A stretch of DNA of 64,000 bases. Source: Halorarum halophilum (lineage in GTDB: Archaea > Halobacteriota > Halobacteria > Halobacteriales > Haloferacaceae). Both the position numbers and the translations under genes were made by a program. Location: positions 2,728,001-2,792,000 of the forward strand of contig NZ_CP058529.1 in the NCBI RefSeq assembly GCF_013401515.1, written 5' to 3'. The notes beneath the pieces were generated by a model. That model was not told the DNA's origin and did not search any database. It saw nothing but the letters and a program-made list of their open reading frames with translations. The number at the start of each line of letters is the position of its first letter. The stretch's first letter is position 1. Below are positions 1 to 64,000 of the stretch, one piece after another.

Positions 1-1295
1 AGGCGGTCGCCCGCGAGTTCCGCATGTTCGAGTTCCTCCCGCTCGGCGCCGTCCTGCTGATCATCGGGTCGATCTACCTGCTCACGATCGGCCGCTGGCT
101 CACCCCGGCGCGCATCGAGCCCCGCGCCGACCTGACCGAGGAGTTCGAGATGGCCGACTACCTCACGGAGGTCGTCGTCCGCCCGGACTCCCCGCTGATC
201 GGCCAGCGCGTCGAGAACGCCCTCGAGGACACCCCGTTCGACGTCGACCTCGTCCAGCTCATCCGGGACAAGCGGGTGTTCCTCGAACCGCTCGGGCAGA
301 AGGAGATCCAGGCGGGCGACGTGTTCGCCGTCCGCACCGACCGGGACACGCTGGTCGAACTGCTCGACGTCGAGGGGCTCGACCTCGTCCCCGAGGCGAC
401 CGTCGACGAGGACGAACTCGAGGCCGCCGAGGGGCCCAAGAACCTCGTCGAGGTCGTCATCGCGCCGGGCTCCTCGCTCGTCGGCGAGTCGCTCGCGACC
501 GCGAGCTTCCGCCAGCGCTACGACGCGACGGTGCTCGCGTTCCGGCGCGGCGGCGAACTCATCCGCCAGCGGATGGACGACGTCCCCCTGCGGGTCGGCG
601 ACACGCTGCTCGTGCAGGCGTCTGCCGTGTCGCTCGAACGGCTCGACGCGAACCGGAACTTCATCGTCGCCCAAGAGATCGAACAGCACGACTACCGGGA
701 GTCGAAGACGCCCGTCGCGGTCGGCATCGTCGGCCTCGTCGTCGCGCTCGCCGCGCTCGGCGTGATGCCCATCGTCGTCTCGGCGCTCGCGGGCGCGCTG
801 GCGATGGTGCTCACCGGCTGTCTCCGCCCGCCGGAGGTGTACGACGCCGTGCAGTGGGACGTCATCTTCCTGCTCGCGGGCGTCATCCCGCTCGGCATCG
901 CCATGGAGTCCTCGGGCGCGGCGGGCCTGCTCGCGGACGCGGTCGTCGCCGCCGGCGACGTGCTCCCGCCGCTGCTCCTGCTCGGCACCTTCTACGTCGT
1001 CACGGCGCTGCTCACGAACGTCGTCTCGAACAACGCGAGCGTCGTGCTGATGATCCCCGTCGCCATCGAGGCGGCGGGCACGCTCGGTGCGAACCCCCTC
1101 GCGTTCGCGATGGCGGTCACCTTCGCGGCCAGCACGGCGTTCATGACGCCGGTCGGCTACCAGACGAACCTGTTCGTGTACGGCCCAGGCGGGTACAAGT
1201 TCACCGACTACATCCGCGTCGGCGGCCCGCTGCAGGCGATCTTCGCCGTGGTGACGACGATCGGCGTGGACTTCTTCTTCGGGCTGGGGCTGTAG
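1..1295 (+). CDS. SLC13-family permease with two RCK_C domains (5' truncated)
   Basis: The frame is open from base 3 to the TAG at 1293-1295, so the true start lies to the left of the window; the ATG at 24 is internal. What is visible is a transmembrane helix, then two soluble RCK_C (TrkA_C) domains at about residues 48-125 and 140-220, then a hydrophobic half with the SLC13-type stretch NVVSNNASVVLMIPVA. SLC13/DASS permeases carry di/tricarboxylates, sulfate or similar anions with Na+. The substrate cannot be told from sequence. The RCK_C pair between the membrane halves is the usual SLC13-TrkA_C arrangement and suggests gating by a cytosolic ligand. The N-terminal membrane half is missing. 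Confidence 0.85.
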   Translation, partial: AVAREFRMFEFLPLGAVLLIIGSIYLLTIGRWLTPARIEPRADLTEEFEMADYLTEVVVRPDSPLIGQRVENALEDTPFDVDLVQLIRDKRVFLEPLGQKEIQAGDVFAVRTDRDTLVELLDVEGLDLVPEATVDEDELEAAEGPKNLVEVVIAPGSSLVGESLATASFRQRYDATVLAFRRGGELIRQRMDDVPLRVGDTLLVQASAVSLERLDANRNFIVAQEIEQHDYRESKTPVAVGIVGLVVALAALGVMPIVVSALAGALAMVLTGCLRPPEVYDAVQWDVIFLLAGVIPLGIAMESSGAAGLLADAVVAAGDVLPPLLLLGTFYVVTALLTNVVSNNASVVLMIPVAIEAAGTLGANPLAFAMAVTFAASTAFMTPVGYQTNLFVYGPGGYKFTDYIRVGGPLQAIFAVVTTIGVDFFFGLGL

Positions 1296-1356
1296 CGTCG
1301 CCGGCCGCCGGTGAGAACGAAACGCTTTACCACGATTCGGCTCTTGGTTCGGCTAC

Positions 1357-1429
1357 GGGACCGTGGGTTAGCTTGGTATACTTCGGGCCTTGGGTGCCCG
1401 TGACCCCGGTTCGAATCCGGGCGGTCCCA
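1357..1429 (+). tRNA. tRNA-Pro (anticodon TGG)
   Basis: A full cloverleaf of 73 nt can be folded by eye. The 7-bp acceptor stem is GGGACCG (1357-1363) with CGGTCCC (1422-1428), and the discriminator is A1429. The anticodon stem is CGGGC/GCCCG around the loop CTTGGGT, giving anticodon TGG at 1391-1393. The T arm is CCCGG-TTCGAAT-CCGGG. No intron and no encoded CCA are present. Confidence 0.95.
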
Positions 1430-1554
1430 CTCCTTCGACCCATTACAACCCATCGCGAGCCGCGTAAATCGATCGCTAACGACGCTCTCGAACCCCCCTT
1501 CAGTTCCGGTGGAAGGCGACACTTCTTACCTGATGAGCCAGTAACAACGTTCTA

Positions 1555-3666
1555 ATGAGTCAGATGGAGCGCCAGGAACTCGACCAGTTCCTGAGTTTCT
1601 ACCGCACGTACTACGGCGACGAGATCGCCTCGCTCGCCCAGCGGTACCCGAAGGAGCAACGCTCGCTCCACGTCGAGTTCGACGACCTCTACACGTTCGA
1701 CCCCGACCTCGCCGAGCGCTACCTCCAGCACCCCGAGGACATGAGCCGCGTCGCCGAGGAGGCGCTCCGCACGTACGACCTCCCGGTCGACATCTCGCTC
1801 GGGCAGGCCCACGTCCGGATGCGCGGCCTGCCGCGCGAGCGCACGATCGACATCCGGAACATCCGGGTGCAGGATGACCACATCGGCTCGATGGTCGCCG
1901 TCCAGGGTATCGTTCGGAAGGCGACCGACGTGCGCCCGAAGGTGACCGAGGCGGCGTTCGAGTGCCAGCGGTGCGGGACGATGACGTACATCCCGCAGGC
2001 CGACTCCGGATTCCAGGAGCCCCACGAGTGCCAGGGCTGCGAGCGCCAGGGGCCGTTCCGGGTGAACCACGACCAGTCCGAGTTCATCGACTCCCAGAAG
2101 CTCCGGATCCAGGAGTCGCCCGAGGGGCTGCGCGGGGGCGAGACGCCCCAGAGCATCGACGTGAACCTCGAGGACGACATCTGCGGGAAGGTGACCCCGG
2201 GGGACCACGTAGTCACCGTGGGCGTGCTCCACATCGAGCAGGTCACCTCCGGCCAGGAGAAGACGAACATCTTCGACCTCTACATGGACGGCGTCTCGAT
2301 CGTCATCGAGGACGAGGAGTTCGAGGACATGGACATCACCGAGGAGGACAAGAAGGAGATCTACGAGCTCTCCAACCGCGAGACCATCTATGAGGACATG
2401 GTCGGCTCCATCGCGCCCTCCATCTACGGCTACGAGGAGGAGAAGCTCGCGATGATCCTCCAGCTGTTCTCGGGCGTCACGAAGCACCTCCCGGACGGCT
2501 CGCGCATCCGCGGCGACCTCCACATGCTCCTCATCGGGGACCCCGGTACCGGGAAGTCCCAGATGCTCTCGTACATCCGCCACATCGCCCCGCGCTCGGT
2601 GTACACCTCCGGCAAGGGTTCCTCCTCGGCCGGTCTCACGGCCGCGGCCGTGCGCGACGACTTCGGCGACGGCCAGCAGTGGACGCTCGAGGCCGGCGCG
2701 CTCGTGCTCGCCGACAAGGGTATCGCGGCGGTGGACGAGCTCGACAAGATGCGCCCGGAGGACCGGTCCGCGATGCACGAGGGGCTCGAACAGCAGCAGA
2801 TCTCCGTCTCCAAGGCCGGCATCAACGCGACGCTCAAGAGCCGGTGTTCGCTGCTCGGCGCGGCGAACCCCAAGTACGGCCGGTTCGACCAGTACGAGCC
2901 CATCGGCGAGCAGATCGACCTCGAACCGGCGCTCATCTCCCGGTTCGACCTCATCTTCACCGTTACCGACCAGCCCGACCCCGATCACGACGCGAAACTG
3001 GCCGAGCACATCATCACCACGAACTACGCGGGCGAACTGAACACCCAGCGCGAGAAGGTGACGAACTCGGAGTACACCTCCGAGGAGATCGAGAACGTCA
3101 CCGAGGAGGTCGCCCCGGTCATCGAGGCGGAGGTGCTCAGGAAGTACATCGCGTTCTCGAAGCGCAACTGCTACCCGACGATGACCGACGAGGCGAAGGA
3201 GGCCATCCGCGACTTCTACGTCGACCTCCGCTCGAAGGGCGCGGACGAGGACGCGCCCGTCCCGGTCACCGCCCGGAAGCTGGAGGCGCTCGTCCGGCTC
3301 TCGGAGGCGAGCGCGCGCGTCCGGCTCTCGGACACGGTCGACCTCGAGGATGCGGAGCGCGTCATCGACATCGTCCGCTCGTGCCTCCAGGACATCGGTG
3401 TCGACCCCGAAACGGGCCAGTTCGACGCCGACGTGGTCGAGACGGGCACCTCGAAGTCCCAGCGCGACCGCATCAAGAACATCAAGGAGCTCATCACCAC
3501 CATCGCCGACGAGTACGACGACGAGCCCGGCGCGCCGGTCGAGAAGATCCTCGAACGGGCCGACGAGGTCGGCATGGACCCCGACAAGGCCGAGCAGGAG
3601 ATCGAGAGCCTCCGCCGCAAGGGGGAGGTGTACGAGCCCCAGAACGGTTACATCAGGACGACGTAG
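1555..3666 (+). CDS. mcm: Replicative DNA helicase MCM
   Basis: At 703 aa this is the archaeal minichromosome maintenance helicase, the ring ATPase that unwinds DNA ahead of the fork. The N-terminal domain carries a zinc ribbon with C137, C140, C159 and C162. The AAA+ core has Walker A GDPGTGKS at 328-335, Walker B around VDELDKM near residue 395, and the SRFDL arginine-finger segment near 460. A winged-helix-like region ends the protein. Length is normal and no intein interrupts the P-loop, although haloarchaeal mcm genes often carry inteins. The next gene starts directly after the stop codon, which suggests co-transcription. Confidence 0.97.
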   Translation: MSQMERQELDQFLSFYRTYYGDEIASLAQRYPKEQRSLHVEFDDLYTFDPDLAERYLQHPEDMSRVAEEALRTYDLPVDISLGQAHVRMRGLPRERTIDIRNIRVQDDHIGSMVAVQGIVRKATDVRPKVTEAAFECQRCGTMTYIPQADSGFQEPHECQGCERQGPFRVNHDQSEFIDSQKLRIQESPEGLRGGETPQSIDVNLEDDICGKVTPGDHVVTVGVLHIEQVTSGQEKTNIFDLYMDGVSIVIEDEEFEDMDITEEDKKEIYELSNRETIYEDMVGSIAPSIYGYEEEKLAMILQLFSGVTKHLPDGSRIRGDLHMLLIGDPGTGKSQMLSYIRHIAPRSVYTSGKGSSSAGLTAAAVRDDFGDGQQWTLEAGALVLADKGIAAVDELDKMRPEDRSAMHEGLEQQQISVSKAGINATLKSRCSLLGAANPKYGRFDQYEPIGEQIDLEPALISRFDLIFTVTDQPDPDHDAKLAEHIITTNYAGELNTQREKVTNSEYTSEEIENVTEEVAPVIEAEVLRKYIAFSKRNCYPTMTDEAKEAIRDFYVDLRSKGADEDAPVPVTARKLEALVRLSEASARVRLSDTVDLEDAERVIDIVRSCLQDIGVDPETGQFDADVVETGTSKSQRDRIKNIKELITTIADEYDDEPGAPVEKILERADEVGMDPDKAEQEIESLRRKGEVYEPQNGYIRTT

Positions 3667-3948
3667 ATGGACCGCATCTCCGCCATCCGGAACGTCGAGG
3701 ACGCCCTCAGGGCGTTCGAGGCGGGCGAGGCGGATCTCGCGGAGACCGAGCGCCGCGTGAACACCGTCCTCCGGACGTTCGCGACCGAGTTCGAGGCGCC
3801 CGGGAAGCGGGCCTATCGCGCGACCGACGGGACCGAACGGGGAGACGGAACGGTCGTTGTCGCCGAGTCGCCGGCGGAAGCGCGCGAGCGCGTCGGGGCA
3901 CTCACGGACCGGGAACCGGCGGACGTGGACGTGGTTCCGATCGAGTGA
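3667..3948 (+). CDS. Small uncharacterised protein immediately after mcm
   Basis: This 93-aa ORF starts with ATG at the base after the mcm stop, so translation is probably coupled. The first 45 residues look helical (ISAIRNVEDALRAFEAGEA) and the C-terminal half resembles a compact alpha/beta unit ending in ADVDVVPIE. No known catalytic motif is visible. I believe it belongs to a haloarchaeal family that travels with mcm, but I cannot confirm the family number. A role linked to replication is only a guess from position. Confidence 0.75.
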   Translation: MDRISAIRNVEDALRAFEAGEADLAETERRVNTVLRTFATEFEAPGKRAYRATDGTERGDGTVVVAESPAEARERVGALTDREPADVDVVPIE

Positions 3949-4013
3949 GAATCGGAGCAAACGCTTTATCACACCCCCTCCCAAGTAAGTTACAGAGTAG
4001 CGAGGTTACGAAA

Positions 4014-4634
4014 GTGAACGAACACGAACTAGAGCAGGACGTCACGGGCCAACTCGGCGATGCAGCCACGGTACTCCTGCTCTCGCCGTCGTTCTCGGAC
4101 CACGAGGGCGAGACGTGTGCCGACCTCCTCCTGCCGGAGGAGGCGGACGGACAGAACGCCCTGTGGGTGTCGTACACCAAGTCGCCCGACAAGCAGGTTC
4201 GCCGGTTCCGCGCCCGCTCCGCGAGCGCACCGCGGAACGTGGGCATCATCAGCGTGGACGACGCCGCCCGCTCGGCGGCCGCGACGACCGGCACCGGCGG
4301 GGGGCCGGACGCCGTCGGGGAGACGATCACGAGCCCCAACGACCTCACCGGCCTCGGCATCCGCATCACCGAGTACCTCAAGCGCTGGCAGGGTAACGAG
4401 GCCCGCACGGTCGTCTGCTTCGACTCGCTCACCGCGTTGCTGCAGTACGTCGAACTGGAGACGGCCTACCAGTTCCTCCACGTGCTCACCGGGCGGTTCG
4501 CCGCCGTCGGCGCGTTCGCGCACTTCCACATGGACCCCACGGCCCACGACGACAGGACGGTGGAGACGATCGTCTCCCTGTTCGACGCGGTCGTCGAACT
4601 CGACGGCGACGACGTCACCGTCCGTAGCCGGTAG
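4014..4634 (+). CDS. KaiC/RecA-like haloarchaeal protein (DUF7504/DUF835 type)
   Basis: The protein has 206 aa from a GTG start chosen because GAGGT (4002-4006) lies 7 nt upstream. A degraded RecA-like fold can be recognised: strand LLLSPSF in place of a P-loop, then VVCFDSLTALLQYVELE (a Walker-B-like strand) and FHMDPTAHDDRTVETIVSLF near the C-terminus. The last pattern is typical of haloarchaeal proteins annotated as DUF7504/DUF835 and related to KaiC ATPases. With no intact Walker A it probably does not hydrolyse ATP. A TTTATC motif near 3965-3970 may be its TATA element. Confidence 0.75.
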   Translation: MNEHELEQDVTGQLGDAATVLLLSPSFSDHEGETCADLLLPEEADGQNALWVSYTKSPDKQVRRFRARSASAPRNVGIISVDDAARSAAATTGTGGGPDAVGETITSPNDLTGLGIRITEYLKRWQGNEARTVVCFDSLTALLQYVELETAYQFLHVLTGRFAAVGAFAHFHMDPTAHDDRTVETIVSLFDAVVELDGDDVTVRSR

Positions 4635-4696
4635 CGACGCCCCGTTCGCGCGGTGCCGATGACAGGTTTACTTTCGATCACGAAACAGCCGTAAGC

Positions 4697-5035
4697 ATGG
4701 TGCTCGTCGTCGCCTACTCCGCCGGGGCGCGGACGACCCTCCGGAACGCCTGTCGAACCCACGAGGACGCCGTTCGCGACCGGTTCGGTCGCGCCGCCCT
4801 ACTCGCGGAGACCGAACTCGGCGCCTTCCTCGCCTGCCGGCTCAGGGAGAAACACGGGGCGGACGTGCAGGTCGAGCGGACGACCACGTTCAACGAGTTC
4901 GCCGCCGTCCGCCCCGCGATCAGGGAGGCGGCGACCGCGTACGAGGGTCGCGATCGGGCCAGCACGCCGTACGCCAAGTTCGCCGCGGGGACTGACCACC
5001 CCGACCCGGACGCGATGGCCGGGACCGACCTGTGA
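4697..5035 (+). CDS. Uncharacterised haloarchaeal protein, 112 aa
   Basis: I do not recognise a fold with known function. The ATG at 4697 opens MVLVVAYSAGARTTLRN, and the stop overlaps the start of the next gene by 4 nt (5032-5035), so the two are translationally coupled. The middle is rich in charged helices (LRNACRTHEDAVRDRFGRAA). The same neighbourhood order (mcm, small genes, parA, tfb) is, as far as I recall, kept in other haloarchaea, so this is likely a real conserved gene. Confidence 0.7.
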   Translation: MVLVVAYSAGARTTLRNACRTHEDAVRDRFGRAALLAETELGAFLACRLREKHGADVQVERTTTFNEFAAVRPAIREAATAYEGRDRASTPYAKFAAGTDHPDPDAMAGTDL

Positions 5036-5849
5036 GGATCCGCCTCGACGGCCGGACCTACCGCAGTCGCGCCGTCGACCTTCGCTGGGGCCACCCGGAC
5101 GTCGACCCGACGCGGGTCCGCCGTGCGCTCGACCTCGACCCGGACGACCCGCTCGCGGTCGTGTCCGACTCGCCGCCCTCGCTCCACCGAGCACTCGCGA
5201 GCGCCGCCAGAACCCGCGGCCACGACGCGCCACAGGACGATCGAATCGCGACGATCCGGCGAGAACTCGCCGCCGCGGCTTCGACCGACCCGGTCGACGC
5301 GCCGGACGTCCCCGACCTCGCGGCGGCGCGCGAACGGGCCGCGAACGCGGCGGCCGACGTCGAACGCCTCCGCGAGCGGGTCGCGACGGCCCGCGGGCGA
5401 CTCCAGGCGGTTCGGGAGGCCGGCGGGGAGGCGGCCGTGCCCGAGCGGGAACACCGGGACGCTGCGCGGGAGCTCGCCGCGGCGGAGACGGACCGCGTCG
5501 CCGCGGAACAGGCGCTCGCAGCGGCGAGCGAGCGCGCCCGTGCCCGCCGATCAGCGAGCAGGCGGACGCTCCGGCTCCGCGACGAACTGTCGAACCGACG
5601 GAGCGAGGCCGGACGGGAACTCGCCCGCCGGATCTACCCCGCGTTCGCCGCCGCCGTCGACCACTCGCGGGCGAGGCGCGACCGGGAACGGGGCCGTCCG
5701 AGTACGCCGGCGACGCGGTCACCGGTCACCTCGCGGCAGTCGCCGTCGCCGACCGCGATGCTCCCGTCGTACTCGGAGCCGGAGCCGCCCGGTTCGGCGG
5801 TCCCGCCGAGGCGACGACGCGGCTGGGCGTCACAGTCGTCCAACTTTAA
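5032..5849 (+). pseudogene. Coiled-coil haloarchaeal protein, apparently frameshifted near 5660
   Basis: From ATG 5032 the frame reads an N-terminal domain and a long Ala/Arg/Glu coiled coil (about residues 95-195) up to RRIYPAFAAAVD. After that the frame becomes low-complexity Ser/Pro/Arg. In the frame one base earlier the sequence continues sensibly from about 5662 as GEARPGTGPSEYAGDAVTG, then a strand-rich stretch ending GVTVVQL and TAA at 5847-5849. This fits a domain-like C-terminus of the same protein. So either one base is missing (or two extra) near 5655-5665, or the gene is truly broken. The original frame has no stop here and by chance runs into the next gene. Confidence 0.65.
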
Positions 5850-5874
5850 CCGCGAAGCCGGGACCAGAGTCCCC

Positions 5875-6588
5875 ATGTCCGTCGCCCTCGTCGCCGACGC
5901 GGAGGTCCGCGCCGGCGTCGCGCTTGTCACCATCCACGTTCGGAACCCGACGCCGGTCGCCCGGCGGGTCCGGGTGGCGAACCGCCTGGCCGGCCCCGTC
6001 CTCCCGCCGCGCAGGAACGGGGTCCCCGAGGCCGGCTGGGACGACGACGGCGTGACGGCGATCGTCGACGCCGGGGACTCCGCGGCGCTCGGCTACGCGT
6101 GTCCGCTCGGCGGACGCGAGGCGGTCGACCCGCCCGCCGAACTCGCGGAGGTCGGCGACCCGGACGAACGCCGGGACGATGCGGTGGCGCGCGCCCGGCG
6201 CGATCTCGGACCCTTCCGGCCGCCGCGCGACGCAGTTCCGCTCGGTACGGCGACCGACGGGCCGGTCGACCCGATAGGCGAGTCGAGTTCTACCGGGTCG
6301 ACCGCCGACTCCCCGAGCAGGCCTTGGAATACGGCACTTCCGGACGATGTCGCGGCATATCTCGACCACGCCACCCGGCGGATCGAACTCGCGGAGCGGC
6401 TGACCGACGCCTCCGTCCCCGAGGCGACGGACGCGCTCGCCGAGTGCGACGTCGCGCCCGACGTCCTCGCCGAGGTGGTGGACGAGGACGCAGAGACGCT
6501 CCGGGTCCTGTCGGAGCGCGCCGGAACGCTGGCTTCGCGTGCCGAAGCAACCAATGTGCCCGCGGACGCGCTCCGGAGGCTGGCGTGA
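5875..6588 (+). CDS. Uncharacterised haloarchaeal protein, 237 aa
   Basis: The start is ATG 5875, 25 nt after the frame-corrected stop of the upstream gene. It opens MSVALVADAEVRAGVALVTI followed by HVRNPTPVARRVRVANRL, which reads as a beta-sandwich of the kind that binds or stabilises other proteins. The last 90 residues are helical (DVAAYLDHATRRIELAERL). Its stop TGA overlaps the GTG start of the ParA gene. No catalytic motif is seen. Without the frameshift correction this gene would be mis-annotated as the C-terminus of the upstream gene. Confidence 0.7.
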   Translation: MSVALVADAEVRAGVALVTIHVRNPTPVARRVRVANRLAGPVLPPRRNGVPEAGWDDDGVTAIVDAGDSAALGYACPLGGREAVDPPAELAEVGDPDERRDDAVARARRDLGPFRPPRDAVPLGTATDGPVDPIGESSSTGSTADSPSRPWNTALPDDVAAYLDHATRRIELAERLTDASVPEATDALAECDVAPDVLAEVVDEDAETLRVLSERAGTLASRAEATNVPADALRRLA

Positions 6589-7238
6589 TCCTCGCGGTGA
6601 CGGGGGGGAAGGGCGGGGTCGGGAAGTCGACGCTCGCGTACAACCTCGGCGCCGCGCTCGACGCCGTCGTGGTCGACGCCGACCTCGCGATGGCGGACCT
6701 GCCGTGGGGACGGGGCCCCGACCTGCACGACGTGCTCGCCGGTCGAGCCGACCCGGCGGAGGCGCTCCGTCCCGGACCGGTCGACCTCCTGCCGTGTGGC
6801 CGGTCGCTCGCGGGCGCGCGGGCGGCCGACGTCGGCCGGCTCGAGGGGGTCGTCCGGTCACCGGGCCGCGACGTCCTCGTCGACTGTCCGGCGGGGCTTC
6901 GCGCCGACGCGGGCGTCCCGCTCGCCGTCGCCGACGCCTGCATCGTCGTGGCGTCGCCGCGCGCCTGGGCGCTGGCGGACGCCGTCCGCGCCCGCGGCCT
7001 CGCGCGCGAACTCGACGCGGGGCTCGTCGCGGTCGCGCTCAACCGCCTCCTCAACGACCCGCCGACCGCCGCCGTGGAGCGCACGCTGGGCGCTCCCGTG
7101 GTTTCGGTGCCGGCGGACCCGCGGCTCGGACGGTCGGTCGGGGCCGAGGAGCCGGTCGTGGACACGTCGCCGGACAGCGCGGGCGCCCGGGCCGTGGAAG
7201 CACTCGCCGCCGAGGTTCAGTCCTGCAAGTCTCCGTAG
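6585..7238 (+). CDS. ParA/MinD-family P-loop ATPase
   Basis: The 217-aa protein starts at GTG 6585, which overlaps the upstream TGA and has GGAGG at 6575-6579 as ribosome binding site. The deviant Walker A motif TGGKGGVGKST is intact with both lysines, and VVVDADLAMADL (switch region) and VLVDCPAGL (Walker B) follow. It belongs to the ParA/MinD/SIMIBI group that positions DNA or protein complexes. The partner is unknown. The tail (7217-7238) overlaps the convergent tfb gene by 22 nt. Confidence 0.88.
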   Translation: MILAVTGGKGGVGKSTLAYNLGAALDAVVVDADLAMADLPWGRGPDLHDVLAGRADPAEALRPGPVDLLPCGRSLAGARAADVGRLEGVVRSPGRDVLVDCPAGLRADAGVPLAVADACIVVASPRAWALADAVRARGLARELDAGLVAVALNRLLNDPPTAAVERTLGAPVVSVPADPRLGRSVGAEEPVVDTSPDSAGARAVEALAAEVQSCKSP

Positions 7239-8074
7239 CTGTTCCTGAGGGTGACCGGCGTCACGCCCGCCACGTCGGCCGCGGCGGCCTGCGTGCAGTT
7301 CACCCCCTCGTCCGCAGCCGCGGCGTACAGGCACGCGGCCGCGACGCCGCTGGGATTCCGTCCGTTGGTGATCCCCGCCTCGCGAGCGGTCTCCAGGTAC
7401 TCCCTGGCACCGCGTTCGATTACGGGGTCGAGGTCGAGTTCCGACGCGAACCGCGGCAGGTACTCCGCGGGGTCGATAGGACCGACCGGGAGCCCGAGTT
7501 CGCGGTTGAGCGCGTCGTAGGCGGCGCGGAGCTCCGCCGCGTCCGCCTTCGCGTCGTCGAGGAGCTCGCCGCGGGTCCGCGAGATGCCGGCGACCCGGCA
7601 GGCGGCGTACACCGTCGCGGCCGCGAACCCCTCGATCGATCGCCCGCGCAGGAGGTTCTCCTCCTGTGCGGAACCGAACAGCGTGCAGGCCTGGTCGCGG
7701 ATGCGGTCGCCGAGCGACTGGGCGCTCGTCAGCCGCCGGATCTCGGTGAAGCCGTACACCTGGTTGCGCTCCCGCTTGGTCGAGATGCGCGCCCGTGTGT
7801 GCTGGCGACGCATCCGTGCCCACTGTTTCCGCTTACGACCCGTGACGCGCGTGTGCCCGATCTCGGTCGAGAGGCCGCGATCGTGTCGGGACCTGGTCAA
7901 CGGGGCGCCGGTCCGTCGGGGATCGGTATCGTCGTCGGAGAAGCTCCGCCACTCCGGCCCGCGGTCGAGGCGGTCCGCGGAGACGACCAGGCCGCAGTCG
8001 CCGCACACCGTCTCGTCGCCGTTCACGCGCAGTCGTCCCTCGCACTCGGGACAGGCAGTCGTTTGCGTGCTCAT
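7217..8074 (-). CDS. tfb: Transcription initiation factor IIB (TFB)
   Basis: The 285-aa protein has the full TFB plan: an N-terminal zinc ribbon with C8, C11, C24 and C27, the B-finger/linker segment GPEWRSFSDDD, then two cyclin folds (about 100-190 and 195-285) that contact TBP and the BRE. It recruits RNA polymerase to TATA promoters. Haloarchaea encode several TFBs for different gene sets. This one is shorter and more divergent than the second TFB in the window at 58.3 kb, so it is probably a specialised paralogue. Linker residues are strongly basic (TGRKRKQWARMRRQ). Confidence 0.93.
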   Translation of the reverse strand: MSTQTTACPECEGRLRVNGDETVCGDCGLVVSADRLDRGPEWRSFSDDDTDPRRTGAPLTRSRHDRGLSTEIGHTRVTGRKRKQWARMRRQHTRARISTKRERNQVYGFTEIRRLTSAQSLGDRIRDQACTLFGSAQEENLLRGRSIEGFAAATVYAACRVAGISRTRGELLDDAKADAAELRAAYDALNRELGLPVGPIDPAEYLPRFASELDLDPVIERGAREYLETAREAGITNGRNPSGVAAACLYAAAADEGVNCTQAAAADVAGVTPVTLRNSYGDLQD

Positions 8075-8213
8075 ACTCGGAAGTTGCGCCCGATCCCTTA
8101 CTTAAAGCAGGGCCGAACCGGCGGAAACGGGCCTGAAACCGCCGCGAGAACGTACCGGTAATCGGTACGTTACGCCACGTCAGCGAAATTGATTTTCCAC
8201 TCCCATGAATGAA

Positions 8214-8220
8214 TTTATAA
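8214..8220 (+). promoter_or_regulatory. TATA box of the 8244 gene
   Basis: TTTATAA sits 24-30 nt before ATG 8244. Archaeal transcription starts about 25 nt after the TATA centre, so the transcript should begin at or just before 8244. This decides the start: the in-frame ATGs at 8205 and 8220 fall upstream of or inside the promoter. Confidence 0.7.
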
Positions 8221-8243
8221 TGGATGACGGGAAAGGGACGAGT

Positions 8244-8759
8244 ATGGCGCTGTCGGACATCGCCGCGGAGATCGAGGTGACCCTCGAGCAGCGCGACCGC
8301 GGCGTCGCCACCGTGGACGACACCGGCGGCGACCTCCGGGATCGGCTCGCCGACCACGCCGAAACGCTTCCCTGTACGCCTGCCGCGACCGCGACGGTGC
8401 TCGACCAGCACGGCCGCGGCGTGAGCGTGGGCGAGTGTGCCCGCGAGGCCGGGATCGCTCCGATGACCGCCGCGAAGGCGCTCCACCGGTGTGGCGTCCC
8501 CGGCGTCTCGCCGCTGGCGCCGACGGCTCGTCGCGTGGTCCGCGACTGGCTGGCCGGCGAGATCTCACGCGCCGACGCGCTGGAACTGACGGGCGGCGAG
8601 GGCGCATCGTTCGCGCTCGCCGCCTACGTCGAGACACACGAACCGGTCCCCGAACTTGTCGAGATCGCCGAGTCTGCTCGCCGTCCCACCGGCAACGCGA
8701 GCGTCGACAAGCGCGACGCGCTCGCGGGGACGATGACCGGCGCCGCCGACCTCCGCTAA
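8244..8759 (+). CDS. Uncharacterised helix-turn-helix-like haloarchaeal protein
   Basis: The 171-aa product (MALSDIAAEIEVTLEQRDRG) is probably leaderless given the TATA box at 8214. Residues about 55-95 (GVSVGECAREAGIAPMTAAK followed by ALHRCGV) look like a helix-turn-helix of the sigma-like/HTH_23 sort, so DNA binding is plausible. The rest is helical with an acidic face. It lies between tfb and a ParA-like gene. I infer a transcription-linked role only from the HTH pattern and the neighbours. Confidence 0.7.
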   Translation: MALSDIAAEIEVTLEQRDRGVATVDDTGGDLRDRLADHAETLPCTPAATATVLDQHGRGVSVGECAREAGIAPMTAAKALHRCGVPGVSPLAPTARRVVRDWLAGEISRADALELTGGEGASFALAAYVETHEPVPELVEIAESARRPTGNASVDKRDALAGTMTGAADLR

Positions 8760-8835
8760 CCTCCGCTGACCGCAGGCCCTCCACCGCGGTCCCCGTTTTC
8801 GGTTCCGGTCCGGTCGTGACCGCCGGGTTCCCACG

Positions 8836-9636
8836 CTACTCCTCCGCACGACCGCGTATCCCGCCGACCCCCTCGCGAAGTCTGTCGAGTGCCCCGGCGG
8901 GTTCGAACGTCAGGTCCAGCTCGACGCCGAACAGCGCCTCCACGGCCGCCGCGGTGTCGGCCCCGACCGCTTCGTCGCGGGGACACCGCGCTCCGTCGGC
9001 CGGAGCGGCGTCGAGTCGCGGGAGCGTCGCGTCGCCAGACGGGATCGGTTCGCCAACTGCCACCGTGTGTTCGGGGGCGGCACCCACGTCCGCGAGGCGG
9101 TCGATCATCCGTCGGCGCGCGTCCACGCCGTGTTCGGACCCCGACGCGACGAGTACGACCCGGTCCGCGGCGTCGACGGCCGCGAGGTGCTGGTTCGCCG
9201 CGACCGGCGGGGTATCGAGGATGACGTGGTCGAACTCCCCCGCGGCCTCGGCGACGCGGTCCTCGAACGCCTCGGCGGCCTCGATCGTCTTCGCGCGCGC
9301 CAGGCGCTCGAACGGGGCGAGCGCGGGCGCCAGCGCGACGCGTCCTGGGGCGACGGCCGTTCCCCGGTCGTCGCGCTCGGGATCGTCGGTCCCGGGTTCG
9401 TCGAGCGGGAGGTCGTACAGGCCGTCCTCCAGCGGCCGCCCGGGCGCGAGACACAGCCCCGTGAGGTCGGGGTCGATCCGCCCGGCGACGAACTCGGAGA
9501 GGCCCTGGGTGGCGTAGGCGGCGTCGAGGACGGCGACGTCCCGACCGTCGCGCGCCAGCGTCGCCGCACACTCGACCGCGGTTCGCGTGGTGCCGACGCC
9601 GCCGGCGACGCCGACGAGCGCGATGGTTCGGGTCAT
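8836..9636 (-). CDS. ParA/MinD-like protein with a degenerate P-loop
   Basis: The 266-aa protein has the SIMIBI fold: an N-terminal strand and loop ALVGVAGGVGTTRTAVE, then VAVLDAAYATQGLSEFV, and VILDTPPVAANQHL as Walker B. In the loop both lysines of the deviant Walker A (KGGVGKTT) are replaced, the signature lysine by Ala and the P-loop lysine by Thr. This should abolish or much weaken ATP hydrolysis. I recall similar haloarchaeal proteins, so it may be a conserved sensor or scaffold, not a decayed gene. Its frame is otherwise intact. Confidence 0.8.
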   Translation of the reverse strand: MTRTIALVGVAGGVGTTRTAVECAATLARDGRDVAVLDAAYATQGLSEFVAGRIDPDLTGLCLAPGRPLEDGLYDLPLDEPGTDDPERDDRGTAVAPGRVALAPALAPFERLARAKTIEAAEAFEDRVAEAAGEFDHVILDTPPVAANQHLAAVDAADRVVLVASGSEHGVDARRRMIDRLADVGAAPEHTVAVGEPIPSGDATLPRLDAAPADGARCPRDEAVGADTAAAVEALFGVELDLTFEPAGALDRLREGVGGIRGRAEE

Positions 9637-9677
9637 ACCCCCTCTGGTCCGCCCTTTCGAGATAAAATTTCGGTGTC

Positions 9678-10097
9678 CTACCCCGAAATCGACTCGGCGA
9701 TGTCGTCGAGTTCGTCGTCCGAGAGCGACGGCGGAGTTCCGGCGACGCCGTGGATAGGTCCGCCGCCGTCGTCGGCGAACCGCGGGACAACGTGGACGTG
9801 GACGTGCGGGACCTCCTGGCCCGCGTCGGGACCGTCGTTGACGGCGATGGTGTGGGCGTCGGCGTCGACGGCATCCTCGATGCGCGGCGCGAGCTCGTGG
9901 ACGAGGTCGAACAACGCGCGGGACTCCTCGGCGGACATGTCGGCGACGCGGACGTGGTGCGCCTTCGGGACGACGAGTGTGTGGCCCGGCGCCATCGGGT
10001 TCGCGTCGAGGAACGCGATGGCGTCGTCGTTCTCGTCGACGATCCGTCCGGGGATGTCCCCCGCGACGATGCTGCAGAAGATGCAGTCCTCGCTCAT
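9678..10097 (-). CDS. HIT-family nucleotide hydrolase
   Basis: The 139-aa protein begins MSEDCIFCSIVAGDIPGRIV, the usual HIT start, so ATG 10097 is preferred over an in-frame start 96 nt upstream. The histidine triad PHVHVHVV is complete and provides the nucleophile that attacks nucleoside phosphoramidates or dinucleotides. CIFC plus a later His may hold a zinc ion, as in Hint proteins. The C-terminal tail is acidic. It lies 40 nt after the ParA-like gene on the same strand. Confidence 0.93.
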   Translation of the reverse strand: MSEDCIFCSIVAGDIPGRIVDENDDAIAFLDANPMAPGHTLVVPKAHHVRVADMSAEESRALFDLVHELAPRIEDAVDADAHTIAVNDGPDAGQEVPHVHVHVVPRFADDGGGPIHGVAGTPPSLSDDELDDIAESISG

Positions 10098-10306
10098 GGT
10101 GGTTCGATGCGTCGGCTGGCGCTTGAATCTACGGGCAGTTCCGATCCGACAGGCCTCGGGGTTCGCGCAGACCGCGGCCCCGTCCATTCCCACCTCGTGG
10201 TCGGACGGTCGTCACGGCTCGGGGATTCGGACGCGTATTCGGGAATCCGTCTATCTGGTTCGCGGCGATGGTCAGCCGTCGTCGGTGGTCGCAGTGGGGG
10301 CTTTCG

Positions 10307-10942
10307 TCAGGGGAGGTGGGCGGCGATCCGCTCTCGGTACTCCGCTTCGGTCAGGTCGAGCCGCGAGAGCCACACCTCCTGGTAGCTCGGGTGGAGGACG
10401 GGGAGGAGCGTGACGCAGAGGTCGGGGAGGTCGACGGGCTCGCAGACCGAGTCGAGGAAGCCGTCGAGTGCCCGACCCTCGAACGCCAGGAGCGTCTCGG
10501 TCGCGTGCTTCCCGGTGGCGACGACGACCGCCGGGTCGACGACGTCGAGTTCAGATTCGAGGTGGCCCCGGCAGTTCGAGAGCTCCGCGTCCGTCGGTTC
10601 GCGGTTGCTCCCGTCCTCGCCCGCTGGAAAGCACTTCACCGCGTTCGTGTAGAACGTCCGGTCGGCGTACCCCAGGTCGGCCAGCAGGCGCCTGATCCGC
10701 CGGCCCGAGTGGCGCGACGTGTACGCACAGCCCGTGTGGTTCCCGCCCTTCCACGTTCCGGCGTCCGGATCCCCGGCGCCCGGCGCCTCGCCGACGACCA
10801 GCACGTCCGCGTCGCGCGGGCCGTTCCCCCACGAGATGCACGTCCGCGACTCGACGAGCGCGGGACAGCGCCCGCAGTCGGGTTCGAGGACCAGGCGGTC
10901 GTCGGGGTCGGGGTGGTGGATATCGTCGGGTGCCTCCGTCAC
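10307..10942 (-). CDS. Uracil-DNA glycosylase, family 4 type
   Basis: The 211-aa protein excises uracil arising from cytosine deamination. Motif 1 is GEAPGAGD at 51-58 and motif 2 is HPS in LLPVLHPSYQEVW. Four cysteines at C23, C26, C104 and C124 match the 4Fe-4S ligand pattern of family 4 UDGs. The segment TNAVKCFP follows the usual family pattern. An insert around 59-75 (DAGTWKGGNHTG) is longer than in bacterial members. It heads leftward from a shared promoter region with the HTH gene at 11229. Confidence 0.9.
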   Translation of the reverse strand: MTEAPDDIHHPDPDDRLVLEPDCGRCPALVESRTCISWGNGPRDADVLVVGEAPGAGDPDAGTWKGGNHTGCAYTSRHSGRRIRRLLADLGYADRTFYTNAVKCFPAGEDGSNREPTDAELSNCRGHLESELDVVDPAVVVATGKHATETLLAFEGRALDGFLDSVCEPVDLPDLCVTLLPVLHPSYQEVWLSRLDLTEAEYRERIAAHLP

Positions 10943-11228
10943 AGCCGTTCACCGACCAACGTCCGACTCCGTCGTCCGGTTTTCGCTCGCATCTGTTCGT
11001 GCTCGCGTTGGCGCCGGCGGGTAATCACTGCGCGGATGGGTTCGTGTCCGGTCACCTCCGTAGACGGGACGCCGATCCATGCCACCGGCAGGGACGCGTC
11101 GACGGTCGGCGAATCGGACGAACTGGGAACCACCGCGGTTTCAACTAGTAATAAGAACGCACTAGTACTTATTATCTCTCTGTGGTACAACTCCGTTGAG
11201 AGATACCCGAGAACCGTAGTGTCCCGAC
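10943..11228. promoter_or_regulatory. Divergent intergenic region with paired ACTAGTA sites
   Basis: About 285 bp separate the UDG gene and the HTH gene. ACTAGTA occurs twice, at 11144-11150 and 11161-11167, with a 17-nt period (under two helical turns). Between and after them AATAAG (11150-11155) and CTTATT (11168-11173) form an inverted pair. The tract is the only AT-rich part of the gap and likely holds the promoters and an operator. I see no convincing gene here. Confidence 0.45.
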
Positions 11229-11609
11229 ATGGAGTACAGACAGGCGAGGGAGATGAGCGGGGCGACCGAACGCGTTTACGAACCCACTTTGTCCCCGGAT
11301 ACGGTGTTCGAGGTGCTGGCGGACCGCGACCGCCGCGCCGCGCTGAGCTACCTCCGGGAGTCCGAGGACGACGCCGTCTCGTTCGAGACGCTCACGACGC
11401 ACGTCGCGGAACGGGACGCCGACCCCGACGGCCGCGACCGCGGGCAACTGGCCGTTCGCCTCCACCACGCGACAGTCCCGAGGCTGGCCGGGGCGGGACT
11501 CGTCGAGTACGACGCCAGGAGCGGGAGCATCCGCTATCGCGGTCACCCGGTGGTCGAACGGTGTCTGGACTGCGCCCTCGACTCCGGCGCGTCGGCGACG
11601 TCACGGTGA
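11229..11609 (+). CDS. Winged-helix regulator (DUF7344/ArsR-like)
   Basis: The 126-aa protein reads LSPDTVFEVLADRDRRAALS, then a YLRE helix, a recognition helix region around GQLAVRLHHATVPRLAGAGL and the wing VEYDARSGSIRYRG. This is the haloarchaeal DUF7344-type winged helix, in which members act as small transcription regulators. No ligand or metal pocket is obvious apart from two cysteines near the end (CLDCALD). The paired ACTAGTA sites just upstream are a candidate binding site, which would mean autoregulation. Confidence 0.8.
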   Translation: MEYRQAREMSGATERVYEPTLSPDTVFEVLADRDRRAALSYLRESEDDAVSFETLTTHVAERDADPDGRDRGQLAVRLHHATVPRLAGAGLVEYDARSGSIRYRGHPVVERCLDCALDSGASATSR

Positions 11610-11624
11610 CGGCACCGGTCGCGG

Positions 11625-11852
11625 TCACTCCGTCAGCGGGAGCAGGATACCGAAGCCGAACACGGAGACGACGACGCCCAGGATGCTCAGGTACTCCACG
11701 TCCGTCAGCAGCGTCGCCTCCCAGCCGGGGAGCGCGGCACCCGTCGCGTGCGCGCCGGCCTGGACGAGGAACGCGAGCGCGAACGCGGCCACGCTGACCG
11801 CGACGCCGCCCTTCGTCAGCCGCGCGTAATCGATGTCGCCGTATCGGCCCAT
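11625..11852 (-). CDS. Small two-helix membrane protein, 75 aa
   Basis: The protein MGRYGDIDYARLTKGGVAVS has two hydrophobic segments, about residues 15-36 and 52-72, joined by a short loop. The start at 11852 follows the family-like opening MGRYGD; the frame stays open upstream but without a plausible protein. It faces another small membrane protein at 11961 across a 108-bp gap that must hold both promoters. I know of haloarchaeal proteins like this near prs but no function. Confidence 0.7.
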   Translation of the reverse strand: MGRYGDIDYARLTKGGVAVSVAAFALAFLVQAGAHATGAALPGWEATLLTDVEYLSILGVVVSVFGFGILLPLTE

Positions 11853-11960
11853 ACCGGCGGTGACCGACACGCGACCGTGTGCTTTTCGGTCCGGAACCGT
11901 CCGGCGGTCGCCCGGGCGTCGACCGAAAGGGTCAGAAGTAACCACGCGCTTCCCACGGCC

Positions 11961-12206
11961 ATGCCGGAACACCTCTTCGACGTCGTCTGGGCCTTCGGCG
12001 CGTGGCTCCTCTCCGCCGTCGGCACCGTCGGTCTGACAGGACTCGGGGTCTACTTCGAGCACGTGGGACAGGTCGAGTTCGCCGCGGGCCACACGGAGTA
12101 CGCCGCCGTCCACTTCGTTCTCGGGCTACTCGCGCTCGTCTGGGGACTGTACCTCTGCGGCTACGAGGTGTTCCTCCCGAAGACCCGCGCGTACCTGACG
12201 AAGTAA
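11961..12206 (+). CDS. Small membrane protein, 81 aa
   Basis: MPEHLFDVVWAFGAWLLSAV begins a first membrane helix; a second lies near residues 46-66 (FVLGLLALVWGLYLCGYEVF). The loop between is amphipathic and carries two His (YFEHVGQVEFAAGHTEY). The ending is basic. It is divergent from the 75-aa membrane protein gene. No family with a known role is recognised. Confidence 0.7.
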   Translation: MPEHLFDVVWAFGAWLLSAVGTVGLTGLGVYFEHVGQVEFAAGHTEYAAVHFVLGLLALVWGLYLCGYEVFLPKTRAYLTK

Positions 12207-12263
12207 CCGGTTCCCGTCTCGAACCCGGATCGGGATCCGAACCGTCCCGGACGTGGCTCCGAT

Positions 12264-13115
12264 TTACAGCACGTCGGCGACGGCCGGCGCGACCGACACC
12301 GCGCTCGCCTCCCGCTCGACGGTGTCGGTGCCGAACACGCGCTCGACGCCCGCGGCCGCGAGCTTCGTCCGCGCGTTCCCGACCAGCATCGGGTGGACGC
12401 AGGCGATGAACACCCGCTCGGGGCCGCGCTCGTGGAGCGCCGCCACGGCCTCGCTCATCGTCGACCCGGTAGCGATGATGTCGTCGACGACCACCACGTC
12501 CCGTCCGGCGGCGTCGGCGTCGCTCGGCCGGACGGTCACCTCGCCGGTGTCGTAGTCGCGCTCCTTCTCGAAGTGGTCCACCGCGCCGCGACCGTAGGCG
12601 TCCCGTGCCGTCGCCGCGATGCCCCGGGCGCTCTCGTCCGGCCCGAGGAACAGCGGGTCGGCCAGGTCGTCCGGAAGCGGGTCGGCCAGCCGCGCCGCCG
12701 CGTCGACGACGACCGTCTCGACGTCGAAGAACTCCGCCACCCCGGCCTCGTGGGGGTTCACGAGCACGACCCGGTCGGTCCCGGTGGAGACGGCGCGGGC
12801 GACCGCCCGTGCCGAGACGGGCTCGCCGGGTTCGAACGCCCGGTCCTGTCGGGCGTACCCCATGTACGGGATCACCGTCGTCACCGCCTCGGCGCCGGCC
12901 CCCCGGACCGCGTCCTGCAACTGGAGCAGTTCCACGAGCGCGTCGTTCGAGACGGTCGCGGCGACGACGACCGCCTCGCCACCCGCGAACTCGGGCACCG
13001 AGGCGCATTCCTCGCCGTCGGGGAACCACCGGTACTCCGGGGTCGCGAGCGGCCGGCCCGTCTCGTCGGCGAGCGCGGCCGCCAGCGACTGCGAGGCGGA
13101 CCCGGGTACGAACAT
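12264..13115 (-). CDS. prs: Ribose-phosphate diphosphokinase (PRPP synthetase)
   Basis: This 283-aa enzyme makes 5-phosphoribosyl diphosphate from ribose 5-phosphate and ATP, feeding purine, pyrimidine, His and Trp synthesis. The motifs are EYRWFPDGE (ATP side), YMGYARQDR (the flexible catalytic loop) and the PRPP loop VVVVDDIIATGSTM. The length is typical of archaeal class enzymes. It lies just before the beta-propeller gene on the same strand, with 36 bp between. Confidence 0.95.
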   Translation of the reverse strand: MFVPGSASQSLAAALADETGRPLATPEYRWFPDGEECASVPEFAGGEAVVVAATVSNDALVELLQLQDAVRGAGAEAVTTVIPYMGYARQDRAFEPGEPVSARAVARAVSTGTDRVVLVNPHEAGVAEFFDVETVVVDAAARLADPLPDDLADPLFLGPDESARGIAATARDAYGRGAVDHFEKERDYDTGEVTVRPSDADAAGRDVVVVDDIIATGSTMSEAVAALHERGPERVFIACVHPMLVGNARTKLAAAGVERVFGTDTVEREASAVSVAPAVADVL

Positions 13116-13151
13116 ACGCGGGAGTATCCGTCCCCGGGTACAAACCGGTTC

Positions 13152-13997
13152 CTACTCCCCGCCGTCGGTCGACCCCGAACCCGGCAGGACGACCGCCGCC
13201 CCGTCCGGGACGCCGATGTGTCGGCCGCGCCAGGGACTACCAGCGTCGGCGCCCCCGTCCCCCGGTTCGGCTCCGGCCGCGTGGACCCGGATCTCCCCGC
13301 CGTCGGTGACGGCGACGAGCAACTCCGACGCGACCGCGGCGTCGACGACGCCGGCTTCGGGGTGCGCGTCCCACTCGACCCCGTCGTCCGCGCGCTCGTA
13401 CACCTCCTCCGGGGTCGCGGCGACCGCACGCTCGCCCGCGGCGTCGGTCGCTACCGCGCGGAAGTCGCCCTGGAGGTCGCGCATCCAGCCGTTGCCGAGC
13501 GTGTACAGCGCCTCCCCGGTCACCGCCAGCGGGACGCCGCCGGCCGCGACGTCGCGGACGTCGTCCAGCCCGACGTACTCGACCACGCCGCCGCGAACGC
13601 GGTGGACGCCGTCGGCCGCGGCGACGAGCGACCCGGCCATCCGGCGGGGTTCCTCGACCTCGCCGAGCGCCTCCCACTCGTCGGCACCCCGGACGAGCCG
13701 CGAGACGGTGCCGTCCGGGGCTGCCGCGAACGTCGCGTCGCCGTCGACGCCGACCGCGACGGCCGGGCCGTGGTCGGTCGGCTCGAACCCGCCGACCAGC
13801 ACGTCCTCGTCGGTCGCGACCGCGAGCGCGTCACCGGCGGTCGCGAGGTCGCGGGCGGTACAGCGGTGTTCGATGCCGAACTCGCCCACGATGTCGTCGG
13901 AGACCTCGACGCGCACGACGCCGATGGTCGAGGCGACGAGCGCCCGCGTCGTCCCGGTCCTGGCGTCGTACACGCGCTTTTCGTCGATGGTGGGCAT
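13152..13997 (-). CDS. Beta-propeller protein (HVO_0234-like)
   Basis: The 281-aa protein begins MPTIDEKRVYDARTGTTRAL and consists of repeated four-strand blades of about 40 residues (for example VAVGVDGDATFAAAPDGTV and LVAVTDGGEIRVHAAG). This pattern matches the haloarchaeal family named after HVO_0234. There is no signal peptide, so it is cytosolic. The function is unknown. Propellers mostly bind proteins or small ligands. The gene sits 36 bp upstream of prs on the same strand and may share its transcript. Confidence 0.75.
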   Translation of the reverse strand: MPTIDEKRVYDARTGTTRALVASTIGVVRVEVSDDIVGEFGIEHRCTARDLATAGDALAVATDEDVLVGGFEPTDHGPAVAVGVDGDATFAAAPDGTVSRLVRGADEWEALGEVEEPRRMAGSLVAAADGVHRVRGGVVEYVGLDDVRDVAAGGVPLAVTGEALYTLGNGWMRDLQGDFRAVATDAAGERAVAATPEEVYERADDGVEWDAHPEAGVVDAAVASELLVAVTDGGEIRVHAAGAEPGDGGADAGSPWRGRHIGVPDGAAVVLPGSGSTDGGE

Positions 13998-14148
13998 TCG
14001 TGTTCCCTCGTGGGTCGAGTGCGTCGGTCTCACCGATAAGCGGTGGGGTCCGACGTCCCGGGGCCCCCGGCGGTCCTCGTCGCCGACGGGGGGCCGACTT
14101 GTATTGGCAACCCCCGCGTTCTTGCAACCGGACCGTCAATCGCCGTCC

Positions 14149-14373
14149 ATGAGCAAGTCATCGGGCGGCGGCCCGTCCAAACGGAGCAGCACGCTGACCA
14201 AACTCAACGTGGCGTCGCTCCTCGTCCAGGCGGGCAACGCGCTCCGGAAGGGGAACAAGAAGGAGGCCGCCCTCCTGTTCGGGGCCGCGACGATCGCGCC
14301 GCGCTTCAAGGGGGCGTCGTACCTCATCCAGGGCGGCGTCAGCCTCAACAACCTCCGCAAGCGGTTGCGGTAG
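14149..14373 (+). CDS. Small basic haloarchaeal protein, 74 aa
   Basis: MSKSSGGGPSKRSSTLTKLN leads into a helical body (VASLLVQAGNALRKGNKKEA and GASYLIQGGVSLNNLRKRLR). It is unusual in this proteome for being clearly basic, which suggests nucleic acid or membrane surface contact. No known domain. The start is set by ATG 14149 after a short AT-containing leader. A T5 run at 14397-14401 could end the transcript. Confidence 0.65.
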   Translation: MSKSSGGGPSKRSSTLTKLNVASLLVQAGNALRKGNKKEAALLFGAATIAPRFKGASYLIQGGVSLNNLRKRLR

Positions 14374-14396
14374 TCGTCCGGCGCGCGATCAGCCGA

Positions 14397-14401
14397 TTTT
14401 T
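14397..14401 (+). terminator. Oligo-T run after the 74-aa gene
   Basis: TTTTT lies 24 nt past the stop at 14373. Archaeal intrinsic termination needs only a T-tract. One short run in GC-rich DNA is suggestive, not proof. The gap from 14374 to 14574 contains nothing else I can support. Confidence 0.35.
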
Positions 14402-14574
14402 CCGAACGGGAACCGGTCGGACCGACCCTCGGGGTCGGTTTGACGCGAGAGTCTGCAGATTCGAGTTCCGAGGTCGACACTGACGGTTCTACGAGCGGGT
14501 GTAACAAGCGCGAGAATCGAATGGGTTCCGGATCCGAAACGTCCCCGGAGAGGCCGGGTCGGGACCTGGCGACG

Positions 14575-15258
14575 CTACTCGTCGCTGATCTCGGCCGAGC
14601 GTCGGTACCGCTCCCGTAGCCGGTAGCCGGCGACGGTGCCGTCCTCCTCGAACTGGATCGCGTACCGGCCGAGCAGGTCCTCGGTGTCCGGGATCGCCTT
14701 CCGTTCCAGCGCCTCGACGACGACGAGCCAGCCGCCCTCGCCCTCCGCGTCCTGCCGTTCGATCTCGATGATCCGGTCCAGGGGGGCGCCGACGACGTCG
14801 GAGGTGACGGACTCGGCGAGCGTCCGGACGTCCAACACGCCCGAGATGTCGCCCTCGGTTCCGTCGCCCTCGGCGTCCGTCTGCTCGGTCTCATCCTCCT
14901 CGTCGCCTTCGTCGTCGGCCTGCTCGGCTTCCTCGTCTTCCCCCTCGCTCTCGGCGTCCGACTGCTCCTCCTCGTCGTCCCCGGCATCCGATTCCTCGGC
15001 GTTCTCGTCACCTTCGTCACCGTCGTCGCCTTCACTCTCGGCCTGCTCGGCGCTCGTTCCGCCGTCAGTGGCCGTTGCACCCTGCTCGTTCGCGGCCTGG
15101 GCGGCGTCCGCGCCGTCGCCGCTCCCGGCCGCGTCGTCGGCAGTCTCGTCCTCGGGGTCGTGCTGGAAGCAGAAGCCGTCCTCGCCGGCGGAACGGGTGC
15201 ACCGCTCGCCGTTCGCCGTGAGGGCGCGACACTGCTCCGAATCCTGTGTGTTCGCCAT
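14575..15258 (-). CDS. gvpO: Gas vesicle protein GvpO
   Basis: The conserved GvpO domain occupies the C-terminal 90 residues (VLDVRTLAESVTSDVVGAPL to the end); GvpO is one of the proteins essential for vesicle assembly in haloarchaea. The protein is 227 aa, much longer than the usual 110-140. It has a Cys/His motif C10-x9-C20-x9-C30-x2-H33 at the start, probably metal binding, and then about 100 residues made almost wholly of Asp, Glu, Gly and Ala. It follows gvpA by 56 bp on the same strand. Confidence 0.9.
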   Translation of the reverse strand: MANTQDSEQCRALTANGERCTRSAGEDGFCFQHDPEDETADDAAGSGDGADAAQAANEQGATATDGGTSAEQAESEGDDGDEGDENAEESDAGDDEEEQSDAESEGEDEEAEQADDEGDEEDETEQTDAEGDGTEGDISGVLDVRTLAESVTSDVVGAPLDRIIEIERQDAEGEGGWLVVVEALERKAIPDTEDLLGRYAIQFEEDGTVAGYRLRERYRRSAEISDE

Positions 15259-15314
15259 TGGTCCTTTCTCCGGGGTCGTCGGTCAATTATTCGGTTCGAA
15301 CGCGGACTTCCACG

Positions 15315-15572
15315 TCAGGCGCTGGACGTCTCGACCTCGAGTTCCTGGAGGTCCTCCAGTTCCCCGGAGGCCTCCGCGCGTTCTATCTTCGCCATCTCAC
15401 TCGCGTACTGGAGGAACGTGTCGACGGAGGCGACGACGACGCGCGCCTCGACGGTCAGCAGTTCGATACCGACGACGGACACGCGGGCCCAGATGTCGAT
15501 AACGATGCCTTTGTCGAGTACGCGGTCGAGCACGTCGGCCAGACTGGACGTGTTCGGTCCGGTTTCTACCAT
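15315..15572 (-). CDS. gvpA: Major gas vesicle structural protein GvpA
   Basis: GvpA is the small hydrophobic protein that forms the ribbed wall of the gas vesicle. The 85-aa sequence has the family core [20 protein letters not shown] and the second strand-helix part [20 protein letters not shown], and its length is right. It heads a gvpA-gvpO unit. gvpC and gvpN, which follow gvpA in classical haloarchaeal clusters, are absent. AT-containing DNA 30-45 nt upstream (around 15600-15617) probably holds its TATA element. Confidence 0.95.
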
Positions 15573-15728
15573 GGGGCTTGCTGTATTTCGTCGACATCGG
15601 GTTTAGGCCTTATTGCCGTCTGTCTCACAGGAAATCGCCGAGCGCCGTCGAGGGCGGCCCAGCCGGCCGATTCGACCGGCTGAACGCGGAGACGTTCGCC
15701 CTTCGGTCCGTCCGAGCGACCCGTCCGC

Positions 15729-17390
15729 CTACTCCCGGATGGAGAGCCACCAACTGAGGTCGTCGAGCCGCAGTTTCAATCGCGTCGGGAGCTTCCAGAC
15801 CGCGTCGTCGTCGGGGAAGAGCCGGCGGTCGAGGTCGTACTTGTCGTAGACCGCCGTGCGGTCGGGCCAGGACGGCTCGACCGACTGGACCAGCGGGAGC
15901 TTCCGCCTCGCGAACCGTTCGGCCTGGCTCAGGATGTTCGACTGGCGCGGGCGGCTGGGTGGCCGGTGGCGGAAGATAGCGTCGTCGAGGTTCGAGAGCG
16001 CCTCGTGTACCGTCTCGGGGTGGCGGTGGCTCGGCGGCGTTCGGCAGTGCCAGTCGACGATCTCCGTGTCGGCGGCGACGAACGCCTCGACGTAGTTGTC
16101 CGCGAGGTGGTGCCGGAACGAGAGCGTGGGCTGGTTGCGCAACACGAGGAGGTCCATCGCGTTGTGGACCGAGTCGGCGCGGCGCATGCTGGCGTCGAAC
16201 TCGGCCCCGAGGGAGTCGGCCAGGAACTCGCCGGGGTCGCCGGGGGCGTCGCCGACGTCGAGGCCGCGCGTGCTGAGCAGGTCGCCCGCGCGGTCGACGA
16301 GCTGCGCGCTCCCCTCGGGCAGGTACCCCAGCGTGTCGAGCAGCGACGACACCGGGTCGACCTCGGGGTCGACGGACCGGAATGACACCTTCGTCCCGAA
16401 CAGCTCGGCGCCGTCACGTTCGAGGAAGTACCCCTTCAACAGCGTGTCGTACAGCAGCCCGTGGTAGATCGTCTCGGCGTCGATCGCGTCGTCGTAGCCG
16501 GCGTGGTGGATGTGCAGCGACTCGCGCAGCCCCTGCGAGTACAGCACCTTTCTGTCGTCGAGATAGCGCGCGTCGGGCGCCAGCACCTCGTGGGCGAGCC
16601 CGTACTGCGTGGCGAGCTGCTGGGCCACCGCCGCCTCCTGGGAATCCGCCCAGCCGACGGTGTAGCTGTGGGTGATGTCCGGCACGCCGACCAGCATCGA
16701 GCGGGAGTCCTGACCGGCCGAGAGCAGGATCCCCTTCCGGTCGGGGAGCGAGCGCCGGCGCTGGATGGCTCGCCAGAGCCGGTCGGACAGTTCGCCGGCG
16801 TAGTCGAACTCCCGGGGTTCGTAGACGAACCGCCTGAGTTCGCCCACGTCGTCCGCGGCGAGGTAGCCGTCGAACGGGATCCGTCGAACCGGCTCGAACA
16901 GCGTCTTCTCGCCGAGCACCGTCCCGAGGTGGAGGAACTCGAACGGCGCCCGGTCGTCGAGCGGCAGCGCGGCCGGGACGCTCGCGACGGTCGCGAGGTC
17001 GGTCCCGAACAGCCGGACGCCGTCGACGTCCGTATAGAAACACTCCCACGAGCGGATGGCGTCGGTCGCCACGAGCGCCTGCCCGTCGTGTTCGACCACC
17101 GCGACGTACGAGCCGTTGGCCGCGGCGAGCCCCTCGCGTCCCGCCTCGAGGTACGAGTCGTAGAGCTCCGCGGCCGGACCGCCGTCGGCCGTCGCGTGGG
17201 CCTCGCCCCAGATGACGCAGAAACCGTTCTCGCCCCGATGGATGTCGGTCCGTCCCGGGTAGCCGAGATGGCTGTCGCGCACGCCGACGGTCACCGCCTC
17301 GCCCTCGAGGACGGCGTCGAACTCCGCCTCGTCGCGGAGCGCGCGGAAGGCGTCGATGCCGCCGAACACCCCGAACAGCTCCTTGTTCAT
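15729..17390 (-). CDS. Asparagine-synthetase-like protein, SAGQDSR type
   Basis: The 553-aa protein has an N-terminal domain with the shape of a class II glutamine amidotransferase (about 1-190) and a C-terminal asparagine-synthetase domain with a PP-loop variant SAGQDSR at 224-230 (canonical SGGxDS). It begins MNKELFGVFGG, so the Cys2 nucleophile that releases ammonia from glutamine is absent. Such enzymes adenylate a carboxylate and then couple it to an amine. An alternative ATG at 17450 overlaps the upstream stop (ATGA) and would add 20 residues. Substrate unknown. Confidence 0.8.
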   Translation of the reverse strand: MNKELFGVFGGIDAFRALRDEAEFDAVLEGEAVTVGVRDSHLGYPGRTDIHRGENGFCVIWGEAHATADGGPAAELYDSYLEAGREGLAAANGSYVAVVEHDGQALVATDAIRSWECFYTDVDGVRLFGTDLATVASVPAALPLDDRAPFEFLHLGTVLGEKTLFEPVRRIPFDGYLAADDVGELRRFVYEPREFDYAGELSDRLWRAIQRRRSLPDRKGILLSAGQDSRSMLVGVPDITHSYTVGWADSQEAAVAQQLATQYGLAHEVLAPDARYLDDRKVLYSQGLRESLHIHHAGYDDAIDAETIYHGLLYDTLLKGYFLERDGAELFGTKVSFRSVDPEVDPVSSLLDTLGYLPEGSAQLVDRAGDLLSTRGLDVGDAPGDPGEFLADSLGAEFDASMRRADSVHNAMDLLVLRNQPTLSFRHHLADNYVEAFVAADTEIVDWHCRTPPSHRHPETVHEALSNLDDAIFRHRPPSRPRQSNILSQAERFARRKLPLVQSVEPSWPDRTAVYDKYDLDRRLFPDDDAVWKLPTRLKLRLDDLSWWLSIRE

Positions 17391-17446
17391 GTGGCTACCC
17401 CCGGGAGTCGGCGGTCTGGTGGCCGCCGCGGATTCCACTCCGGACC

Positions 17447-19324
17447 TCATTGCCGTTCCGTCGCGACGCTCTCGTCCGTTCGCCGGGCGATCAGTTCGGT
17501 CACCGGCATCTCGAGGAACGTCACGAGCGAGTACAGTTGCGGGGCGTAGTTCTCCCCATCGAGGTGCTCGCGGTAGCACTCCATCGCGCCATCGCCGTCG
17601 AGGAACGGCAGCGCGTCGAGCAGCTCCTCGCCATCCTCGAGGGCGTCGTGGATGAACGGTCGTGTCCGAATGAGCTCCGACCGGTCGGGCCACGGGCCGT
17701 GGTCGAGGTGGGACTCGGGCGGTTCCTCCTCGAAGATATGTTTGCGGCGTAGCCCGTTGAGGTTCTTCCCCATGAAGTCGACCAGGAACGGACGGTCCAG
17801 CGAGACGCCGGTACTGGCGTGGGGGATGTCCGCCAGCTCCTCGTCGAACACCCCGACCGCCTGCTTGACCATGTTCCGGCGCAGCTGGTAGCGGATCGGA
17901 ACCTGTTGCTGGAGGTCGAGGAGCCGGTTGTCGAGGAACGGCGAACGGTACGGGGCCAGTTGCATCAGGCTCCGCGAGAAGACGGCGCTCGACTTCGCGC
18001 TCATCGGGACGTAGTCGCCGTACATGAGGAGGTCCTGGAACGACCCGAACCGGACGCCGTGGTTGACGATGCCGTCGCCGTCGCGGCTGATGTTCGCCGC
18101 CAGGATATCCGCGATCGATCCGGACGTTCGCAGGTACGGCACCGGTTCGAGCGCCTTCTCGGCCTGCACCTCGACGTAGTCCCGGAGGGTCTCGACCGGC
18201 TTCTGGACGGGGAACGAGATCTTCCCGACCGACCCCAGCGAGACGCTCCAGGTCGGGAGGTGATGGCCCGCGAACAGGGTGTCGGCGTTCAACCCCGATA
18301 CCAGCACGTCGACGTCGTCGGTTATCTCCGACTCGAACGCCTGGAAGCCCGCCTGGTCGAACCAGCTGCTGAAGTTCAACAGCTGGGCGGTCCGGTCGAG
18401 GACGCTCCGTTCGAACCCCTCCTCGCGCTTGAGGAGGCGGAACTCGTCGCCGTGGGTCTCGGCCGCCCGCCGTGCGGTGCGGGCCTCACGGCTCATCCAG
18501 CTCGCGGAGTGGTACGTGGTCACGGGCTGGTCGAGCGCCGCCTGCACGAGCCGCGAGTCGCCCCCGCCCGACAGCAGCAGGCCGTAGTCGAGGTCGTCGC
18601 GCGTCCACTCCGAGATCACCTCGTCGACCGTCTCGGTGAACTCCTCGAGGTACTCCGAGAACGGCCGGTCGACCGGCTGGTAGGTAGGGCGCCAGTAGCG
18701 GTCGACCGACACCGAGCGGTCGTCGAGGTCGACGGTCGTCACGGCGCCCGGCTGGAACTCCTCGACGCCTTCGAGGGGCGTCTTCACGCCGGGAACGCGC
18801 CGGAGCGTCAGGTACTCCTGGAGGTAGTCGAGGTCGAACGCTACGTCCACGGTGGGGTGGTGGGCGAGCGCCTGCGCGTTCGAGGCGAACACGAGGCTCC
18901 CGTCCCGGCCCCGGACGTGGTAGATCGGCCTGGTCGCCAGCCGGTCGGTCACGAACGAGACGGTCCCCGCCGCCCGGTCGTGGATCACGAGCGCGAAGTC
19001 GCCGTTGAGCTCCTCGACGAACGACGTCCCGTGTTCGTCGTAGAGGTCGGCGCAGTAGGCCGCGCTCCCGTCCGACGGCCCTCGGCGCGGGGCGTAGTCG
19101 TCACCGCTCCCGTGGCCGTAGACGTCACCCCACACCCACAGCGAGACGTCGCCGTCGGCGGCCGTGACCGGCTGATCGCCGGCGAGCAACCCGTGGAACG
19201 ACGTCGCCAGCGCCACGTCGCCGTCCTCGTACCGGCCCGCCCGCTCGTCGTCGCGCCAGCCGATCCACTCGGCCAGCGGGTCGACGTCGTGGTCACCGCC
19301 CAGCTGGCCGCAGATACCTACCAT
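17447..19324 (-). CDS. Asparagine-synthetase-like protein, SGGGDSR type
   Basis: The 625-aa protein opens MVGICGQLGG, so residue 2 is Val where active glutamine amidotransferases have Cys; a Cys at position 5 is not the usual nucleophile. The GATase-like fold is still recognisable (ELNGDFALVIHD at 105-116 and FVTDRLATRPIYH at 124-136). The synthetase domain has an intact PP-loop SGGGDSR at 252-258 for ATP. It is likely co-transcribed with the second homologue, which starts next to or overlaps its stop. The pair lies between gvpA and gvpF, where no asparagine synthetase is expected. Confidence 0.82.
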   Translation of the reverse strand: MVGICGQLGGDHDVDPLAEWIGWRDDERAGRYEDGDVALATSFHGLLAGDQPVTAADGDVSLWVWGDVYGHGSGDDYAPRRGPSDGSAAYCADLYDEHGTSFVEELNGDFALVIHDRAAGTVSFVTDRLATRPIYHVRGRDGSLVFASNAQALAHHPTVDVAFDLDYLQEYLTLRRVPGVKTPLEGVEEFQPGAVTTVDLDDRSVSVDRYWRPTYQPVDRPFSEYLEEFTETVDEVISEWTRDDLDYGLLLSGGGDSRLVQAALDQPVTTYHSASWMSREARTARRAAETHGDEFRLLKREEGFERSVLDRTAQLLNFSSWFDQAGFQAFESEITDDVDVLVSGLNADTLFAGHHLPTWSVSLGSVGKISFPVQKPVETLRDYVEVQAEKALEPVPYLRTSGSIADILAANISRDGDGIVNHGVRFGSFQDLLMYGDYVPMSAKSSAVFSRSLMQLAPYRSPFLDNRLLDLQQQVPIRYQLRRNMVKQAVGVFDEELADIPHASTGVSLDRPFLVDFMGKNLNGLRRKHIFEEEPPESHLDHGPWPDRSELIRTRPFIHDALEDGEELLDALPFLDGDGAMECYREHLDGENYAPQLYSLVTFLEMPVTELIARRTDESVATERQ

Positions 19325-19724
19325 CGCGACCACTTCACGCGTTCTGCCGACTGTCCCCCCGTTCCCGAAGTAGGAACTCCACAGTGGCCTCCCGTTCCCA
19401 CGTGCATACCATATCATCCCCGCTCGCGTTCTTGTAGGTGACGAATTGATTGCAGGGATTCGTTTTATGATTAAATGTTTTCGTGCTGAACTCTCCGAGC
19501 GAGCCCAACCACTTTACTGTCTTCCCGTACGATGTACTGGGGAAGACGAGTTCGAACGACCGCGGCCGACCGACCCGTCGTGTCGGCCGCCGAGACGATC
19601 ACCGACGAACGAGGACCCCAGGCCGGCCGTCGGCAGCGACCGACGAACGCCGCCGCGGCGTCGTCAGCCGAAGACCGCGGCCCGCCCCGACACCGGCCCA
19701 CGCGGGCCCTCCCAGCACCACACC
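19325..19724. promoter_or_regulatory. Divergent promoter region and long leader before gvpF
   Basis: This 400-bp gap separates the leftward synthetase gene and rightward gvpF. The only AT-rich tract is at about 19462-19480 (ttttatgattaaatg), a good TATA region for rightward transcription. That would give gvpF a leader of about 220 nt. The DNA between 19550 and 19720 is GC-rich and I see no supported gene in it. No gvpD or gvpE remnant is seen. Confidence 0.45.
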
Positions 19725-20354
19725 ATGTCGAGTCCCCATCTGTACCTGTACGGCGTCATCGAATCGGCCGACCTGCGGTTCGAGACCGACGCGGTCGGCG
19801 GGGCGACCGAGGTCCGGACCGTCAGCCACGGCCCGCTCTCGGGCGTCGTCTCCGACATCGAAACGACCGAGCCCGAACGAAACGACGAGGACGTGGAGGC
19901 CCACGACGAGGTGCTTCGCGAACTCCTCACGCGCGACGAGGAACTGACCGTCGTCCCGATGCGGTACGGGATGGCGTTCAAGAACGCCCGCACCCTCAAG
20001 AACCTCCTCCGGCAGGCGCGCCCCGTGCTCACGCGGTCCCTGCGGGAGGTCGAGGGATCGGTCGAACTCGGGCTGAAGGTCCTCGACGCCGAGGATGGCG
20101 ACCTCGACCCCGAGGCGGTACGATCGGCCGCCGAGCGGTTCGACGAGGTCAGCGAGAAGTACGACGATGGCGACCTGTTCAGCGACCGGCTCGTCCTCAA
20201 CCGGTCGTACCTCGTCGACCGCGCGGACACGGACGCGTTCGACGAGGCCGTCGAGTCGTTCCGCGAGGAGTTCGGCGACGACGTGATCGTCCAGTACAGC
20301 GGGCCGTGGGCCCCGTACAGCTTCGTCGACGTTCACATCGGGGTGGAGCAATGA
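19725..20354 (+). CDS. gvpF: Gas vesicle protein GvpF
   Basis: GvpF belongs to the GvpF/L family, assembly proteins found in small amounts in vesicles. In haloarchaea GvpF can bind GvpA and is thought to hold it before assembly. The 209-aa sequence starts MSSPHLYLYGVIESADLRFE and has the family hallmarks VVPMRYGMAFKN and the closing GPWAPYSFVDVHI, also found in GvpL. ATG 19725 is chosen since the upstream in-frame sequence is not protein-like. The stop overlaps gvpG by 4 nt. Confidence 0.93.
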   Translation: MSSPHLYLYGVIESADLRFETDAVGGATEVRTVSHGPLSGVVSDIETTEPERNDEDVEAHDEVLRELLTRDEELTVVPMRYGMAFKNARTLKNLLRQARPVLTRSLREVEGSVELGLKVLDAEDGDLDPEAVRSAAERFDEVSEKYDDGDLFSDRLVLNRSYLVDRADTDAFDEAVESFREEFGDDVIVQYSGPWAPYSFVDVHIGVEQ

Positions 20355-20608
20355 CGCTCATCATCGACGACCTCCTCTTCCGGCCGTTCGTGTCGATCCT
20401 GGACATAATCCACGCGACGGCGGTCCAGGAGCTGTACGACGTGGAGGCCCTCCAGGCAGACCTGAAGGAGAACCAGCTCCTGTACGAACTCGGCGAGCGT
20501 TCACAGGAGGAGTACGAGCGCCGGAAGGCCGAACTCGAGGCCGACCTCGACGCGGCGGAGGCGGCCCGCGAACAACTTCGGAGCAAACAGCTGGAGGTGC
20601 GAGGATGA
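20351..20608 (+). CDS. gvpG: Gas vesicle protein GvpG
   Basis: The 85-aa protein (MTLIIDDLLFRPFVSILDII) has a short hydrophobic N-terminal part followed by a charged coiled coil (QEEYERRKAELEADLDAAEA). This is the normal make-up and size of GvpG, an essential accessory protein that acts with GvpF in assembly. ATGA overlaps join it to gvpF before and gvpH after, so the genes form one operon. Confidence 0.92.
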   Translation: MTLIIDDLLFRPFVSILDIIHATAVQELYDVEALQADLKENQLLYELGERSQEEYERRKAELEADLDAAEAAREQLRSKQLEVRG

Positions 20609-21438
20609 CGGACGACGAGCCACGCGAGGAGTCCCCGTCAGACGAGACCCCCTCCGACGACGAGCCGTCGACCGACGACTCGCGGGAGGACGAGCTACCC
20701 GACGAGGAGTCCACGGACGAGCGGGAGGCGGACGGACGGGAGGCGGACGCCGACACGTCCGGTGACGGGGACGACCGTCCGGCCGAGGCCGACGGGACGT
20801 CGGAGGACACCGACGACGGCGGAGACGACGCGGTCGCCGAGGACGACGGGGACGACGGAGCCGACGAGGAAGGCGGCGACGACCCGTCCCGCCGGGCCGA
20901 CGACACCCCCGGGGAGGGGGACGGCAAACCCGACGAGGGGGCCGACGCGCCGCCCGACCGCCCCGACGAACTGTCCGTCGAACCGTCCGGGACCCTCGAC
21001 GACGACGGGGGGGACGGGTCGAAGACGCTCGGGGAGCGACTCCACGAGTTCGCCGTCGACCTGCTCGAGACCGGGACCGCCGCCGGAAGCGATCGCGGCG
21101 GGCGGATCTCCTACGGCTACACCGCCCGGACCGGCCCGCGCGGGCCGGCGGCGCCCCACCGCCGCCGTCGACCCAGTCGCAGTAGCAGGTCGTCCGGCGC
21201 GTCGGCGCCGGACGCGCATACGAGCGTCGCCCGCTACGAAGACGAGATCCGCGTCACCGTCGACCTCCCCGGCGTCGACCCGGACGACCTCACCGTCGGC
21301 GTCGACCCGGAGCGCGACGAGCTCGTGGTCGCCGTCGACGACACGGTGCTCACCCGCGTCCCGCTGGAGGGCACGAACGTGGTCGACGACAGCTGGCTGA
21401 ACAACGACGTACTCACCGTCCACCTCACAGACCGATGA
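20605..21438 (+). CDS. gvpH: Gas vesicle protein GvpH (Hsp20-like domain)
   Basis: The C-terminal 75 residues form a small-heat-shock/alpha-crystallin-like beta-sandwich (YEDEIRVTVDLPGVDPDDL and VVAVDDTVLTRVPLEGTNVV), the mark of GvpH. The first half of the 277 residues is a Glu/Asp-rich region of about 130 aa that is longer than in known GvpH proteins. A basic patch (PHRRRRPSRSSRSSG) separates the two. GvpH is not essential in other haloarchaea and may act as a chaperone. Confidence 0.85.
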   Translation: MTDDEPREESPSDETPSDDEPSTDDSREDELPDEESTDEREADGREADADTSGDGDDRPAEADGTSEDTDDGGDDAVAEDDGDDGADEEGGDDPSRRADDTPGEGDGKPDEGADAPPDRPDELSVEPSGTLDDDGGDGSKTLGERLHEFAVDLLETGTAAGSDRGGRISYGYTARTGPRGPAAPHRRRRPSRSSRSSGASAPDAHTSVARYEDEIRVTVDLPGVDPDDLTVGVDPERDELVVAVDDTVLTRVPLEGTNVVDDSWLNNDVLTVHLTDR

Positions 21439-22283
21439 CCACAGAACCCACCGTCGAGGACCGGCTCGCCGACCTCGACGAGACGGCCCGACGCGAACTG
21501 GACCGCCTGGACGAGCACCTCGCCGAGGTCGACGACCTGCTCTCGTGGCTCCGGGAGGAACTCCCGGAGGACGAGGGCGGCACCGTCGGACAGCTCCGCG
21601 AACTCGTCGAGGCGATCGACGAGTTCGAGGACGTCGTCCGGAAGGCGGACCCCGAGACGATCGCGGCCTCCATCGACACGGAGGAGATCGACGCGGACGA
21701 CATCCGGGCGATGCTCGACTCCGAGGAGGATCTGGGTGTCAAGGACCTACTCGAGATACTCGACCTGGAGGGGCTGTGGCACGCGACCGACGTCCGCGAC
21801 CTCTGGAAGGAGATCCAGGAGTTCCAGGACGAGGCCGAGGACGTCGGCCTCGGGGCGGACGACGAGGACGGGGACGACGGGGACGGGGACGACGACGGCA
21901 TCCCGGGGATCGACATGGGCGACGCCGAGCTCGACGACATCCCGGATGGGATGGCCGACGAGCTCTCCGAGAAGCAGCTCCAGTCGACGGTGATGGACGG
22001 CGTCGACGAGTTCCGGGAGACCCTGATCGCCGCTCGCTCGGAGCTGAAGGAGCTCCAGGAGGAGAACCGGAAGCGGATGTCGGACCACAAGGACGAGGTC
22101 CACTCCCGGAACCCGACCGCCGTCTCGACGATGCCCAGCGCGCGGCCGAGCCACTACCCTGCCGGCCAGTACTCGACGGTGCCCCAGGAGACGCGCTACT
22201 CGTCGGCGCCGAACAAGCGTCGCCTCTACGGACGCCGGCTCGACGAGGTGGCCGAGGAGGCGGAGGAGGCCGAGGATGCCTGA
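21435..22283 (+). CDS. Protein in the gvpI position, 282 aa, poorly recognised
   Basis: The gene sits where gvpI lies in the classical gvpFGHIJKLM order and overlaps both neighbours (4 and 8 nt). The first 215 residues are acidic and helical (LDRLDEHLAEVDDLLSWLRE; IAARSELKELQEENRKRMSD), likely coiled coil. The last 60 residues are different: Ser/Pro/Tyr-rich with YSTVPQETRYSSAPNKRRLY. GvpI of other haloarchaea is smaller (about 140 aa) and basic. Only the tail fits that description. So this may be an enlarged GvpI, a fusion, or a replacement. Confidence 0.6.
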   Translation: MTTEPTVEDRLADLDETARRELDRLDEHLAEVDDLLSWLREELPEDEGGTVGQLRELVEAIDEFEDVVRKADPETIAASIDTEEIDADDIRAMLDSEEDLGVKDLLEILDLEGLWHATDVRDLWKEIQEFQDEAEDVGLGADDEDGDDGDGDDDGIPGIDMGDAELDDIPDGMADELSEKQLQSTVMDGVDEFRETLIAARSELKELQEENRKRMSDHKDEVHSRNPTAVSTMPSARPSHYPAGQYSTVPQETRYSSAPNKRRLYGRRLDEVAEEAEEAEDA

Positions 22284-22701
22284 GACGCGACCGACCCGCG
22301 ACCAGAGCGACCTCGCGGACGTGCTGGAGCTCGTCCTCGACAAGGGGGTCGTCATCAACGCGGACGTGGTGGTGAGCGTCGGGGACACGCGGCTGCTCTC
22401 GGTCGAGATCCGGGCGGCCATCGCCTCCTTCGACACCGCCGCCGAGTACGGCCTCCAGTTCCCGAGCGGCACCGACACCGACCGGGTGGCCGCGGCCGCG
22501 GGCGTCCCGCCCATCCGCGACAGGCCGGAGGACCAGGCGACGCTCGACGAACTCGGCATCGAGGCCGCGACGTCCGGGGGCGGGTCCGGGAACGACGGCG
22601 ACGCCGTCGAGATCGAGGCCGACGAAGAGTCCGAGGCCGACGACGAAGCCGACGACGAGGCCGAACCCGAGGAGGTGCCGGAGGCGGATGACCAGGATTG
22701 A
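22276..22701 (+). CDS. gvpJ: Gas vesicle protein GvpJ
   Basis: GvpJ is a GvpA paralogue needed early in assembly. The first 75 residues match the GvpA fold (LADVLELVLDKGVVINADVV and LLSVEIRAAIASFDTAAEY). The 141-aa protein then has a tail with about 35 acidic residues (EADEESEADDEADDEAEPEE), longer than in the usual 110-115 aa GvpJ. It overlaps the previous gene by 8 nt and gvpK by 14 nt. Confidence 0.92.
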   Translation: MPETRPTRDQSDLADVLELVLDKGVVINADVVVSVGDTRLLSVEIRAAIASFDTAAEYGLQFPSGTDTDRVAAAAGVPPIRDRPEDQATLDELGIEAATSGGGSGNDGDAVEIEADEESEADDEADDEAEPEEVPEADDQD

Positions 22702-23098
22702 CGTCGACGGCGAGGACGGCGACGCCGCCTCTGGGGTGACGGCGCTCGTCGTGGCCGTCGTCGAGATCCTCGTGGACGCGCTCGAACACGAGGCGCTCCG
22801 CCGGATGGAGTCCGGCAGGCTCACCGACGAGGAGATCGAGCGCGTCGGCGCCCAGCTCGCCCGGATCGAGGACGAACTCGAGGCGATGAAGGAGACGCAG
22901 GGGATCGAGGACGAGGTCGCCCAACTCCGGGGCGACCTCGACTCGCTCGTCGGCGACGCCGTCCGGACGCTCGGCGAGGAGGTGGACGAGGACGGACCCC
23001 CGCGGACGGCGGAGGAGGCGCGGACGACGGACGACGGTCGGACCGGGGAGGACGTGGCGAGCGACGAGGACGAGGCCGGGGCGACGATCGATGACTGA
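22688..23098 (+). CDS. gvpK: Gas vesicle protein GvpK
   Basis: GvpK is an essential small assembly protein. The 136-aa sequence has the conserved core LVVAVVEILVDALEHEALRR followed by MESGRLTDEEIERVGAQLAR, with an acidic C-terminal tail of about 40 residues. It overlaps gvpJ by 14 nt and gvpL by 8 nt. Confidence 0.92.
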   Translation: MTRIDVDGEDGDAASGVTALVVAVVEILVDALEHEALRRMESGRLTDEEIERVGAQLARIEDELEAMKETQGIEDEVAQLRGDLDSLVGDAVRTLGEEVDEDGPPRTAEEARTTDDGRTGEDVASDEDEAGATIDD

Positions 23099-23891
23099 CG
23101 TCGGCTTCGAGGAGGGGCGGTACCTCTACTGCGTCGTCGACACCACCGGGGAGGGCCCGGAGGGCGAGGCCGGCCGGCGCGAGTTCACACCCGAGGGTAT
23201 CGAGGGCGGCGAGCCGTACGTGGTCGAGTCGGACGGCGTCGGCGCCGTGATCCAGCCGCGGGGCGAGCCGTTCGACAGCGACGACCTCCGACGGGTGAAG
23301 CGCTGGCTGATCGCCCACCAGCGCGTCGTCGACGAGGCGGGCCAGGCGTTCGGGACGCCGCTCCCGTTCCGCTTCGACACGATCCACCGGGGCGACGACG
23401 ACGCCGTCCGGGAGTGGCTGACGGCCGAGCACGCGACGCTCCGCGAGCACCTCGACGAGTTCGCCGGGAAGTGGGAGTACCGGGTGACGCTCACCGCCGC
23501 CGGCGAGTTCGAGCCGGACGACGAGGACCTCGCGGACCTCCGCGCCCGCATCGACGAGGCGGGCGAGGGCGAGGGGTTCCTGCTCGAGAAGCAGTACGAG
23601 CGACGGCTCCGCGAACTCGAACACGAGCGCGACCGGGACGTCGCGGCCGACCTGCGGGACCGACTCGAACCCCTCGTCACCGCCGTGGAGTCGGTCGAGG
23701 GGTCCGATTTGCTCGGCGAGGGATCCGGCGGGGACCGCGTCGCCGGGCTGGCGCTGCTGGCCGACCGCGAACGCGAGGGTGACGTCGGCGCGGAACTGGA
23801 CGAGGTGGCCGCCGACCCGGCCATCGAGGTGGAGTACACCGGGCCGTGGCCGCCCTACTCCTTCGCGCCGGAACTGGGGGGTGAGGAGTGA
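23091..23891 (+). CDS. gvpL: Gas vesicle protein GvpL
   Basis: This GvpF/L-family protein (266 aa) begins with a strand GRYLYCVVDT, has the family middle part PLPFRFDTI and ends with the characteristic TGPWPPYSFAPEL. It shares the two-domain fold with GvpF. In haloarchaea GvpL interacts with nearly all accessory Gvps and is considered their platform. The stop codon overlaps the GTG start of gvpM. Confidence 0.93.
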   Translation: MTDVGFEEGRYLYCVVDTTGEGPEGEAGRREFTPEGIEGGEPYVVESDGVGAVIQPRGEPFDSDDLRRVKRWLIAHQRVVDEAGQAFGTPLPFRFDTIHRGDDDAVREWLTAEHATLREHLDEFAGKWEYRVTLTAAGEFEPDDEDLADLRARIDEAGEGEGFLLEKQYERRLRELEHERDRDVAADLRDRLEPLVTAVESVEGSDLLGEGSGGDRVAGLALLADREREGDVGAELDEVAADPAIEVEYTGPWPPYSFAPELGGEE

Positions 23892-24421
23892 GACCGACGA
23901 AGGACGAGGGCGCCGTCGTCGACCTCGTCGACGTCCTGTTGGAGAAGGGTGTCATCCTCCAGGCGGACGTGGTCATCTCCGTGGCCGAGGTGCCCCTGAT
24001 CGGCGTGAACCTGCAGGCGGCGATCGCCGGGATGGCGACGATGACCGAGCACGGTTTCTTCGAGGAGTGGGACGACGAGATCCGCGACCGGGACGACGAC
24101 CGGCGGGGCGTCGGCCGCTTCGGAACGCCGAACACCACCGCACCCGCCACGGGCAACGTCGCGCGGAGCGTGGGTCGGACGGTCGCGGACCACGATGGGC
24201 TACTGGAGACGACAGAGACGCCCGGGGCGGCGGACGACGATGACGGCCCGGTGGAGGCCCTGCAGACCGACGACGCGAACGAAGGTGGCGACGATGGCGA
24301 CGGTGATGACAACAGCGGTGACGACGGTGGCGACGACGCGGACGGCGATGTCGACGGCGACGACTCCAATGGCGCGGACGGCCGCGATGGTGCCGACGAG
24401 GCCGACAGCGAGGCCCCCTGA
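23888..24421 (+). CDS. gvpM: Gas vesicle protein GvpM with a long acidic tail
   Basis: The start is GTG 23888, overlapping gvpL by 4 nt. Residues 5-75 match GvpM/GvpJ (VVDLVDVLLEKGVILQADVV followed by ISVAEVPLIGVNLQAAIAGM). Other haloarchaeal GvpM proteins end near residue 84. Here another 90 residues follow, the last 60 of them nearly pure Asp/Gly/Asn (GGDDGDGDDNSGDDGGDDAD). GvpM is essential and aggregation-prone, so an added polyanion could keep it soluble; that is inference. Confidence 0.9.
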   Translation: MRPTKDEGAVVDLVDVLLEKGVILQADVVISVAEVPLIGVNLQAAIAGMATMTEHGFFEEWDDEIRDRDDDRRGVGRFGTPNTTAPATGNVARSVGRTVADHDGLLETTETPGAADDDDGPVEALQTDDANEGGDDGDGDDNSGDDGGDDADGDVDGDDSNGADGRDGADEADSEAP

Positions 24422-24477
24422 TCGTCGTGAGGCCCCGTATCGAAACCCTTAGTGTCGGACTCCGCAAAGCCCGTGGC

Positions 24478-24744
24478 ATGCAGAAGCTCATCGTCCACGG
24501 CGACCCCGGCATCCGGAAGGAGGCCATCATCAACTACGGGGGCGAGGAGATGGTCGTCTTCGGGCTCCAGCGCCAGGGCGACTGGCACGGCCCCGACGAA
24601 CCCCAGCTCTGGTGCACCATCGGCACCGAGGCGGAGCGCGAGACGTTCGAGAAGCGGAACTACGTCCCGCACTGGCTCGACGTCGAGACGATCGACGCGG
24701 AGGCGCTCGACATCGTGAAGGCGAAGGGCGACCTCGCGGTCTGA
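24478..24744 (+). CDS. HAH_0734-like small haloarchaeal protein
   Basis: The 88-aa protein MQKLIVHGDPGIRKEAIINY matches my recollection of the haloarchaeal HAH_0734 family, including the segments RQGDWHGPDEPQLWCTIGTE and HWLDVETIDAEAL. The function is unknown. It begins 56 nt after gvpM but with its own leader and is probably not a gas vesicle gene, since homologues occur in strains without vesicles. Confidence 0.8.
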   Translation: MQKLIVHGDPGIRKEAIINYGGEEMVVFGLQRQGDWHGPDEPQLWCTIGTEAERETFEKRNYVPHWLDVETIDAEALDIVKAKGDLAV

Positions 24745-24831
24745 GTCCGCACGCGCCCCTTTTCGACGCCGATACGACTTCCCCGCAGTCGTCGCCTCGT
24801 CCGTGAAACCGCCCTTTGTGTCAACGGCGGG

Positions 24832-24838
24832 TATTTAT
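24832..24838 (+). promoter_or_regulatory. TATA box of the 24861 gene
   Basis: TATTTAT ends 22 nt before ATG 24861, so transcription should begin at or next to the ATG. This implies a leaderless mRNA and rules out the in-frame ATG at 24816 upstream. Confidence 0.65.
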
Positions 24839-24860
24839 CCGGCGGCTCGGACGTGGCGGT

Positions 24861-25709
24861 ATGGTCCGGTTGAACTCGGAGACCCTCTTCAACGCCGCCG
24901 CGGCGATCGTGGCGACCATCGCCGCCCTGATCTTCATCGTCAACGTCGAGTTCGACTACTCCCCGGTCTCGAAGGTCGCGCTCGTGCTGGCGTTCCTCGC
25001 CGGCATCCTCCTTATCACGCAACGAACCGGCGACAACCAGTTGACGGTCCTCGGCTATGGGGTCATTGTCACCTCCTGTGTCGCGCTCTTCCTCGACGTG
25101 GTGAACACGTTCGACGCCGGAAACACGCTGACCGCGCTTGGACTGCTGGTGATCGCGGCCCTGCTGTTCGGGCTCCGCACGCGACTCGGCGAGGACCACC
25201 GCTTCCTCACGGGAACCCAGGCGACGTCCCTGTTCGGCGTCCTCGCCGCGCTCGCCGCCGTCGTGCTCGTAGTCGACGTCGCCACCGGCGGACTCGCGTA
25301 CGAACTACGGCCGGAGAGCGAGGTGGAGGTCGTCGAGGAGCCTCGCGGCGAGTCGCGGCTCGCCACGCTCGTCGTGACGAACCCGACGCCGTTCCCCGAG
25401 CGCGTCGACACGCCGAGGTACGGCGTGTGCGCCGCGGGGAACTGGAGCGAGTTCGCGCCGCCGTCGGAACCGGGCGAACCCGAACGCGAGGTCCGGCTCC
25501 ACGTCGACGTGCAGAGCGGATACAACGAGCACGTCTTCGGCTACGGGACGAGGTCGTATCCGGTCTCCGTGTACCTCGACGGGGCCGATTTCGACGGCGA
25601 GACGTTCCCCGTCGAGACGACGTCGGGGTGTCCGGACGAGGGGACGGGGCCGCCGTACATCGCGCTCTTCGAGGTGCCCGTGGACAGGCCGTACGGCTAC
25701 GCCGTCTGA
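24861..25709 (+). CDS. Membrane protein with extracytoplasmic beta domain, 282 aa
   Basis: Four hydrophobic helices fill the first 160 residues (AAIVATIAALIFIVNVEFDY, VALVLAFLAGILLI, YGVIVTSCVALFLDVV, GLLVIAALLFGL and a further one near 140). The C-terminal 120 residues are strand-rich (RLATLVVTNPTPFPERVDTP) with two Cys that could pair outside the cell. No known family is recognised. It is likely leaderless. Confidence 0.7.
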   Translation: MVRLNSETLFNAAAAIVATIAALIFIVNVEFDYSPVSKVALVLAFLAGILLITQRTGDNQLTVLGYGVIVTSCVALFLDVVNTFDAGNTLTALGLLVIAALLFGLRTRLGEDHRFLTGTQATSLFGVLAALAAVVLVVDVATGGLAYELRPESEVEVVEEPRGESRLATLVVTNPTPFPERVDTPRYGVCAAGNWSEFAPPSEPGEPEREVRLHVDVQSGYNEHVFGYGTRSYPVSVYLDGADFDGETFPVETTSGCPDEGTGPPYIALFEVPVDRPYGYAV

Positions 25710-25785
25710 TCGCGGAGCCACTCGGCCGACGTGACGTCCGCTCGGGACGAGCGATCCCCCGTGTTCCCCCGTCGAACGCCGCGTC

Positions 25786-28215
25786 TCACTCCGGCAACTG
25801 CTCCTGATCCACCCGGTACAGCGTCACCTTCGGCGTCTCGACCACGGGCTCGATCCCCGGAATCTCTCCGAACGCGACGGCGTCGTCGCCGTAGCGGATC
25901 TCCTCGCCGGGGCCGACCCACACGTACCGGACGTCGTACTTCCTGAGCACCGCGACCGTCCGGGATCGCTCGGTGTACGCGTCGTCCACCTCGCGCACCC
26001 GGTCGAAGTACGCGTCCGGGCCGCGGTAGCCGACCTCGTGGTGCCACCCGGCGACGGTCTGGACGCCCGTCAGGCTCGCGGCGGGGCTGGCCTCCCACTG
26101 GTACATCCCCGGCCCGTGGCCGTACAGCGGGTCGGCCCCGGGGTAGGCGGTCGTCGCCGGCGCCGAGAGGATGACCGGCTGGCCGTCGCGCTCGTCGAGG
26201 TACCCGATCGCCGGCGCCTCCTCGGGGTGGTACGTCTCGACGAACTGCGTCGCGTCGAGCGTCGGGCCGTCCGGCGGTCCGCCGTCGAAGTGCGCCGGGA
26301 GCGCGAGCGCGGCGTACATCCCCGTCGTGACGATCAGCACGGCGACGAACACGGCGGCGACGTCCCGGCGCGCCTCCCTGCTCGGCCACACGCTCGGCCG
26401 GGAGACTGGCCCGAGGAAGGACGCGAGCACCACGCCGAGTGCGGTCGCCCACAGCGGCCACACCTGTGCGTACGTCTTGAACACGGTGTTCATCCGGCCC
26501 GGCCCCGCCTGCTCGTTCAGGTACACCACCTCGACGAGCAGGACCAGCCCCGCGCCGGCGACGACGAGGACCGTCTCGAACCCCGCACGGTCGGTCCGGA
26601 GGGCGGCCCAGGCGACGACGAGCAGCGGGAGCAGGAGCGCCAGGGCCGGGAAGTCGATGGCGAGCGCGACGGCGACGAACCCGACGAGGGCAGCGGCCAG
26701 TTCGAGCGGCCGGTCGGTCCCCACGCGCCCGAACAGGTACGCGCCGAACGTGACGAGGAAGGCGCCGTGGACTCCGAGGAGCCCGGGCAGCCCCGAGCGC
26801 ATCTCGAGGGTGAGCAGTTCGAGCGTCCGGGTGCCGCCCCCGCTGGTGGCGATGCCGTACAGGAACGGGACGGCGAGGAGGACCGCGAGGGCGGCCGCGC
26901 CGGCGACGAGCGCGCCGGCGACGACCGGTCGGGCGAGTTCCGCGGCGAGCCGCGAGTCGTTCGTGGCGCGGTCGACCCACTTCCCCGCGGCGCCGGGTAG
27001 GAGCGTCCAGGGGGGTGCGTGCGCGAACGTCAGCCCGAGCCAGACGACGCCGAACACGCTCGGGAAGCTCCAGGTGTTGACGACCGCCTGGAACCCGCCG
27101 ACGACGGGGACGACGCCGAACAGGAGGAGGCGGCGGCGGGTGACGCCAGAGTAGGCGGTCGGGTCAGCGACCGCGGTGGCGCCCACGGTTGCGTCCGCGG
27201 CGGTCGCGTCGGCGTCGACGCCGCTGCCGTCGGCGGCGGTCCCGTCGACCTCGTCGGCCGTCGCGCCCGCCCGGTAGAGCGCGAAGGCGAGCGCCGCCGC
27301 GAGCAGCAGGAACGGCGTGTCCGTCATGTGCGCGTGGAGGTCGCCGTTGAGCCAGGCGAACAGCGGGAACTCGTTGATGGTCCCCTCGATGACCCGGCTG
27401 GCCGTCCAGTAGGAGAACTCGCGGGTCGTGTGCTCGGCGGGATCGAAGCCGAGCGTCTCGCCGAGGCTCGTCTGAACGCCGGCGGGCAACGCGTTGAACA
27501 GGACCCAGCCGCCGGTCGTGACGTTCGCCGCGAGCCCGGTGAAGAAGGCGGCGAGCCCCCCGGCGACCCGGCGGTCCAGCCCGCGCGCGGCGGCGACGTT
27601 CCCGGCGAGGTCGAACGCCGCGGTGACGAGCATCGCGTAGAAGCCGGCGAGCGCGAGGTTGTACGCGAACTCCGCCGAGGTCCCGGTGAGCATCGCGAGC
27701 AGGGCCGTCAGCAGGTGGCCGCCGTAGTAGTAGCGAACCGGCTCCCCCGCGAACCACATGTCGCGGGGCGGCAGCACCTCGGCCCGGAGCAGCGAGTTCA
27801 GGAGCCCGAAGTCGAGGAACTTCTCTCCCCCGCCGGCGACCACCGCCGGGTCGACGGCGCGGACCGCGACGAGGAACGCGAACGACGCGAGGAAGACGAC
27901 GGCCGCGTTGCGGATCGCCGTCCGGTTCACCGCGACCGCGGGCTCGAACTCGCCCGCGCGGAGCGCGTCGCGGTCGAACGCGGCGAGCGCGGAGAGGCCG
28001 ACGAGGACGAGCAGCGAGAGGAGGAGCGCCGGGAGGCCGAACGCGAGGTGGCCGACCCAGAAGGAGACGACCCCCATGACGAGCAGCGAGAGCGGGAGGG
28101 CGAAGCCGGCCCCGCGGGAGGCGGAGTCCGGGAACAGTCGCGCCGCGAGGGGGAGTCCGAGGGCCGCGAGCGCGGCGTAGGCGACGAGCCACGTCGCCAC
28201 GAGACCGTATTCCAT
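25786..28215 (-). CDS. DUF2298 (YYY) large membrane protein
   Basis: The 809-aa protein has some 16-20 hydrophobic helices and the family signature FAGEPVRYYYGGHLLTALLA with three adjacent tyrosines, the mark of Chlor_Arch_YYY/DUF2298 proteins. These resemble GT-C membrane glycosyltransferases in overall plan. The C-terminal 150 residues form a soluble outer domain (APAIGYLDERDGQPVILSAP). The divergent GT2 and GtrA genes alongside support a role in lipid-linked sugar transfer, but this is inference. Confidence 0.85.
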   Translation of the reverse strand: MEYGLVATWLVAYAALAALGLPLAARLFPDSASRGAGFALPLSLLVMGVVSFWVGHLAFGLPALLLSLLVLVGLSALAAFDRDALRAGEFEPAVAVNRTAIRNAAVVFLASFAFLVAVRAVDPAVVAGGGEKFLDFGLLNSLLRAEVLPPRDMWFAGEPVRYYYGGHLLTALLAMLTGTSAEFAYNLALAGFYAMLVTAAFDLAGNVAAARGLDRRVAGGLAAFFTGLAANVTTGGWVLFNALPAGVQTSLGETLGFDPAEHTTREFSYWTASRVIEGTINEFPLFAWLNGDLHAHMTDTPFLLLAAALAFALYRAGATADEVDGTAADGSGVDADATAADATVGATAVADPTAYSGVTRRRLLLFGVVPVVGGFQAVVNTWSFPSVFGVVWLGLTFAHAPPWTLLPGAAGKWVDRATNDSRLAAELARPVVAGALVAGAAALAVLLAVPFLYGIATSGGGTRTLELLTLEMRSGLPGLLGVHGAFLVTFGAYLFGRVGTDRPLELAAALVGFVAVALAIDFPALALLLPLLVVAWAALRTDRAGFETVLVVAGAGLVLLVEVVYLNEQAGPGRMNTVFKTYAQVWPLWATALGVVLASFLGPVSRPSVWPSREARRDVAAVFVAVLIVTTGMYAALALPAHFDGGPPDGPTLDATQFVETYHPEEAPAIGYLDERDGQPVILSAPATTAYPGADPLYGHGPGMYQWEASPAASLTGVQTVAGWHHEVGYRGPDAYFDRVREVDDAYTERSRTVAVLRKYDVRYVWVGPGEEIRYGDDAVAFGEIPGIEPVVETPKVTLYRVDQEQLPE

Positions 28216-28347
28216 CGGCTATCACAGATGGCCGACCGGGTAAGTCCCTTTTGGACCGACGCCGGATCGGTTCACCGACCGAACGACTCGGATCGACCCA
28301 GCGGCCGTTCCGCACGGCTTTTACCCGCCCCCCCGGTATCGGAGCGC

Positions 28348-29139
28348 ATGCCGACCGTCGGCGTCGTCGTCCCCGCCTACGATCCCCGCCCCGAGCGGCT
28401 GCGCGCGTACCTCCGCGACCTCCGCGCGGTGCTCGACCCCGACGAGCTCCGCGTCGAACTCGACGCGCCGGCCCGCGAGGGGGCCGCCTCGCTCGACCTC
28501 CCGGCCGACGTTGACTGCAACGTGGCCCGCCGCCGCCGCGGGAAGGGCGCGGCCGTCACCGCCGGGTTCGAGGCGCTCTCGACCGACGTGCTGGCGTTCG
28601 TCGACGCCGACGGGGCGACGCCGGCCGACTCGTTCGCGGACGTCGTCTCCGGCGTCACGGAGGGCGGAGCCGACCTCGCGGTCGGCTCCCGACGTCACCC
28701 GGCCGCGGACGTGCGCTCCCACCAGACGTTCGCCCGGCGCTTCCTCGGCGACGGCTACGCCTGGATCGCCCGCCGTCTGCTGGACGCGAAGCTGTACGAC
28801 TACCAGTGCGGCGCGAAGGCCATGACGGCCGGCGCGTGGGAGACCGTCCGCGACCACCTGTACGAACCGGGGTTCGCCTGGGACATCGAACTGGTCGCGG
28901 TCGCCGCGGCGCTGGAGTACGACCTCGTGGAGGTCCCGGTCACGTGGGAGGACCAGCCCGGGTCGACCGTCTCACCCGTGAGCGACACCATCGACATGGG
29001 CCGCGGCCTGCTCGTCGCCCGCCACCGGGCACGGCTCATCCGCGACGATCGACTCCACCGACTCCTCGACCGCGAGGGCGCGACCGCGCTCGTCGAGCGG
29101 CCGGGCGAGGAGCCCGACCCGGGGAGCGACCCCCGATGA
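28348..29139 (+). CDS. GT2 glycosyltransferase (dolichyl-phosphate hexosyltransferase type)
   Basis: The 263-aa protein has the GT2 fold: VGVVVPAYDPRPERLRAYLR at the start, the DxD metal site in VLAFVDADGATPADS, and a C-terminal part GFAWDIELVAVAAALEYDLV with VPVTWEDQPGST, as in DPM1/AglD-like enzymes that charge dolichyl phosphate with a sugar. No membrane helices of its own, so it probably works with the next gene (GtrA), which overlaps by 4 nt. Confidence 0.88.
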   Translation: MPTVGVVVPAYDPRPERLRAYLRDLRAVLDPDELRVELDAPAREGAASLDLPADVDCNVARRRRGKGAAVTAGFEALSTDVLAFVDADGATPADSFADVVSGVTEGGADLAVGSRRHPAADVRSHQTFARRFLGDGYAWIARRLLDAKLYDYQCGAKAMTAGAWETVRDHLYEPGFAWDIELVAVAAALEYDLVEVPVTWEDQPGSTVSPVSDTIDMGRGLLVARHRARLIRDDRLHRLLDREGATALVERPGEEPDPGSDPR

Positions 29140-29648
29140 CCGACGGCGGCGACGGCGGCGGAGTCGTCGAGGGCGGAACGAGCGCGGATAGCGCAGACGG
29201 TGCGGAGAGCGCGGTCACCGAACTCGCCTCCGGGACCCGGATCGGACAGTTCGTCTCGGTCGGCGTCGCCGGCGCCACCGTGGAGACGGTCATTGTCGCC
29301 CTGTTGACCGCCGGGTTCGCGGCGCCGCCGCTGGCCGCGAAGGCGCTGGGGGCGGAGACGTCCATCTCCCTGATGTTTCTCCTGAACGACCGCTACACGT
29401 TCGCCGACGAGGGGGACGCCGGGCTGGCCGCCCTGGGCCGCCGCTGGGGACGATCCCACCTCGTTCGGCTCGGCGGGCTCACGGTTGCGTTCGTCGTGCT
29501 GTGGCTGCTGACGGCCCGGACCGACGTCCAGTTGGTGATCGCCGGCGCGGACTTCTGGCCCACCGTTGCCAACGTCATCGGCATCGGGGTCGGGATGGTC
29601 CTGAACTACGTCGCCGAGAGCCTGTTCACCTGGCGCGTGCTCGACTGA
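29136..29648 (+). CDS. GtrA-family membrane protein
   Basis: After a 30-residue soluble Gly/Asp-rich leader the 170-aa protein has four membrane helices in the GtrA pattern (RIGQFVSVGVAGATVETVIV; ISLMFLLNDRYTFADEGDAG; VANVIGIGVGMVLNYVAESL, ending FTWRVLD). GtrA proteins are thought to flip or present polyprenyl-linked sugars made by their partner GT2. ATGA overlap with the glycosyltransferase supports this pairing. Confidence 0.9.
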   Translation: MTDGGDGGGVVEGGTSADSADGAESAVTELASGTRIGQFVSVGVAGATVETVIVALLTAGFAAPPLAAKALGAETSISLMFLLNDRYTFADEGDAGLAALGRRWGRSHLVRLGGLTVAFVVLWLLTARTDVQLVIAGADFWPTVANVIGIGVGMVLNYVAESLFTWRVLD

Positions 29649-29724
29649 TTCGTGGGTGAGAGTCGCATACGGCGGCGGATTTGGAAACACAACCCTTACA
29701 AGCGGTGACCGTGTTCGCTTCGAT

Positions 29725-29799
29725 AGCGGGATGGGATAGCCAGGAGATTCCGCCGGGCTCATAACCCGGAGATCGGTAGTTCAAATCTACCTCCCGCTA
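29725..29799 (+). tRNA. Initiator tRNA-Met (anticodon CAT)
   Basis: A 75-nt cloverleaf with acceptor AGCGGGA (29725-29731)/TCCCGCT (29792-29798) and discriminator A29799. The anticodon stem is CCGGG/CCCGG around CTCATAA, anticodon CAT at 29760-29762. The A1-U72 end pair and the run of three G-C pairs at the bottom of the anticodon stem are initiator features. Its 3' 24 nt recur twice downstream. No intron, no CCA. Confidence 0.93.
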
Positions 29800-30068
29800 T
29801 GTTCTGCGACGCGCACTGCGAACGACGACCGAAGGGAGTCGTAAGCCGCGCGCCGCGTCGGGCGTCCGAGGTAGATCTGGAACAGGGAGTCGAGCGACCG
29901 TAGTTCAAATACTACCTCCCACTATACTTCCGGCGCACAATACAACGACGAGCGAAGCGAGTCGTGAACCGTGCGCCGGAGTTCGTGTCCGAGGTAGATT
30001 TGATAGTAGACGAGGCGCGCGCAGCGGAGCGAGCACGCCTCGGCGTGGTTCAAATCTACCTCCCGCTG
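29776..30068 (+). repeat. Tandem array of tRNA-Met 3'-end copies
   Basis: The last 24 nt of the tRNA (29776-29799) recur at 29900-29924 (one extra base, one change) and at 30045-30068 (two changes, one of them in the final base). The units between are 125 and 144 bp. Each also holds a related core that begins AACGACGA at 29821 and 29944; a third core begins at 30091. The core can form an ACGAC/GTCGT hairpin. Each extra tRNA copy is preceded by a partial inverted copy: GAGGTAGATCTGGAAC at 29868-29883 and GAGGTAGATTTGA at 29991-30003. CGAGGCG (30011-30017) pairs with CGCCTCG (30036-30042). The extra copies lack a tRNA 5' half, so they are not tRNA genes. Confidence 0.85.
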
Positions 30069-30301
30069 CCTCTCCGCGCGGTCGCTACCGAACGACGAAC
30101 GGGGCGTATCGTGAACCGTGACCGGCGAGTGCAACGAACGCAAGGATCGGGACGTTCGCTGTCGGTTCGGCTCCCCCGCTCGATTCTCGCCCGGTCGAGT
30201 TACCGGCGCGCACGTCCCGGAGTAGCCGCTGGTTAGGTCGGCTGCCGGCGAGCGCGGGGAGGCGCCGTCGCCGGGGAGTTCCGCTTCACGGCCGACTAAT
30301 T
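30069..30301. other. Gap with decayed third repeat unit
   Basis: Bases 30069-30130 repeat the start of the preceding units, with the AACGACGA core at 30091 and TCGTGAACCGTG at 30110-30121. After that similarity to the units fades. From 30130 to 30301 I see no gene. The DNA next to 30295 (actaattatg) may serve the GH5-like gene as promoter. Confidence 0.5.
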
Positions 30302-31540
30302 ATGCCGTCCGACGACGTGTATGGGGCCGTGTCGAATCACAGCCGTCGACGATTCCTCGCCGCTGCCGCGTCGGTCGGCCTGGCCGGCTGTGCCGAGCCG
30401 CTCGGCTGGAGCCGTGGCGACGGATCACGAGGCGATTCAGCCGGCGGCTCGGAAGCCGGCGGCGGGAACGCGACCGGCCGTCCCGACGAGGCGACGGCCC
30501 AGCCGACGGAGGCGCTACCCGAGCCCACGGGGACGGTGGACGTCAGGGGGGCGATCTACCTCCCCACGCGGGCGTTCAACACCTACCAGATGTGGAGCGA
30601 CTACGACCCGGAGGTCATCGAGCGCGACCTGGGGTACGCCGCCTCGGTGAACCTCAACGCCGTGCGCACGTGGCTCTGCTACGAGCACTGGCTCGAGGAC
30701 CCCGAGGCACACGGGCGGGCGCTCGAACACTTCCTGACCGCCGCCGCCGCCGAGGGGATCGAGGTGCTCCTCGGGGTCTTCGAGGGCGTCGGCGAGCCGC
30801 CGACGGAGGAGAACCTGACGAACACGAACCCGGTCGACGCGGTCGGCGTCTACTCGCCCTCCGGGCAGGTCGTCCGCGATCCCGGCCGGTGGGATCGCCC
30901 CCGCGAGTTCGTCCGGTGGGTGATGGAGCGGTACCGCGACGACGAGCGGCTGCTGGCGATCGAGATCATGAACGAGCCCGGGTGGACCATCCAGCAGCGG
31001 TTCGCCCGCGGGATGTTCGAGACCCTCCGCGAGGAACGGGGCGACGTCCCGCTCACGGTCGGCTCGACCAGTTTCGCGAACAACGCGGACTACCTGGACT
31101 GGGAACTCGACGCCATGCAGTTCCACTACAACTTCCCCTCGACGCGGGCGATCGTCCGGGACGTGCTCCACCAGGCGACGAGCATGGAGGAGGCCGCCTC
31201 GATGCCGGTCTGGTTCGCCGAGTGGCAGCGGCTCCGCACCGGCCGCGGGTTCAACTCGAAGGTCCAGGGCGACGAGTGGCAGCCGAACTACTCCTCGATC
31301 GCCCCGTTCATCCACGACGCCGGCGTGGGGAACTTCTTCTGGACGCTCATGGTCCAGCCGGCGTACACGGTCGCACAGCGCAAGCAGGGCGTCCTCGTCG
31401 GGATGTTCCACGAGGACGGCGCCGTCTGGGACCTCGAGGACGCCCGGTCGATCAAGGCCATGTCCGGCGACCCGTCCGTGGACCACCTCGAGGAGCGGAA
31501 GGAGTGGCCCGAGTGGGCGAGCGAGGCCAGGCGCGATTGA
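30302..31540 (+). CDS. Secreted GH5-like glycoside hydrolase, Tat lipoprotein
   Basis: The 412-aa protein has a Tat signal SRRRFLAAAASVGLAGC with a lipobox Cys at residue 30, so it should be exported folded and lipid-anchored. A Ser/Gly/Thr linker (31-78) leads to a TIM barrel of GH5/clan-A type: IEIMNEPGW with the acid/base E225, and VWFAEWQRL with the probable nucleophile E307. It most resembles mannanase/cellulase-type hydrolases (mannan endo-1,4-beta type is possible), but the substrate is not certain. It directly follows the tRNA-repeat array. Confidence 0.85.
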   Translation: MPSDDVYGAVSNHSRRRFLAAAASVGLAGCAEPLGWSRGDGSRGDSAGGSEAGGGNATGRPDEATAQPTEALPEPTGTVDVRGAIYLPTRAFNTYQMWSDYDPEVIERDLGYAASVNLNAVRTWLCYEHWLEDPEAHGRALEHFLTAAAAEGIEVLLGVFEGVGEPPTEENLTNTNPVDAVGVYSPSGQVVRDPGRWDRPREFVRWVMERYRDDERLLAIEIMNEPGWTIQQRFARGMFETLREERGDVPLTVGSTSFANNADYLDWELDAMQFHYNFPSTRAIVRDVLHQATSMEEAASMPVWFAEWQRLRTGRGFNSKVQGDEWQPNYSSIAPFIHDAGVGNFFWTLMVQPAYTVAQRKQGVLVGMFHEDGAVWDLEDARSIKAMSGDPSVDHLEERKEWPEWASEARRD

Positions 31541-31626
31541 GCTAGGGCGGTTCGACGCGCAGGTACTCGGGGTCCGATTCGCGCGGCGTCAGGGTGAGGT
31601 GGGACGCTTTCCCGGATACCGCCGGG

Positions 31627-32223
31627 CTACGCCGTCTCGTTCCGGTTGACGTCGGCAACGTGGTTCCCGCCCAGGCGGTTGTCCTCGAGTTCGACGTCGT
31701 CGTTCGACCGCATCAGGTCGACGCCGATCACGTTCCCGGAGACGTCGCTGTCCGCGATGGTCACCTCGCGGGACCAGTCGAGGTCGATCCCGTACCCGTT
31801 CTCGGTCGCGTTGACGCCCTCGATCGTTCCGCCGGAGACGTTCCTGTAGTAGATCCCCCGGTCCCAGTCGGAGACGGTGACGTTCCGGACCGTCACGTTC
31901 GTCCCGTTCGCCGTCACGCCCCGCGTGTCGCTGATCCCCCTGCCGTCGACCACGTGGCCGTCGCCCTCGAAGAGCACGTCGTCCGATTCGATCCTGATGC
32001 ATGACTCCGAGAGTCGCGTGTGCTTGTCGTTCTCGACGTCCGTCGTGAGGACGTACGCGCCCGGCTCAGTGATGGTCGTACACGAGTCGATCCGCGTCGC
32101 ATCGGCGCCGACGCGCGGCGAGTCCGATCCGGGGGGCGCCGTGCTGTCGATCGCGAACGCCGATCCCACGAGCACGGCGCCGACGACGACCACCGTGACG
32201 ATGGCGACCTGGCCTCGCTGCAT
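31627..32223 (-). CDS. Secreted right-handed beta-helix protein
   Basis: The 198-aa product starts MQRGQVAIVTVVVVGAVLVG, a signal peptide or membrane anchor. From residue 70 it repeats beta-helix rungs (VRNVTVSDWDRGIYYRNVSG; IADSDVSGNVIGVDLMRSND), as in NosD/PbH1 proteins and polysaccharide-binding helices. It has many N-x-S/T sites on the outside. It is short for the fold (about six rungs). A GTG at 32232 could add three residues, but ATG 32223 has GGGGGA upstream. Confidence 0.75.
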   Translation of the reverse strand: MQRGQVAIVTVVVVGAVLVGSAFAIDSTAPPGSDSPRVGADATRIDSCTTITEPGAYVLTTDVENDKHTRLSESCIRIESDDVLFEGDGHVVDGRGISDTRGVTANGTNVTVRNVTVSDWDRGIYYRNVSGGTIEGVNATENGYGIDLDWSREVTIADSDVSGNVIGVDLMRSNDDVELEDNRLGGNHVADVNRNETA

Positions 32224-32408
32224 GTCCCCCACCGTAGACGCGCGAGCGGCATAGCTACTCCCCCCTTAGCGCGCCCCCGACGGCGGTTGGGGCGGCATAA
32301 CGGAGGGCGCGGTCCACTGGTAATGTCGGGAGAGATCCGTCCCGGGGGATGCCGTATCGGCCCCGTACCACAACCGATCGGGTCGAGCGATCGCGGAGGA
32401 TCGGCCCG

Positions 32409-34076
32409 TCAGAGGAAATCAAGCAGCGGCCAGACGAGTCCGACGATCCACGCCGTGGCTCCGATGAGGCTCACCTGTCGCCCTTCCCCGCCGGAGATGG
32501 CGCTCCCGGTGGCGATCAGCCCGAGCGCGATGAGCAGCCCGGTACGGTGGAGGACGAGCCCGATGGGGACCGCGTTCACGCCGATCATGCCGAAGTCGAC
32601 GACGAAGGCGGTCCCGACCCCGACGACGACGAAGCCGAACGCCGCGGTCGGGTCGATGTCCCTCGTGAACCTGCCGATCGCCGCGATCGCCGGCAGCCCG
32701 AACGCCAGAAGGGGGTACAGCAGGGCGACGATGAGCTTCGGGTGCACCTCGGGGAACGACGTCTCGATGGCGATGCCCCCGACGCGGACGCCGAGTACGA
32801 CCCCCCCGAGCACGGCCGCGAGCGCGATCCCCCCGCGCTGCTCGTACACCTCCTGCGCGAAGCGCCGACCGGCGCGCTCGGCCTTCATCCGCGTGTCCGT
32901 GGAGACCACGCCGAACAGGCCGCCCGCGGTCAGGGCGACGATGCCGGGGAACCGCGAGAGGATGATCGCGGCCGAGGAGAGTTCGATCACCGAGAGCCAC
33001 CCGTCGCTCCGTCCGCCGTGGATGCCGTAGTACTCCCGGCTGACGTCGTCCACGTACGGCTTCCCGATGAACTCGGACTCGATCCTGTTGGCCGACTCGC
33101 GGGTGTCGGGAACCGTGTGTCGGAGGCGGAACCAGTCCCAGTAGTCCTCGTGGACCTGGAGAGCCGTCCAGTCGTTGGTCGGTGACGCGTAGGCCCTGAC
33201 GTGGAGGCGCGAGCCAAGGTAGGGGCCCGAGCGGAGCTGGTAGCTCTCCTCGATCCACTGTCCACCGCCCTCGCCCGGCTTGGTGTCAACGTACGAGTAG
33301 CGGACCGCGCCGTGGGCGTCCCGCCACTCGATCCCCGTGTCCCTGATCTTGACCACCTGGCTAACGTTGTCGTTCCCGTCGTCGTCGGCTTCCGTGGTCG
33401 TGACCGTCTCGGTGGTCACAGTCCCGTTGGTCGCGGTCCCGTTGGACGTGGCCGTCTCGGTGGTCGCGGTTCCGTTGGGCGTTGGTGTCGCGGTCCCGTT
33501 GATCTCCACCGTCTCGTTCTCGGCGAAGGTCCTGTTGGTCCCGTTGGGGGTCGCCGTCCCGTTGGGAGTTGCTGTTCGAGTAGGGGTGGGTGCGGCGGTC
33601 ACGCTCGGAGTCGGTGTGGGTGTCTCCTCGCCGGCGGCCGTCCCGTTCCCGTCGCTACCATCGACGGACTCGGTTCGGTTGCTGGCAGTAGTCCCGTTGG
33701 GAAGGACCGACTCGTTGCTGGCTCGGGATCCGTTGGCGGGGACGGTGTCGTTCGCGGCGGCGCTCTCGTTGCCCTCGTCGGCGGGAACCGGTTCGAACTT
33801 GAGTTCTCCCCCCTTCGTCAGCGTGCGCCGGACGTTCTCCTCCGACCCGAAGACGACGATGTTGATCGCGAGGGTCCGCTTCGTGACGGTCTTGCCGCTG
33901 CTCGTGTACGGCCAGAGCGCGCTTCCCTTCTCGCCGGGCTGGACGAGCCGGTTCTCCGCGACTCGCTCGGGGTCCCCGGCGCCCTGCGCGGCGGGGTCGA
34001 GGATCCCGGAGACCCCCCACAGGACGACCGTGAGGAATAGGAGGACGACAACGATCGTTCGCCGGCGCGATTCCAT
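32409..34076 (-). CDS. Membrane protein with a sequon-packed Thr/Asn/Pro stalk
   Basis: The 555-aa protein has an N-terminal membrane helix (TIVVVLLFLTVVLWGVSG), an outer domain with a low-complexity stretch at about 100-245, a second outer part (RDAHGAVRYSYVDTKPGEGG), then six or so membrane helices. The stretch holds 16 N-x-S/T sequons in about 150 residues, many as NGTAT units, next to PTPTP runs. This should be a heavily N-glycosylated spacer like a mucin. I do not recognise the family. Paralogues probably occur in other haloarchaea. Confidence 0.75.
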   Translation of the reverse strand: MESRRRTIVVVLLFLTVVLWGVSGILDPAAQGAGDPERVAENRLVQPGEKGSALWPYTSSGKTVTKRTLAINIVVFGSEENVRRTLTKGGELKFEPVPADEGNESAAANDTVPANGSRASNESVLPNGTTASNRTESVDGSDGNGTAAGEETPTPTPSVTAAPTPTRTATPNGTATPNGTNRTFAENETVEINGTATPTPNGTATTETATSNGTATNGTVTTETVTTTEADDDGNDNVSQVVKIRDTGIEWRDAHGAVRYSYVDTKPGEGGGQWIEESYQLRSGPYLGSRLHVRAYASPTNDWTALQVHEDYWDWFRLRHTVPDTRESANRIESEFIGKPYVDDVSREYYGIHGGRSDGWLSVIELSSAAIILSRFPGIVALTAGGLFGVVSTDTRMKAERAGRRFAQEVYEQRGGIALAAVLGGVVLGVRVGGIAIETSFPEVHPKLIVALLYPLLAFGLPAIAAIGRFTRDIDPTAAFGFVVVGVGTAFVVDFGMIGVNAVPIGLVLHRTGLLIALGLIATGSAISGGEGRQVSLIGATAWIVGLVWPLLDFL

Positions 34077-34142
34077 CCGGGTCGGACCTAGCGGACACCA
34101 GATATATAAGCTATTCCCGGGTTATAGTCCCTCAGACTACAC

Positions 34143-34685
34143 TTACGAGCCGGTGAAGTCGATCCGGTTGGCGGAGTCGCCGTCCGACGCGACCCCGCTC
34201 CCGCCGAGGTGCTCGAACGAGTACGCGTCGTCCAGGTACACCGCACCCTCATCGACCACGACATCGACCGACTCCAGTATCGAGCCCTCACAGGGACCGA
34301 AATCGCAGTAGCCCGAGTCGAGCTGGAACGTGGCGCCGTGCTTCTGACAGACGACCTCGCCGTTGCGGACGAGCGCCCCCTCGCCCCCGTCGAGGCGCGC
34401 GTCGGTCCAGTGCTGGCAGTAGTTCCGGAACGCGACGACGGCGCCGTCGGAGAGCCGCGAGAGGACGACCTCCTTCGGTTCCCCGTCCGCGTCGCTGACG
34501 GTGAACAGCAGTGTCGTGTCGTCCGGTACGTCCTCGAGCGCGGCGATACGGGCGGTTTCGTCGGTCACTGCGTCGTCGAAGGAGACGGGGGATGTAGGCT
34601 CGTTCGGTTTCGATTCGACCGGTATGATGTCGACTAATCGCTTCTTATCAGTTGGAACGTGACCGCGAAAGCCCCCCGCGGCCAT
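34143..34685 (-). CDS. Rieske 2Fe-2S protein
   Basis: A Rieske domain fills the C-terminal 110 residues: box 1 NYCQHWTDARLDGG (Cys, His) and box 2 VCQKHGATFQLDSG (Cys, His), the ligands for the 2Fe-2S cluster; GYCDFGPCEG carries further Cys. No membrane helix or oxygenase domain is present, so it is probably a soluble ferredoxin-like carrier. The first ATG (34685) lies inside the inverted repeat at 34677-34689, so the first 40 residues may not be native. A GTG at 34568 gives a 140-aa protein that starts just before the domain. Confidence 0.8.
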   Translation of the reverse strand: MAAGGFRGHVPTDKKRLVDIIPVESKPNEPTSPVSFDDAVTDETARIAALEDVPDDTTLLFTVSDADGEPKEVVLSRLSDGAVVAFRNYCQHWTDARLDGGEGALVRNGEVVCQKHGATFQLDSGYCDFGPCEGSILESVDVVVDEGAVYLDDAYSFEHLGGSGVASDGDSANRIDFTGS

Positions 34686-34833
34686 CGAGTCGGGGGCCTC
34701 GCTGTCGTTCGAGAGAGCTTCGTTCTCTCGTGATGACGAAAGGCGCGAAGCGCCTTTCGAACCACGCTCCTCGGTCGCTCACTCCGTTCGCTCCCTGCGG
34801 TGCTTGCGTCGTCCGCCTTCCTCGATGGCCGCG
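34677..34833. repeat. 157-bp structured element bounded by a 13-bp inverted repeat
   Basis: CGCGGCCATCGAG (34677-34689) is exactly inverted as CTCGATGGCCGCG (34821-34833). Inside are two strong hairpins: CGAGAGA (34710-34716) with TCTCTCG (34724-34730), and a 10-bp stem CGAAAGGCGC (34737-34746) with GCGCCTTTCG (34750-34759) around a GAA loop. The DNA from 34760 to 34820 is pyrimidine-rich (cggtcgctcactccgttcgc). It codes for nothing obvious. It may be a MITE-like insertion, a processed RNA or a bidirectional stop. The rest of the gap to 34969 shows nothing. Confidence 0.7.
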
Positions 34834-34969
34834 GCCCCTTTCAGTCCCACCCCGTGCCATTCCAGCCGAGCGCAACCGCGAGCGTTCTGACGCGTACACG
34901 GGAACGCGACGGATGTCGCCGGTCGGTGCTGTAGCCTTCGTTGTCGGTCGAAAGTGAAGGCTGTCGCCG

Positions 34970-35917
34970 TCAGTCGGCGGTCGGGCCGTCGCGGTCGTCC
35001 TCGGCGCTTCCTCCGTCATCGCTGGCGTAGCACTCGCGCTCGACGCGCTCCGCGTACAGTCGGGAGAGCAGGCTCGTGACCGGGCCGCCGCCGACCTCGA
35101 CGCCGTCGACCGTTTCGACCGGTCGGATCTCCCGAACTGAGGACGTGAGGAACGCCTCGTCTGCGCCGCGCACGTCGTCCGGGACGTACGTGCCCTCCTC
35201 GACCGGGAACCCCTCCTCCCGCGCGATGTCGAGGACCTCGGCGCGGGTGACGCCGGGCAGGACCGGCCCCTCGAGCGAGGGCGTCCGGATGGCGTCGTCG
35301 GCGACGAAGAGGAGGTTCGCCGTCGCGCACTCCGCAACCGTGCCGTCTGCGTCGAGCATCAGCGCCGCGTCGGCGTCGGTTACCCGCGTCTCGAGCTGCG
35401 CGAGGACGTTGTTGAGGTAGTTGTGCGTCTTCGCGTCGCTCGGCAGCGCGCGGTCGGGGACCCGTCGGGTCTTCACGGTCTGGACCGTCGCCGGCTTGTC
35501 CCACCCCGGCTCGCCGCCGCGGTCCTCGCGGCCGCCCCGGGAGAGCGGTTTCACCACGATCACGACGGTCGGGTCGGTGTCGTCGGCGTCCGGCGGCGCG
35601 AAGCCGTCGTCGACGCCGCGGGTGATCGAGAGCCTGACGTACGCCTCCCGGAGGTCGTTCGCGGCGAGCGTGTCGCGGACGCGGGCCCGGAGGTCGAGCG
35701 CGGAGACCCCCAGCGCCTCGGCCGGCATCCCGAGGGTCTCCAGCGTGTCGAACAGCCGCGTGACGTGGGCGTCCCAGCGGAACACCGTGCCGCCGTAGGC
35801 CCGCATCGTCTCGAAGCCCGCGTCGCCGTAGCGGAACCCCCGGTCGCGAACCGACACCGTGGCCTCGTCGGCCGGGACCAGGTCGCCGTCGACGTGGTAG
35901 CGGAGCGCGTCAGTCAT
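34970..35917 (-). CDS. pabC: Aminotransferase class IV, probable aminodeoxychorismate lyase
   Basis: The 315-aa PLP enzyme of fold type IV begins [20 protein letters not shown] and has RGFRYGDAGFETMRAYGG, SDAKTHNYLNNVLAQLE with the PLP Lys, and AECATANLLFVADD plus GVTRAEVLDIARE. Sequence alone does not separate branched-chain aminotransferases from aminodeoxychorismate lyase. The position after pabB and pabA points to the lyase that yields 4-aminobenzoate. It overlaps pabA by 8 nt. The C-terminal 20 residues are acidic. Confidence 0.85.
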   Translation of the reverse strand: MTDALRYHVDGDLVPADEATVSVRDRGFRYGDAGFETMRAYGGTVFRWDAHVTRLFDTLETLGMPAEALGVSALDLRARVRDTLAANDLREAYVRLSITRGVDDGFAPPDADDTDPTVVIVVKPLSRGGREDRGGEPGWDKPATVQTVKTRRVPDRALPSDAKTHNYLNNVLAQLETRVTDADAALMLDADGTVAECATANLLFVADDAIRTPSLEGPVLPGVTRAEVLDIAREEGFPVEEGTYVPDDVRGADEAFLTSSVREIRPVETVDGVEVGGGPVTSLLSRLYAERVERECYASDDGGSAEDDRDGPTAD

Positions 35918-36506
35918 CGTCGCCCGTCCGGTCCTTGCACAGTCGGATGAAGCTTCGGACCATCGCCTTCCCGTCCGCGGTGAGGATGCTCTCGGGGTGG
36001 AACTGGACGCCGACGTGGGGGCGGTCGCGGTGCCGGACGGCCATGACGACCTCGCGCTCGTCCTCGGTCCGGGCGGTCTCGGCCAGCACGTCGGGGACGT
36101 CCTCCCGCTCGACGCACAGCGAGTGGTAGCGCCCGACCTCGATCCGGTCCGGCAGGTCGGCGAACACGCCGCGCCCGTCGTGGGTCACCCAGGAGGGTTT
36201 CCCGTGGACCACCTCGGGCGCCCGCACGACCGGCGCGCCGTTCGCGGCACACAGCGCCTGGTGACCGAGACAGACCCCGAGCGTCGGGTACGACAGTTCG
36301 CGGAAGATCGGGATCGACACGCCCGCCTCCGCGGGGGTTCCGGGGCCGGGCGAGACGACGACGCCATCCGGGTCGAGGTCGCGGACCCCGTCGACGTCGA
36401 CGCGGTCGTTCCGCCGGACGACGACGGAGTCGGCGAGTTCACCGACGTACTGTACGAGGTTGTACGCGAACGAGTCGTAGTTGTCGACGACGAGGATCCG
36501 GCTCAC
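35910..36506 (-). CDS. pabA: Glutamine amidotransferase subunit of aminodeoxychorismate/anthranilate synthase
   Basis: The 198-aa class I amidotransferase ([20 protein letters not shown]) has the nucleophile elbow GVCLGHQAL and the His-Glu pair in [11 protein letters not shown]. It supplies ammonia to the PabB partner. The start is GTG 36506, overlapping the pabB stop and preceded by GGAGGTG. Whether it serves 4-aminobenzoate or tryptophan synthesis (TrpG) cannot be told from this subunit; pabC next door favours the former. Confidence 0.92.
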
Positions 36507-38104
36507 CCGTCCACCTCCATCTCCCCGGCCTCCAGCGCCTCGTCCACGGCGTTCACCAGCGCGCGGGCCTTGTCCAGCGTCTCCTCGTACTCGGCCTCGG
36601 GCACGGAGTCGTGGACGATCCCGGCGCCGACGCGGAGGTGGTACCGGTCGCCGGTCCGGACGAGCGTCCGGATGACGATGTTGAGCGTCGCGCGCCCGTC
36701 GAAGCCGAACGCGGCCATCGACCCGGTGTAGGGTCCGCGCCGCGTCCCCTCCAGTTCGTCGATGATCCCCATCGTCCGCGGCTTCGGCGCGCCGGTGATC
36801 GTGCCGCCGGGGAACACGGCCGCCACGGTGTCCGCGAGCGAGCGGTCCGACCGCTCCTCGCCCTCGACGAGCGAGACGAGGTGCATCACCTCCGAGTAGC
36901 GGTCGACCCGGCGGTACTCCGGAACCGAGACGCTGCCGTACGCGCTCACCTTCCCGAGGTCGTTCCGTTCGAGGTCGACCAGCATCGCGTGTTCCGCGCG
37001 CTCCTTCTCGTCGCCGGTCAGTTCCGCCTCGAGCGCGGCGTCCTCCTCGCCGTCGGCCCCGCGCGGTCGGGTGCCGGCGATGGGTTCGGTTTCGAGCCGA
37101 GCGCCCCCGTCGCTCCCATCGTCCGTGGGTTCCCACCTCGTTGGCGTCTTCCCGGCCGACTCGGGCACTCGCCGCAGCAGCAACTCGGGGCTCGCGCTCA
37201 CCAGATCGATGCCCGCCGGACGGTCACTGTCGCCGCCGGCGTTGACGCTGGAGAACTCCACCAGCCCCGAGTACGGCGCGGGGTTCACCTCGCGGAGCGC
37301 GGCGTAGGCGTCGACCGGGTGGACCGCCGCGGGCGCCGAGAGGCGCTGGCTCACGTTGGCCTGGAAGGTGTCGCCGGCCCGGACGTACCCCTTTACGCGC
37401 CGAACCCGTTCGGCGTACTCCTCCCGGCCGCAGTCGCTCTCGAACGTCACTGACTCGGCAGTGGCGGGGGCGGGGCCGACCGATGGGTCGCCGTCGCGGG
37501 CTCGTTGGGCCAGGTCGCGGGCGGCGGCGAGCGCCCGGTCGAAGACGTCGTCGGGGTCGGCGCCGGCTGGAATCCGGGGGCAGGCGGTGACGCGGAGCGT
37601 CGTCTCGCCGTCCCGTGGCTCCGACCAGGACGCCAGCGTCTCGAAGACGGCGACCTGGAGGTGCGGGAGGCCGCGGTCGTCGACCGCGTCGTCCGGGAGG
37701 TCTTCGAGTTCGCGGGCGACGTCGTAGGAGAGCCAGCCGAGCGCGCCGCAGGGGTAGGGGACGTCGCAGTCGCCCCGGACGAGCGTCTCGCCGTCGAGCA
37801 GTCCCTGGAGGGCGGCGAGCGAGGGTGAGGGGTTCGCGTAGTCGCCGTGGCCCGGGTGGTCCGGGTCGCGCACGTCGGCGTCGGGGCCGACGGTCAGCCG
37901 GTCGACCGGGTCGACGCCGAAGAGCCCCCAGCCGGGCTGGCCGCCGGTCGTCTCGCAGAAGACGCCGCCGGGGCCGTCGCGCGCCCGGCGGTAGGCGGTG
38001 AACGGGTCGGCGACGGCGAGGCGGACCTCGACAGGGACGCGGGCGCCGCCGGGGGCCCGGGCCGCGTGCCGACGGTACGACTCGCGGTCGGTGACCGGCT
38101 CCAT
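36503..38104 (-). CDS. pabB: Aminodeoxychorismate synthase component I
   Basis: The 533-aa chorismate-binding enzyme starts [20 protein letters not shown]. Its N-terminal part covers the TrpE/PabB regulatory fold and the C-terminal 270 residues the catalytic domain ([70 protein letters not shown]). It makes 4-amino-4-deoxychorismate with PabA. There is an Asp/Gly-rich insertion near residue 340 ([13 protein letters not shown] type) not seen in bacterial enzymes. Confidence 0.92.
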
Positions 38105-38160
38105 ACTCCCGGCGACGACGCCGGACAGGAAAGGGGTTCGGGTGCGTCGCGTCCGGTGGA

Positions 38161-38982
38161 TTAGGGCTCGTACTCCGCGGCGCGGTCGATCCAACGCGAC
38201 ACGCGGGATTCGGAGACGTTCGTCCCCTCGGCGACCTCGGCGGGGTCGGCCGCGGCCAAGTCCGCGACCGTGTCGATACCCATGTCGGAGAGGCGATCGG
38301 CGTACGCCGGGCCGATGCCCCTGATCTTCTTCACGGGGACGCCCTCCTCGGTTTCCGATTCCCCCGCTTCCTCCGTCGGTTCGAGGTCGTCCACGTCGGT
38401 CGTCACGTCGTCGGACTCGGGGCCGGCCGCCTCGGACGTCTCCGCCTTCGTGACGGCGTCCTCGGTCGCCTCCTCCTCGTCGACGATCGACTCGGTGGAC
38501 CCGGTCGCGTCCGTTCCGGCCGCGGCGGTCTCCTCCTCGTCGACGTCGACGTCTTCCTCGTCCTCCTCCTCGGCTTCCGACTCCTCCGCTTCCTCCGCCG
38601 GTTCGAGGTCGTCCACGTCGGTCGTTATGTCCTCGGACTCGGGGCCGGCCGCCTCCGCCGGCTCGGCCCGTGCCGCGGCGTCCTCGGTCGCCTCCTCCTC
38701 GTCGACGATCGACTCGGTGGACCCGGTCGCGTCCGTTCCGGCCGCGACGGTCTCCTCGTCCTCGTCGATCGCCGTCGCCCGGTCGTCGTCGTCCGCGTCG
38801 GACTCGCCCTCGTCCGCCGCCACGTTATCGGTTCCCTTGACTGCGGCTTCCGACGAGGCGTCCGGTTCGGTTCCGGACCCTCGCTCGCGCTCCACCGTCA
38901 CCGACGCCTCGCCCGCGGCCCCGTCCTCCTCGGACGAGCCCCCAATCCCCAGCAGGCGCTTGATTTTCCGCAGTAACACCAT
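38161..38982 (-). CDS. Helix-hairpin-helix protein with duplicated acidic repeat
   Basis: [15 protein letters not shown] forms a short basic/hydrophobic start. About 190 residues of Glu/Asp/Ala/Thr-rich sequence follow, and the C-terminal 55 residues fold as HhH pairs ([35 protein letters not shown]), as in the DUF4332/helix-hairpin-helix proteins that bind DNA. The acidic part holds a repeat of about 60 residues, twice ([20 protein letters not shown]), that is identical over 69 bp in DNA. Function is unknown. Confidence 0.8.
38456..38746 (-). repeat. Direct DNA repeat inside the HhH gene
   Basis: The 69 bases 38456-38524 are identical to 38678-38746. The offset is 222 bp (74 codons), in phase with the reading frame. 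The rest of each unit is diverged. The perfect match in one segment points to a recent duplication or gene conversion. Confidence 0.9.
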
Positions 38983-39031
38983 ATCGTCGGTGAAAACGTC
39001 TGCGCTATTTAAAAAACCAGCGCCGGTAGGC

Positions 39032-39859
39032 TTACATTTCCGACCGCAAGGCGGCATTCATCGCCTCGATCGGGGCGTCGGCGCCGGTCCACCGCTCGAA
39101 CGCCTCGACACCCTGATACAGCAGCATCCAGGCGCCGTCGACGGTCGTCGCGCCCGCCGCCCGCGCCTCCCGGAGGAGCCGGGTGTCGAGCGGGGCGTAC
39201 ACCGCGTCAAGCACCGCGAGGTCGCCGTGGAGGTGCTCGGCCGGGACGGGCGTCTCGTCGGACTCCATCCCGACGCTGGTCGCGTTCACGAGCAGGTCGG
39301 CTGCCGGGACGCGATCCGCGAGCGTGTCCAGCCCGCCCGCGGTCACGGTCGTCGGGGTGTCGAGGTCGTCCGGGAGCGACGCTCGCACGTCGTCCGCGAG
39401 CCCCCCGGCGCGCTCCTCCGTCCGGTTCGCGACGTGCAGCGAGACGGCCGGTTCCGCGAGCGCGAACGCGGCCGCACGGGCCGCGCCGCCCGCGCCGACC
39501 ACGACTGCCGCGGCGCCGTCGAGGGAGACGTCGTGGTGCTCCAGCGCCCGGGTGACGCCCGCGACGTCCGTGTTGTGCCCGGTCGGCGGATCGCTGGAGA
39601 AGTCCACGGTGTTGACCGCGCCGACGCGGGCGGCGAGGTCGTCGGGTTCGACGGCCCCGAGGGCGTCCTGCTTGAACGGCACCGTGACGTTCATCCCCGC
39701 GACCCCGAGCGCGTCGGCACCCCTGATGGCGTCGACCGCGTCCCCCGGTTCGAAGGTAACGTAGCGGGCGTCGAGTCCGAGCGCCTCGAACCCCGCCTCG
39801 TGCATCGGCGGGGACAGCGAGTGCTCGACCGGCCGCCCGATGAGACCGTACACGTCCAT
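39032..39859 (-). CDS. aroE: Shikimate dehydrogenase
   Basis: AroE reduces 3-dehydroshikimate with NADPH in the route to chorismate, which PabB next door consumes. The 275-aa protein has the substrate-site [20 protein letters not shown] and MNVTVPFKQ, with the catalytic Lys, the NADP motif [15 protein letters not shown] and the closing [22 protein letters not shown] 39859 begins [14 protein letters not shown], the family start. Confidence 0.95.
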
Positions 39860-39976
39860 GGCGGACGGTTCGCCGGGAGGGGGATAAAGGCCGCTTCGAC
39901 GGCGAACCCGGCGGGAGGATTCAGAAGTGATACTCGCGGAGGGACGTTTTTGTAGTTCGTTCCGAGCACTGCTGGC

Positions 39977-41065
39977 ATGTACGAACTGTCGGCCGCAGCC
40001 GCGGCCGCGCCACTCGCCGTGAACACGGGCTGGGAGTGGCTGCGGACGGCGGCGACCAGCGAGTCGGCGGTCACCGTGCTCGTCGGCGCGGTGTTGCTGT
40101 ACCTGGGAGCCGAGGCGCTCGTCCGGGGCGCCTCCAGCCTCTCGGTGGGGCTGGGCATGCGCGCGGCGGTGGCGGGCGTCACCGTCGTCGCGTTCGCCAC
40201 GACGGCGCCGGAGCTGGTGATCGGCGTCCTCAGCGGCCTGGACTACGGGACGACGCTCGGCCTCGGCGCCATCGTCGGCTCGAACGTCGCGAACATCGGG
40301 CTGGTGCTCGGGCTCTCGGCGCTCGTCCGCCCGCTCGACGTCGCCGCCGAGACGCTCCGCAAGCACGTCCCCTTCATGGCGGTCGCCGCGCTCCTCCTGG
40401 TCGGCCTCGGCCTCGACGGGACGCTCGACCGGGCGGACGGCGTGACGTTCCTCGTCGTCCTCGCGGCGTTCACATTCGTGCTGCTGTCCACCGCCGGCGG
40501 CGACGACGCCGTCGACGCGGACGAAATCGCCGCCGACGGCGGAACCGAGCGGGGCGGGAGCGCGAGCGGCGGCGTCCTCGCCCGTGGACGACTGGGCACC
40601 GAGGTGGCGGTCTACGGACGGCGCGTCCGCCCCGCCGACGTGGCGTTCGTGCTCGTCGGACTCGCGCTTCTCCTCGTCGGCGCACAGCGGCTCATCGAGG
40701 GCGGGCGGACGACGCTGTACTACCTCGGCGCGACCGACCGCTTCGTCGGCCTGACCGTACTCGCGTTCGGGACCTCGCTGCCGGAACTGGCGGCGTCGCT
40801 CGTCTCGGCGGTCCGCGGCGAGGCGGAGTTCAGCGTCGGCAACGTCGTCGGCTCGAACATCTACAACGTGCTCGCGGTGCTGGGCGTGCTCGCGATCATC
40901 ACGCCGGTGACGGTGCCCGCGTCCACGGGGTCGTTCGACTTCCCGATGCTCGTCGCGTTCACCCTCGGCGTCGTCGCGATCATGGCGCGCGGGGCGGAGG
41001 TCAGCAGGGTCGACGGCGCCGTGCTCGTCGGCGGCTACTGCTGTTTCTTCTACCTCCTCCTGTAG
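39977..41065 (+). CDS. Ca2+/Na+ antiporter, CaCA superfamily
   Basis: The 362-aa protein has about ten membrane helices with the two alpha-repeats that form the ion path: [20 protein letters not shown] with [13 protein letters not shown], and [20 protein letters not shown] with [13 protein letters not shown]. Each contains the paired PEL/GSN motif that binds Na+ or Ca2+ (YrbG/NCX_Mj type). The central loop is acidic ([16 protein letters not shown]). It exports Ca2+ at the cost of Na+ entry, or similar. Confidence 0.9.
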
Positions 41066-41184
41066 GTTCCCCCGCGCGGCTCCCCGGTTTCCGGGGGCTC
41101 CGTTCACACTCGGCCCAAAAATCGCCGATATCGCGCCGTCGAGAAAGCACAAGAGTAAGGCCAACGCGTCTGCTCTGGCCGGTA

Positions 41185-42513
41185 ATGAGGTCACGGCTTC
41201 GACACCCCCTGATGGCACTGTTCGGGGGGGTAATGCTGACCGTTCCGTGGGTGTACATCTGGGCGACGGGCGGGGCGGGAGCCCTCCCGACGCTCACGCG
41301 CGTGGCGGTGAGCGGCGTCGCGGTTCTCGGGGCGTCGTTCCTCCTCGCGTGGGGGGCCGAAACCGCCGAGAAGGACGTGCCTAGGGCGTTCGCCATCGCG
41401 GTGCTCGCGGTGCTCGCGGTCGCGCCGGAGTACGCCGTGGACGCGCTGTACGCCTGGCAGGCGGGGGCCGGCGACCCGGCCGCCGGCAACCTCGCGGTCG
41501 CCAACATGACCGGCGCGAACCGCATCCTGATCGGCATCGGCTGGTCCGGCATCGCGCTGTTCTCCATCTACCGGGCGTACGGTGGCAGTGACGACGCGAA
41601 CGTCGTGACGAAAGACGGGGCGCTCGGCGACTACGTCCGTCTCGACCGCAGCATCGCCCTGGAGATCCTCTTCCTGTTCATCGCGACCCTCTACGCGTTC
41701 TTCGTCCCCCTCGGAGGCGGTATCGGCGCGGTCGACACCATCGTGCTCGTCGGGTTGTACGTCACCTACATCGCCGTCATCGTCCGCGGCGACGTCGAGG
41801 AGGTCGAGGAGCAGGTCGGCGTCCCGGCGTACCTCCAGGAGCGGGTCAGGAACGTGCGGGTCCCCGCGGTGTTGCTGCTGTTCGGCTACTCGGGCTTCCT
41901 CATCTTCACCGCCGTCGAGCCGTTCGCCCACGGCCTCGAGGAACTCGGGCTCCAGTACGGCATCCCCGAGTTCTTCATGATCCAGTGGATCGCGCCGCTG
42001 GCCAGCGAGAGTCCGGAGCTCATCGTCACCGCCTACCTCGTGAACAAGGCGCGCTCGACGGCGGCGTTCAACGCGCTCATCTCCTCGAAGCTGAACCAGT
42101 GGACGCTGCTCATCGGGACGCTCGTGGTCGTGTACAGCATCTCGCTCGGGAGCTACGGCGTGCTGGAGTTCGACCCGAAGCAGGCCGCCGAGATCTGGCT
42201 CACGGCCGCACAGAGCTTCTTCGCGCTGGCGATCCTCATCAACTTCCGCATCTCCGTCCGCGAGGCGGTGGTGTTGCTCGTGCTGTTCCTCTCCCAGGTC
42301 GTCATCGAGTTCGTCTTCATCCGGACGTACCCCGAGGCACTCGCCGAGCAGTACTCCATCTACCTCCTGCTCGCCTACACCGCCGTCTACGTCGTCGCCA
42401 CGCTGGGGCTGCTCACCCGGCGCCGGCAGGAACTCCGCGAGATCGTCCGGATCACCGGGGACACCGTGCGCGAGGCCTGGGGGGGTACCGGCTCCGGGCA
42501 CTCGGCCGACTGA
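41185..42513 (+). CDS. Divergent CaCA-like membrane exchanger
   Basis: The 442-aa protein has about 11 helices. Two segments are alpha-repeat-like: [20 protein letters not shown] with [14 protein letters not shown], and [20 protein letters not shown] with [13 protein letters not shown]. The Pro-Glu pairs are kept but the GSN motifs are changed to TGAN and SSKLN, which should change ion choice. It follows a clear CaCA antiporter by 119 bp on the same strand. It could carry other cations or be a distantly related exchanger. Confidence 0.75.
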
Positions 42514-42623
42514 CAGCACCTCAGCAGGTCGCCAAGCGAACCCATCTCCGGCCTGGCGGGACACCCGCCTCGAACTCGACCGGAACCGACCTCGTTTTCC
42601 ACGCCGCCCCCGTTCGACCGAGC

Positions 42624-44021
42624 GTGATCGCCGTCGTCGTCTCCCGCGCGGACAGCGCCTCCGAGCACATCGGCGAGCGCCTGCTCGCGCTCGCCGACTG
42701 GACCGCTCACGAGGACGGAACCCGTCCGGACGCCGACGGCGGGGGAACGTACCACCGGACGACGGTCGACGGCACCGACGTCGAACTCCGCTCGTTCGAC
42801 GACCTCCACATCCACCTGGACGACCCGACACCGGCGTTCTCGGCGCAGCCGGAGTACATCGTGTTCGTCTCGCGGCACTCGGGCGACACCGGGCCGCTCC
42901 TCACCTGCCACTTCACGGGCAACTTCGGCGACGCCGAGTACGGCGGCGCGGACGGCGCGTTCGCCCCCGCCTGTCCCGGCGTCCAGCGCGCGCTCGTCGC
43001 CGGGTTCTCGGAGCACGCACCGGACGGCTACGACGTCGCGGTCGAGTGCACCCACCACGGCCCGACCGACGTCGCGGTTCCGTCGCTGTTCGCGGAACTC
43101 GGCAGCGACGAGGCAGAGTGGGACGACCCGGCGGGCGCCGAGGCGGTCGCGCGGGCCGTCCTCGACCTCCCGGGCCGCGACGTGACGGTCGCCGTCGACG
43201 ACGACGAGGATCCCCGCCACCTCGTCGGCTTCGGCGGCGGGCACTATGCCCCGCGGTTTACCCGGGTGATCGAGGAGACCGCGTGGGGCGTCGGCCACGT
43301 CGCATCCGACTGGCAATTGGACGAACTCGGTCACCCCGCCGAGAGCCGCGACACGCTCGCCGCCGCGTTCGCGGCCAGCGACGCGCGCTTCGCGCTCGTC
43401 GACGGCGACCACCCGACGCTAGAGCGCGCGCTCTCCGACCTGGGTGGCGTGGACGGCCGCGGCGCCCCCGGCGACGGCGTCGGTCCGGACGTCCGCGTCG
43501 TCAGCGAGACGTGGGTGCGCGAGGTGGGCGACCGGCCGCTCGACCTCGTGGCCGGCCTCGAGGCCGACCTCCGGCCCGTCGACGACGGCCTCCGGTTCGG
43601 CGAACCGCGGGCGACCGGCTACGATGTGTTCGACCTCCCCGGGGGCCTGCTCGCCGAGGCGCAGGGCATCGACGCCGACGCGACGCGGGCCGCGGTCGAG
43701 CGGCACGCCGTCGCGTTCGAGACCAGCGAGAACGGGACCCGGGTGGACGGTCGAGCCGCCCTCCCCGGGGCGGCGTCGCGGGACGACCTCGTGGCCGACC
43801 TCGCCGCGGTGCTCAGACGGAAGTACGACGAGGTTTCGCGGCGCGAGGGCGCCGTGATCGCCCGGGTCGCGGCGTTCGACCCGGCCGCCGCCGCAGAGCG
43901 CGGGGTGCCCGAGGGACCGAAGTTCGGACGGCTCGCGGCAGGCGACGACGTCGAGGTGGACGGCGAGACGGTTCGAGCCACGGCCGTGCGTCGCGAGCGC
44001 GAGGAGCGGTTCGAGCTCTGA
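42624..44021 (+). CDS. dtdA: D-aminoacyl-tRNA deacylase (DTD2/DtdA type)
   Basis: The 465-aa protein starts at GTG 42624 (VIAVVVSRADSASEHIGERL). The N-terminal 270 residues match the archaeal enzyme that frees tRNA from D-amino acids: FVSRHSGDTGPLLTCHFTGN, VECTHHGPTDV (metal His) and VGFGGGHYAPRFTRV. The extra 190 C-terminal residues (LPGGLLAEAQGIDADATRAA) are, I recall, part of the longer haloarchaeal form. Previously such genes were annotated as DUF516. Confidence 0.9.
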   Translation: MIAVVVSRADSASEHIGERLLALADWTAHEDGTRPDADGGGTYHRTTVDGTDVELRSFDDLHIHLDDPTPAFSAQPEYIVFVSRHSGDTGPLLTCHFTGNFGDAEYGGADGAFAPACPGVQRALVAGFSEHAPDGYDVAVECTHHGPTDVAVPSLFAELGSDEAEWDDPAGAEAVARAVLDLPGRDVTVAVDDDEDPRHLVGFGGGHYAPRFTRVIEETAWGVGHVASDWQLDELGHPAESRDTLAAAFAASDARFALVDGDHPTLERALSDLGGVDGRGAPGDGVGPDVRVVSETWVREVGDRPLDLVAGLEADLRPVDDGLRFGEPRATGYDVFDLPGGLLAEAQGIDADATRAAVERHAVAFETSENGTRVDGRAALPGAASRDDLVADLAAVLRRKYDEVSRREGAVIARVAAFDPAAAAERGVPEGPKFGRLAAGDDVEVDGETVRATAVRREREERFEL

Positions 44022-44123
44022 GGGGGAGTGAGGAACGGGCGGAAAGCCCCCGAAAACGTCAGACAAGTGCAAGACGAGAGGGGAAGGATAATAACGCTTG
44101 GAGGGGTAAGCCTGCCATAACCT

Positions 44124-45296
44124 ATGGACTCTATCGTCGAGGACGCGATCGACGAGGCCGAAGGGGAGGGGCAGTCCGCCGACGCCAACGCGGGGGCGTC
44201 GCAGGACGAGTCCACCTCGGGGGTCTCGGAACCCGCCGACAGCGCTCCCACCTCGGGCAAGATGACCGACGAACAGCTGGAGGACGTTCTCCAGGACCTC
44301 CAGACGAACATCACCGTCGTCGGCTGCGGCGGCGCGGGCGGTAACACGGTGAACCGGATGGCCGAGGAGGGCATCCACGGCGCGAAGCTCGTCGCGGCCA
44401 ACACCGACGTCCAGCACCTCGTGAACATCGAGGCCGACACGAAGATCCTCATGGGGCAGGACAAGACGAAGGGCCGCGGCGCGGGCTCGCTCCCCCAGGT
44501 CGGCGAGGAGGCCGCGATCGAATCCCAGGAGGAGATCCGCGAGTCCATCTCCGGCTCCGACATGGTGTTCGTCACCGCCGGCCTCGGCGGCGGCACCGGC
44601 ACCGGCTCGGCGCCCGTCGTCGCGAAGGCGGCCCGCGAGATCGGCGCGCTCACCATCGCCATCGTCACGACCCCGTTCACGGCGGAGGGCGAGGTCCGGC
44701 GCACGAACGCGGAAGCAGGCCTCGAGCGACTCCGCGACGTGGCGGACACGGTCATCGTCGTCCCCAACGACCGCCTCCTCGACGCCGTCGGAAAGCTCCC
44801 CGTCCGGCAGGCGTTCAAGATCTCCGACGAGGTGCTGATGCGCTCGGTGAAGGGCATCACCGAACTCATCACCAAGCCCGGCCTCGTGAACCTCGACTTC
44901 GCCGACGTCCGCACCGTCATGGAGAAGGGCGGCGTCGCGATGATCGGCCTCGGCGAGTCCGACTCCGACACCAAGGCCCAGGAGTCCGTCCAGTCGGCCC
45001 TCCGCTCCCCGCTGCTCGACGTCGACATCTCCGGCGCGAACTCCGCGCTGGTGAACGTCACCGGCGGCTCGGACATGAGCATCGAGGAGGCCGAGGGCGT
45101 CGTTGAGGAGATCTACGACCGGATCGACCCCGACGCCCGCATCATCTGGGGGACCTCGATCGACGAGGAACTCGAGGGCACGATGCGGACGATGATCGTC
45201 GTCACGGGCGTCGAGTCGCCCCAGATATACGGGCGAAACGACGTGGCGCAGGCGAAGGCGGAGGAGAAACTCGAGGACATCGACTACGTGGAATAG
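44124..45296 (+). CDS. ftsZ1: Cell division protein FtsZ (FtsZ1 type)
   Basis: The tubulin-like GTPase of 390 aa has [20 protein letters not shown] and the G-box [13 protein letters not shown] near residue 155-165; the T7 synergy loop with [11 protein letters not shown] is intact. A 55-residue acidic tail lies ahead of the GTPase domain. Haloarchaea have two FtsZ proteins; the N-terminal extension and the neighbours secE/spt5 fit FtsZ1, which organises the division ring. The promoter is probably the AT-rich stretch at 44088-44095. Confidence 0.96.
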
Positions 45297-45452
45297 TCGG
45301 CTAGGACGGGCGTACCGACCGGCGATGGAGTCCACGGTCCCCACTCCCGTACCTCCGAACCGTTCACCGCCCCCCGAGCTACGGCTCCGCGGATTTCCTC
45401 GGTCGGCAGATTCAGGTCGACGGTCCCGGAACCCCACACGAGTCGACCTCCA

Positions 45453-46970
45453 ATGTCCCCATCGCCCCCCGACTCGTTCGACCTCCTCGAGACGACCGTC
45501 GCCGACGTACACGCCGCGATGGAGGACGGACGAGTCACCGCCGAACGCCTCGTCGATCGCTACCTCGTCCGCATCGACGCGTACGACGACGACCTGAACG
45601 CGATCCTCACGGTGAACGGGAACGCTCGCGAGCGCGCACGCCGGCTCGACGAGCGGTTCGAGCGCGACGGCCTCGTGGGACCGCTTCATGGCGTTCCGCT
45701 GCTCCTCAAGGACAACCAGGACACCCACGACATGCCGACCACGGCGGGGTCGACCGCGCTCGCCGAGTCCAGGCCGCCGCGGGACGCGTTCGTCGTCGAG
45801 CGGCTCCGCGAGGCCGGTGCCGTCGTCGTCGCGAAGGCGAACCTGCAGGAGCTGTCGTTCGGCGTCGACACCATCAGCTCGCTCGGCGGCGAGACGCGGA
45901 ACGCGTACGACCTCGACCGCCGACCGTCCGGGTCGAGCGGCGGGACGGCGGCGGCCATCGCGGCGAACCTGGCGGCCGTCGGGACGGGCTCCGACACCTG
46001 TTCGTCGGTCCGGTCACCGCCCGCGTTCAACGACCTCGTGGGCGTTCGCCCGACGAGGGGGCTGGTCAGCCGGACGGGCATCGTGCCGCTGAGCGAGAGC
46101 CAGGACACCGCCGGCCCCATCACCCGGACCGTCGCCGACGCCGCCCGGCTGCTCGAGGTCATGGCCGGCTACGACCCGGACGACCCGGTTACGGCGACCG
46201 GCGCGGACGAGGTTCCGGCGGACGGGTACGTCCAGCACCTCGACGCCGACGGGCTCGACGGCGCACGCGTCGGCGTCGCACGACAGTTCTTCGGGCCCCG
46301 GGACGAGGAGCGCACGTCCGAGGCGGACGCCGCCGCCGTCACGGCCATCGTCGAGGAGGCCGTCGCGGAGATGTCCGACGCCGGCGCGACGATACTCGAC
46401 CCGGTCGAGGTCGTCGACCTCGACCGCCTCGCGAGCGCCCGCGTGCTCCAGTACGAGTTCGCCCGCGACTTCGACCGGTACCTCTCGGAGCTGGGCGAGG
46501 CGGCGCCGTACGACTCGCTTGCCGAGGTGTACGGGACGGGGGAGATCGCACCCTCCATCGCGGCGCGGTTCGAGGAGGCCGACATCCTGGATGTCGACGC
46601 CGGGACGCTGGACTCGAACCCCGGGTACCTCCGACGACTGCGGCGGCGGCAGGAACTGAAGGAGTCCACCCTCTCCCGCATGGTCGACCTCGACCTCGAC
46701 GCCCTGCTGTATCCGCCGTCGAGGGTCCCGCCCGTCGAAATCCCCGAACACCAACCGTTCGCGGAGATGAACTGCGAACTCTCCGCACACACGGGACTGC
46801 CCGCCATCGTCGTCCCGGCCGGCTTCACCGACGATGGGCTCCCCGTCGGCGTCGAACTCCTCGGACGGGAGTTCGCCGAGCCGCGGCTGTTCGAGCTGGC
46901 GTACGGCTTCGAGCGCGCGACCGACCATCGACGCCCGCCGGAGGGGTTCGGAACCCTCGACGGCGCCTGA
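45453..46970 (+). CDS. Amidase-signature family hydrolase
   Basis: The 505-aa protein has the amidase core: Lys in GVPLLLKDNQDTHDMPT, the cis-Ser in DRRPSGSSGGTAAAIAANLA, and the nucleophile Ser in TGSDTCSSVRSPPAFN. The glycines GGS normally before the nucleophile are here CSS. It hydrolyses a C-N bond. It is not GatA of the tRNA amidotransferase, since gatB and gatC are absent and the length is larger. It lies between ftsZ1 and secE, an unusual place. Confidence 0.85.
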   Translation: MSPSPPDSFDLLETTVADVHAAMEDGRVTAERLVDRYLVRIDAYDDDLNAILTVNGNARERARRLDERFERDGLVGPLHGVPLLLKDNQDTHDMPTTAGSTALAESRPPRDAFVVERLREAGAVVVAKANLQELSFGVDTISSLGGETRNAYDLDRRPSGSSGGTAAAIAANLAAVGTGSDTCSSVRSPPAFNDLVGVRPTRGLVSRTGIVPLSESQDTAGPITRTVADAARLLEVMAGYDPDDPVTATGADEVPADGYVQHLDADGLDGARVGVARQFFGPRDEERTSEADAAAVTAIVEEAVAEMSDAGATILDPVEVVDLDRLASARVLQYEFARDFDRYLSELGEAAPYDSLAEVYGTGEIAPSIAARFEEADILDVDAGTLDSNPGYLRRLRRRQELKESTLSRMVDLDLDALLYPPSRVPPVEIPEHQPFAEMNCELSAHTGLPAIVVPAGFTDDGLPVGVELLGREFAEPRLFELAYGFERATDHRRPPEGFGTLDGA

Positions 46971-47055
46971 CCGCACGGAACGCCGATTCCCACCGTCGGA
47001 CTCCGGCCCCCGATGCAACAGATATAGAAGGAGCGCCGCAGTATCCCCGGCAACA

Positions 47056-47229
47056 ATGGACGTCAAGTACGACCTGACCAGCTACGTGCGGGTGCTCAAA
47101 CTGGCGAGCACGCCATCCTGGGGGGAGTTCTCCCAGATCGCGAAGATCGCCGGCGCCGGCATCTTCCTCGTCGGCTTCCTCGGGTTCGTCATCTTCGCCA
47201 TCATGTCGTTCCTCCCCGGGGGTGTCTGA
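47056..47229 (+). CDS. secE: Preprotein translocase subunit SecE (Sec61 gamma)
   Basis: The 57-aa protein has an amphipathic first helix (YVRVLKLASTPSWGEFSQIA) and one membrane helix (IFLVGFLGFVIFAIMSFL), the full archaeal SecE. It clamps the SecY channel. The start ATG at 47056 has no strong ribosome binding site. Three bases separate it from spt5. Confidence 0.95.
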   Translation: MDVKYDLTSYVRVLKLASTPSWGEFSQIAKIAGAGIFLVGFLGFVIFAIMSFLPGGV

Positions 47230-47232
47230 GCG

Positions 47233-47688
47233 TTGCCCATCTACTCGGTGAAGACGACGGCGAGCCAGGAGCGCACCGTCGCGGACATGATCGCCAGCAA
47301 GGAGATGCCGGACATCCACGCCGTGCTCGCGCCCGACCAGCTCACGAGCTACGTGCTCGTCGAGGCGGACACCGACTCGATCATCCGGCGAGTGCTGGAG
47401 GAGGTTCCCCACGCTCGCGGGCTCGTCGAGGGTCCGAACGGCGAGGCCGGCCGGTCGTCGATGGCCGAGGTCGAGCACTTCCTCTCGCCGACGCCGGACG
47501 TCGAGGGTATCGCCGAGGGCGACATCGTCGAACTCATCGCCGGCCCGTTCAAGGGCGAGAAGGCGCAGGTCCAGCGCATCGACGAGGGGAAGGACCAGGT
47601 GACCGTCGAACTGTACGAGGCCACCGTCCCAATCCCCGTGACGGTCCGCGGCGACCAGATCCGCGTGCTGGATAGCGACGAACGCTGA
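47233..47688 (+). CDS. spt5: Transcription elongation factor Spt5/NusG
   Basis: The 151-aa protein starts at TTG 47233 ([20 protein letters not shown]), three bases after secE, the only start giving the full NGN domain. The NGN domain covers residues 1-85 and binds the polymerase clamp. KOW follows ([20 protein letters not shown]). Spt5 raises processivity and couples to translation. Order secE-spt5 is conserved in archaea. Confidence 0.95.
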
Positions 47689-47810
47689 CGAACTCACTCG
47701 CTCCCGTCCACTTCGTCTCGCGGGTACACTGCTGAACGATAGCCCCCAGACTCCCGATTATCTCTCTCCGGCGAACGAAGATCGATCCCGCTAGAACAGT
47801 CGCTCCGGAC

Positions 47811-48107
47811 TCACACCGCGCCGTCGATCCGCTCGACGACCGACTGGAGGTCGACGACCGACTCGATCTCGTCTTTCACCTGTTCGCGCTGTCGGACGGC
47901 GTCCGAGTCTGCGTCGTACGCGCGGACGAACTCGGCGCGCGTGTGCTCGTCGAAGGCGTGCCGGATGGCGAAGTAGCCGTCGGGCACGACGGTCCCGCAC
48001 ACTTTGCACTCGTGACGCTCGTGTTCGGCCGTCTGGTGGACGATGGCGTCCTCGACGGCGTCGAACGTGTCGTCACACCCCTCGATCGCGCAGGCCCACC
48101 TCGACAT
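47811..48107 (-). CDS. Small zinc-finger protein, 98 aa
   Basis: The sequence MSRWACAIEGCDDTFDAVED has C2H2-like spacing: C6-x4-C11 then His-x4-His in VHQTAEHERH, and a second knuckle CKVCGTVVPDGYFAIRHAFD with EH. This fits two C2H2 fingers, a type seen in haloarchaeal DNA or protein adaptors. ATG 48107 is chosen since the upstream frame lacks family character. The C-terminal 40 residues are helical. No function is known. Confidence 0.75.
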   Translation of the reverse strand: MSRWACAIEGCDDTFDAVEDAIVHQTAEHERHECKVCGTVVPDGYFAIRHAFDEHTRAEFVRAYDADSDAVRQREQVKDEIESVVDLQSVVERIDGAV

Positions 48108-48196
48108 GTCCGCGTCCACGCCCGGCGACCGCAAAAGCGTTTCCCGGCGTCTCCGGAAGCGGAATCCATAACCCGATTGGAAGCTTTTTCGGACAC

Positions 48197-48958
48197 GTGA
48201 GCGACGCACCGACGCGCGTCGACCTCCACGTGAAGGTGCTCGACGACCGGATCGTCGAGCGCGCCGAGGCCGCGGGGGTCGACGTACTCGTGTACGCGCC
48301 CCACTTCGTCCGCCTCCCGGAGATCCGGACCCGGGCCGAGCGGTTCTCGACGGACGAGGTGACGGTAGTCCCCGCCAGGGAGGTGTTCACCGGCGACTGG
48401 CGGAACCGGCGGCACCTCCTCGCGATCGGCCTCGACGATCCGGTTCCGGACTTCATCACGTACGAGGCCGCACTCGCCGAGTTCGAGCGCCAGGAGGCCG
48501 CCGTGGTCGTCCCCCACCCGGAGTTCCTGAACGTGAGCCTCACCCGCGCGGAGGTGAGCGCCTACCGCGACCGCATCCACGCGATCGAGACGTACAACGC
48601 GAAACTGTTCGAACGACAGAACGCGCGCGGCCGACGAATCGCCGAGGCGTTCGACATCCCCGGGTACGGCTCGTCGTACGCGCACCTCCGGGGCAGCATC
48701 GGCGCCGCGTGGACCGAGTTCGAGTCCGACGTGACGGACGAGGCGGCGCTGACCGCCGCGCTCCGGAACCGCGAGGAGCGGACGGTGGTGAGACGGACGG
48801 ACCCCGCGACGACCGCCCGTCGGCTCGTGGAGTTCGCCCACCTCGGCTTCGAGAACAGCTACGGGAAACTCGACCGCCTCTTCCTCTCGGGGATGGAGCC
48901 CACCCACCCCCGCCACATCGCGTACGGTGGCCGGTTCGACGACGTCGCCGTCTACTGA
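48197..48958 (+). CDS. PHP-like metal hydrolase
   Basis: The 253-aa protein starts at GTG 48197 (SDAPTRVDLHVKVLDDRIVE). It has the PHP plan of the haloarchaeal family: RVDLHVKVL, DVLVYAPHFVRLPEIR, TVVPAREVF, AAVVVPHPEFLNVSLT and a late GSSYAHL where a metal His is usual. The first HxH motif of PHP is reduced to one His. It may be an inactive or changed member. Its promoter region lies in the 89 bp between it and the divergent zinc-finger gene. Confidence 0.75.
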   Translation: MSDAPTRVDLHVKVLDDRIVERAEAAGVDVLVYAPHFVRLPEIRTRAERFSTDEVTVVPAREVFTGDWRNRRHLLAIGLDDPVPDFITYEAALAEFERQEAAVVVPHPEFLNVSLTRAEVSAYRDRIHAIETYNAKLFERQNARGRRIAEAFDIPGYGSSYAHLRGSIGAAWTEFESDVTDEAALTAALRNREERTVVRRTDPATTARRLVEFAHLGFENSYGKLDRLFLSGMEPTHPRHIAYGGRFDDVAVY

Positions 48959-48991
48959 CCGCCGCCCGCATCCATCCGATTCGGCCTCGAC

Positions 48992-49507
48992 TCAGACGGT
49001 TTCGACGGCGTCGAGCAGGGACTCCAGCGCCCGCCGGGCGATCCGCTCCTTGATCTGGGTCCGGGTGCCGTCGAACTCGTGACGCGAGACGGTGGCACGG
49101 CTCTCGCCGGTGCCCCAGTCGCCGCGTCGAGCGACGCCGACGAACACCGTGCCGACCGGCTTCTCCGCGGTGCCGCCCTCCGGGCCGGCGATGCCAGTCG
49201 TCGACAGTCCCCAGTCGGTCCCCGCGGTGTCCCGGATGCCGCGGGCCATCGCCAGGGCGACCGGTTCCGAGACGGCTCCTTCCCCGTCGAGGTGCTCGCG
49301 CGGGACGGCCAGTTCGGTCAGTTTCGCGTCGTAGGAGTACGTCACCACCGAGCGGTCGAAGTAGTCGCTCGACCCCGGGACGTCGGTCAACAGCGACCCG
49401 ACGAGCCCGCCCGTACACGACTCGGCCGTCGCGACGGACGCCCCGGCCGCCCGGAGCGCCTCGCCGACGCGCTCCTCGATCGGCGGGTCGTCCGCGAACT
49501 CGCGCAT
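48992..49507 (-). CDS. cinA: CinA C-terminal domain, nicotinamide-nucleotide amidohydrolase
   Basis: The 171-aa protein (MREFADDPPIEERVGEALRA) has TAESCTGGLVGSLLTDVPGS and TGIAGPEGGTAEKPVGTVFV, the two loops of the PncC/CinA-C active site. It turns NMN to nicotinate mononucleotide. Normal length for the single-domain form. Promoter region is shared with the divergent aminotransferase (49508-49651). Confidence 0.92.
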   Translation of the reverse strand: MREFADDPPIEERVGEALRAAGASVATAESCTGGLVGSLLTDVPGSSDYFDRSVVTYSYDAKLTELAVPREHLDGEGAVSEPVALAMARGIRDTAGTDWGLSTTGIAGPEGGTAEKPVGTVFVGVARRGDWGTGESRATVSRHEFDGTRTQIKERIARRALESLLDAVETV

Positions 49508-49651
49508 ACGTTCGCTTGGCGGTGTCGAGCCAAATAGTCGGCGGACGTCGCTGGATGCTCCGTACGAGGCGATCGCCGAGCCGTCTCTCACTGTCGACGC
49601 CCGCCTGTCGCGACCGCGGGAGTAAAGGGGTGTGCGAGCCGACTGACGGGC

Positions 49652-50752
49652 GTGAACTACGAGCGGCCGCAGTTCTTTCACCTGATGCAGTACGCCGAGG
49701 CGGCCGAGCACGACGTGGTGGACATGGTGTCGGGGAACCCCGACTGGGAGCCGCCGGCCGCGCTCCGGGACGGCCTCCGCGAGTACGCCGACGCGGACCC
49801 GGACGAGTTCCAGTATCCGCCGAGCGAAGGGCTGCTGGAACTCCGCGAGGAGATCGCCGCGCGCCGGAACGTCGCTCCCTCGCGGATCGTCGTCACCAAC
49901 GGGACGGGCGAGGCGAACTACCTCGCGATGGCGGCGGCGCTCGACCGCGATGCGGGTTCGGAGGTGCTCCTCGCCGACCCGGTGTACCCGTACTACCCGG
50001 GCAAGACCGAATTGCTCGGCGGGAAGGTAACGCTCGTTCCGACCGAGCGCGACGGCTCCATCGACCCGGCGCGCTTTCGCGAGGCGGCCAGCGAGGAGAC
50101 CGGGCTCATCCTGGTGAACACGCCGAACAACCCGACCGGCGCGGTGTACTCGCGGGAGACGATGCGCGAACTGGCGGCGCTCGCCGAGGAGATGGACGCG
50201 ACGCTCGTCTCCGACGAGGTGTACGACCACTTCGACTTCACCGGGGAGTTCGAGTCCGCGCTGACGCTCGACTCCGACCGCGCCATCGTCACGTCGGGCT
50301 ACTCGAAGTCGATGGCGATCACGGGGTTCCGCGTCGGCTACGCGATACTTCCCGAACGCCTCGTCGGCGGGGCGAAGACCCGCCACATGCTCGTGAACGT
50401 CGCGACCTCGCGGCCGCCGCAGGTTGCAGTGTTGCGCGCACTCCGCGAGACGGAGACGGAGTACTACGAGTCCGTCAGGTCGCTGCTCCGAGAGCGGGTC
50501 GACACCTTCACCGACGCGCTCGACGCGGCGGGGGCCGAGTACTCCCGCCCCGACGGGGGGTTCTACGTCCTCGCCCGGTTCGATGGTTTCCCGGGAACGA
50601 TGGCGAACGCGGAGCGCCTCGTCGACGAAGCGGGGGTCGCCGGGATGCCGGGCGATACCTTCGGCTCGGCGCGGGACGAGTGGCTCCGATTCGCGCTCGT
50701 CACGCCGCGCGTGGAGGAGGCGGCGGCGCGGCTGGCCGACTACTTCGACTGA
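49652..50752 (+). CDS. PLP-dependent aminotransferase, class I/II
   Basis: The 366-aa protein starts at GTG 49652 (NYERPQFFHLMQYAEAAEHD). Fold type I features are VNTPNNPTGAVYSRE, LVSDEVYDHFDF and the PLP Lys in TSGYSKSMAITGFRVGY. C-terminal Arg in EWLRFALV binds the carboxylate. Substrate cannot be stated; such haloarchaeal enzymes act on aspartate or aromatic amino acids. Confidence 0.88.
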   Translation: MNYERPQFFHLMQYAEAAEHDVVDMVSGNPDWEPPAALRDGLREYADADPDEFQYPPSEGLLELREEIAARRNVAPSRIVVTNGTGEANYLAMAAALDRDAGSEVLLADPVYPYYPGKTELLGGKVTLVPTERDGSIDPARFREAASEETGLILVNTPNNPTGAVYSRETMRELAALAEEMDATLVSDEVYDHFDFTGEFESALTLDSDRAIVTSGYSKSMAITGFRVGYAILPERLVGGAKTRHMLVNVATSRPPQVAVLRALRETETEYYESVRSLLRERVDTFTDALDAAGAEYSRPDGGFYVLARFDGFPGTMANAERLVDEAGVAGMPGDTFGSARDEWLRFALVTPRVEEAAARLADYFD

Positions 50753-50949
50753 CTCGCCGGAACTTCTCGGGCCGGTGAGGCCTACACGGACTGTCGGTCC
50801 CGCCCGTCCATGGAACCAGGTGCGTCCGCGACGGTCTGGGTTCGGTTTCGTACTTGAACCTTCACACGCGGGCGGTAACTCCGAATTCTGGCCGACCTGT
50901 TCGAAACCGCGACCAACGGATAGACAAGCACCGCCTCCCTCCTCCCCCC

Positions 50950-52110
50950 ATGAACGATATCGACGTCGAACCCGTCAACGACGTGGACGAGGACGTTGGG
51001 GGCAACAGGCCGCCAGCGGACCCCGCAGGGATGGGAACGACGGTCGACACGGCCGACCTCGCCGAGCGAAGCGCCCCCGAGTACGTGCTGTACGGCGGGA
51101 AGGGTGGCGTCGGGAAGACCACCTGCGCGGCCGCGACGGCGCTCGCAAGCGCGGCGGGCGGCACGTCGACGCTCGTCGTCTCCACCGATCCGGCCCACTC
51201 GCTGTCGGACACGCTCGACACCGAGATCCTGTCACGGCCGTCCCGAATCAGGGAGGACGTTCCCCTGTACGCCGCCGAGATCGACCCCGACGCCGCGATG
51301 GAGGACGGGCTGTTCGGCGACGAGGGGATGGGTGCCGAAGACGATGGGGCGAGAGCTGGCGCAGGCGGTACGGACGCCGCCGGGGGGAACCCGCTCGGCG
51401 GCCTCGGTGGGATGGGTGAGGCGATGGAGGACGGGCCGATGGGCGCGATGCTCGGCGGCACGATGCCCGGCGCCGACGAGGCGGCCGCGATGCGCCAGTT
51501 GCTCGAACACCTCGACGACCCGCGGTTCGACCGCGTCGTCGTCGACACCGCGCCGACGGGCCACACGCTCCGACTGCTCCAGCTCCCGGAGCTGCTGGAC
51601 TCGATGGTCGGCCGGCTGATGAAGCTCCGTCAGCAGTTCTCCGGCATGATGGAGGGCGTGAAGGGTATGTTCGGGATGGGCGAGGGCGGCCCGGGGGAGC
51701 CGGACCTCGACGAGCTGAAGGACCGTATCGAGCGCCTCCGCACCGTCCTTCAGGACCCCGATCGGACAGACTTCCGGGTCGTCATGGTGCCGGAGGAGAT
51801 GAGCGTGATGGAGTCCGAGCGTCTCGTCGAGCGGCTCGACGAGTTCGACATCCCCGTGTCGACGCTCGTGGTGAACCGCGTGATGGAGGACCCGGGCGAC
51901 GTGGCCGGCGCGGCCGTCGACGACGACTGGGTCGTCACGCCGAACCTCGACACCTGCGAGTTCTGCCAGCGCCGCTGGGAGGTGCAGCAGAACTCCCTCT
52001 CCCGGGCGACGGAACTGTTCCGCGGGCGCGACGTGAAACGGGTCCCCCTGCTGGCAGACGAGGTGCGCGGCGAGGACGCGCTCCGCGTCGTCGCGGCCTG
52101 TCTGGCCTGA
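50950..52110 (+). CDS. get3: ArsA/Get3-family ATPase
   Basis: The 386-aa SIMIBI ATPase has P-loop YGGKGGVGKTT at 48-58, switch I STDPAHSLSD, switch II DTAPTGHTLRLL and the zinc CxxC CEFCQRRW at 336-339. A Met/Gly-rich insert (about 125-175) and MKLRQQFSGMMEGVKGMFGM form the hydrophobic groove that in Get3 holds tail-anchored membrane proteins. This is more likely a Get3 targeting factor than an arsenite pump, since no arsB is near. Confidence 0.92.
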   Translation: MNDIDVEPVNDVDEDVGGNRPPADPAGMGTTVDTADLAERSAPEYVLYGGKGGVGKTTCAAATALASAAGGTSTLVVSTDPAHSLSDTLDTEILSRPSRIREDVPLYAAEIDPDAAMEDGLFGDEGMGAEDDGARAGAGGTDAAGGNPLGGLGGMGEAMEDGPMGAMLGGTMPGADEAAAMRQLLEHLDDPRFDRVVVDTAPTGHTLRLLQLPELLDSMVGRLMKLRQQFSGMMEGVKGMFGMGEGGPGEPDLDELKDRIERLRTVLQDPDRTDFRVVMVPEEMSVMESERLVERLDEFDIPVSTLVVNRVMEDPGDVAGAAVDDDWVVTPNLDTCEFCQRRWEVQQNSLSRATELFRGRDVKRVPLLADEVRGEDALRVVAACLA

Positions 52111-52138
52111 GCCCGGATCTCACCGACCCGTCGTCGCG

Positions 52139-52423
52139 CTACCCGTCGCACTCGGCCGGTTCCTCGACCAGTTCCCTCGCGAGGTCGCGGGCGGCGGCGA
52201 CGTGCTCGTCGGCCTCGTCGTTCCCCGTCCCCTCGACCTCCGCGAGCAGGTCGCGGACGTGTTCGGCGCGCTCGCTGACGACGGCCGGCTCGGCCGGTCG
52301 CTCGGCGAGGTCGCGTGCGACCGCCTCGGCCTCCCCGAGGTAGGCGCCGACTTCGCGCTCGACCGGGAGTTCGGCCGTGGCTTCGAGGTGGTCGTGTAGC
52401 CGGCGGACGCGCTCGTCCGTCAT
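52139..52423 (-). CDS. Helical haloarchaeal protein, 94 aa
   Basis: The protein MTDERVRRLHDHLEATAELP is almost all alpha helix with heptad-like spacing (AEHVRDLLAEVEGTGNDEAD; VAAARDLARELVEEPAE). It probably forms a small helical bundle. No known function. It is 20 bp from the SDR gene on the same strand and may be co-transcribed with it. Confidence 0.65.
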   Translation of the reverse strand: MTDERVRRLHDHLEATAELPVEREVGAYLGEAEAVARDLAERPAEPAVVSERAEHVRDLLAEVEGTGNDEADEHVAAARDLARELVEEPAECDG

Positions 52424-52443
52424 CGTTCACCCATCACTCGAAG

Positions 52444-53268
52444 CTACCCCAGTTTCTTCGCCAGCGACCAGACGCCGTCGGCGAGCCACGTGGGCAGGTA
52501 GCGTCCGAGTTCGCCGGCCTTGGCGATCGGGCCGACCGGATAGCGCGCCGCGGGCTCGGTCGAACTCGCGGCGTTGACCACGTCGGCTGCGACCTCCTCG
52601 GGCGCGATGGCGCCGACGCCGCCCCCGCCGACGGCGTCGTAGTCCTCGTAGAGCGAGTAGAACGACTCGTAGGCGCCAGAGCGGTCGAGTCCGCCGAGTT
52701 CCGACTCGACGCGGTCCTCGAACATGCTGTCGACCGGGCCGGGTTCGATCAGCGCCACGTCGATGCCGTACTCGCGCACCTCGTTCCGCAGCGCGTCGGA
52801 CATTCCCTCCATCGCGAACTTCGACCCGGAGTAGACGCCGGTCCCCGGGACGGCGATGCGCCCGAGCACGCTCGAGACGTTCACGATGGTGCCGTCCTCG
52901 CGGCGGCGCATCGCCGGTAGGACCGCCTTGATGAGCCGGTGGGGGCCGAAGACGTTCACGTCGAACTGCTCCCGGACGGCGTCGCTCGACACGTCCTCGA
53001 CGGGACCGAGCTGGCCGTAGCCGGCGTTGTTCACGAGGCAGTCGATGCGTCCCTCCTCGTCGAGCATCCGGTCCACGACGCGCTCGACGTCGTCACCGTC
53101 GGTCACGTCGAGGGTCGCGATGCGGCAGCCCTCACGCTCGCCGAGCGTCTCGATGTCGGCGGTGTTCCGGGCCGTCGCGTACACCGTCCACTCCTCGTCG
53201 AGGAAGGCCTCGGCCGACGCGCGACCGATGCCCGACGAACAACCTGTGATGAGGACCGTCCGTTCCAT
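52444..53268 (-). CDS. Short-chain dehydrogenase/reductase
   Basis: The 274-aa classical SDR has the nucleotide site ITGCSSGIGRASAEAF, NNAGYG, the catalytic Ser in NVSSVLGRIAV, and YSGSKFAMEG with Tyr and Lys. An Arg in YATARN suggests NADP(H). It resembles the group that reduces retinol/ketoacyl or sugar substrates; substrate unknown. A GTG at 53274 would add two residues. The 245 bp upstream (53269-53513) show nothing more. Confidence 0.9.
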   Translation of the reverse strand: MERTVLITGCSSGIGRASAEAFLDEEWTVYATARNTADIETLGEREGCRIATLDVTDGDDVERVVDRMLDEEGRIDCLVNNAGYGQLGPVEDVSSDAVREQFDVNVFGPHRLIKAVLPAMRRREDGTIVNVSSVLGRIAVPGTGVYSGSKFAMEGMSDALRNEVREYGIDVALIEPGPVDSMFEDRVESELGGLDRSGAYESFYSLYEDYDAVGGGGVGAIAPEEVAADVVNAASSTEPAARYPVGPIAKAGELGRYLPTWLADGVWSLAKKLG

Positions 53269-53513
53269 ATCCACACGTCGGCGGCGGGGATGTTAACTTT
53301 CGGCCTCTCGGTCGCCGGCGGTTCGGCACGCACGACGGTTCGGTGGGGTGCTCGGAGGTACTCCTCCTCGCCGAAAGGTGGAACTACTGTGTTGGCGTGC
53401 GGCGGCCGCACCGAGTCGAGAGCCGCGGGGGATCCCGAGATCGTCCGCTTCCCAGAGACCACTGGTTCAGCTCCAGCGAACCCTACTGTGGTGATGCGGT
53501 ACTCTCTGACGAA

Positions 53514-54320
53514 CTACTCTCCCTGAACTTCGCGCTTCACTTCGTCGGCGTACGAATCCGCCAGACGCGTCGGCTCCGGGAGCTTGTACCCGTCGCACAG
53601 CGACGCGACGAGGTCGACGGTCGTCTCGGCGCTCACGCGGTGGCCCGGGCTCACGTACAGCGGGTTGATGACGGGGTTGTTCTCGTACTGCCGGGACTGG
53701 TAGGCGTAGCCGATGACGGTGCCCTCGGGCGCCGTCACGCAGCCGTTCGATTCAATGGAGGCCCGCCAGCCCTGTGGTCGCCCGTCCGGGTCCGCTGTGA
53801 GCGTGCCACAGAGGAGGCTCTTGGCGACGCCGACGGCCGGCGCGTCGAGCATGACGCCCATGTGGGTGGCGATGCCGGCCTCCCGGAAGTGGACCCGTCC
53901 GCTGCCGTCGAGGGCGTACAGGTCCGGCTCCGAGTCGAGCGTGGCGAGCGCGTCGAGGATGGGCCCGCCCTCGCGGAACGAGAGCAGGCCGGGGATGTAG
54001 GGGATGTCGAGCGGGGAGACGGCGTAGGTGCGTTCGACGACCTCGCCGCCACGCATCACCACGACCGCAGAGATCGCCCAGTCGTCGAGGAACGCCTGGT
54101 CGACGCCGGCGACGAGGGGGCGGTCGGCGTCGACCGCGGCGTCGGCGCCGAGCCGGTCACCGAGCGAGCGCTGGGCGTCGGCGAGGCCTACCACGTCTGG
54201 GTCGAACGGGAGGTCGTCCGTGAACGTCGCCGCCCCGGCCACCTCCCGCTGGAGCGCCTCCATCTCCTCGCGGGAGAGCGCGGGGTCGGGCCGGAACTCC
54301 GGACGGACGATCGTGGGCAT
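53514..54320 (-). CDS. nfi: Endonuclease V
   Basis: Endonuclease V cuts DNA next to deaminated adenine (hypoxanthine). The 268-aa sequence has GVDQAFLDD (metal Asp), IPYIPGLLSFREGGPILDAL, LYALDGSGRVHFREAGIATH, GVAKSLLCG and NPLYVSPGHRVS, in the family order. The DG-S-G variant replaces the common DGHG. It abuts the rhomboid gene (1 bp after its stop) on the same strand. Deamination repair is also served by the UDG at 10.3 kb. Confidence 0.92.
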   Translation of the reverse strand: MPTIVRPEFRPDPALSREEMEALQREVAGAATFTDDLPFDPDVVGLADAQRSLGDRLGADAAVDADRPLVAGVDQAFLDDWAISAVVVMRGGEVVERTYAVSPLDIPYIPGLLSFREGGPILDALATLDSEPDLYALDGSGRVHFREAGIATHMGVMLDAPAVGVAKSLLCGTLTADPDGRPQGWRASIESNGCVTAPEGTVIGYAYQSRQYENNPVINPLYVSPGHRVSAETTVDLVASLCDGYKLPEPTRLADSYADEVKREVQGE

Positions 54321-55268
54321 TCAGAAGCGCCCGCGCCCCGGTCCGCCCGGGCCGCCAGGTCCGCCGAACTGGATCTGTTCGGGCGCGCTCCGGTCGCCCT
54401 TCACCATCGCGCCGTACGCGAAGCCGATGACCAGGCCGGCGAGGTGCGCCCAGTTCGCCGAGTTGCCGCCACCGGGTGCGACCGAGAACCCCCAGAGGAC
54501 GGAGATCACCGCGAACCCGATGGTGAGCACCCACAGCGGCATCGGGATGACGAAGTAGAGGTACACCTTCAGGTTCGGGCGGAGCACCGTCAGCAGGCCC
54601 ATGATGGCCATGATGGCGCCCGAGGCGCCGACGACGCCGGTCACCGACCCCGGATCGAGCACCATGCTCGCGCCGATCTGGGCGAGGCCGGCCAGCACGC
54701 CGGAGACGAGGAACAGGGCCGTGAAGCGCTTGAAGCCGAGCCGGCGCTCCACGACCGGGCCGAAGAAGTACAGCGCGATGCTGTTGAAGACGATGTGAGT
54801 GAACCCGCCGTGGGCGAAGACAGACGTGACCCAGGTCCAGACGTACTCGACGTGCGTGCTGGAGAGGACGAAGGCCGCGTCCCACAGTGGGGACGGTCGT
54901 CCCGGGGTCGGGGTGGGGATGCCGAGCAGGAACGGGAAGACGACGAACTGCAGCAGGAACGTGACCCACATCAGGCCCAGGAACACGTACGTCATGTTCC
55001 CCCGGAAGAAGCCGATGCTCCCGCCGGTGGAGGTCTGTCGGTCCACGTAGGAACTCACGCGCGAGGTCACGCCGCCCGACTCTCGACCGCGTTCGTCTAC
55101 CGAGTCGTCGAAGCCGGAGTCGAAGACGCCGCCGGGGTCGTTCCAGTCGCCGAGCCCCGGGCAGTCGTGGTTCTCCGGGAGGCGGTGTTCCGAGCAGAAC
55201 GTCCGTCCGCAGCGACGACACTGGTACGGCATACTCTCGTACTCGCCGCACGCGTCGCATCTCGCCAT
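54321..55268 (-). CDS. Rhomboid intramembrane protease with N-terminal zinc finger
   Basis: The 315-aa protein starts with an AN1-like finger (CDACGEYESMPYQCRRCGRT, then FCSEHRLPENHDC). After a soluble linker six membrane helices carry the rhomboid dyad: Ser in VTGVVGASGAIMAIMGLL and His in SANWAHLAGLVIGF; HGGFTHIVFNSIALYFFG is also typical. It cleaves membrane proteins in or near the bilayer. The C-terminal tail is Gly/Pro-rich (GGPGGPGGPGRGRF). Confidence 0.92.
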   Translation of the reverse strand: MARCDACGEYESMPYQCRRCGRTFCSEHRLPENHDCPGLGDWNDPGGVFDSGFDDSVDERGRESGGVTSRVSSYVDRQTSTGGSIGFFRGNMTYVFLGLMWVTFLLQFVVFPFLLGIPTPTPGRPSPLWDAAFVLSSTHVEYVWTWVTSVFAHGGFTHIVFNSIALYFFGPVVERRLGFKRFTALFLVSGVLAGLAQIGASMVLDPGSVTGVVGASGAIMAIMGLLTVLRPNLKVYLYFVIPMPLWVLTIGFAVISVLWGFSVAPGGGNSANWAHLAGLVIGFAYGAMVKGDRSAPEQIQFGGPGGPGGPGRGRF

Positions 55269-55368
55269 TACCCGCCCTTACCGGGGGCCGGTAATAGGAG
55301 TTGCCTCCGAGGGCCGGTTCTACGCGCGGACGCCGTCCGATTCGTCGGCTCGGCCGGCTCTGGTCGGC

Positions 55369-55527
55369 TCAGTCGTCGTCCGTCGCCTCGGCGTCCTCGT
55401 CCTGGTCGCCCCCATCCGTTCCCTCGTCGCCCGCATCCGCTTCCCCGGCGCCGCGTCCGTCGGGGTCGAAGTTCGCGGGCACCACGGTCGGGTGATCCAG
55501 GCCGACGGTCGGGCGTTTGGCTGCCAT
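55369..55527 (-). CDS. Very small acidic protein, 52 aa
   Basis: The ORF MAAKRPTVGLDHPTVVPANF continues with DPDGRGAGEADAGDEGTDGG and ends Asp-rich. The first 22 residues look conserved-like (PTVGLDHPTVVPANFDPD). I recall similar small haloarchaeal genes near rhomboid genes. The acidic rest is disordered. Function unknown; coding status rests on the N-terminal pattern and codon use. Confidence 0.5.
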   Translation of the reverse strand: MAAKRPTVGLDHPTVVPANFDPDGRGAGEADAGDEGTDGGDQDEDAEATDDD

Positions 55528-55715
55528 GCTTGTTCGGAACGTGGCGCCCCGCACCCAAAAGATTACTCATAATTATAACACATTCGCCCCTCGACGTCCA
55601 TGTCTCCCGGTCATGAGTCGGCTTCCCTGCTCGCGATTGGATGAACGACGACCAGAGGGCTGCCGATCCGACAGTTCACGGAAGAAATCGTGCCGCGGGC
55701 GAGCGTGCCGCCCTG

Positions 55716-56249
55716 TCAGCCGAAGTGTTCCTCGTAGAGGTCCTGCGCGTGTTCGATCGCATCGTAGGCGGCCTGTTGGTCCTCCCAGCCGAGCGTCTCG
55801 ACCTCCTTACCGGCCTCGAGGTTCTTGTAGGTCGAGAAGAACTCGTCGATCTCGTCGCGGGTCTGCTGGGTAATGTCCTCCAGGTCCTCGATGTGGTCGT
55901 AGCGCGGGTCCTCGCTCGGCACCGCGATGACCTTGTCGTCCTGCTCGCCGTCGTCGTCCATCTTCATCAGTGCGACGGGGCGGGCCTCGATGATGCAGCC
56001 CGGGAACGTCGCGTCCTCGACGAGCACGAGCACGTCGAAGGGATCCTCGTCGTCGTAGTACGACTGCGGGATGAACCCGTAGTCGGAGGGGTAGTGGACG
56101 TTCGAGTGGAGCACGCGGTCGAGGACGACGCCGGGGATGTCTTTGTCGTACTCGTACTTGTTGCGCTCGCCCTTCAGACACTCGACGACGGCGTAGATCT
56201 CCTCGGGGGCGTTCGGCCCCGTCTCGAGGTCTTCCCAGAGGTTCGTCAT
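55716..56249 (-). CDS. ppa: Inorganic pyrophosphatase, family I
   Basis: The 177-aa enzyme splits diphosphate and drives biosynthesis. It has EIYAVVECLKGERNKYEYDK, YPSDYGFIPQ, DPFDVLVLVEDATFPGCIIE and KVIAVPSEDPRYDHIEDL with the metal aspartates. ATG 56249 (MTNLWEDLETGPNAP) is the family start; the upstream open frame is not protein-like. Size and motifs are normal. Confidence 0.97.
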   Translation of the reverse strand: MTNLWEDLETGPNAPEEIYAVVECLKGERNKYEYDKDIPGVVLDRVLHSNVHYPSDYGFIPQSYYDDEDPFDVLVLVEDATFPGCIIEARPVALMKMDDDGEQDDKVIAVPSEDPRYDHIEDLEDITQQTRDEIDEFFSTYKNLEAGKEVETLGWEDQQAAYDAIEHAQDLYEEHFG

Positions 56250-56572
56250 GCACCTACGGATTCCCCGAAAACGGGCAAAGTCCTTTCGACACGCCTCGGA
56301 GCGACGCCGTACTCGATTGCGCCTGTCGCGCGCGAGGTCGGAGAACCGTGTCGCGCGCGGCCTGACAGGTAGGCCACACCTGCGATTCCCGGCCGAGCCT
56401 TTAACCGCCAGCCTGTTGTCTTGCCGGCCGAGGCGCACGCTCGGTCCGACGACTGCGGGGGAACGGTCCGTCGGAAGTCCCGAAGAGCGGTGCGTACGGC
56501 CTTCTACCGCCGGAATCGGCGACCCAAGTTGCCAAGCATTAAATAGCCAGGTGACATCTCTCCTGGTATCGC
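56250..56572. promoter_or_regulatory. Divergent region between ppa and padR with a possible operator
   Basis: The 323-bp gap holds no gene. TTAAATA at 56539-56545 is a good TATA element and ends 27 nt before ATG 56573, so the PadR gene is probably leaderless. CCAGG at 56547-56551 and CCTGG at 56562-56566 form an inverted pair between TATA and start, where a repressor would block the polymerase. A long GC-rich stretch (56290-56520) shows nothing else. Confidence 0.5.
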
Positions 56573-56929
56573 ATGTCAGAGGCACAAACCCAGAGCGACA
56601 GTGCGGGCATCGCTCGCGACCTGACCGCGTTCCAACAGAACATCCTCGTCATCCTCTCCGAGGAACCGATGTACGGCCTGGCGATCAAGCGGGAGCTCGA
56701 GTCGTACTACGACGCCGAGGTGAACCACGGTCGGCTCTACCCGAACCTGGACGACCTCGTCGAGATGGACCTCGTCGAGAAGAGCGAACTGGACAAGCGG
56801 ACGAACCAGTACGCGCTCACCGAGGAGGGCCGCCTCGCGGTCCTCGACCGGCTCGACTGGGTGCTCTCGAAGTACGTCACCGACGAGGACCGTGCGGGCG
56901 ACATCCGCGAGCGAATCGACGTCGAATAA
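56573..56929 (+). CDS. PadR-like transcriptional regulator
   Basis: The 118-aa protein has the PadR winged helix: LTAFQQNILVILSEEPMYGL and AIKRELESYYDAEVNHGRLY, then the wing NQYALTEEGRLAVL. It lacks the long C-terminal helical domain of PadR-s1 proteins and belongs to the short PadR-s2/haloarchaeal form. The GLAIK... and R-LYPNLDDL positions contact DNA. The inverted CCAGG/CCTGG pair just upstream fits autoregulation. Confidence 0.88.
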   Translation: MSEAQTQSDSAGIARDLTAFQQNILVILSEEPMYGLAIKRELESYYDAEVNHGRLYPNLDDLVEMDLVEKSELDKRTNQYALTEEGRLAVLDRLDWVLSKYVTDEDRAGDIRERIDVE

Positions 56930-56952
56930 TCGGACACGGACCGACGACCGAC

Positions 56953-57591
56953 TTACGAAGGGGGGAAGTCGTCGGCCGACTCGGTCACGAGTCGGACGGA
57001 CGCCGTTACGGCGTCCCGCTGTTCTTCTGACGGCCAGGCGTTGCGCGGGAAGTACTCCTCGAGGAACTCCGCCACCTCGTCGGCCGTCGCGTCCTCGACG
57101 CGCTTCGCGTAGTGGTTACCCATGAAGTCCGCGAACGCGCGGGCGTTCGCGCGGTGCGGCTCGCCGTGCTCGGCGGCGACGCGCTCGACTACAGCTGCAT
57201 TGTGAGCCTCGACGGCCGCCCAGTCGTCCGGATCCTCGGGGCCGGAGAGGGTGCGTTCGACGGCCCGCGAGGTGTCCTCGATCCGCTCGATGCGGACGAC
57301 GCCGTCCTCCAGCCACTCCTCCGGGTGGAGGACGAGCGTGTCGTCCGGCTCGCGGACGCGCGCCGTGAACTCGTGTTCGGCGAGCCGTTCGCTCCGGTCC
57401 TCACGGTAGGCTTCCGCTTCCGCCTCGCCGACGGCCTCCCGGGCGAGTCGGGTGAGCCGCTCCGCCTCGTCGACGACGCGCTCGGGAAGCTCCTCGGTCT
57501 CCTCCTCCTTCCCGATCTCCTCACCCTCCTCAGGGCCCGGTTCGGCGTCCCCGTCCGTCCCGTCCGCGGTTCTCTCGTTCTCAGGAGCCAT
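56953..57591 (-). CDS. Conserved haloarchaeal protein next to rnhA
   Basis: The 212-aa protein starts with an acidic tail (GDAEPGPEEGEEIGKEEETE) and continues with helical sequence (ERVVDEAERLTRLAREAVGE; SERLAEHEFTARVREPDDTL; VAEFLEEYFPRNAWPSEEQR). I recall a haloarchaeal family (possibly DUF7108) placed beside RNase HI. The start overlaps the rnhA stop by 11 nt, so the two are coupled. It has no catalytic motif I know. Confidence 0.7.
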   Translation of the reverse strand: MAPENERTADGTDGDAEPGPEEGEEIGKEEETEELPERVVDEAERLTRLAREAVGEAEAEAYREDRSERLAEHEFTARVREPDDTLVLHPEEWLEDGVVRIERIEDTSRAVERTLSGPEDPDDWAAVEAHNAAVVERVAAEHGEPHRANARAFADFMGNHYAKRVEDATADEVAEFLEEYFPRNAWPSEEQRDAVTASVRLVTESADDFPPS

Positions 57592-58174
57592 CGAACGCCT
57601 CGTTCGCCAGGTCGTCGGCGCGCTCGTTTATCTCCCGCGGCACGTGGTCGATCGACCAGCGGTCGAACCCGTCGAGCAACTCGCGGGCTCGGACCCGCCG
57701 CTCGCGGAGCGTCGGTTCGTTCACGTTCCACTCCCCGCGGACCTGCTTGACGACGAGCTGGGAGTCGCCCCGCACGTCGACCTCGTCCAGGCCGTAATCG
57801 CGTGCGCCTTCGAGCGCCCTGACCAGCGCGGCGTACTCCGCCTTGTTGTTCGTCGTCCGCCCGATGCGCTCGGAGCCCTCGGCGACGACGCCGTCGCCGG
57901 TGACGATCGCCCACCCGATGGCCGCCGGGCCGGGATTGCCGCGCGAGGCGCCGTCGAAGTAGACGTGGCCGCGGCCGCCCCCCTCGCGGAGCAGCGTCGT
58001 CAGTCCCGCCGGGTCGCTCCCCTGGACGACGACCTTGTCGTTGTAGGCGACGGCGGTCGCGCCGTCGCGCTCGGCGCGCCAGCGTTCGTGGTCCGTGTTC
58101 CCGCCCGAAACGGCGACCCCGGCCTCCTCCAGCCGACTCCTCGCGGCGTCGGGGTCGCACTCGATGACCGGCAT
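57581..58174 (-). CDS. rnhA: Ribonuclease HI, archaeal type
   Basis: The 197-aa enzyme cleaves the RNA of RNA/DNA hybrids. A 70-residue N-terminal part (SRLEEAGVAVSGGNTDHERW) precedes the RNase H fold with the four acidic residues: VYFDGASRGNPG, NNKAEYAALV, VRGDSQLVVKQV and NERADDLANEAFDG. Such single-domain enzymes with a short extra head are known in haloarchaea. It heads a two-gene unit. Confidence 0.93.
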   Translation of the reverse strand: MPVIECDPDAARSRLEEAGVAVSGGNTDHERWRAERDGATAVAYNDKVVVQGSDPAGLTTLLREGGGRGHVYFDGASRGNPGPAAIGWAIVTGDGVVAEGSERIGRTTNNKAEYAALVRALEGARDYGLDEVDVRGDSQLVVKQVRGEWNVNEPTLRERRVRARELLDGFDRWSIDHVPREINERADDLANEAFDGS

Positions 58175-58290
58175 ACGCCCCCCTCCGGCCCCTCCCGGCG
58201 AAAGGGTTCCGTTCGCGCTCGCGTCGCGTCGTTCCCTGCATCCGCCACACTAACTTTCAAGTGAATCCCGGGGGATAATATAAAAACGCG

Positions 58291-59268
58291 ATGACACGGC
58301 CAACCCGCCAGCGGGAGGAGCGAGGGCGACGACAGTGGGAGGACAGCGGGGAGTCGGAGACGACGGAGGAGGCTGATCTCGACGTGGACGACATCGACGA
58401 GGACGAACTCGTCCGGACCGGGGACGGCGAGTTGATGCACGAGCCGACGGGGCTCATCCTCGAGGAGGATCGGATCGACCCCGGCCCGGAGTGGCGCGCG
58501 TTCAACCACTCCGAGCGCCAGTCGAAGTCCCGCGTCGGCGCGCCGACGACGAAGACGATGCACGACAAGGGTCTGACGACGACCATCGACTGGAAGGACC
58601 AGGACGCCTACGGCCGGTCCATCTCCTCGAAGAAGCGGTCCCAGATGCACCGCCTGCGCAAGTGGCAGGAGCGCATCCGGACCAAGGACGCCGGCGAGCG
58701 GAACCTCCAGTTCGCGCTTTCGGAGATCGACCGTATGGCCTCGGCGCTGGGCGTGCCGCGCTCGGTGCGCGAGGTCGCCTCGGTCATCTACCGGCGCGCG
58801 CTGAAGGAGGACCTCATCCGCGGCCGCTCCATCGAGGGCGTCTCCACGTCCGCGCTGTACGCCGCCTGCCGGAAGGAGGGCATCCCGCGCTCGCTCGAGG
58901 AGATCTCCGAGGTGTCGCGCGTCGAGCGCAAGGAGATCGGCCGGACCTACCGGTACATCTCCCAGGAGCTCGGCCTCGAGATGAAACCCGTCGACCCGAA
59001 GAAGTACGTCCCCCGGTTCAGTTCCGAACTGGAACTGAGCGAGGAGGTCCAGAACAAGGCGAACGACATCATCGAGACGACGGCCGAGCAGGGCCTGCTC
59101 TCCGGCAAGTCCCCGACGGGATACGCAGCGGCGGCGATCTATGCGGCGTCGCTGCTGTGCAACGAGAAGAAGACCCAGCGCGAGGTCGCCGACGTCGCCC
59201 AGGTGACCGAGGTCACCATCCGCAACCGCTACCAGGAGCAGATCGAGGCGATGGGCATCCACGCCTGA
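58291..59268 (+). CDS. tfb: Transcription factor TFB without zinc-ribbon cysteines
   Basis: The 325-aa protein has the TFB linker and cyclin folds almost perfectly ([97 protein letters not shown]). The ribbon that should carry four Cys reads [20 protein letters not shown] followed by [12 protein letters not shown]: all Cys are missing, while the spacing is kept. TATA-like DNA at 58277-58284 lies ahead. It should bind TBP/DNA but contact the polymerase dock differently. Confidence 0.93.
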
Positions 59269-59571
59269 TCGCCGGCCCGACCACGCCTTTTCGTCCACTC
59301 CGATCGCTCGCTCACACCGGTAGCGACGCGGAACTTCAAATACGAACACGGGACCAGCACGCCCGTGACCTGACCCCCGCCGCGCGGCGGTCCGCGGGAG
59401 TCGCCTCGTACCGAACCGGGAGTCGTTCGAGGCCTGCGACGACCTGCCGCGCGGACGTCCCTTCGCGTCGCCTGTCAGCCCCCGCTTCCGACCCGAATCG
59501 CCGGCCCTCCGGACCGCCGTATCCCCGCGACGGGGAACGTTCAAGCCCTCGCGGCGGCTAGGCTCTCCCGT
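59269..59571. other. Intergenic region between tfb and nreA
   Basis: This 303-bp gap contains a TTTT at 59289-59292 that may end tfb transcription and a weak AT patch near 59335-59345 (acttcaaatacg). The remaining bases are GC-rich with no supported gene or repeat. Confidence 0.4.
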
Positions 59572-60837
59572 ATGAAACTGGACGACTTCATGGAGTTCGA
59601 GGTCAACGAGCGCGCCGAGCGCCGCCGCCTCGCCGCGGAGAAGTCCTACGAACTCCTCGACCACATGGAGTCGTTCCAGCACCGCTTCGACGAGGCGACG
59701 AGCGGCGACTCCATGTTCGGCTCCGTCTCGCCGTCGATCTTCGTCGGGCGTTCGAACTACCCGAAGGTCTCGACGGGCATCCTCTCGCCCGTGGGCCACG
59801 AGGCGGACGCCGCGCGCTTCGAGACGAACGCCGGCTGGTACGAGGAGGGCGTCTCCATCTCGGACGTGTTCGAGCGGCGCACCTCGCTGCTCAACTCGAA
59901 CCGGGCGGCCGACGTGACGAGCGTCCACGACGCCTGGGACGGCTTCCTCGGCACCCAGCGCGAGGTCGCCATCGCCGACCGCCCGGTGGACGTCGAGATC
60001 GGCCTCGACGACGGCCCCAACCTCGATTTCGACGTCACCGCCGACGACATCGCCACCCCGACCGGTCCGCGGGCGCGCGCCCAGTCGGCCGAACTCACGG
60101 AGAACCCGCACGTCCCCCGTCCGGTGAAGAAGACGCTCGAGGACGACGACTGGAACGCCCAGGGCGCGATCACCTACCTCTACCGCCGCGGCCTCGACGT
60201 GTACGACATCAACACGGTGCTCTCGGCCGGCGCGCTCGGCCGGGGCGAGAACCGTCGGCTCGTCCCGACCAGGTGGTCCATCACCGCCGTCGACGACACC
60301 GTGAGCGAGTACCTCCGGGGCACGGTCCGGGACGCGCCCAGCGTCGACTCCGTCCAGGTGTGGCGAAACGAGTACCTGGGGAACGCGTTCTGGGTCGTGC
60401 TCGCACCCGGCGACTGGGAGTACGAACTCGTCGAGATGAAGGCGCCCGGGAGCATCTGGAACCCGGACCCGGCCGCGGGCGTCGCGATGTCGAGCGCCCA
60501 CGAGAACCGCGAGGGCCGGACGGCCTACGTCGAGGAGACCGCCGGCGCCTACTACGCCGCACGCCTCGGCGTCCTCGAACACCTCTCGTCGGTCGGCCGG
60601 CAGGCGAAGGTGCTCGTCCTCCGGCACGTCTCCGACGAGTACTGGGGACCGGTCGGCGTCTGGCAGATCCGCGAGGCCGTCCGGAACGCCTTCGAGGGCG
60701 AGTACGGCGAGGCGGAGACGTTCGAGGCGGCGGTCAGATCGGTGACCGACCACCTGCCGGTGCCGCTGGGTCGCCTCCGGTCGAAGTCCACGATGGCCGC
60801 CGGGCTCCAGTCGAACCTCGCCGACTTCGGTGCGTAG
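59572..60837 (+). CDS. nreA: DNA repair protein NreA
   Basis: NreA is an archaeal repair protein that works with PCNA; loss in Haloferax gives sensitivity to mitomycin C. The 421-aa protein starts MKLDDFMEFEVNERAERRRL, has SPSIFVGRSNYPKVSTGILS, KTLEDDDWNAQGAITYLYRR and LRHVSDEYWGPVGVWQIREA, and ends with a PIP box QSNLADF at 413-419 for PCNA. It follows tfb and precedes a small membrane gene. Confidence 0.95.
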   Translation: MKLDDFMEFEVNERAERRRLAAEKSYELLDHMESFQHRFDEATSGDSMFGSVSPSIFVGRSNYPKVSTGILSPVGHEADAARFETNAGWYEEGVSISDVFERRTSLLNSNRAADVTSVHDAWDGFLGTQREVAIADRPVDVEIGLDDGPNLDFDVTADDIATPTGPRARAQSAELTENPHVPRPVKKTLEDDDWNAQGAITYLYRRGLDVYDINTVLSAGALGRGENRRLVPTRWSITAVDDTVSEYLRGTVRDAPSVDSVQVWRNEYLGNAFWVVLAPGDWEYELVEMKAPGSIWNPDPAAGVAMSSAHENREGRTAYVEETAGAYYAARLGVLEHLSSVGRQAKVLVLRHVSDEYWGPVGVWQIREAVRNAFEGEYGEAETFEAAVRSVTDHLPVPLGRLRSKSTMAAGLQSNLADFGA

Positions 60838-60869
60838 GACTTACTGTACCGCCCCTTCACGGGGGAGCT

Positions 60870-61160
60870 ATGGTCCCACTGTTCGGCGCGGTCCCCGGCG
60901 GCCCGGAGATGCTCATCATCCTCCTCGTGCTCGTGTTCCTGTTCGGCGTTCCGCTCGTGCTGCTGCTCGGCGGCGCGGCGCTCGGCGCGAAACTGTTCGC
61001 CGACTCCGGCGCGGACGACGAGCGCGTCGACCGACTCGCGGAGGAACTGGCGGAGACGAAGGCCGAACTCCGGGAACTCCGCGAGCGACAGGAGGGCGGT
61101 CCTGACGGGACGGACGACGTCCCCGATTCGACCGATCAGACGGAGTCGAGGTCGTCGTAA
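60870..61160 (+). CDS. Small membrane-anchored coiled-coil protein (TatA-like start)
   Basis: The 96-aa protein begins MVPLFGAVPGGPEMLIILLV with a single membrane helix, then an acidic coiled coil (DDERVDRLAEELAETKAELR). The start resembles TatA (PGGPE...LLVLVFLFG), and databases often label such haloarchaeal proteins as TatA. The amphipathic helix and FG hinge of true TatA are missing, so I do not call it. The 3' end overlaps the convergent DUF302 gene by 25 nt. Confidence 0.65.
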   Translation: MVPLFGAVPGGPEMLIILLVLVFLFGVPLVLLLGGAALGAKLFADSGADDERVDRLAEELAETKAELRELRERQEGGPDGTDDVPDSTDQTESRSS

Positions 61161-61585
61161 GCGGCGTCGACCATCCGGCCGGTCTCGGCGACGATCTCGT
61201 CCATCGCGTCGGCGTCGGCGTCGAGGCCGAGCAGTCGTCCGATGCGCATGATACTCACGTGGTACACCGTCTGGACGCCCGGTTCCTCCTGCCAGACGAC
61301 GACGTTACACGGGAACAGTGCGCCGAGCCGTTTGTCCGTCGCGTCGAGCACGCGGTCCGCCATCTCGGGGTTGCACGCCCCCAGGACGTAGTACGGGTCG
61401 CGGTCCGCGCCCACCTTCTCGTTGAGTAGCTCGGAAGGGGAGAACTCGACCGGCACGCCGAACCCGTGTTCGAGGAACGTCTCACGGACGTGCTCGACGG
61501 CCTGCTCGTGGTCCATCTCCAGCGTCGCCCGCTTCTCGCCGATGTCGCCCGAAGATATCGCTTCCGGGTCTAACGGGAGCTTCAT
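61136..61585 (-). CDS. DUF302-domain protein
   Basis: The 149-aa protein starts MKLPLDPEAISSGDIGEKRA and has the DUF302 core EHVRETFLEHGFGVPVEFSP, YYVLGACNPEMADRVLDATD, LGALFPCNVVVWQEEPGVQT. The Cys-containing FPCNVVV strand and the CNP loop are well kept. DUF302 proteins are suspected heme or small-molecule handlers; function not proven. Confidence 0.9.
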   Translation of the reverse strand: MKLPLDPEAISSGDIGEKRATLEMDHEQAVEHVRETFLEHGFGVPVEFSPSELLNEKVGADRDPYYVLGACNPEMADRVLDATDKRLGALFPCNVVVWQEEPGVQTVYHVSIMRIGRLLGLDADADAMDEIVAETGRMVDAAYDDLDSV

Positions 61586-61616
61586 ACCCAGCGGTTCGGG
61601 GCTGGGGAGGAAAAGC

Positions 61617-61907
61617 TTACTCGGCCGTCTCGACTGGGCCGCGGCCGATGACGTCGCCCACGGCGGAGACGAACGTCTGGCGCCGATCGAAGTACGTCAC
61701 GTCGATGGAGTCGAGCACGCCGCGGAGTTCGCGAGGGCCGTCGGGCGTCCGGATGACCGCGTCGCCCTCCTTCTCGACGATACGGGACTTCTCCTGGGGC
61801 CAGGTGAGCCGCGAGGCGACCCGCGCCAGGGGGGCGCCCTCGACGTCGGGCCCCTCGCCGAGTTCGACGGCGGGCTCTTCGGCTTCCTCGGATTCGTCGT
61901 CGGCCAT
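61617..61907 (-). CDS. DUF5789-like haloarchaeal protein
   Basis: The 96-aa protein MADDESEEAEEPAVELGEGP has an acidic head and a small fold (VASRLTWPQEKSRIVEKEGD; TPDGPRELRGVLDSIDVTYF). I associate this pattern with the haloarchaeal DUF5789 family, of unknown role. ATG 61907 is used because the upstream frame is not protein-like. The gene is 31 nt upstream of the DUF302 gene. Confidence 0.75.
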   Translation of the reverse strand: MADDESEEAEEPAVELGEGPDVEGAPLARVASRLTWPQEKSRIVEKEGDAVIRTPDGPRELRGVLDSIDVTYFDRRQTFVSAVGDVIGRGPVETAE

Positions 61908-62092
61908 GCACGCGGGTTCGACAGCGTCGGGTGTAATCCTTTCCGTTCGCGGCGTCTCCCCCCTCGAGTGGGAGACGGGAAACTCTTCAACGGGTTCGTG
62001 CAAGCGGAGGGATACCGAGCCGGCGACCACTTTCACTCCGCGCAACACGCGTCTGACATACTGTTTTGTGTGATGGTCTCATAGGGCGCCTC

Positions 62093-63142
62093 ATGACCAG
62101 TCTCGCGGAGGTGTACGAGGGCAAGGTCGGCGAGTACGCCAGCCTCCGGCGGCTGTATCTCGGGGTGGGGTTGTTCCTTCTCGGCGCGCTCCTCGTCGTC
62201 TGCGGTATCGTCGTGGCGGGGACGGACCCCGCCATCGACGCGCTCGGACTCACCGAAGCCCGGCAGTACGGCGGCGTGCTCGGCGGCCTGGGTGTCCCGG
62301 CCGTGTTCCTCGGCATCTTCACCGTGCTGCCCGCGGAACGCCGGACGCGCGCTGCGGCGGTCGTCGGCGCCGGCGTCGCCGTCCTCGGCGTCGCGCTGTT
62401 CGCCCACGCGTACCCCTGCCAGTGGTCCGGGTCGAACTGCGGCGCCGGCCTCGTGGACCTCACAATCCCGACCGCGGCCGTCTACTTCCTCGGCAGCATG
62501 ACCACGTTCTGGTGCCTGTTCGTCGGGGTCGCGAACTTCAAGTCGCGCAACGACCCCGGCGGCACCGTCCGCCTCCAGGTCACCCGCGAGGGCGAGACGG
62601 AGATCATCGAGGTGCCGCGTTCGCAGGTCTCCGAGGTCCAGGGCGCGAAGGGCGCCATGGGCGGGCTCGGCGGCATCGGATTCATGGGCAACACCCCCGA
62701 CGGCGACGTCGAGACGCAGACCAACCGGGGAGGCACGCGCCGAGCAGGCCCCGCGACGGGCGCCGACCCGGCCGCGAGCGACGGCGGCGCCTCGACGCAG
62801 GACATCCGGTCGCTTCGGGACGACACGAGTCCGTCGGCCTCCACCGAGTCCACGACGAGCACGCGGTCGCCATCGGCGCCGTCGTCACCCTCGAACCCCC
62901 GACCGTCGCCGACCGAACCTGCGTCGTCCTCGGCCGGCGGGTCGGCCGCCTCCGCGTCCGGTCGCACCGGTAACGCCGGGGGAGGTGCCGACGGCCGGGC
63001 GAAGAACGCCGGCGACGCCTACTGCGGCTCCTGCGGTCACTTCCAGTACGTCCGCACGGAGAACGGCATGCAGCCGTACTGCGGCCTCCACGACGACCTC
63101 ATGGACGACATGGAGGCCTGCGAGGAGTGGAACCCGCGGTAA
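62093..63142 (+). CDS. Membrane protein with C-terminal Cys cluster (DUF7139-like)
   Basis: The 349-aa protein has four membrane helices in the first 150 residues (RRLYLGVGLFLLGALLVVCG etc.), a soluble domain (VRLQVTREGETEIIEVPRSQ), a Ser/Pro/Thr-rich disordered linker (about 230-305) and a last 40-residue unit with four Cys (YCGSCGHFQYVRTENGMQPY, then CGLHDDLMDDMEACEEW) that likely binds zinc or a cluster. I recall a haloarchaeal DUF of this type. Function unknown. Confidence 0.75.
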   Translation: MTSLAEVYEGKVGEYASLRRLYLGVGLFLLGALLVVCGIVVAGTDPAIDALGLTEARQYGGVLGGLGVPAVFLGIFTVLPAERRTRAAAVVGAGVAVLGVALFAHAYPCQWSGSNCGAGLVDLTIPTAAVYFLGSMTTFWCLFVGVANFKSRNDPGGTVRLQVTREGETEIIEVPRSQVSEVQGAKGAMGGLGGIGFMGNTPDGDVETQTNRGGTRRAGPATGADPAASDGGASTQDIRSLRDDTSPSASTESTTSTRSPSAPSSPSNPRPSPTEPASSSAGGSAASASGRTGNAGGGADGRAKNAGDAYCGSCGHFQYVRTENGMQPYCGLHDDLMDDMEACEEWNPR

Positions 63143-63154
63143 CCGCGCGGGCGA

Positions 63155-63619
63155 TCACAGGCTCTCGATCCGCTCCCGGACGTCGTCCCAGTGACTCCCC
63201 CTCCAGAAGCACTGCCCGCAGTCGCGACACCGCCAGACGTCGACGTCGGTCAGGTCGTCGGGGACGTAGTCGGGCCGCCGCTCGCCGTCGGCGAACGGCC
63301 GGAGGGGGCCGTTGCAGTTCCCGCAGCGGCGCGGTCGATCCGGGAGGCCGAGGTCGAACCCGGCCCCCCGTAGCTCGCGGAGCTGGTCGGTCACCTCGCG
63401 CGATTCCAGAAGCACCGCCCCGTCGGTGCGCCCAGCGAGGGAGGCGTCGCGGGTGAGCAACCGGCGACCCTCTTCGTTCGCTAGTTCGCGGAGTCGGTCG
63501 TCGTCCTCGACGCCGCGGTCGAGCGCGTACGCCGTATCGTAGCCACACATCCTGAGATACGTCGCCAGCGTGCCGAGCATCGCGTCGAGGAGGAGAGGGT
63601 CGCGGTCGGCGGGAGCCAT
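63155..63619 (-). CDS. Mut7-C RNase domain protein
   Basis: The 154-aa protein starts with a PIN-like fold (LLLDAMLGTLATYLRMCGYD; RLLTRDASLAGRTDGAVLLE) and ends with a zinc ribbon (CGNCNGPL; WRCRDCGQCFWRGSHWDDVR). This is the Mut7-C domain, a probable RNase. Its ATG shares one base with the TGA of the upstream polX gene, so they form a unit. Confidence 0.92.
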   Translation of the reverse strand: MAPADRDPLLLDAMLGTLATYLRMCGYDTAYALDRGVEDDDRLRELANEEGRRLLTRDASLAGRTDGAVLLESREVTDQLRELRGAGFDLGLPDRPRRCGNCNGPLRPFADGERRPDYVPDDLTDVDVWRCRDCGQCFWRGSHWDDVRERIESL

Positions 63620-64000
63620 CAGCCGTCCAGGAACGACCTGAGCCCGTCCGCGTCGCGCGTGTTCACCACGTCGGCCGGCTCGGCCCAGCCGCGACGGGCG
63701 GTGTGGACGCCGTACCGCACGTACTCGAACTCCGAGGGCGAGTGCGCGTCCGTGTCGATGGCGATGGGGGCGCCGGCGTCGACCGCGGCGCGGACGCCGT
63801 CGCCGCTGGCGTCCAGCCGCGCGGGGTTGGCGTTCACCTCGATAGCGGTCCCGGCGTCGGTGGCCGCCTCGGCCAGTCGCTCGAAGTCGACGTCGAGCCC
63901 CGCTCGCTGGTTGATGAGCCGGCCCGTGGGGTGACCGAGGACGTCGACGTGGGGGTGTTCGACCGCCCGGACGAGTCGGTCGGTCGCCTCGCCCTGGTCG
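63619..64000 (-). CDS. polX: PolX family DNA polymerase/3'-5' exonuclease, C-terminal part
   Basis: The frame is open from the stop at 63619-63621 to the right end of the window, so the start lies outside. The visible 126 residues are the end of the PHP domain: DVLGHPTGRLINQRAGLDVD, EVNANPARLD and IAIDTDAHSPSEFEYVRYGV, with metal-binding residues (H, D, H). In family X polymerases this domain gives the exonuclease. A stand-alone PHP protein is the alternative. Confidence 0.85.
   Translation of the reverse strand, partial: DQGEATDRLVRAVEHPHVDVLGHPTGRLINQRAGLDVDFERLAEAATDAGTAIEVNANPARLDASGDGVRAAVDAGAPIAIDTDAHSPSEFEYVRYGVHTARRGWAEPADVVNTRDADGLRSFLDG

Follow-up and report, generated by a model that had tools for sequence, protein, structure and literature searches.

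A repeat array behind the initiator tRNA gene of Halorarum halophilum: a probable case of small non-coding DNA cassettes that stack at tRNA gene ends in Halobacteria

MITEs and REP/BIME repeats are short, non-autonomous palindromic repeats. In integrons, units are stacked at a single entry site, the recombination sites form hairpins, and exchange is modular. In M. kandleri, a palindrome of the type CGTTA-N9-TAACG follows roughly every second tRNA gene at a short distance, and it has been reported in this archaeon only. In haloarchaea, the SMR-A elements of Haloquadratum walsbyi represent non-coding units of ~110 bp, which possess terminal inverted repeats of their own and target palindromes, namely those of IS605-type elements and PATEs (PMC3119063). 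Larger elements use the tRNA genes themselves: tRNA arms are the usual targets of integrases, and the insertion of archaeal elements encoding integrases of the SNJ2, SSV and pT26-2 families is marked by a repeat of the tRNA 3' end (PMC8371274).

Here, we analyzed an array that follows the initiator tRNA gene (tRNA-iMet) in a stretch of 64,000 nt (designated the window) from the haloarchaeal genome of Halorarum halophilum, which comprises 4.28 Mb in 4 contigs. This array is probably one case of a cassette family in Halobacteria, which consists of non-coding DNA and is stacked downstream of tRNA genes; a mechanism for entry, templating of the arms and turnover is proposed below. The coordinates are compiled in Table 1. 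A preliminary description had placed further copies of the tRNA-iMet 3' end at 29900-29924 and 30045-30068, in head-to-tail order with spacings of 125 and 144 bp, and had reported blocks of the type AACGACGA..TCGT at positions 29821, 29944 and 30091. Repeat analysis recovered these blocks as well as both tail copies at the claimed distances; the first copy contains one inserted A and a G to A exchange near its end, while the second is intact from the T-loop to position 72. Two elements had been overlooked: each tail copy is preceded by the T-loop and T-stem in inverted form (29868-29879; 29991-30003, the latter complementary at 13/13 positions), and a second palindrome is located between the tRNA and this T' arm. 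Since an inverted copy precedes each tail copy, each unit consists of two hairpins. The layout of a unit is tRNA end, hairpin A, T' arm, core and finally T-loop, T-stem and acceptor 3' strand. Hairpin B is made up of the short core between the inverted copies of the tRNA T-loop/T-stem, and its right arm continues to the tRNA 3' end. In unit 2, the T' arm is a perfect inverse of the tRNA-iMet T-loop (from its second base), the T-stem and two further bases, and as single-stranded DNA this unit is predicted to fold into two clean hairpins (z = -4.0). A partial A hairpin also closes many other arrays.

Table 1. Features of the array behind tRNA-iMet (positions refer to the window).
Feature	Position	Strand	Basis
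tRNA-iMet gene (CAT)	29725-29799	+	Rfam RF00005, 60.5 bits; ARAGORN gives 29724-29800
tRNA-iMet T-stem; T-loop TTCAAAT	29775-29779 / 29787-29791; 29780-29786	+	read from sequence
Unit 1 hairpin A, outer stem CGACGCGC..GCGCCGCGTCG, inner ACGAC..GTCGT	29807-29860	+	sequence; repeat D2
Unit 1 T' arm GAGGTAGATCTG, inverse of T-loop and 3' T-stem with one mismatch	29868-29879	+	inverted repeat I6
Unit 1 core, shortened, without most of the unit 2 core	29880-29903	+	sequence
Unit 1 copy of the tRNA-iMet 3' end, decayed	29904-29924	+	repeat D3
Unit 2 hairpin A CCGGCGCAC..GTGCGCCGG, inner ACGAC-GAGCGAAGCGA-GTCGT	29930-29979	+	DNA fold of unit 2
Unit 2 T' arm GAGGTAGATTTGA	29991-30003	+	inverted repeat I5, 13 nt, 100%
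Unit 2 conserved core (GTAGACGAGGCGCGCGCAGCGGAGCGAGCACGCCTCGGCGTGG)	30004-30048	+	CM match, 96.3 bits
Unit 2 copy of the tRNA-iMet 3' end, 19/19, discriminator A to G	30049-30068	+	sequence, repeats
Decayed hairpin A after the last copy	30069-30125	+	repeat D1, third copy 30091-30120

The surroundings of the array and its counterparts in relatives were also inspected. For the accessory-looking genes that had been noted downstream, an island was not supported; the ORFs examined look ordinary (GH5-like, NosD/beta-helix and class IV aminotransferase). The proposed comparison at the tRNA-iMet locus revealed that the number of units varies, as 2, 1 and 0 units were present in three congeners (the window, L003 and L004, respectively). 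Within the window's genome, copies of the own tail (at least 17/19 identities, at most 600 nt downstream) were detected behind 8 of 74 tRNA genes, and the controls addressing upstream sequences, the opposite strand and the tail of another tRNA yielded 0 each. No tail copy was found behind the ~26 plasmid-borne tRNA genes tested in this genome. About 28 tRNA genes are clustered on a plasmid-sized contig of 149 kb (G000:C4:46225-59030, locus L304), where, unlike at chromosomal tRNAs, no cassette followed any tRNA tested.

A 501-bp search of the genus located the core of unit 2 also behind tRNA-Lys, -Val, -Leu and -Ser, and each time the arms fitted the local tRNA. A covariance model (CM) built from eight units gave matches in 43/60 relatives with up to 29 matches per genome, many of them in tandem at a spacing of 110-145 bp. 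When named genomes were scanned for the exact pattern, it was present in Halorubrum, Haloferax, Haloarcula, Natrialba, Natronococcus, Halobacterium and others; matches in unrelated bacteria were not preceded by a tRNA and were attributed to chance. Within the phylum, 19/24 Halobacteriales matched, whereas none of ~124 other genomes did, and units were not found outside the class Halobacteria. We then carried out a census over the retrieved loci, which were picked by similarity, so that the prevalence figures are valid for the sampled genomes. The location proved specific for tRNA genes: 217 of 232 sampled units have a tRNA gene of the same strand at most 1 kb upstream, the first unit following at a median gap of 36 nt, and 35 anticodon types carry units. 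The 15 exceptions are mostly explained by locus edges, tRNAs missed by ARAGORN or displacement of the unit by an integrated element, and a few represent weak or opposite-strand model matches. In a Halorubrum-like genome (the genus being inferred from similarity to named Halorubrum loci), tail copies follow 16 of 31 tRNAs; one of these copies belongs to a second tRNA-Asp gene, a duplicate located next to the first.

The units are fitted to the tRNA behind which they reside. With a threshold of at least 11/12 nt beyond the T-loop, the tail of the own tRNA was present in 182/217 units as compared to 6/217 for a random other tRNA; ~16% of the units fall below this match. The T' arm complements the T-loop and the 3' T-stem strand of its own tRNA, and complementarity drops to background from the acceptor stem on. 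At the variable position 57, standard pairs with the own tRNA are formed in 178/197 cases, as compared to 81 when partners were shuffled. A poor T' arm is nevertheless found in some units, e.g. in L080. Where the tRNA T-stem contains a G.U pair, T' follows the 3' strand, and T' is therefore a true inverted copy. A direct copy of the 5' T-stem strand was considered as well and rejected, as T' at the Halorubrum-like tRNA-Leu reads AAGGG and not GAGGG. An invertible core was likewise discarded: no full core was found in opposite orientation behind a tRNA, and the opposite-strand model matches were weak palindrome echoes or low-scoring.

Arrays differ in size and composition at one and the same site. 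Between tRNA-Val(tac) and the following conserved gene, Halorubrum-like genomes contain 0, 1, 2 or 3 units, and the locus lacking units (L349) represents an empty site. The distance between the last tail and the conserved gene is 38-82 nt in 13/14 of these loci, and the exception (L336) appears to contain an extra diverged unit. Arrays behind tRNA-Leu(taa) differ among species even though their upstream flanks are 88-93% identical, and at least four types of hairpin A are combined with at least four core types. Modules are also shared between tRNAs: an identical core of 40 nt is framed by Leu arms in L172 and by Val arms in L346, with the switch at TTCGAA on both sides. This was the only exactly identical core found common to Leu and Val loci, which in addition have a 31-nt A hairpin in common. 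Likeness of cores goes with the genome and not with the anticodon: the observed value was reached in 8/2000 permutations when assessed by genome, as compared to 387/2000 when assessed by anticodon.

Of the competing explanations, one dispenses with mobility altogether and takes the units as ancestral trailer repeats, whose variation would stem only from replication slippage, unequal crossing-over and the conversion of one tRNA locus by another. Polyploidy and frequent recombination are characteristic of haloarchaea, array change could be due to nothing but homologous recombination and gene conversion, and tandem copies are identical in the window's genome (G000; 122 bp) and in G017 (121 bp). 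However, this scenario has difficulties with the empty site and with the identical core between the arms of different tRNAs, where the junction homology of ~6 bp is short for ordinary gene conversion. We therefore regard it as somewhat unlikely. Neutral decay of old scars was dismissed, as the units are too similar and too reshuffled.

The second explanation assigns the units to the host as an RNA element, i.e. hairpins in the pre-tRNA trailer or a small RNA serving tRNA processing, folding or termination; an array of small RNAs had also been offered as an option in the preliminary description. The units are strictly located on the strand of the tRNA, mostly 25-60 nt behind it, and the orientation of the core relative to the tRNA is fixed. 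At some loci they are near-universal (18/18 examined loci for Leu(taa), 29/30 for Val(tac)), and a function for the host would fit this finding too. All helices of the unit covary strongly, with a score of 0.321 as compared to at most 0.061 in slid controls. Moreover, the predicted read-through transcript folds strongly (z = -5.6), whereby the acceptor strand of the tRNA would pair with the last copy. Since this fold would sequester the acceptor strand, it suggests that read-through is either rare or consequential. However, about half of the sampled tRNAs lack units, and copy number as well as core type vary between close species. The Rfam scan of the window detected only two tRNAs above threshold and no family matching the units. 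Mismatches in the stems show no preference for G.U over A.C: the ratio is 54:42 in units, where alignment error in the outer arms raises the A.C as well as the G.U counts, but 124:3 in the tRNA stems of the same loci (p ~3e-15). In the core helices alone, the ratio is 17:9 and thus still differs from that of the tRNAs. Despite covariation, the G.U tolerance of a structured RNA family was hence not observed, and the control against tRNAs favors complementarity kept as DNA over an RNA family. Judged from these mismatches, pairing within the unit appears to be maintained at the DNA level. A host RNA element, and with it the small-RNA array, is accordingly unlikely.

The units are independent of integrases. 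The search for an integrase that had been recommended was negative for the window, and the three PF00589 matches of the genome are all located more than 420 kb away. In G001 (L225, G001:C1:2352000-2371999), a 9.4-kb element is inserted between tRNA-Val(cac) and the unit; it carries a frameshifted SAM/Phage_integrase gene and ends in its own 13-bp copy of the tRNA, CCGCCCCGATCCA. The loci of Halolamina salifodinae (L114) and Haloarchaeobius sp. (L113) show the same layout at the unit side, the tRNA itself lying beyond the retrieved stretch: the integrase gene, which is intact here, comes first, then a copy of the tail, and only then hairpin A. Thus, three integrase elements precede a unit and possess their own att copies, which argues that units are not the scars of integrases. 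The simplest reading is that the unit was present first and was then displaced by the integrating element. An integrase gene beside a unit in L007 had raised the idea that the unit is the attP of a tyrosine integrase; this candidate was abandoned, as the L225 element has a tail copy of its own. Among the elements at L225, L114 and L113, which carry their own copies proximal to the unit, there is none with an integrase whose attP contains a unit. A viral origin was also rejected: the search of IMG/VR with the core pattern returned two chance matches, both in unrelated viral contigs, and the phage collection gave no match to the core. In the plasmid collection, one core-like match was obtained on an 828-kb plasmid of Natronorubrum bangense (NZ_CP031306.1:202722-202789; 78% over ~60 nt, E 5e-6). 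Elsewhere in the window's genome, a Phage_integrase gene lies ~0.7 kb from tRNA-Leu(tag) (G000:C1:878308-879511, L298), likely as part of an integrated element.

Two further explanations invoke integrases. Spare tRNA tails might be kept by the host as decoys to divert integrases or to aid the deletion of elements; units do carry a near-perfect integrase target sequence and elements do integrate at these tRNAs, but in the cases observed the element precedes the unit, as it would if the tRNA itself had been the integration site, and a decoy would gain little, because integration at tRNA 3' ends rebuilds the gene. We consider such a role very unlikely. Weakest of all is the view that each unit is the remnant of a virus or plasmid that lost its body: every unit is bordered by direct repeats of the tRNA 3' end like attL and attR, as in tRNA-integrated elements, and integrases do use these tRNAs, but this is hardly credible given the near-constant unit size, the conserved modules, the presence of units at roughly every second tRNA sampled in one genome, the window devoid of an integrase, the mere chance matches in IMG/VR, and the nested layouts with units distal to integrase elements, which refute the general case. 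Of the attachment-scar array proposed initially, the notion that tail copies mark head-to-tail insertions at the tRNA end therefore holds, but not their origin from a series of viruses or plasmids.

Our preferred reading is that of stacking DNA cassettes, for which we propose the following mechanism. The core would enter and be swapped through recombination inside the universal T-loop sequence TTCRAAT, which could serve as the overlap of tyrosine recombinases acting in trans or as a site of short-homology recombination. Template switching at the core hairpin may subsequently provide the left arm with a copy of the tRNA tail, which would make the arms match any host tRNA. Template switching at quasi-palindromes is a known process making arms identical (PMC7202029, PMC8794818). 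As the right arm continues to the tRNA 3' end, each unit rebuilds a tail on which the next one can stack, and the number of tandem units would change by unequal exchange. No recombinase could be tied to the units, and neither an excised circle nor a fresh insertion was encountered. A more specific version, which we put forward tentatively, is a self-fitting cassette: a core of ~40 nt enters the TTCRAAT of any tRNA tail and takes its terminal inverted repeats from the tRNA at which it has landed. If so, one core type could colonize every tRNA gene of a genome and stack there as fast-reshuffled arrays. Concerning their role, the units are most likely small selfish repeats using the tRNA end as a safe site.

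How do the cassettes relate to the systems introduced above? They share size, lack of genes, terminal inverted repeats, targeting of palindromes and haloarchaeal hosts with SMR-A, from which they are set apart, on the basis of its description, by ends that copy the local tRNA and by stacking behind tRNA genes. With tRNA-targeting elements they have the repeat of the tRNA 3' end in common, but they carry neither integrase nor other genes, measure only 110-145 bp, possess the inverted T-loop arm and are stacked. The M. kandleri palindrome is similar in its position, but comes without copies of the tRNA tail and without arrays. Single entry site, hairpins and modular exchange are reminiscent of integron arrays, but the cassettes have no ORFs, a tRNA gene serves as entry site and no integron integrase is present in the window. 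Finally, unlike the ends of MITEs and REP/BIME repeats, theirs are not those of a transposon but follow the local tRNA and differ by locus, and the cassettes occur behind tRNA genes only; terminal inverted repeats common to all copies and to a transposon, as in MITEs, were not found. Since every known kind tested fails a defining feature, we call the cassettes new by their anatomy, and our search of the open literature retrieved no description of them. They appear to form a class of tiny tRNA-end repeats not described before, which in a well-studied class of archaea has seemingly been overlooked at a substantial fraction of the tRNA genes. The cassettes would exemplify host-matching arms generated by templating at the DNA level and rapid shuffling at the T-loop hexamer, as well as insertion beside highly conserved genes without harm. 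They will mislead searches for integrated elements that take a second tRNA tail as attachment site. All of these claims are directly testable in culturable haloarchaea.

Two minor observations concern the hairpins. One hairpin A in L354, located in the 379 nt that follow tRNA-Val(tac), is split by an insertion of ~250 bp, apparently a MITE or IS remnant that landed in the palindrome. At 29943-29965 of the window and in many other units, the hairpins are capped by CGA-N-C-GNA-G-N'-GAG, in which N and N' covary (29 GC, 28 AT, 5 CG, 2 GT and no AC); the inner GCGAAGC of these caps is known as a very stable DNA mini-hairpin.
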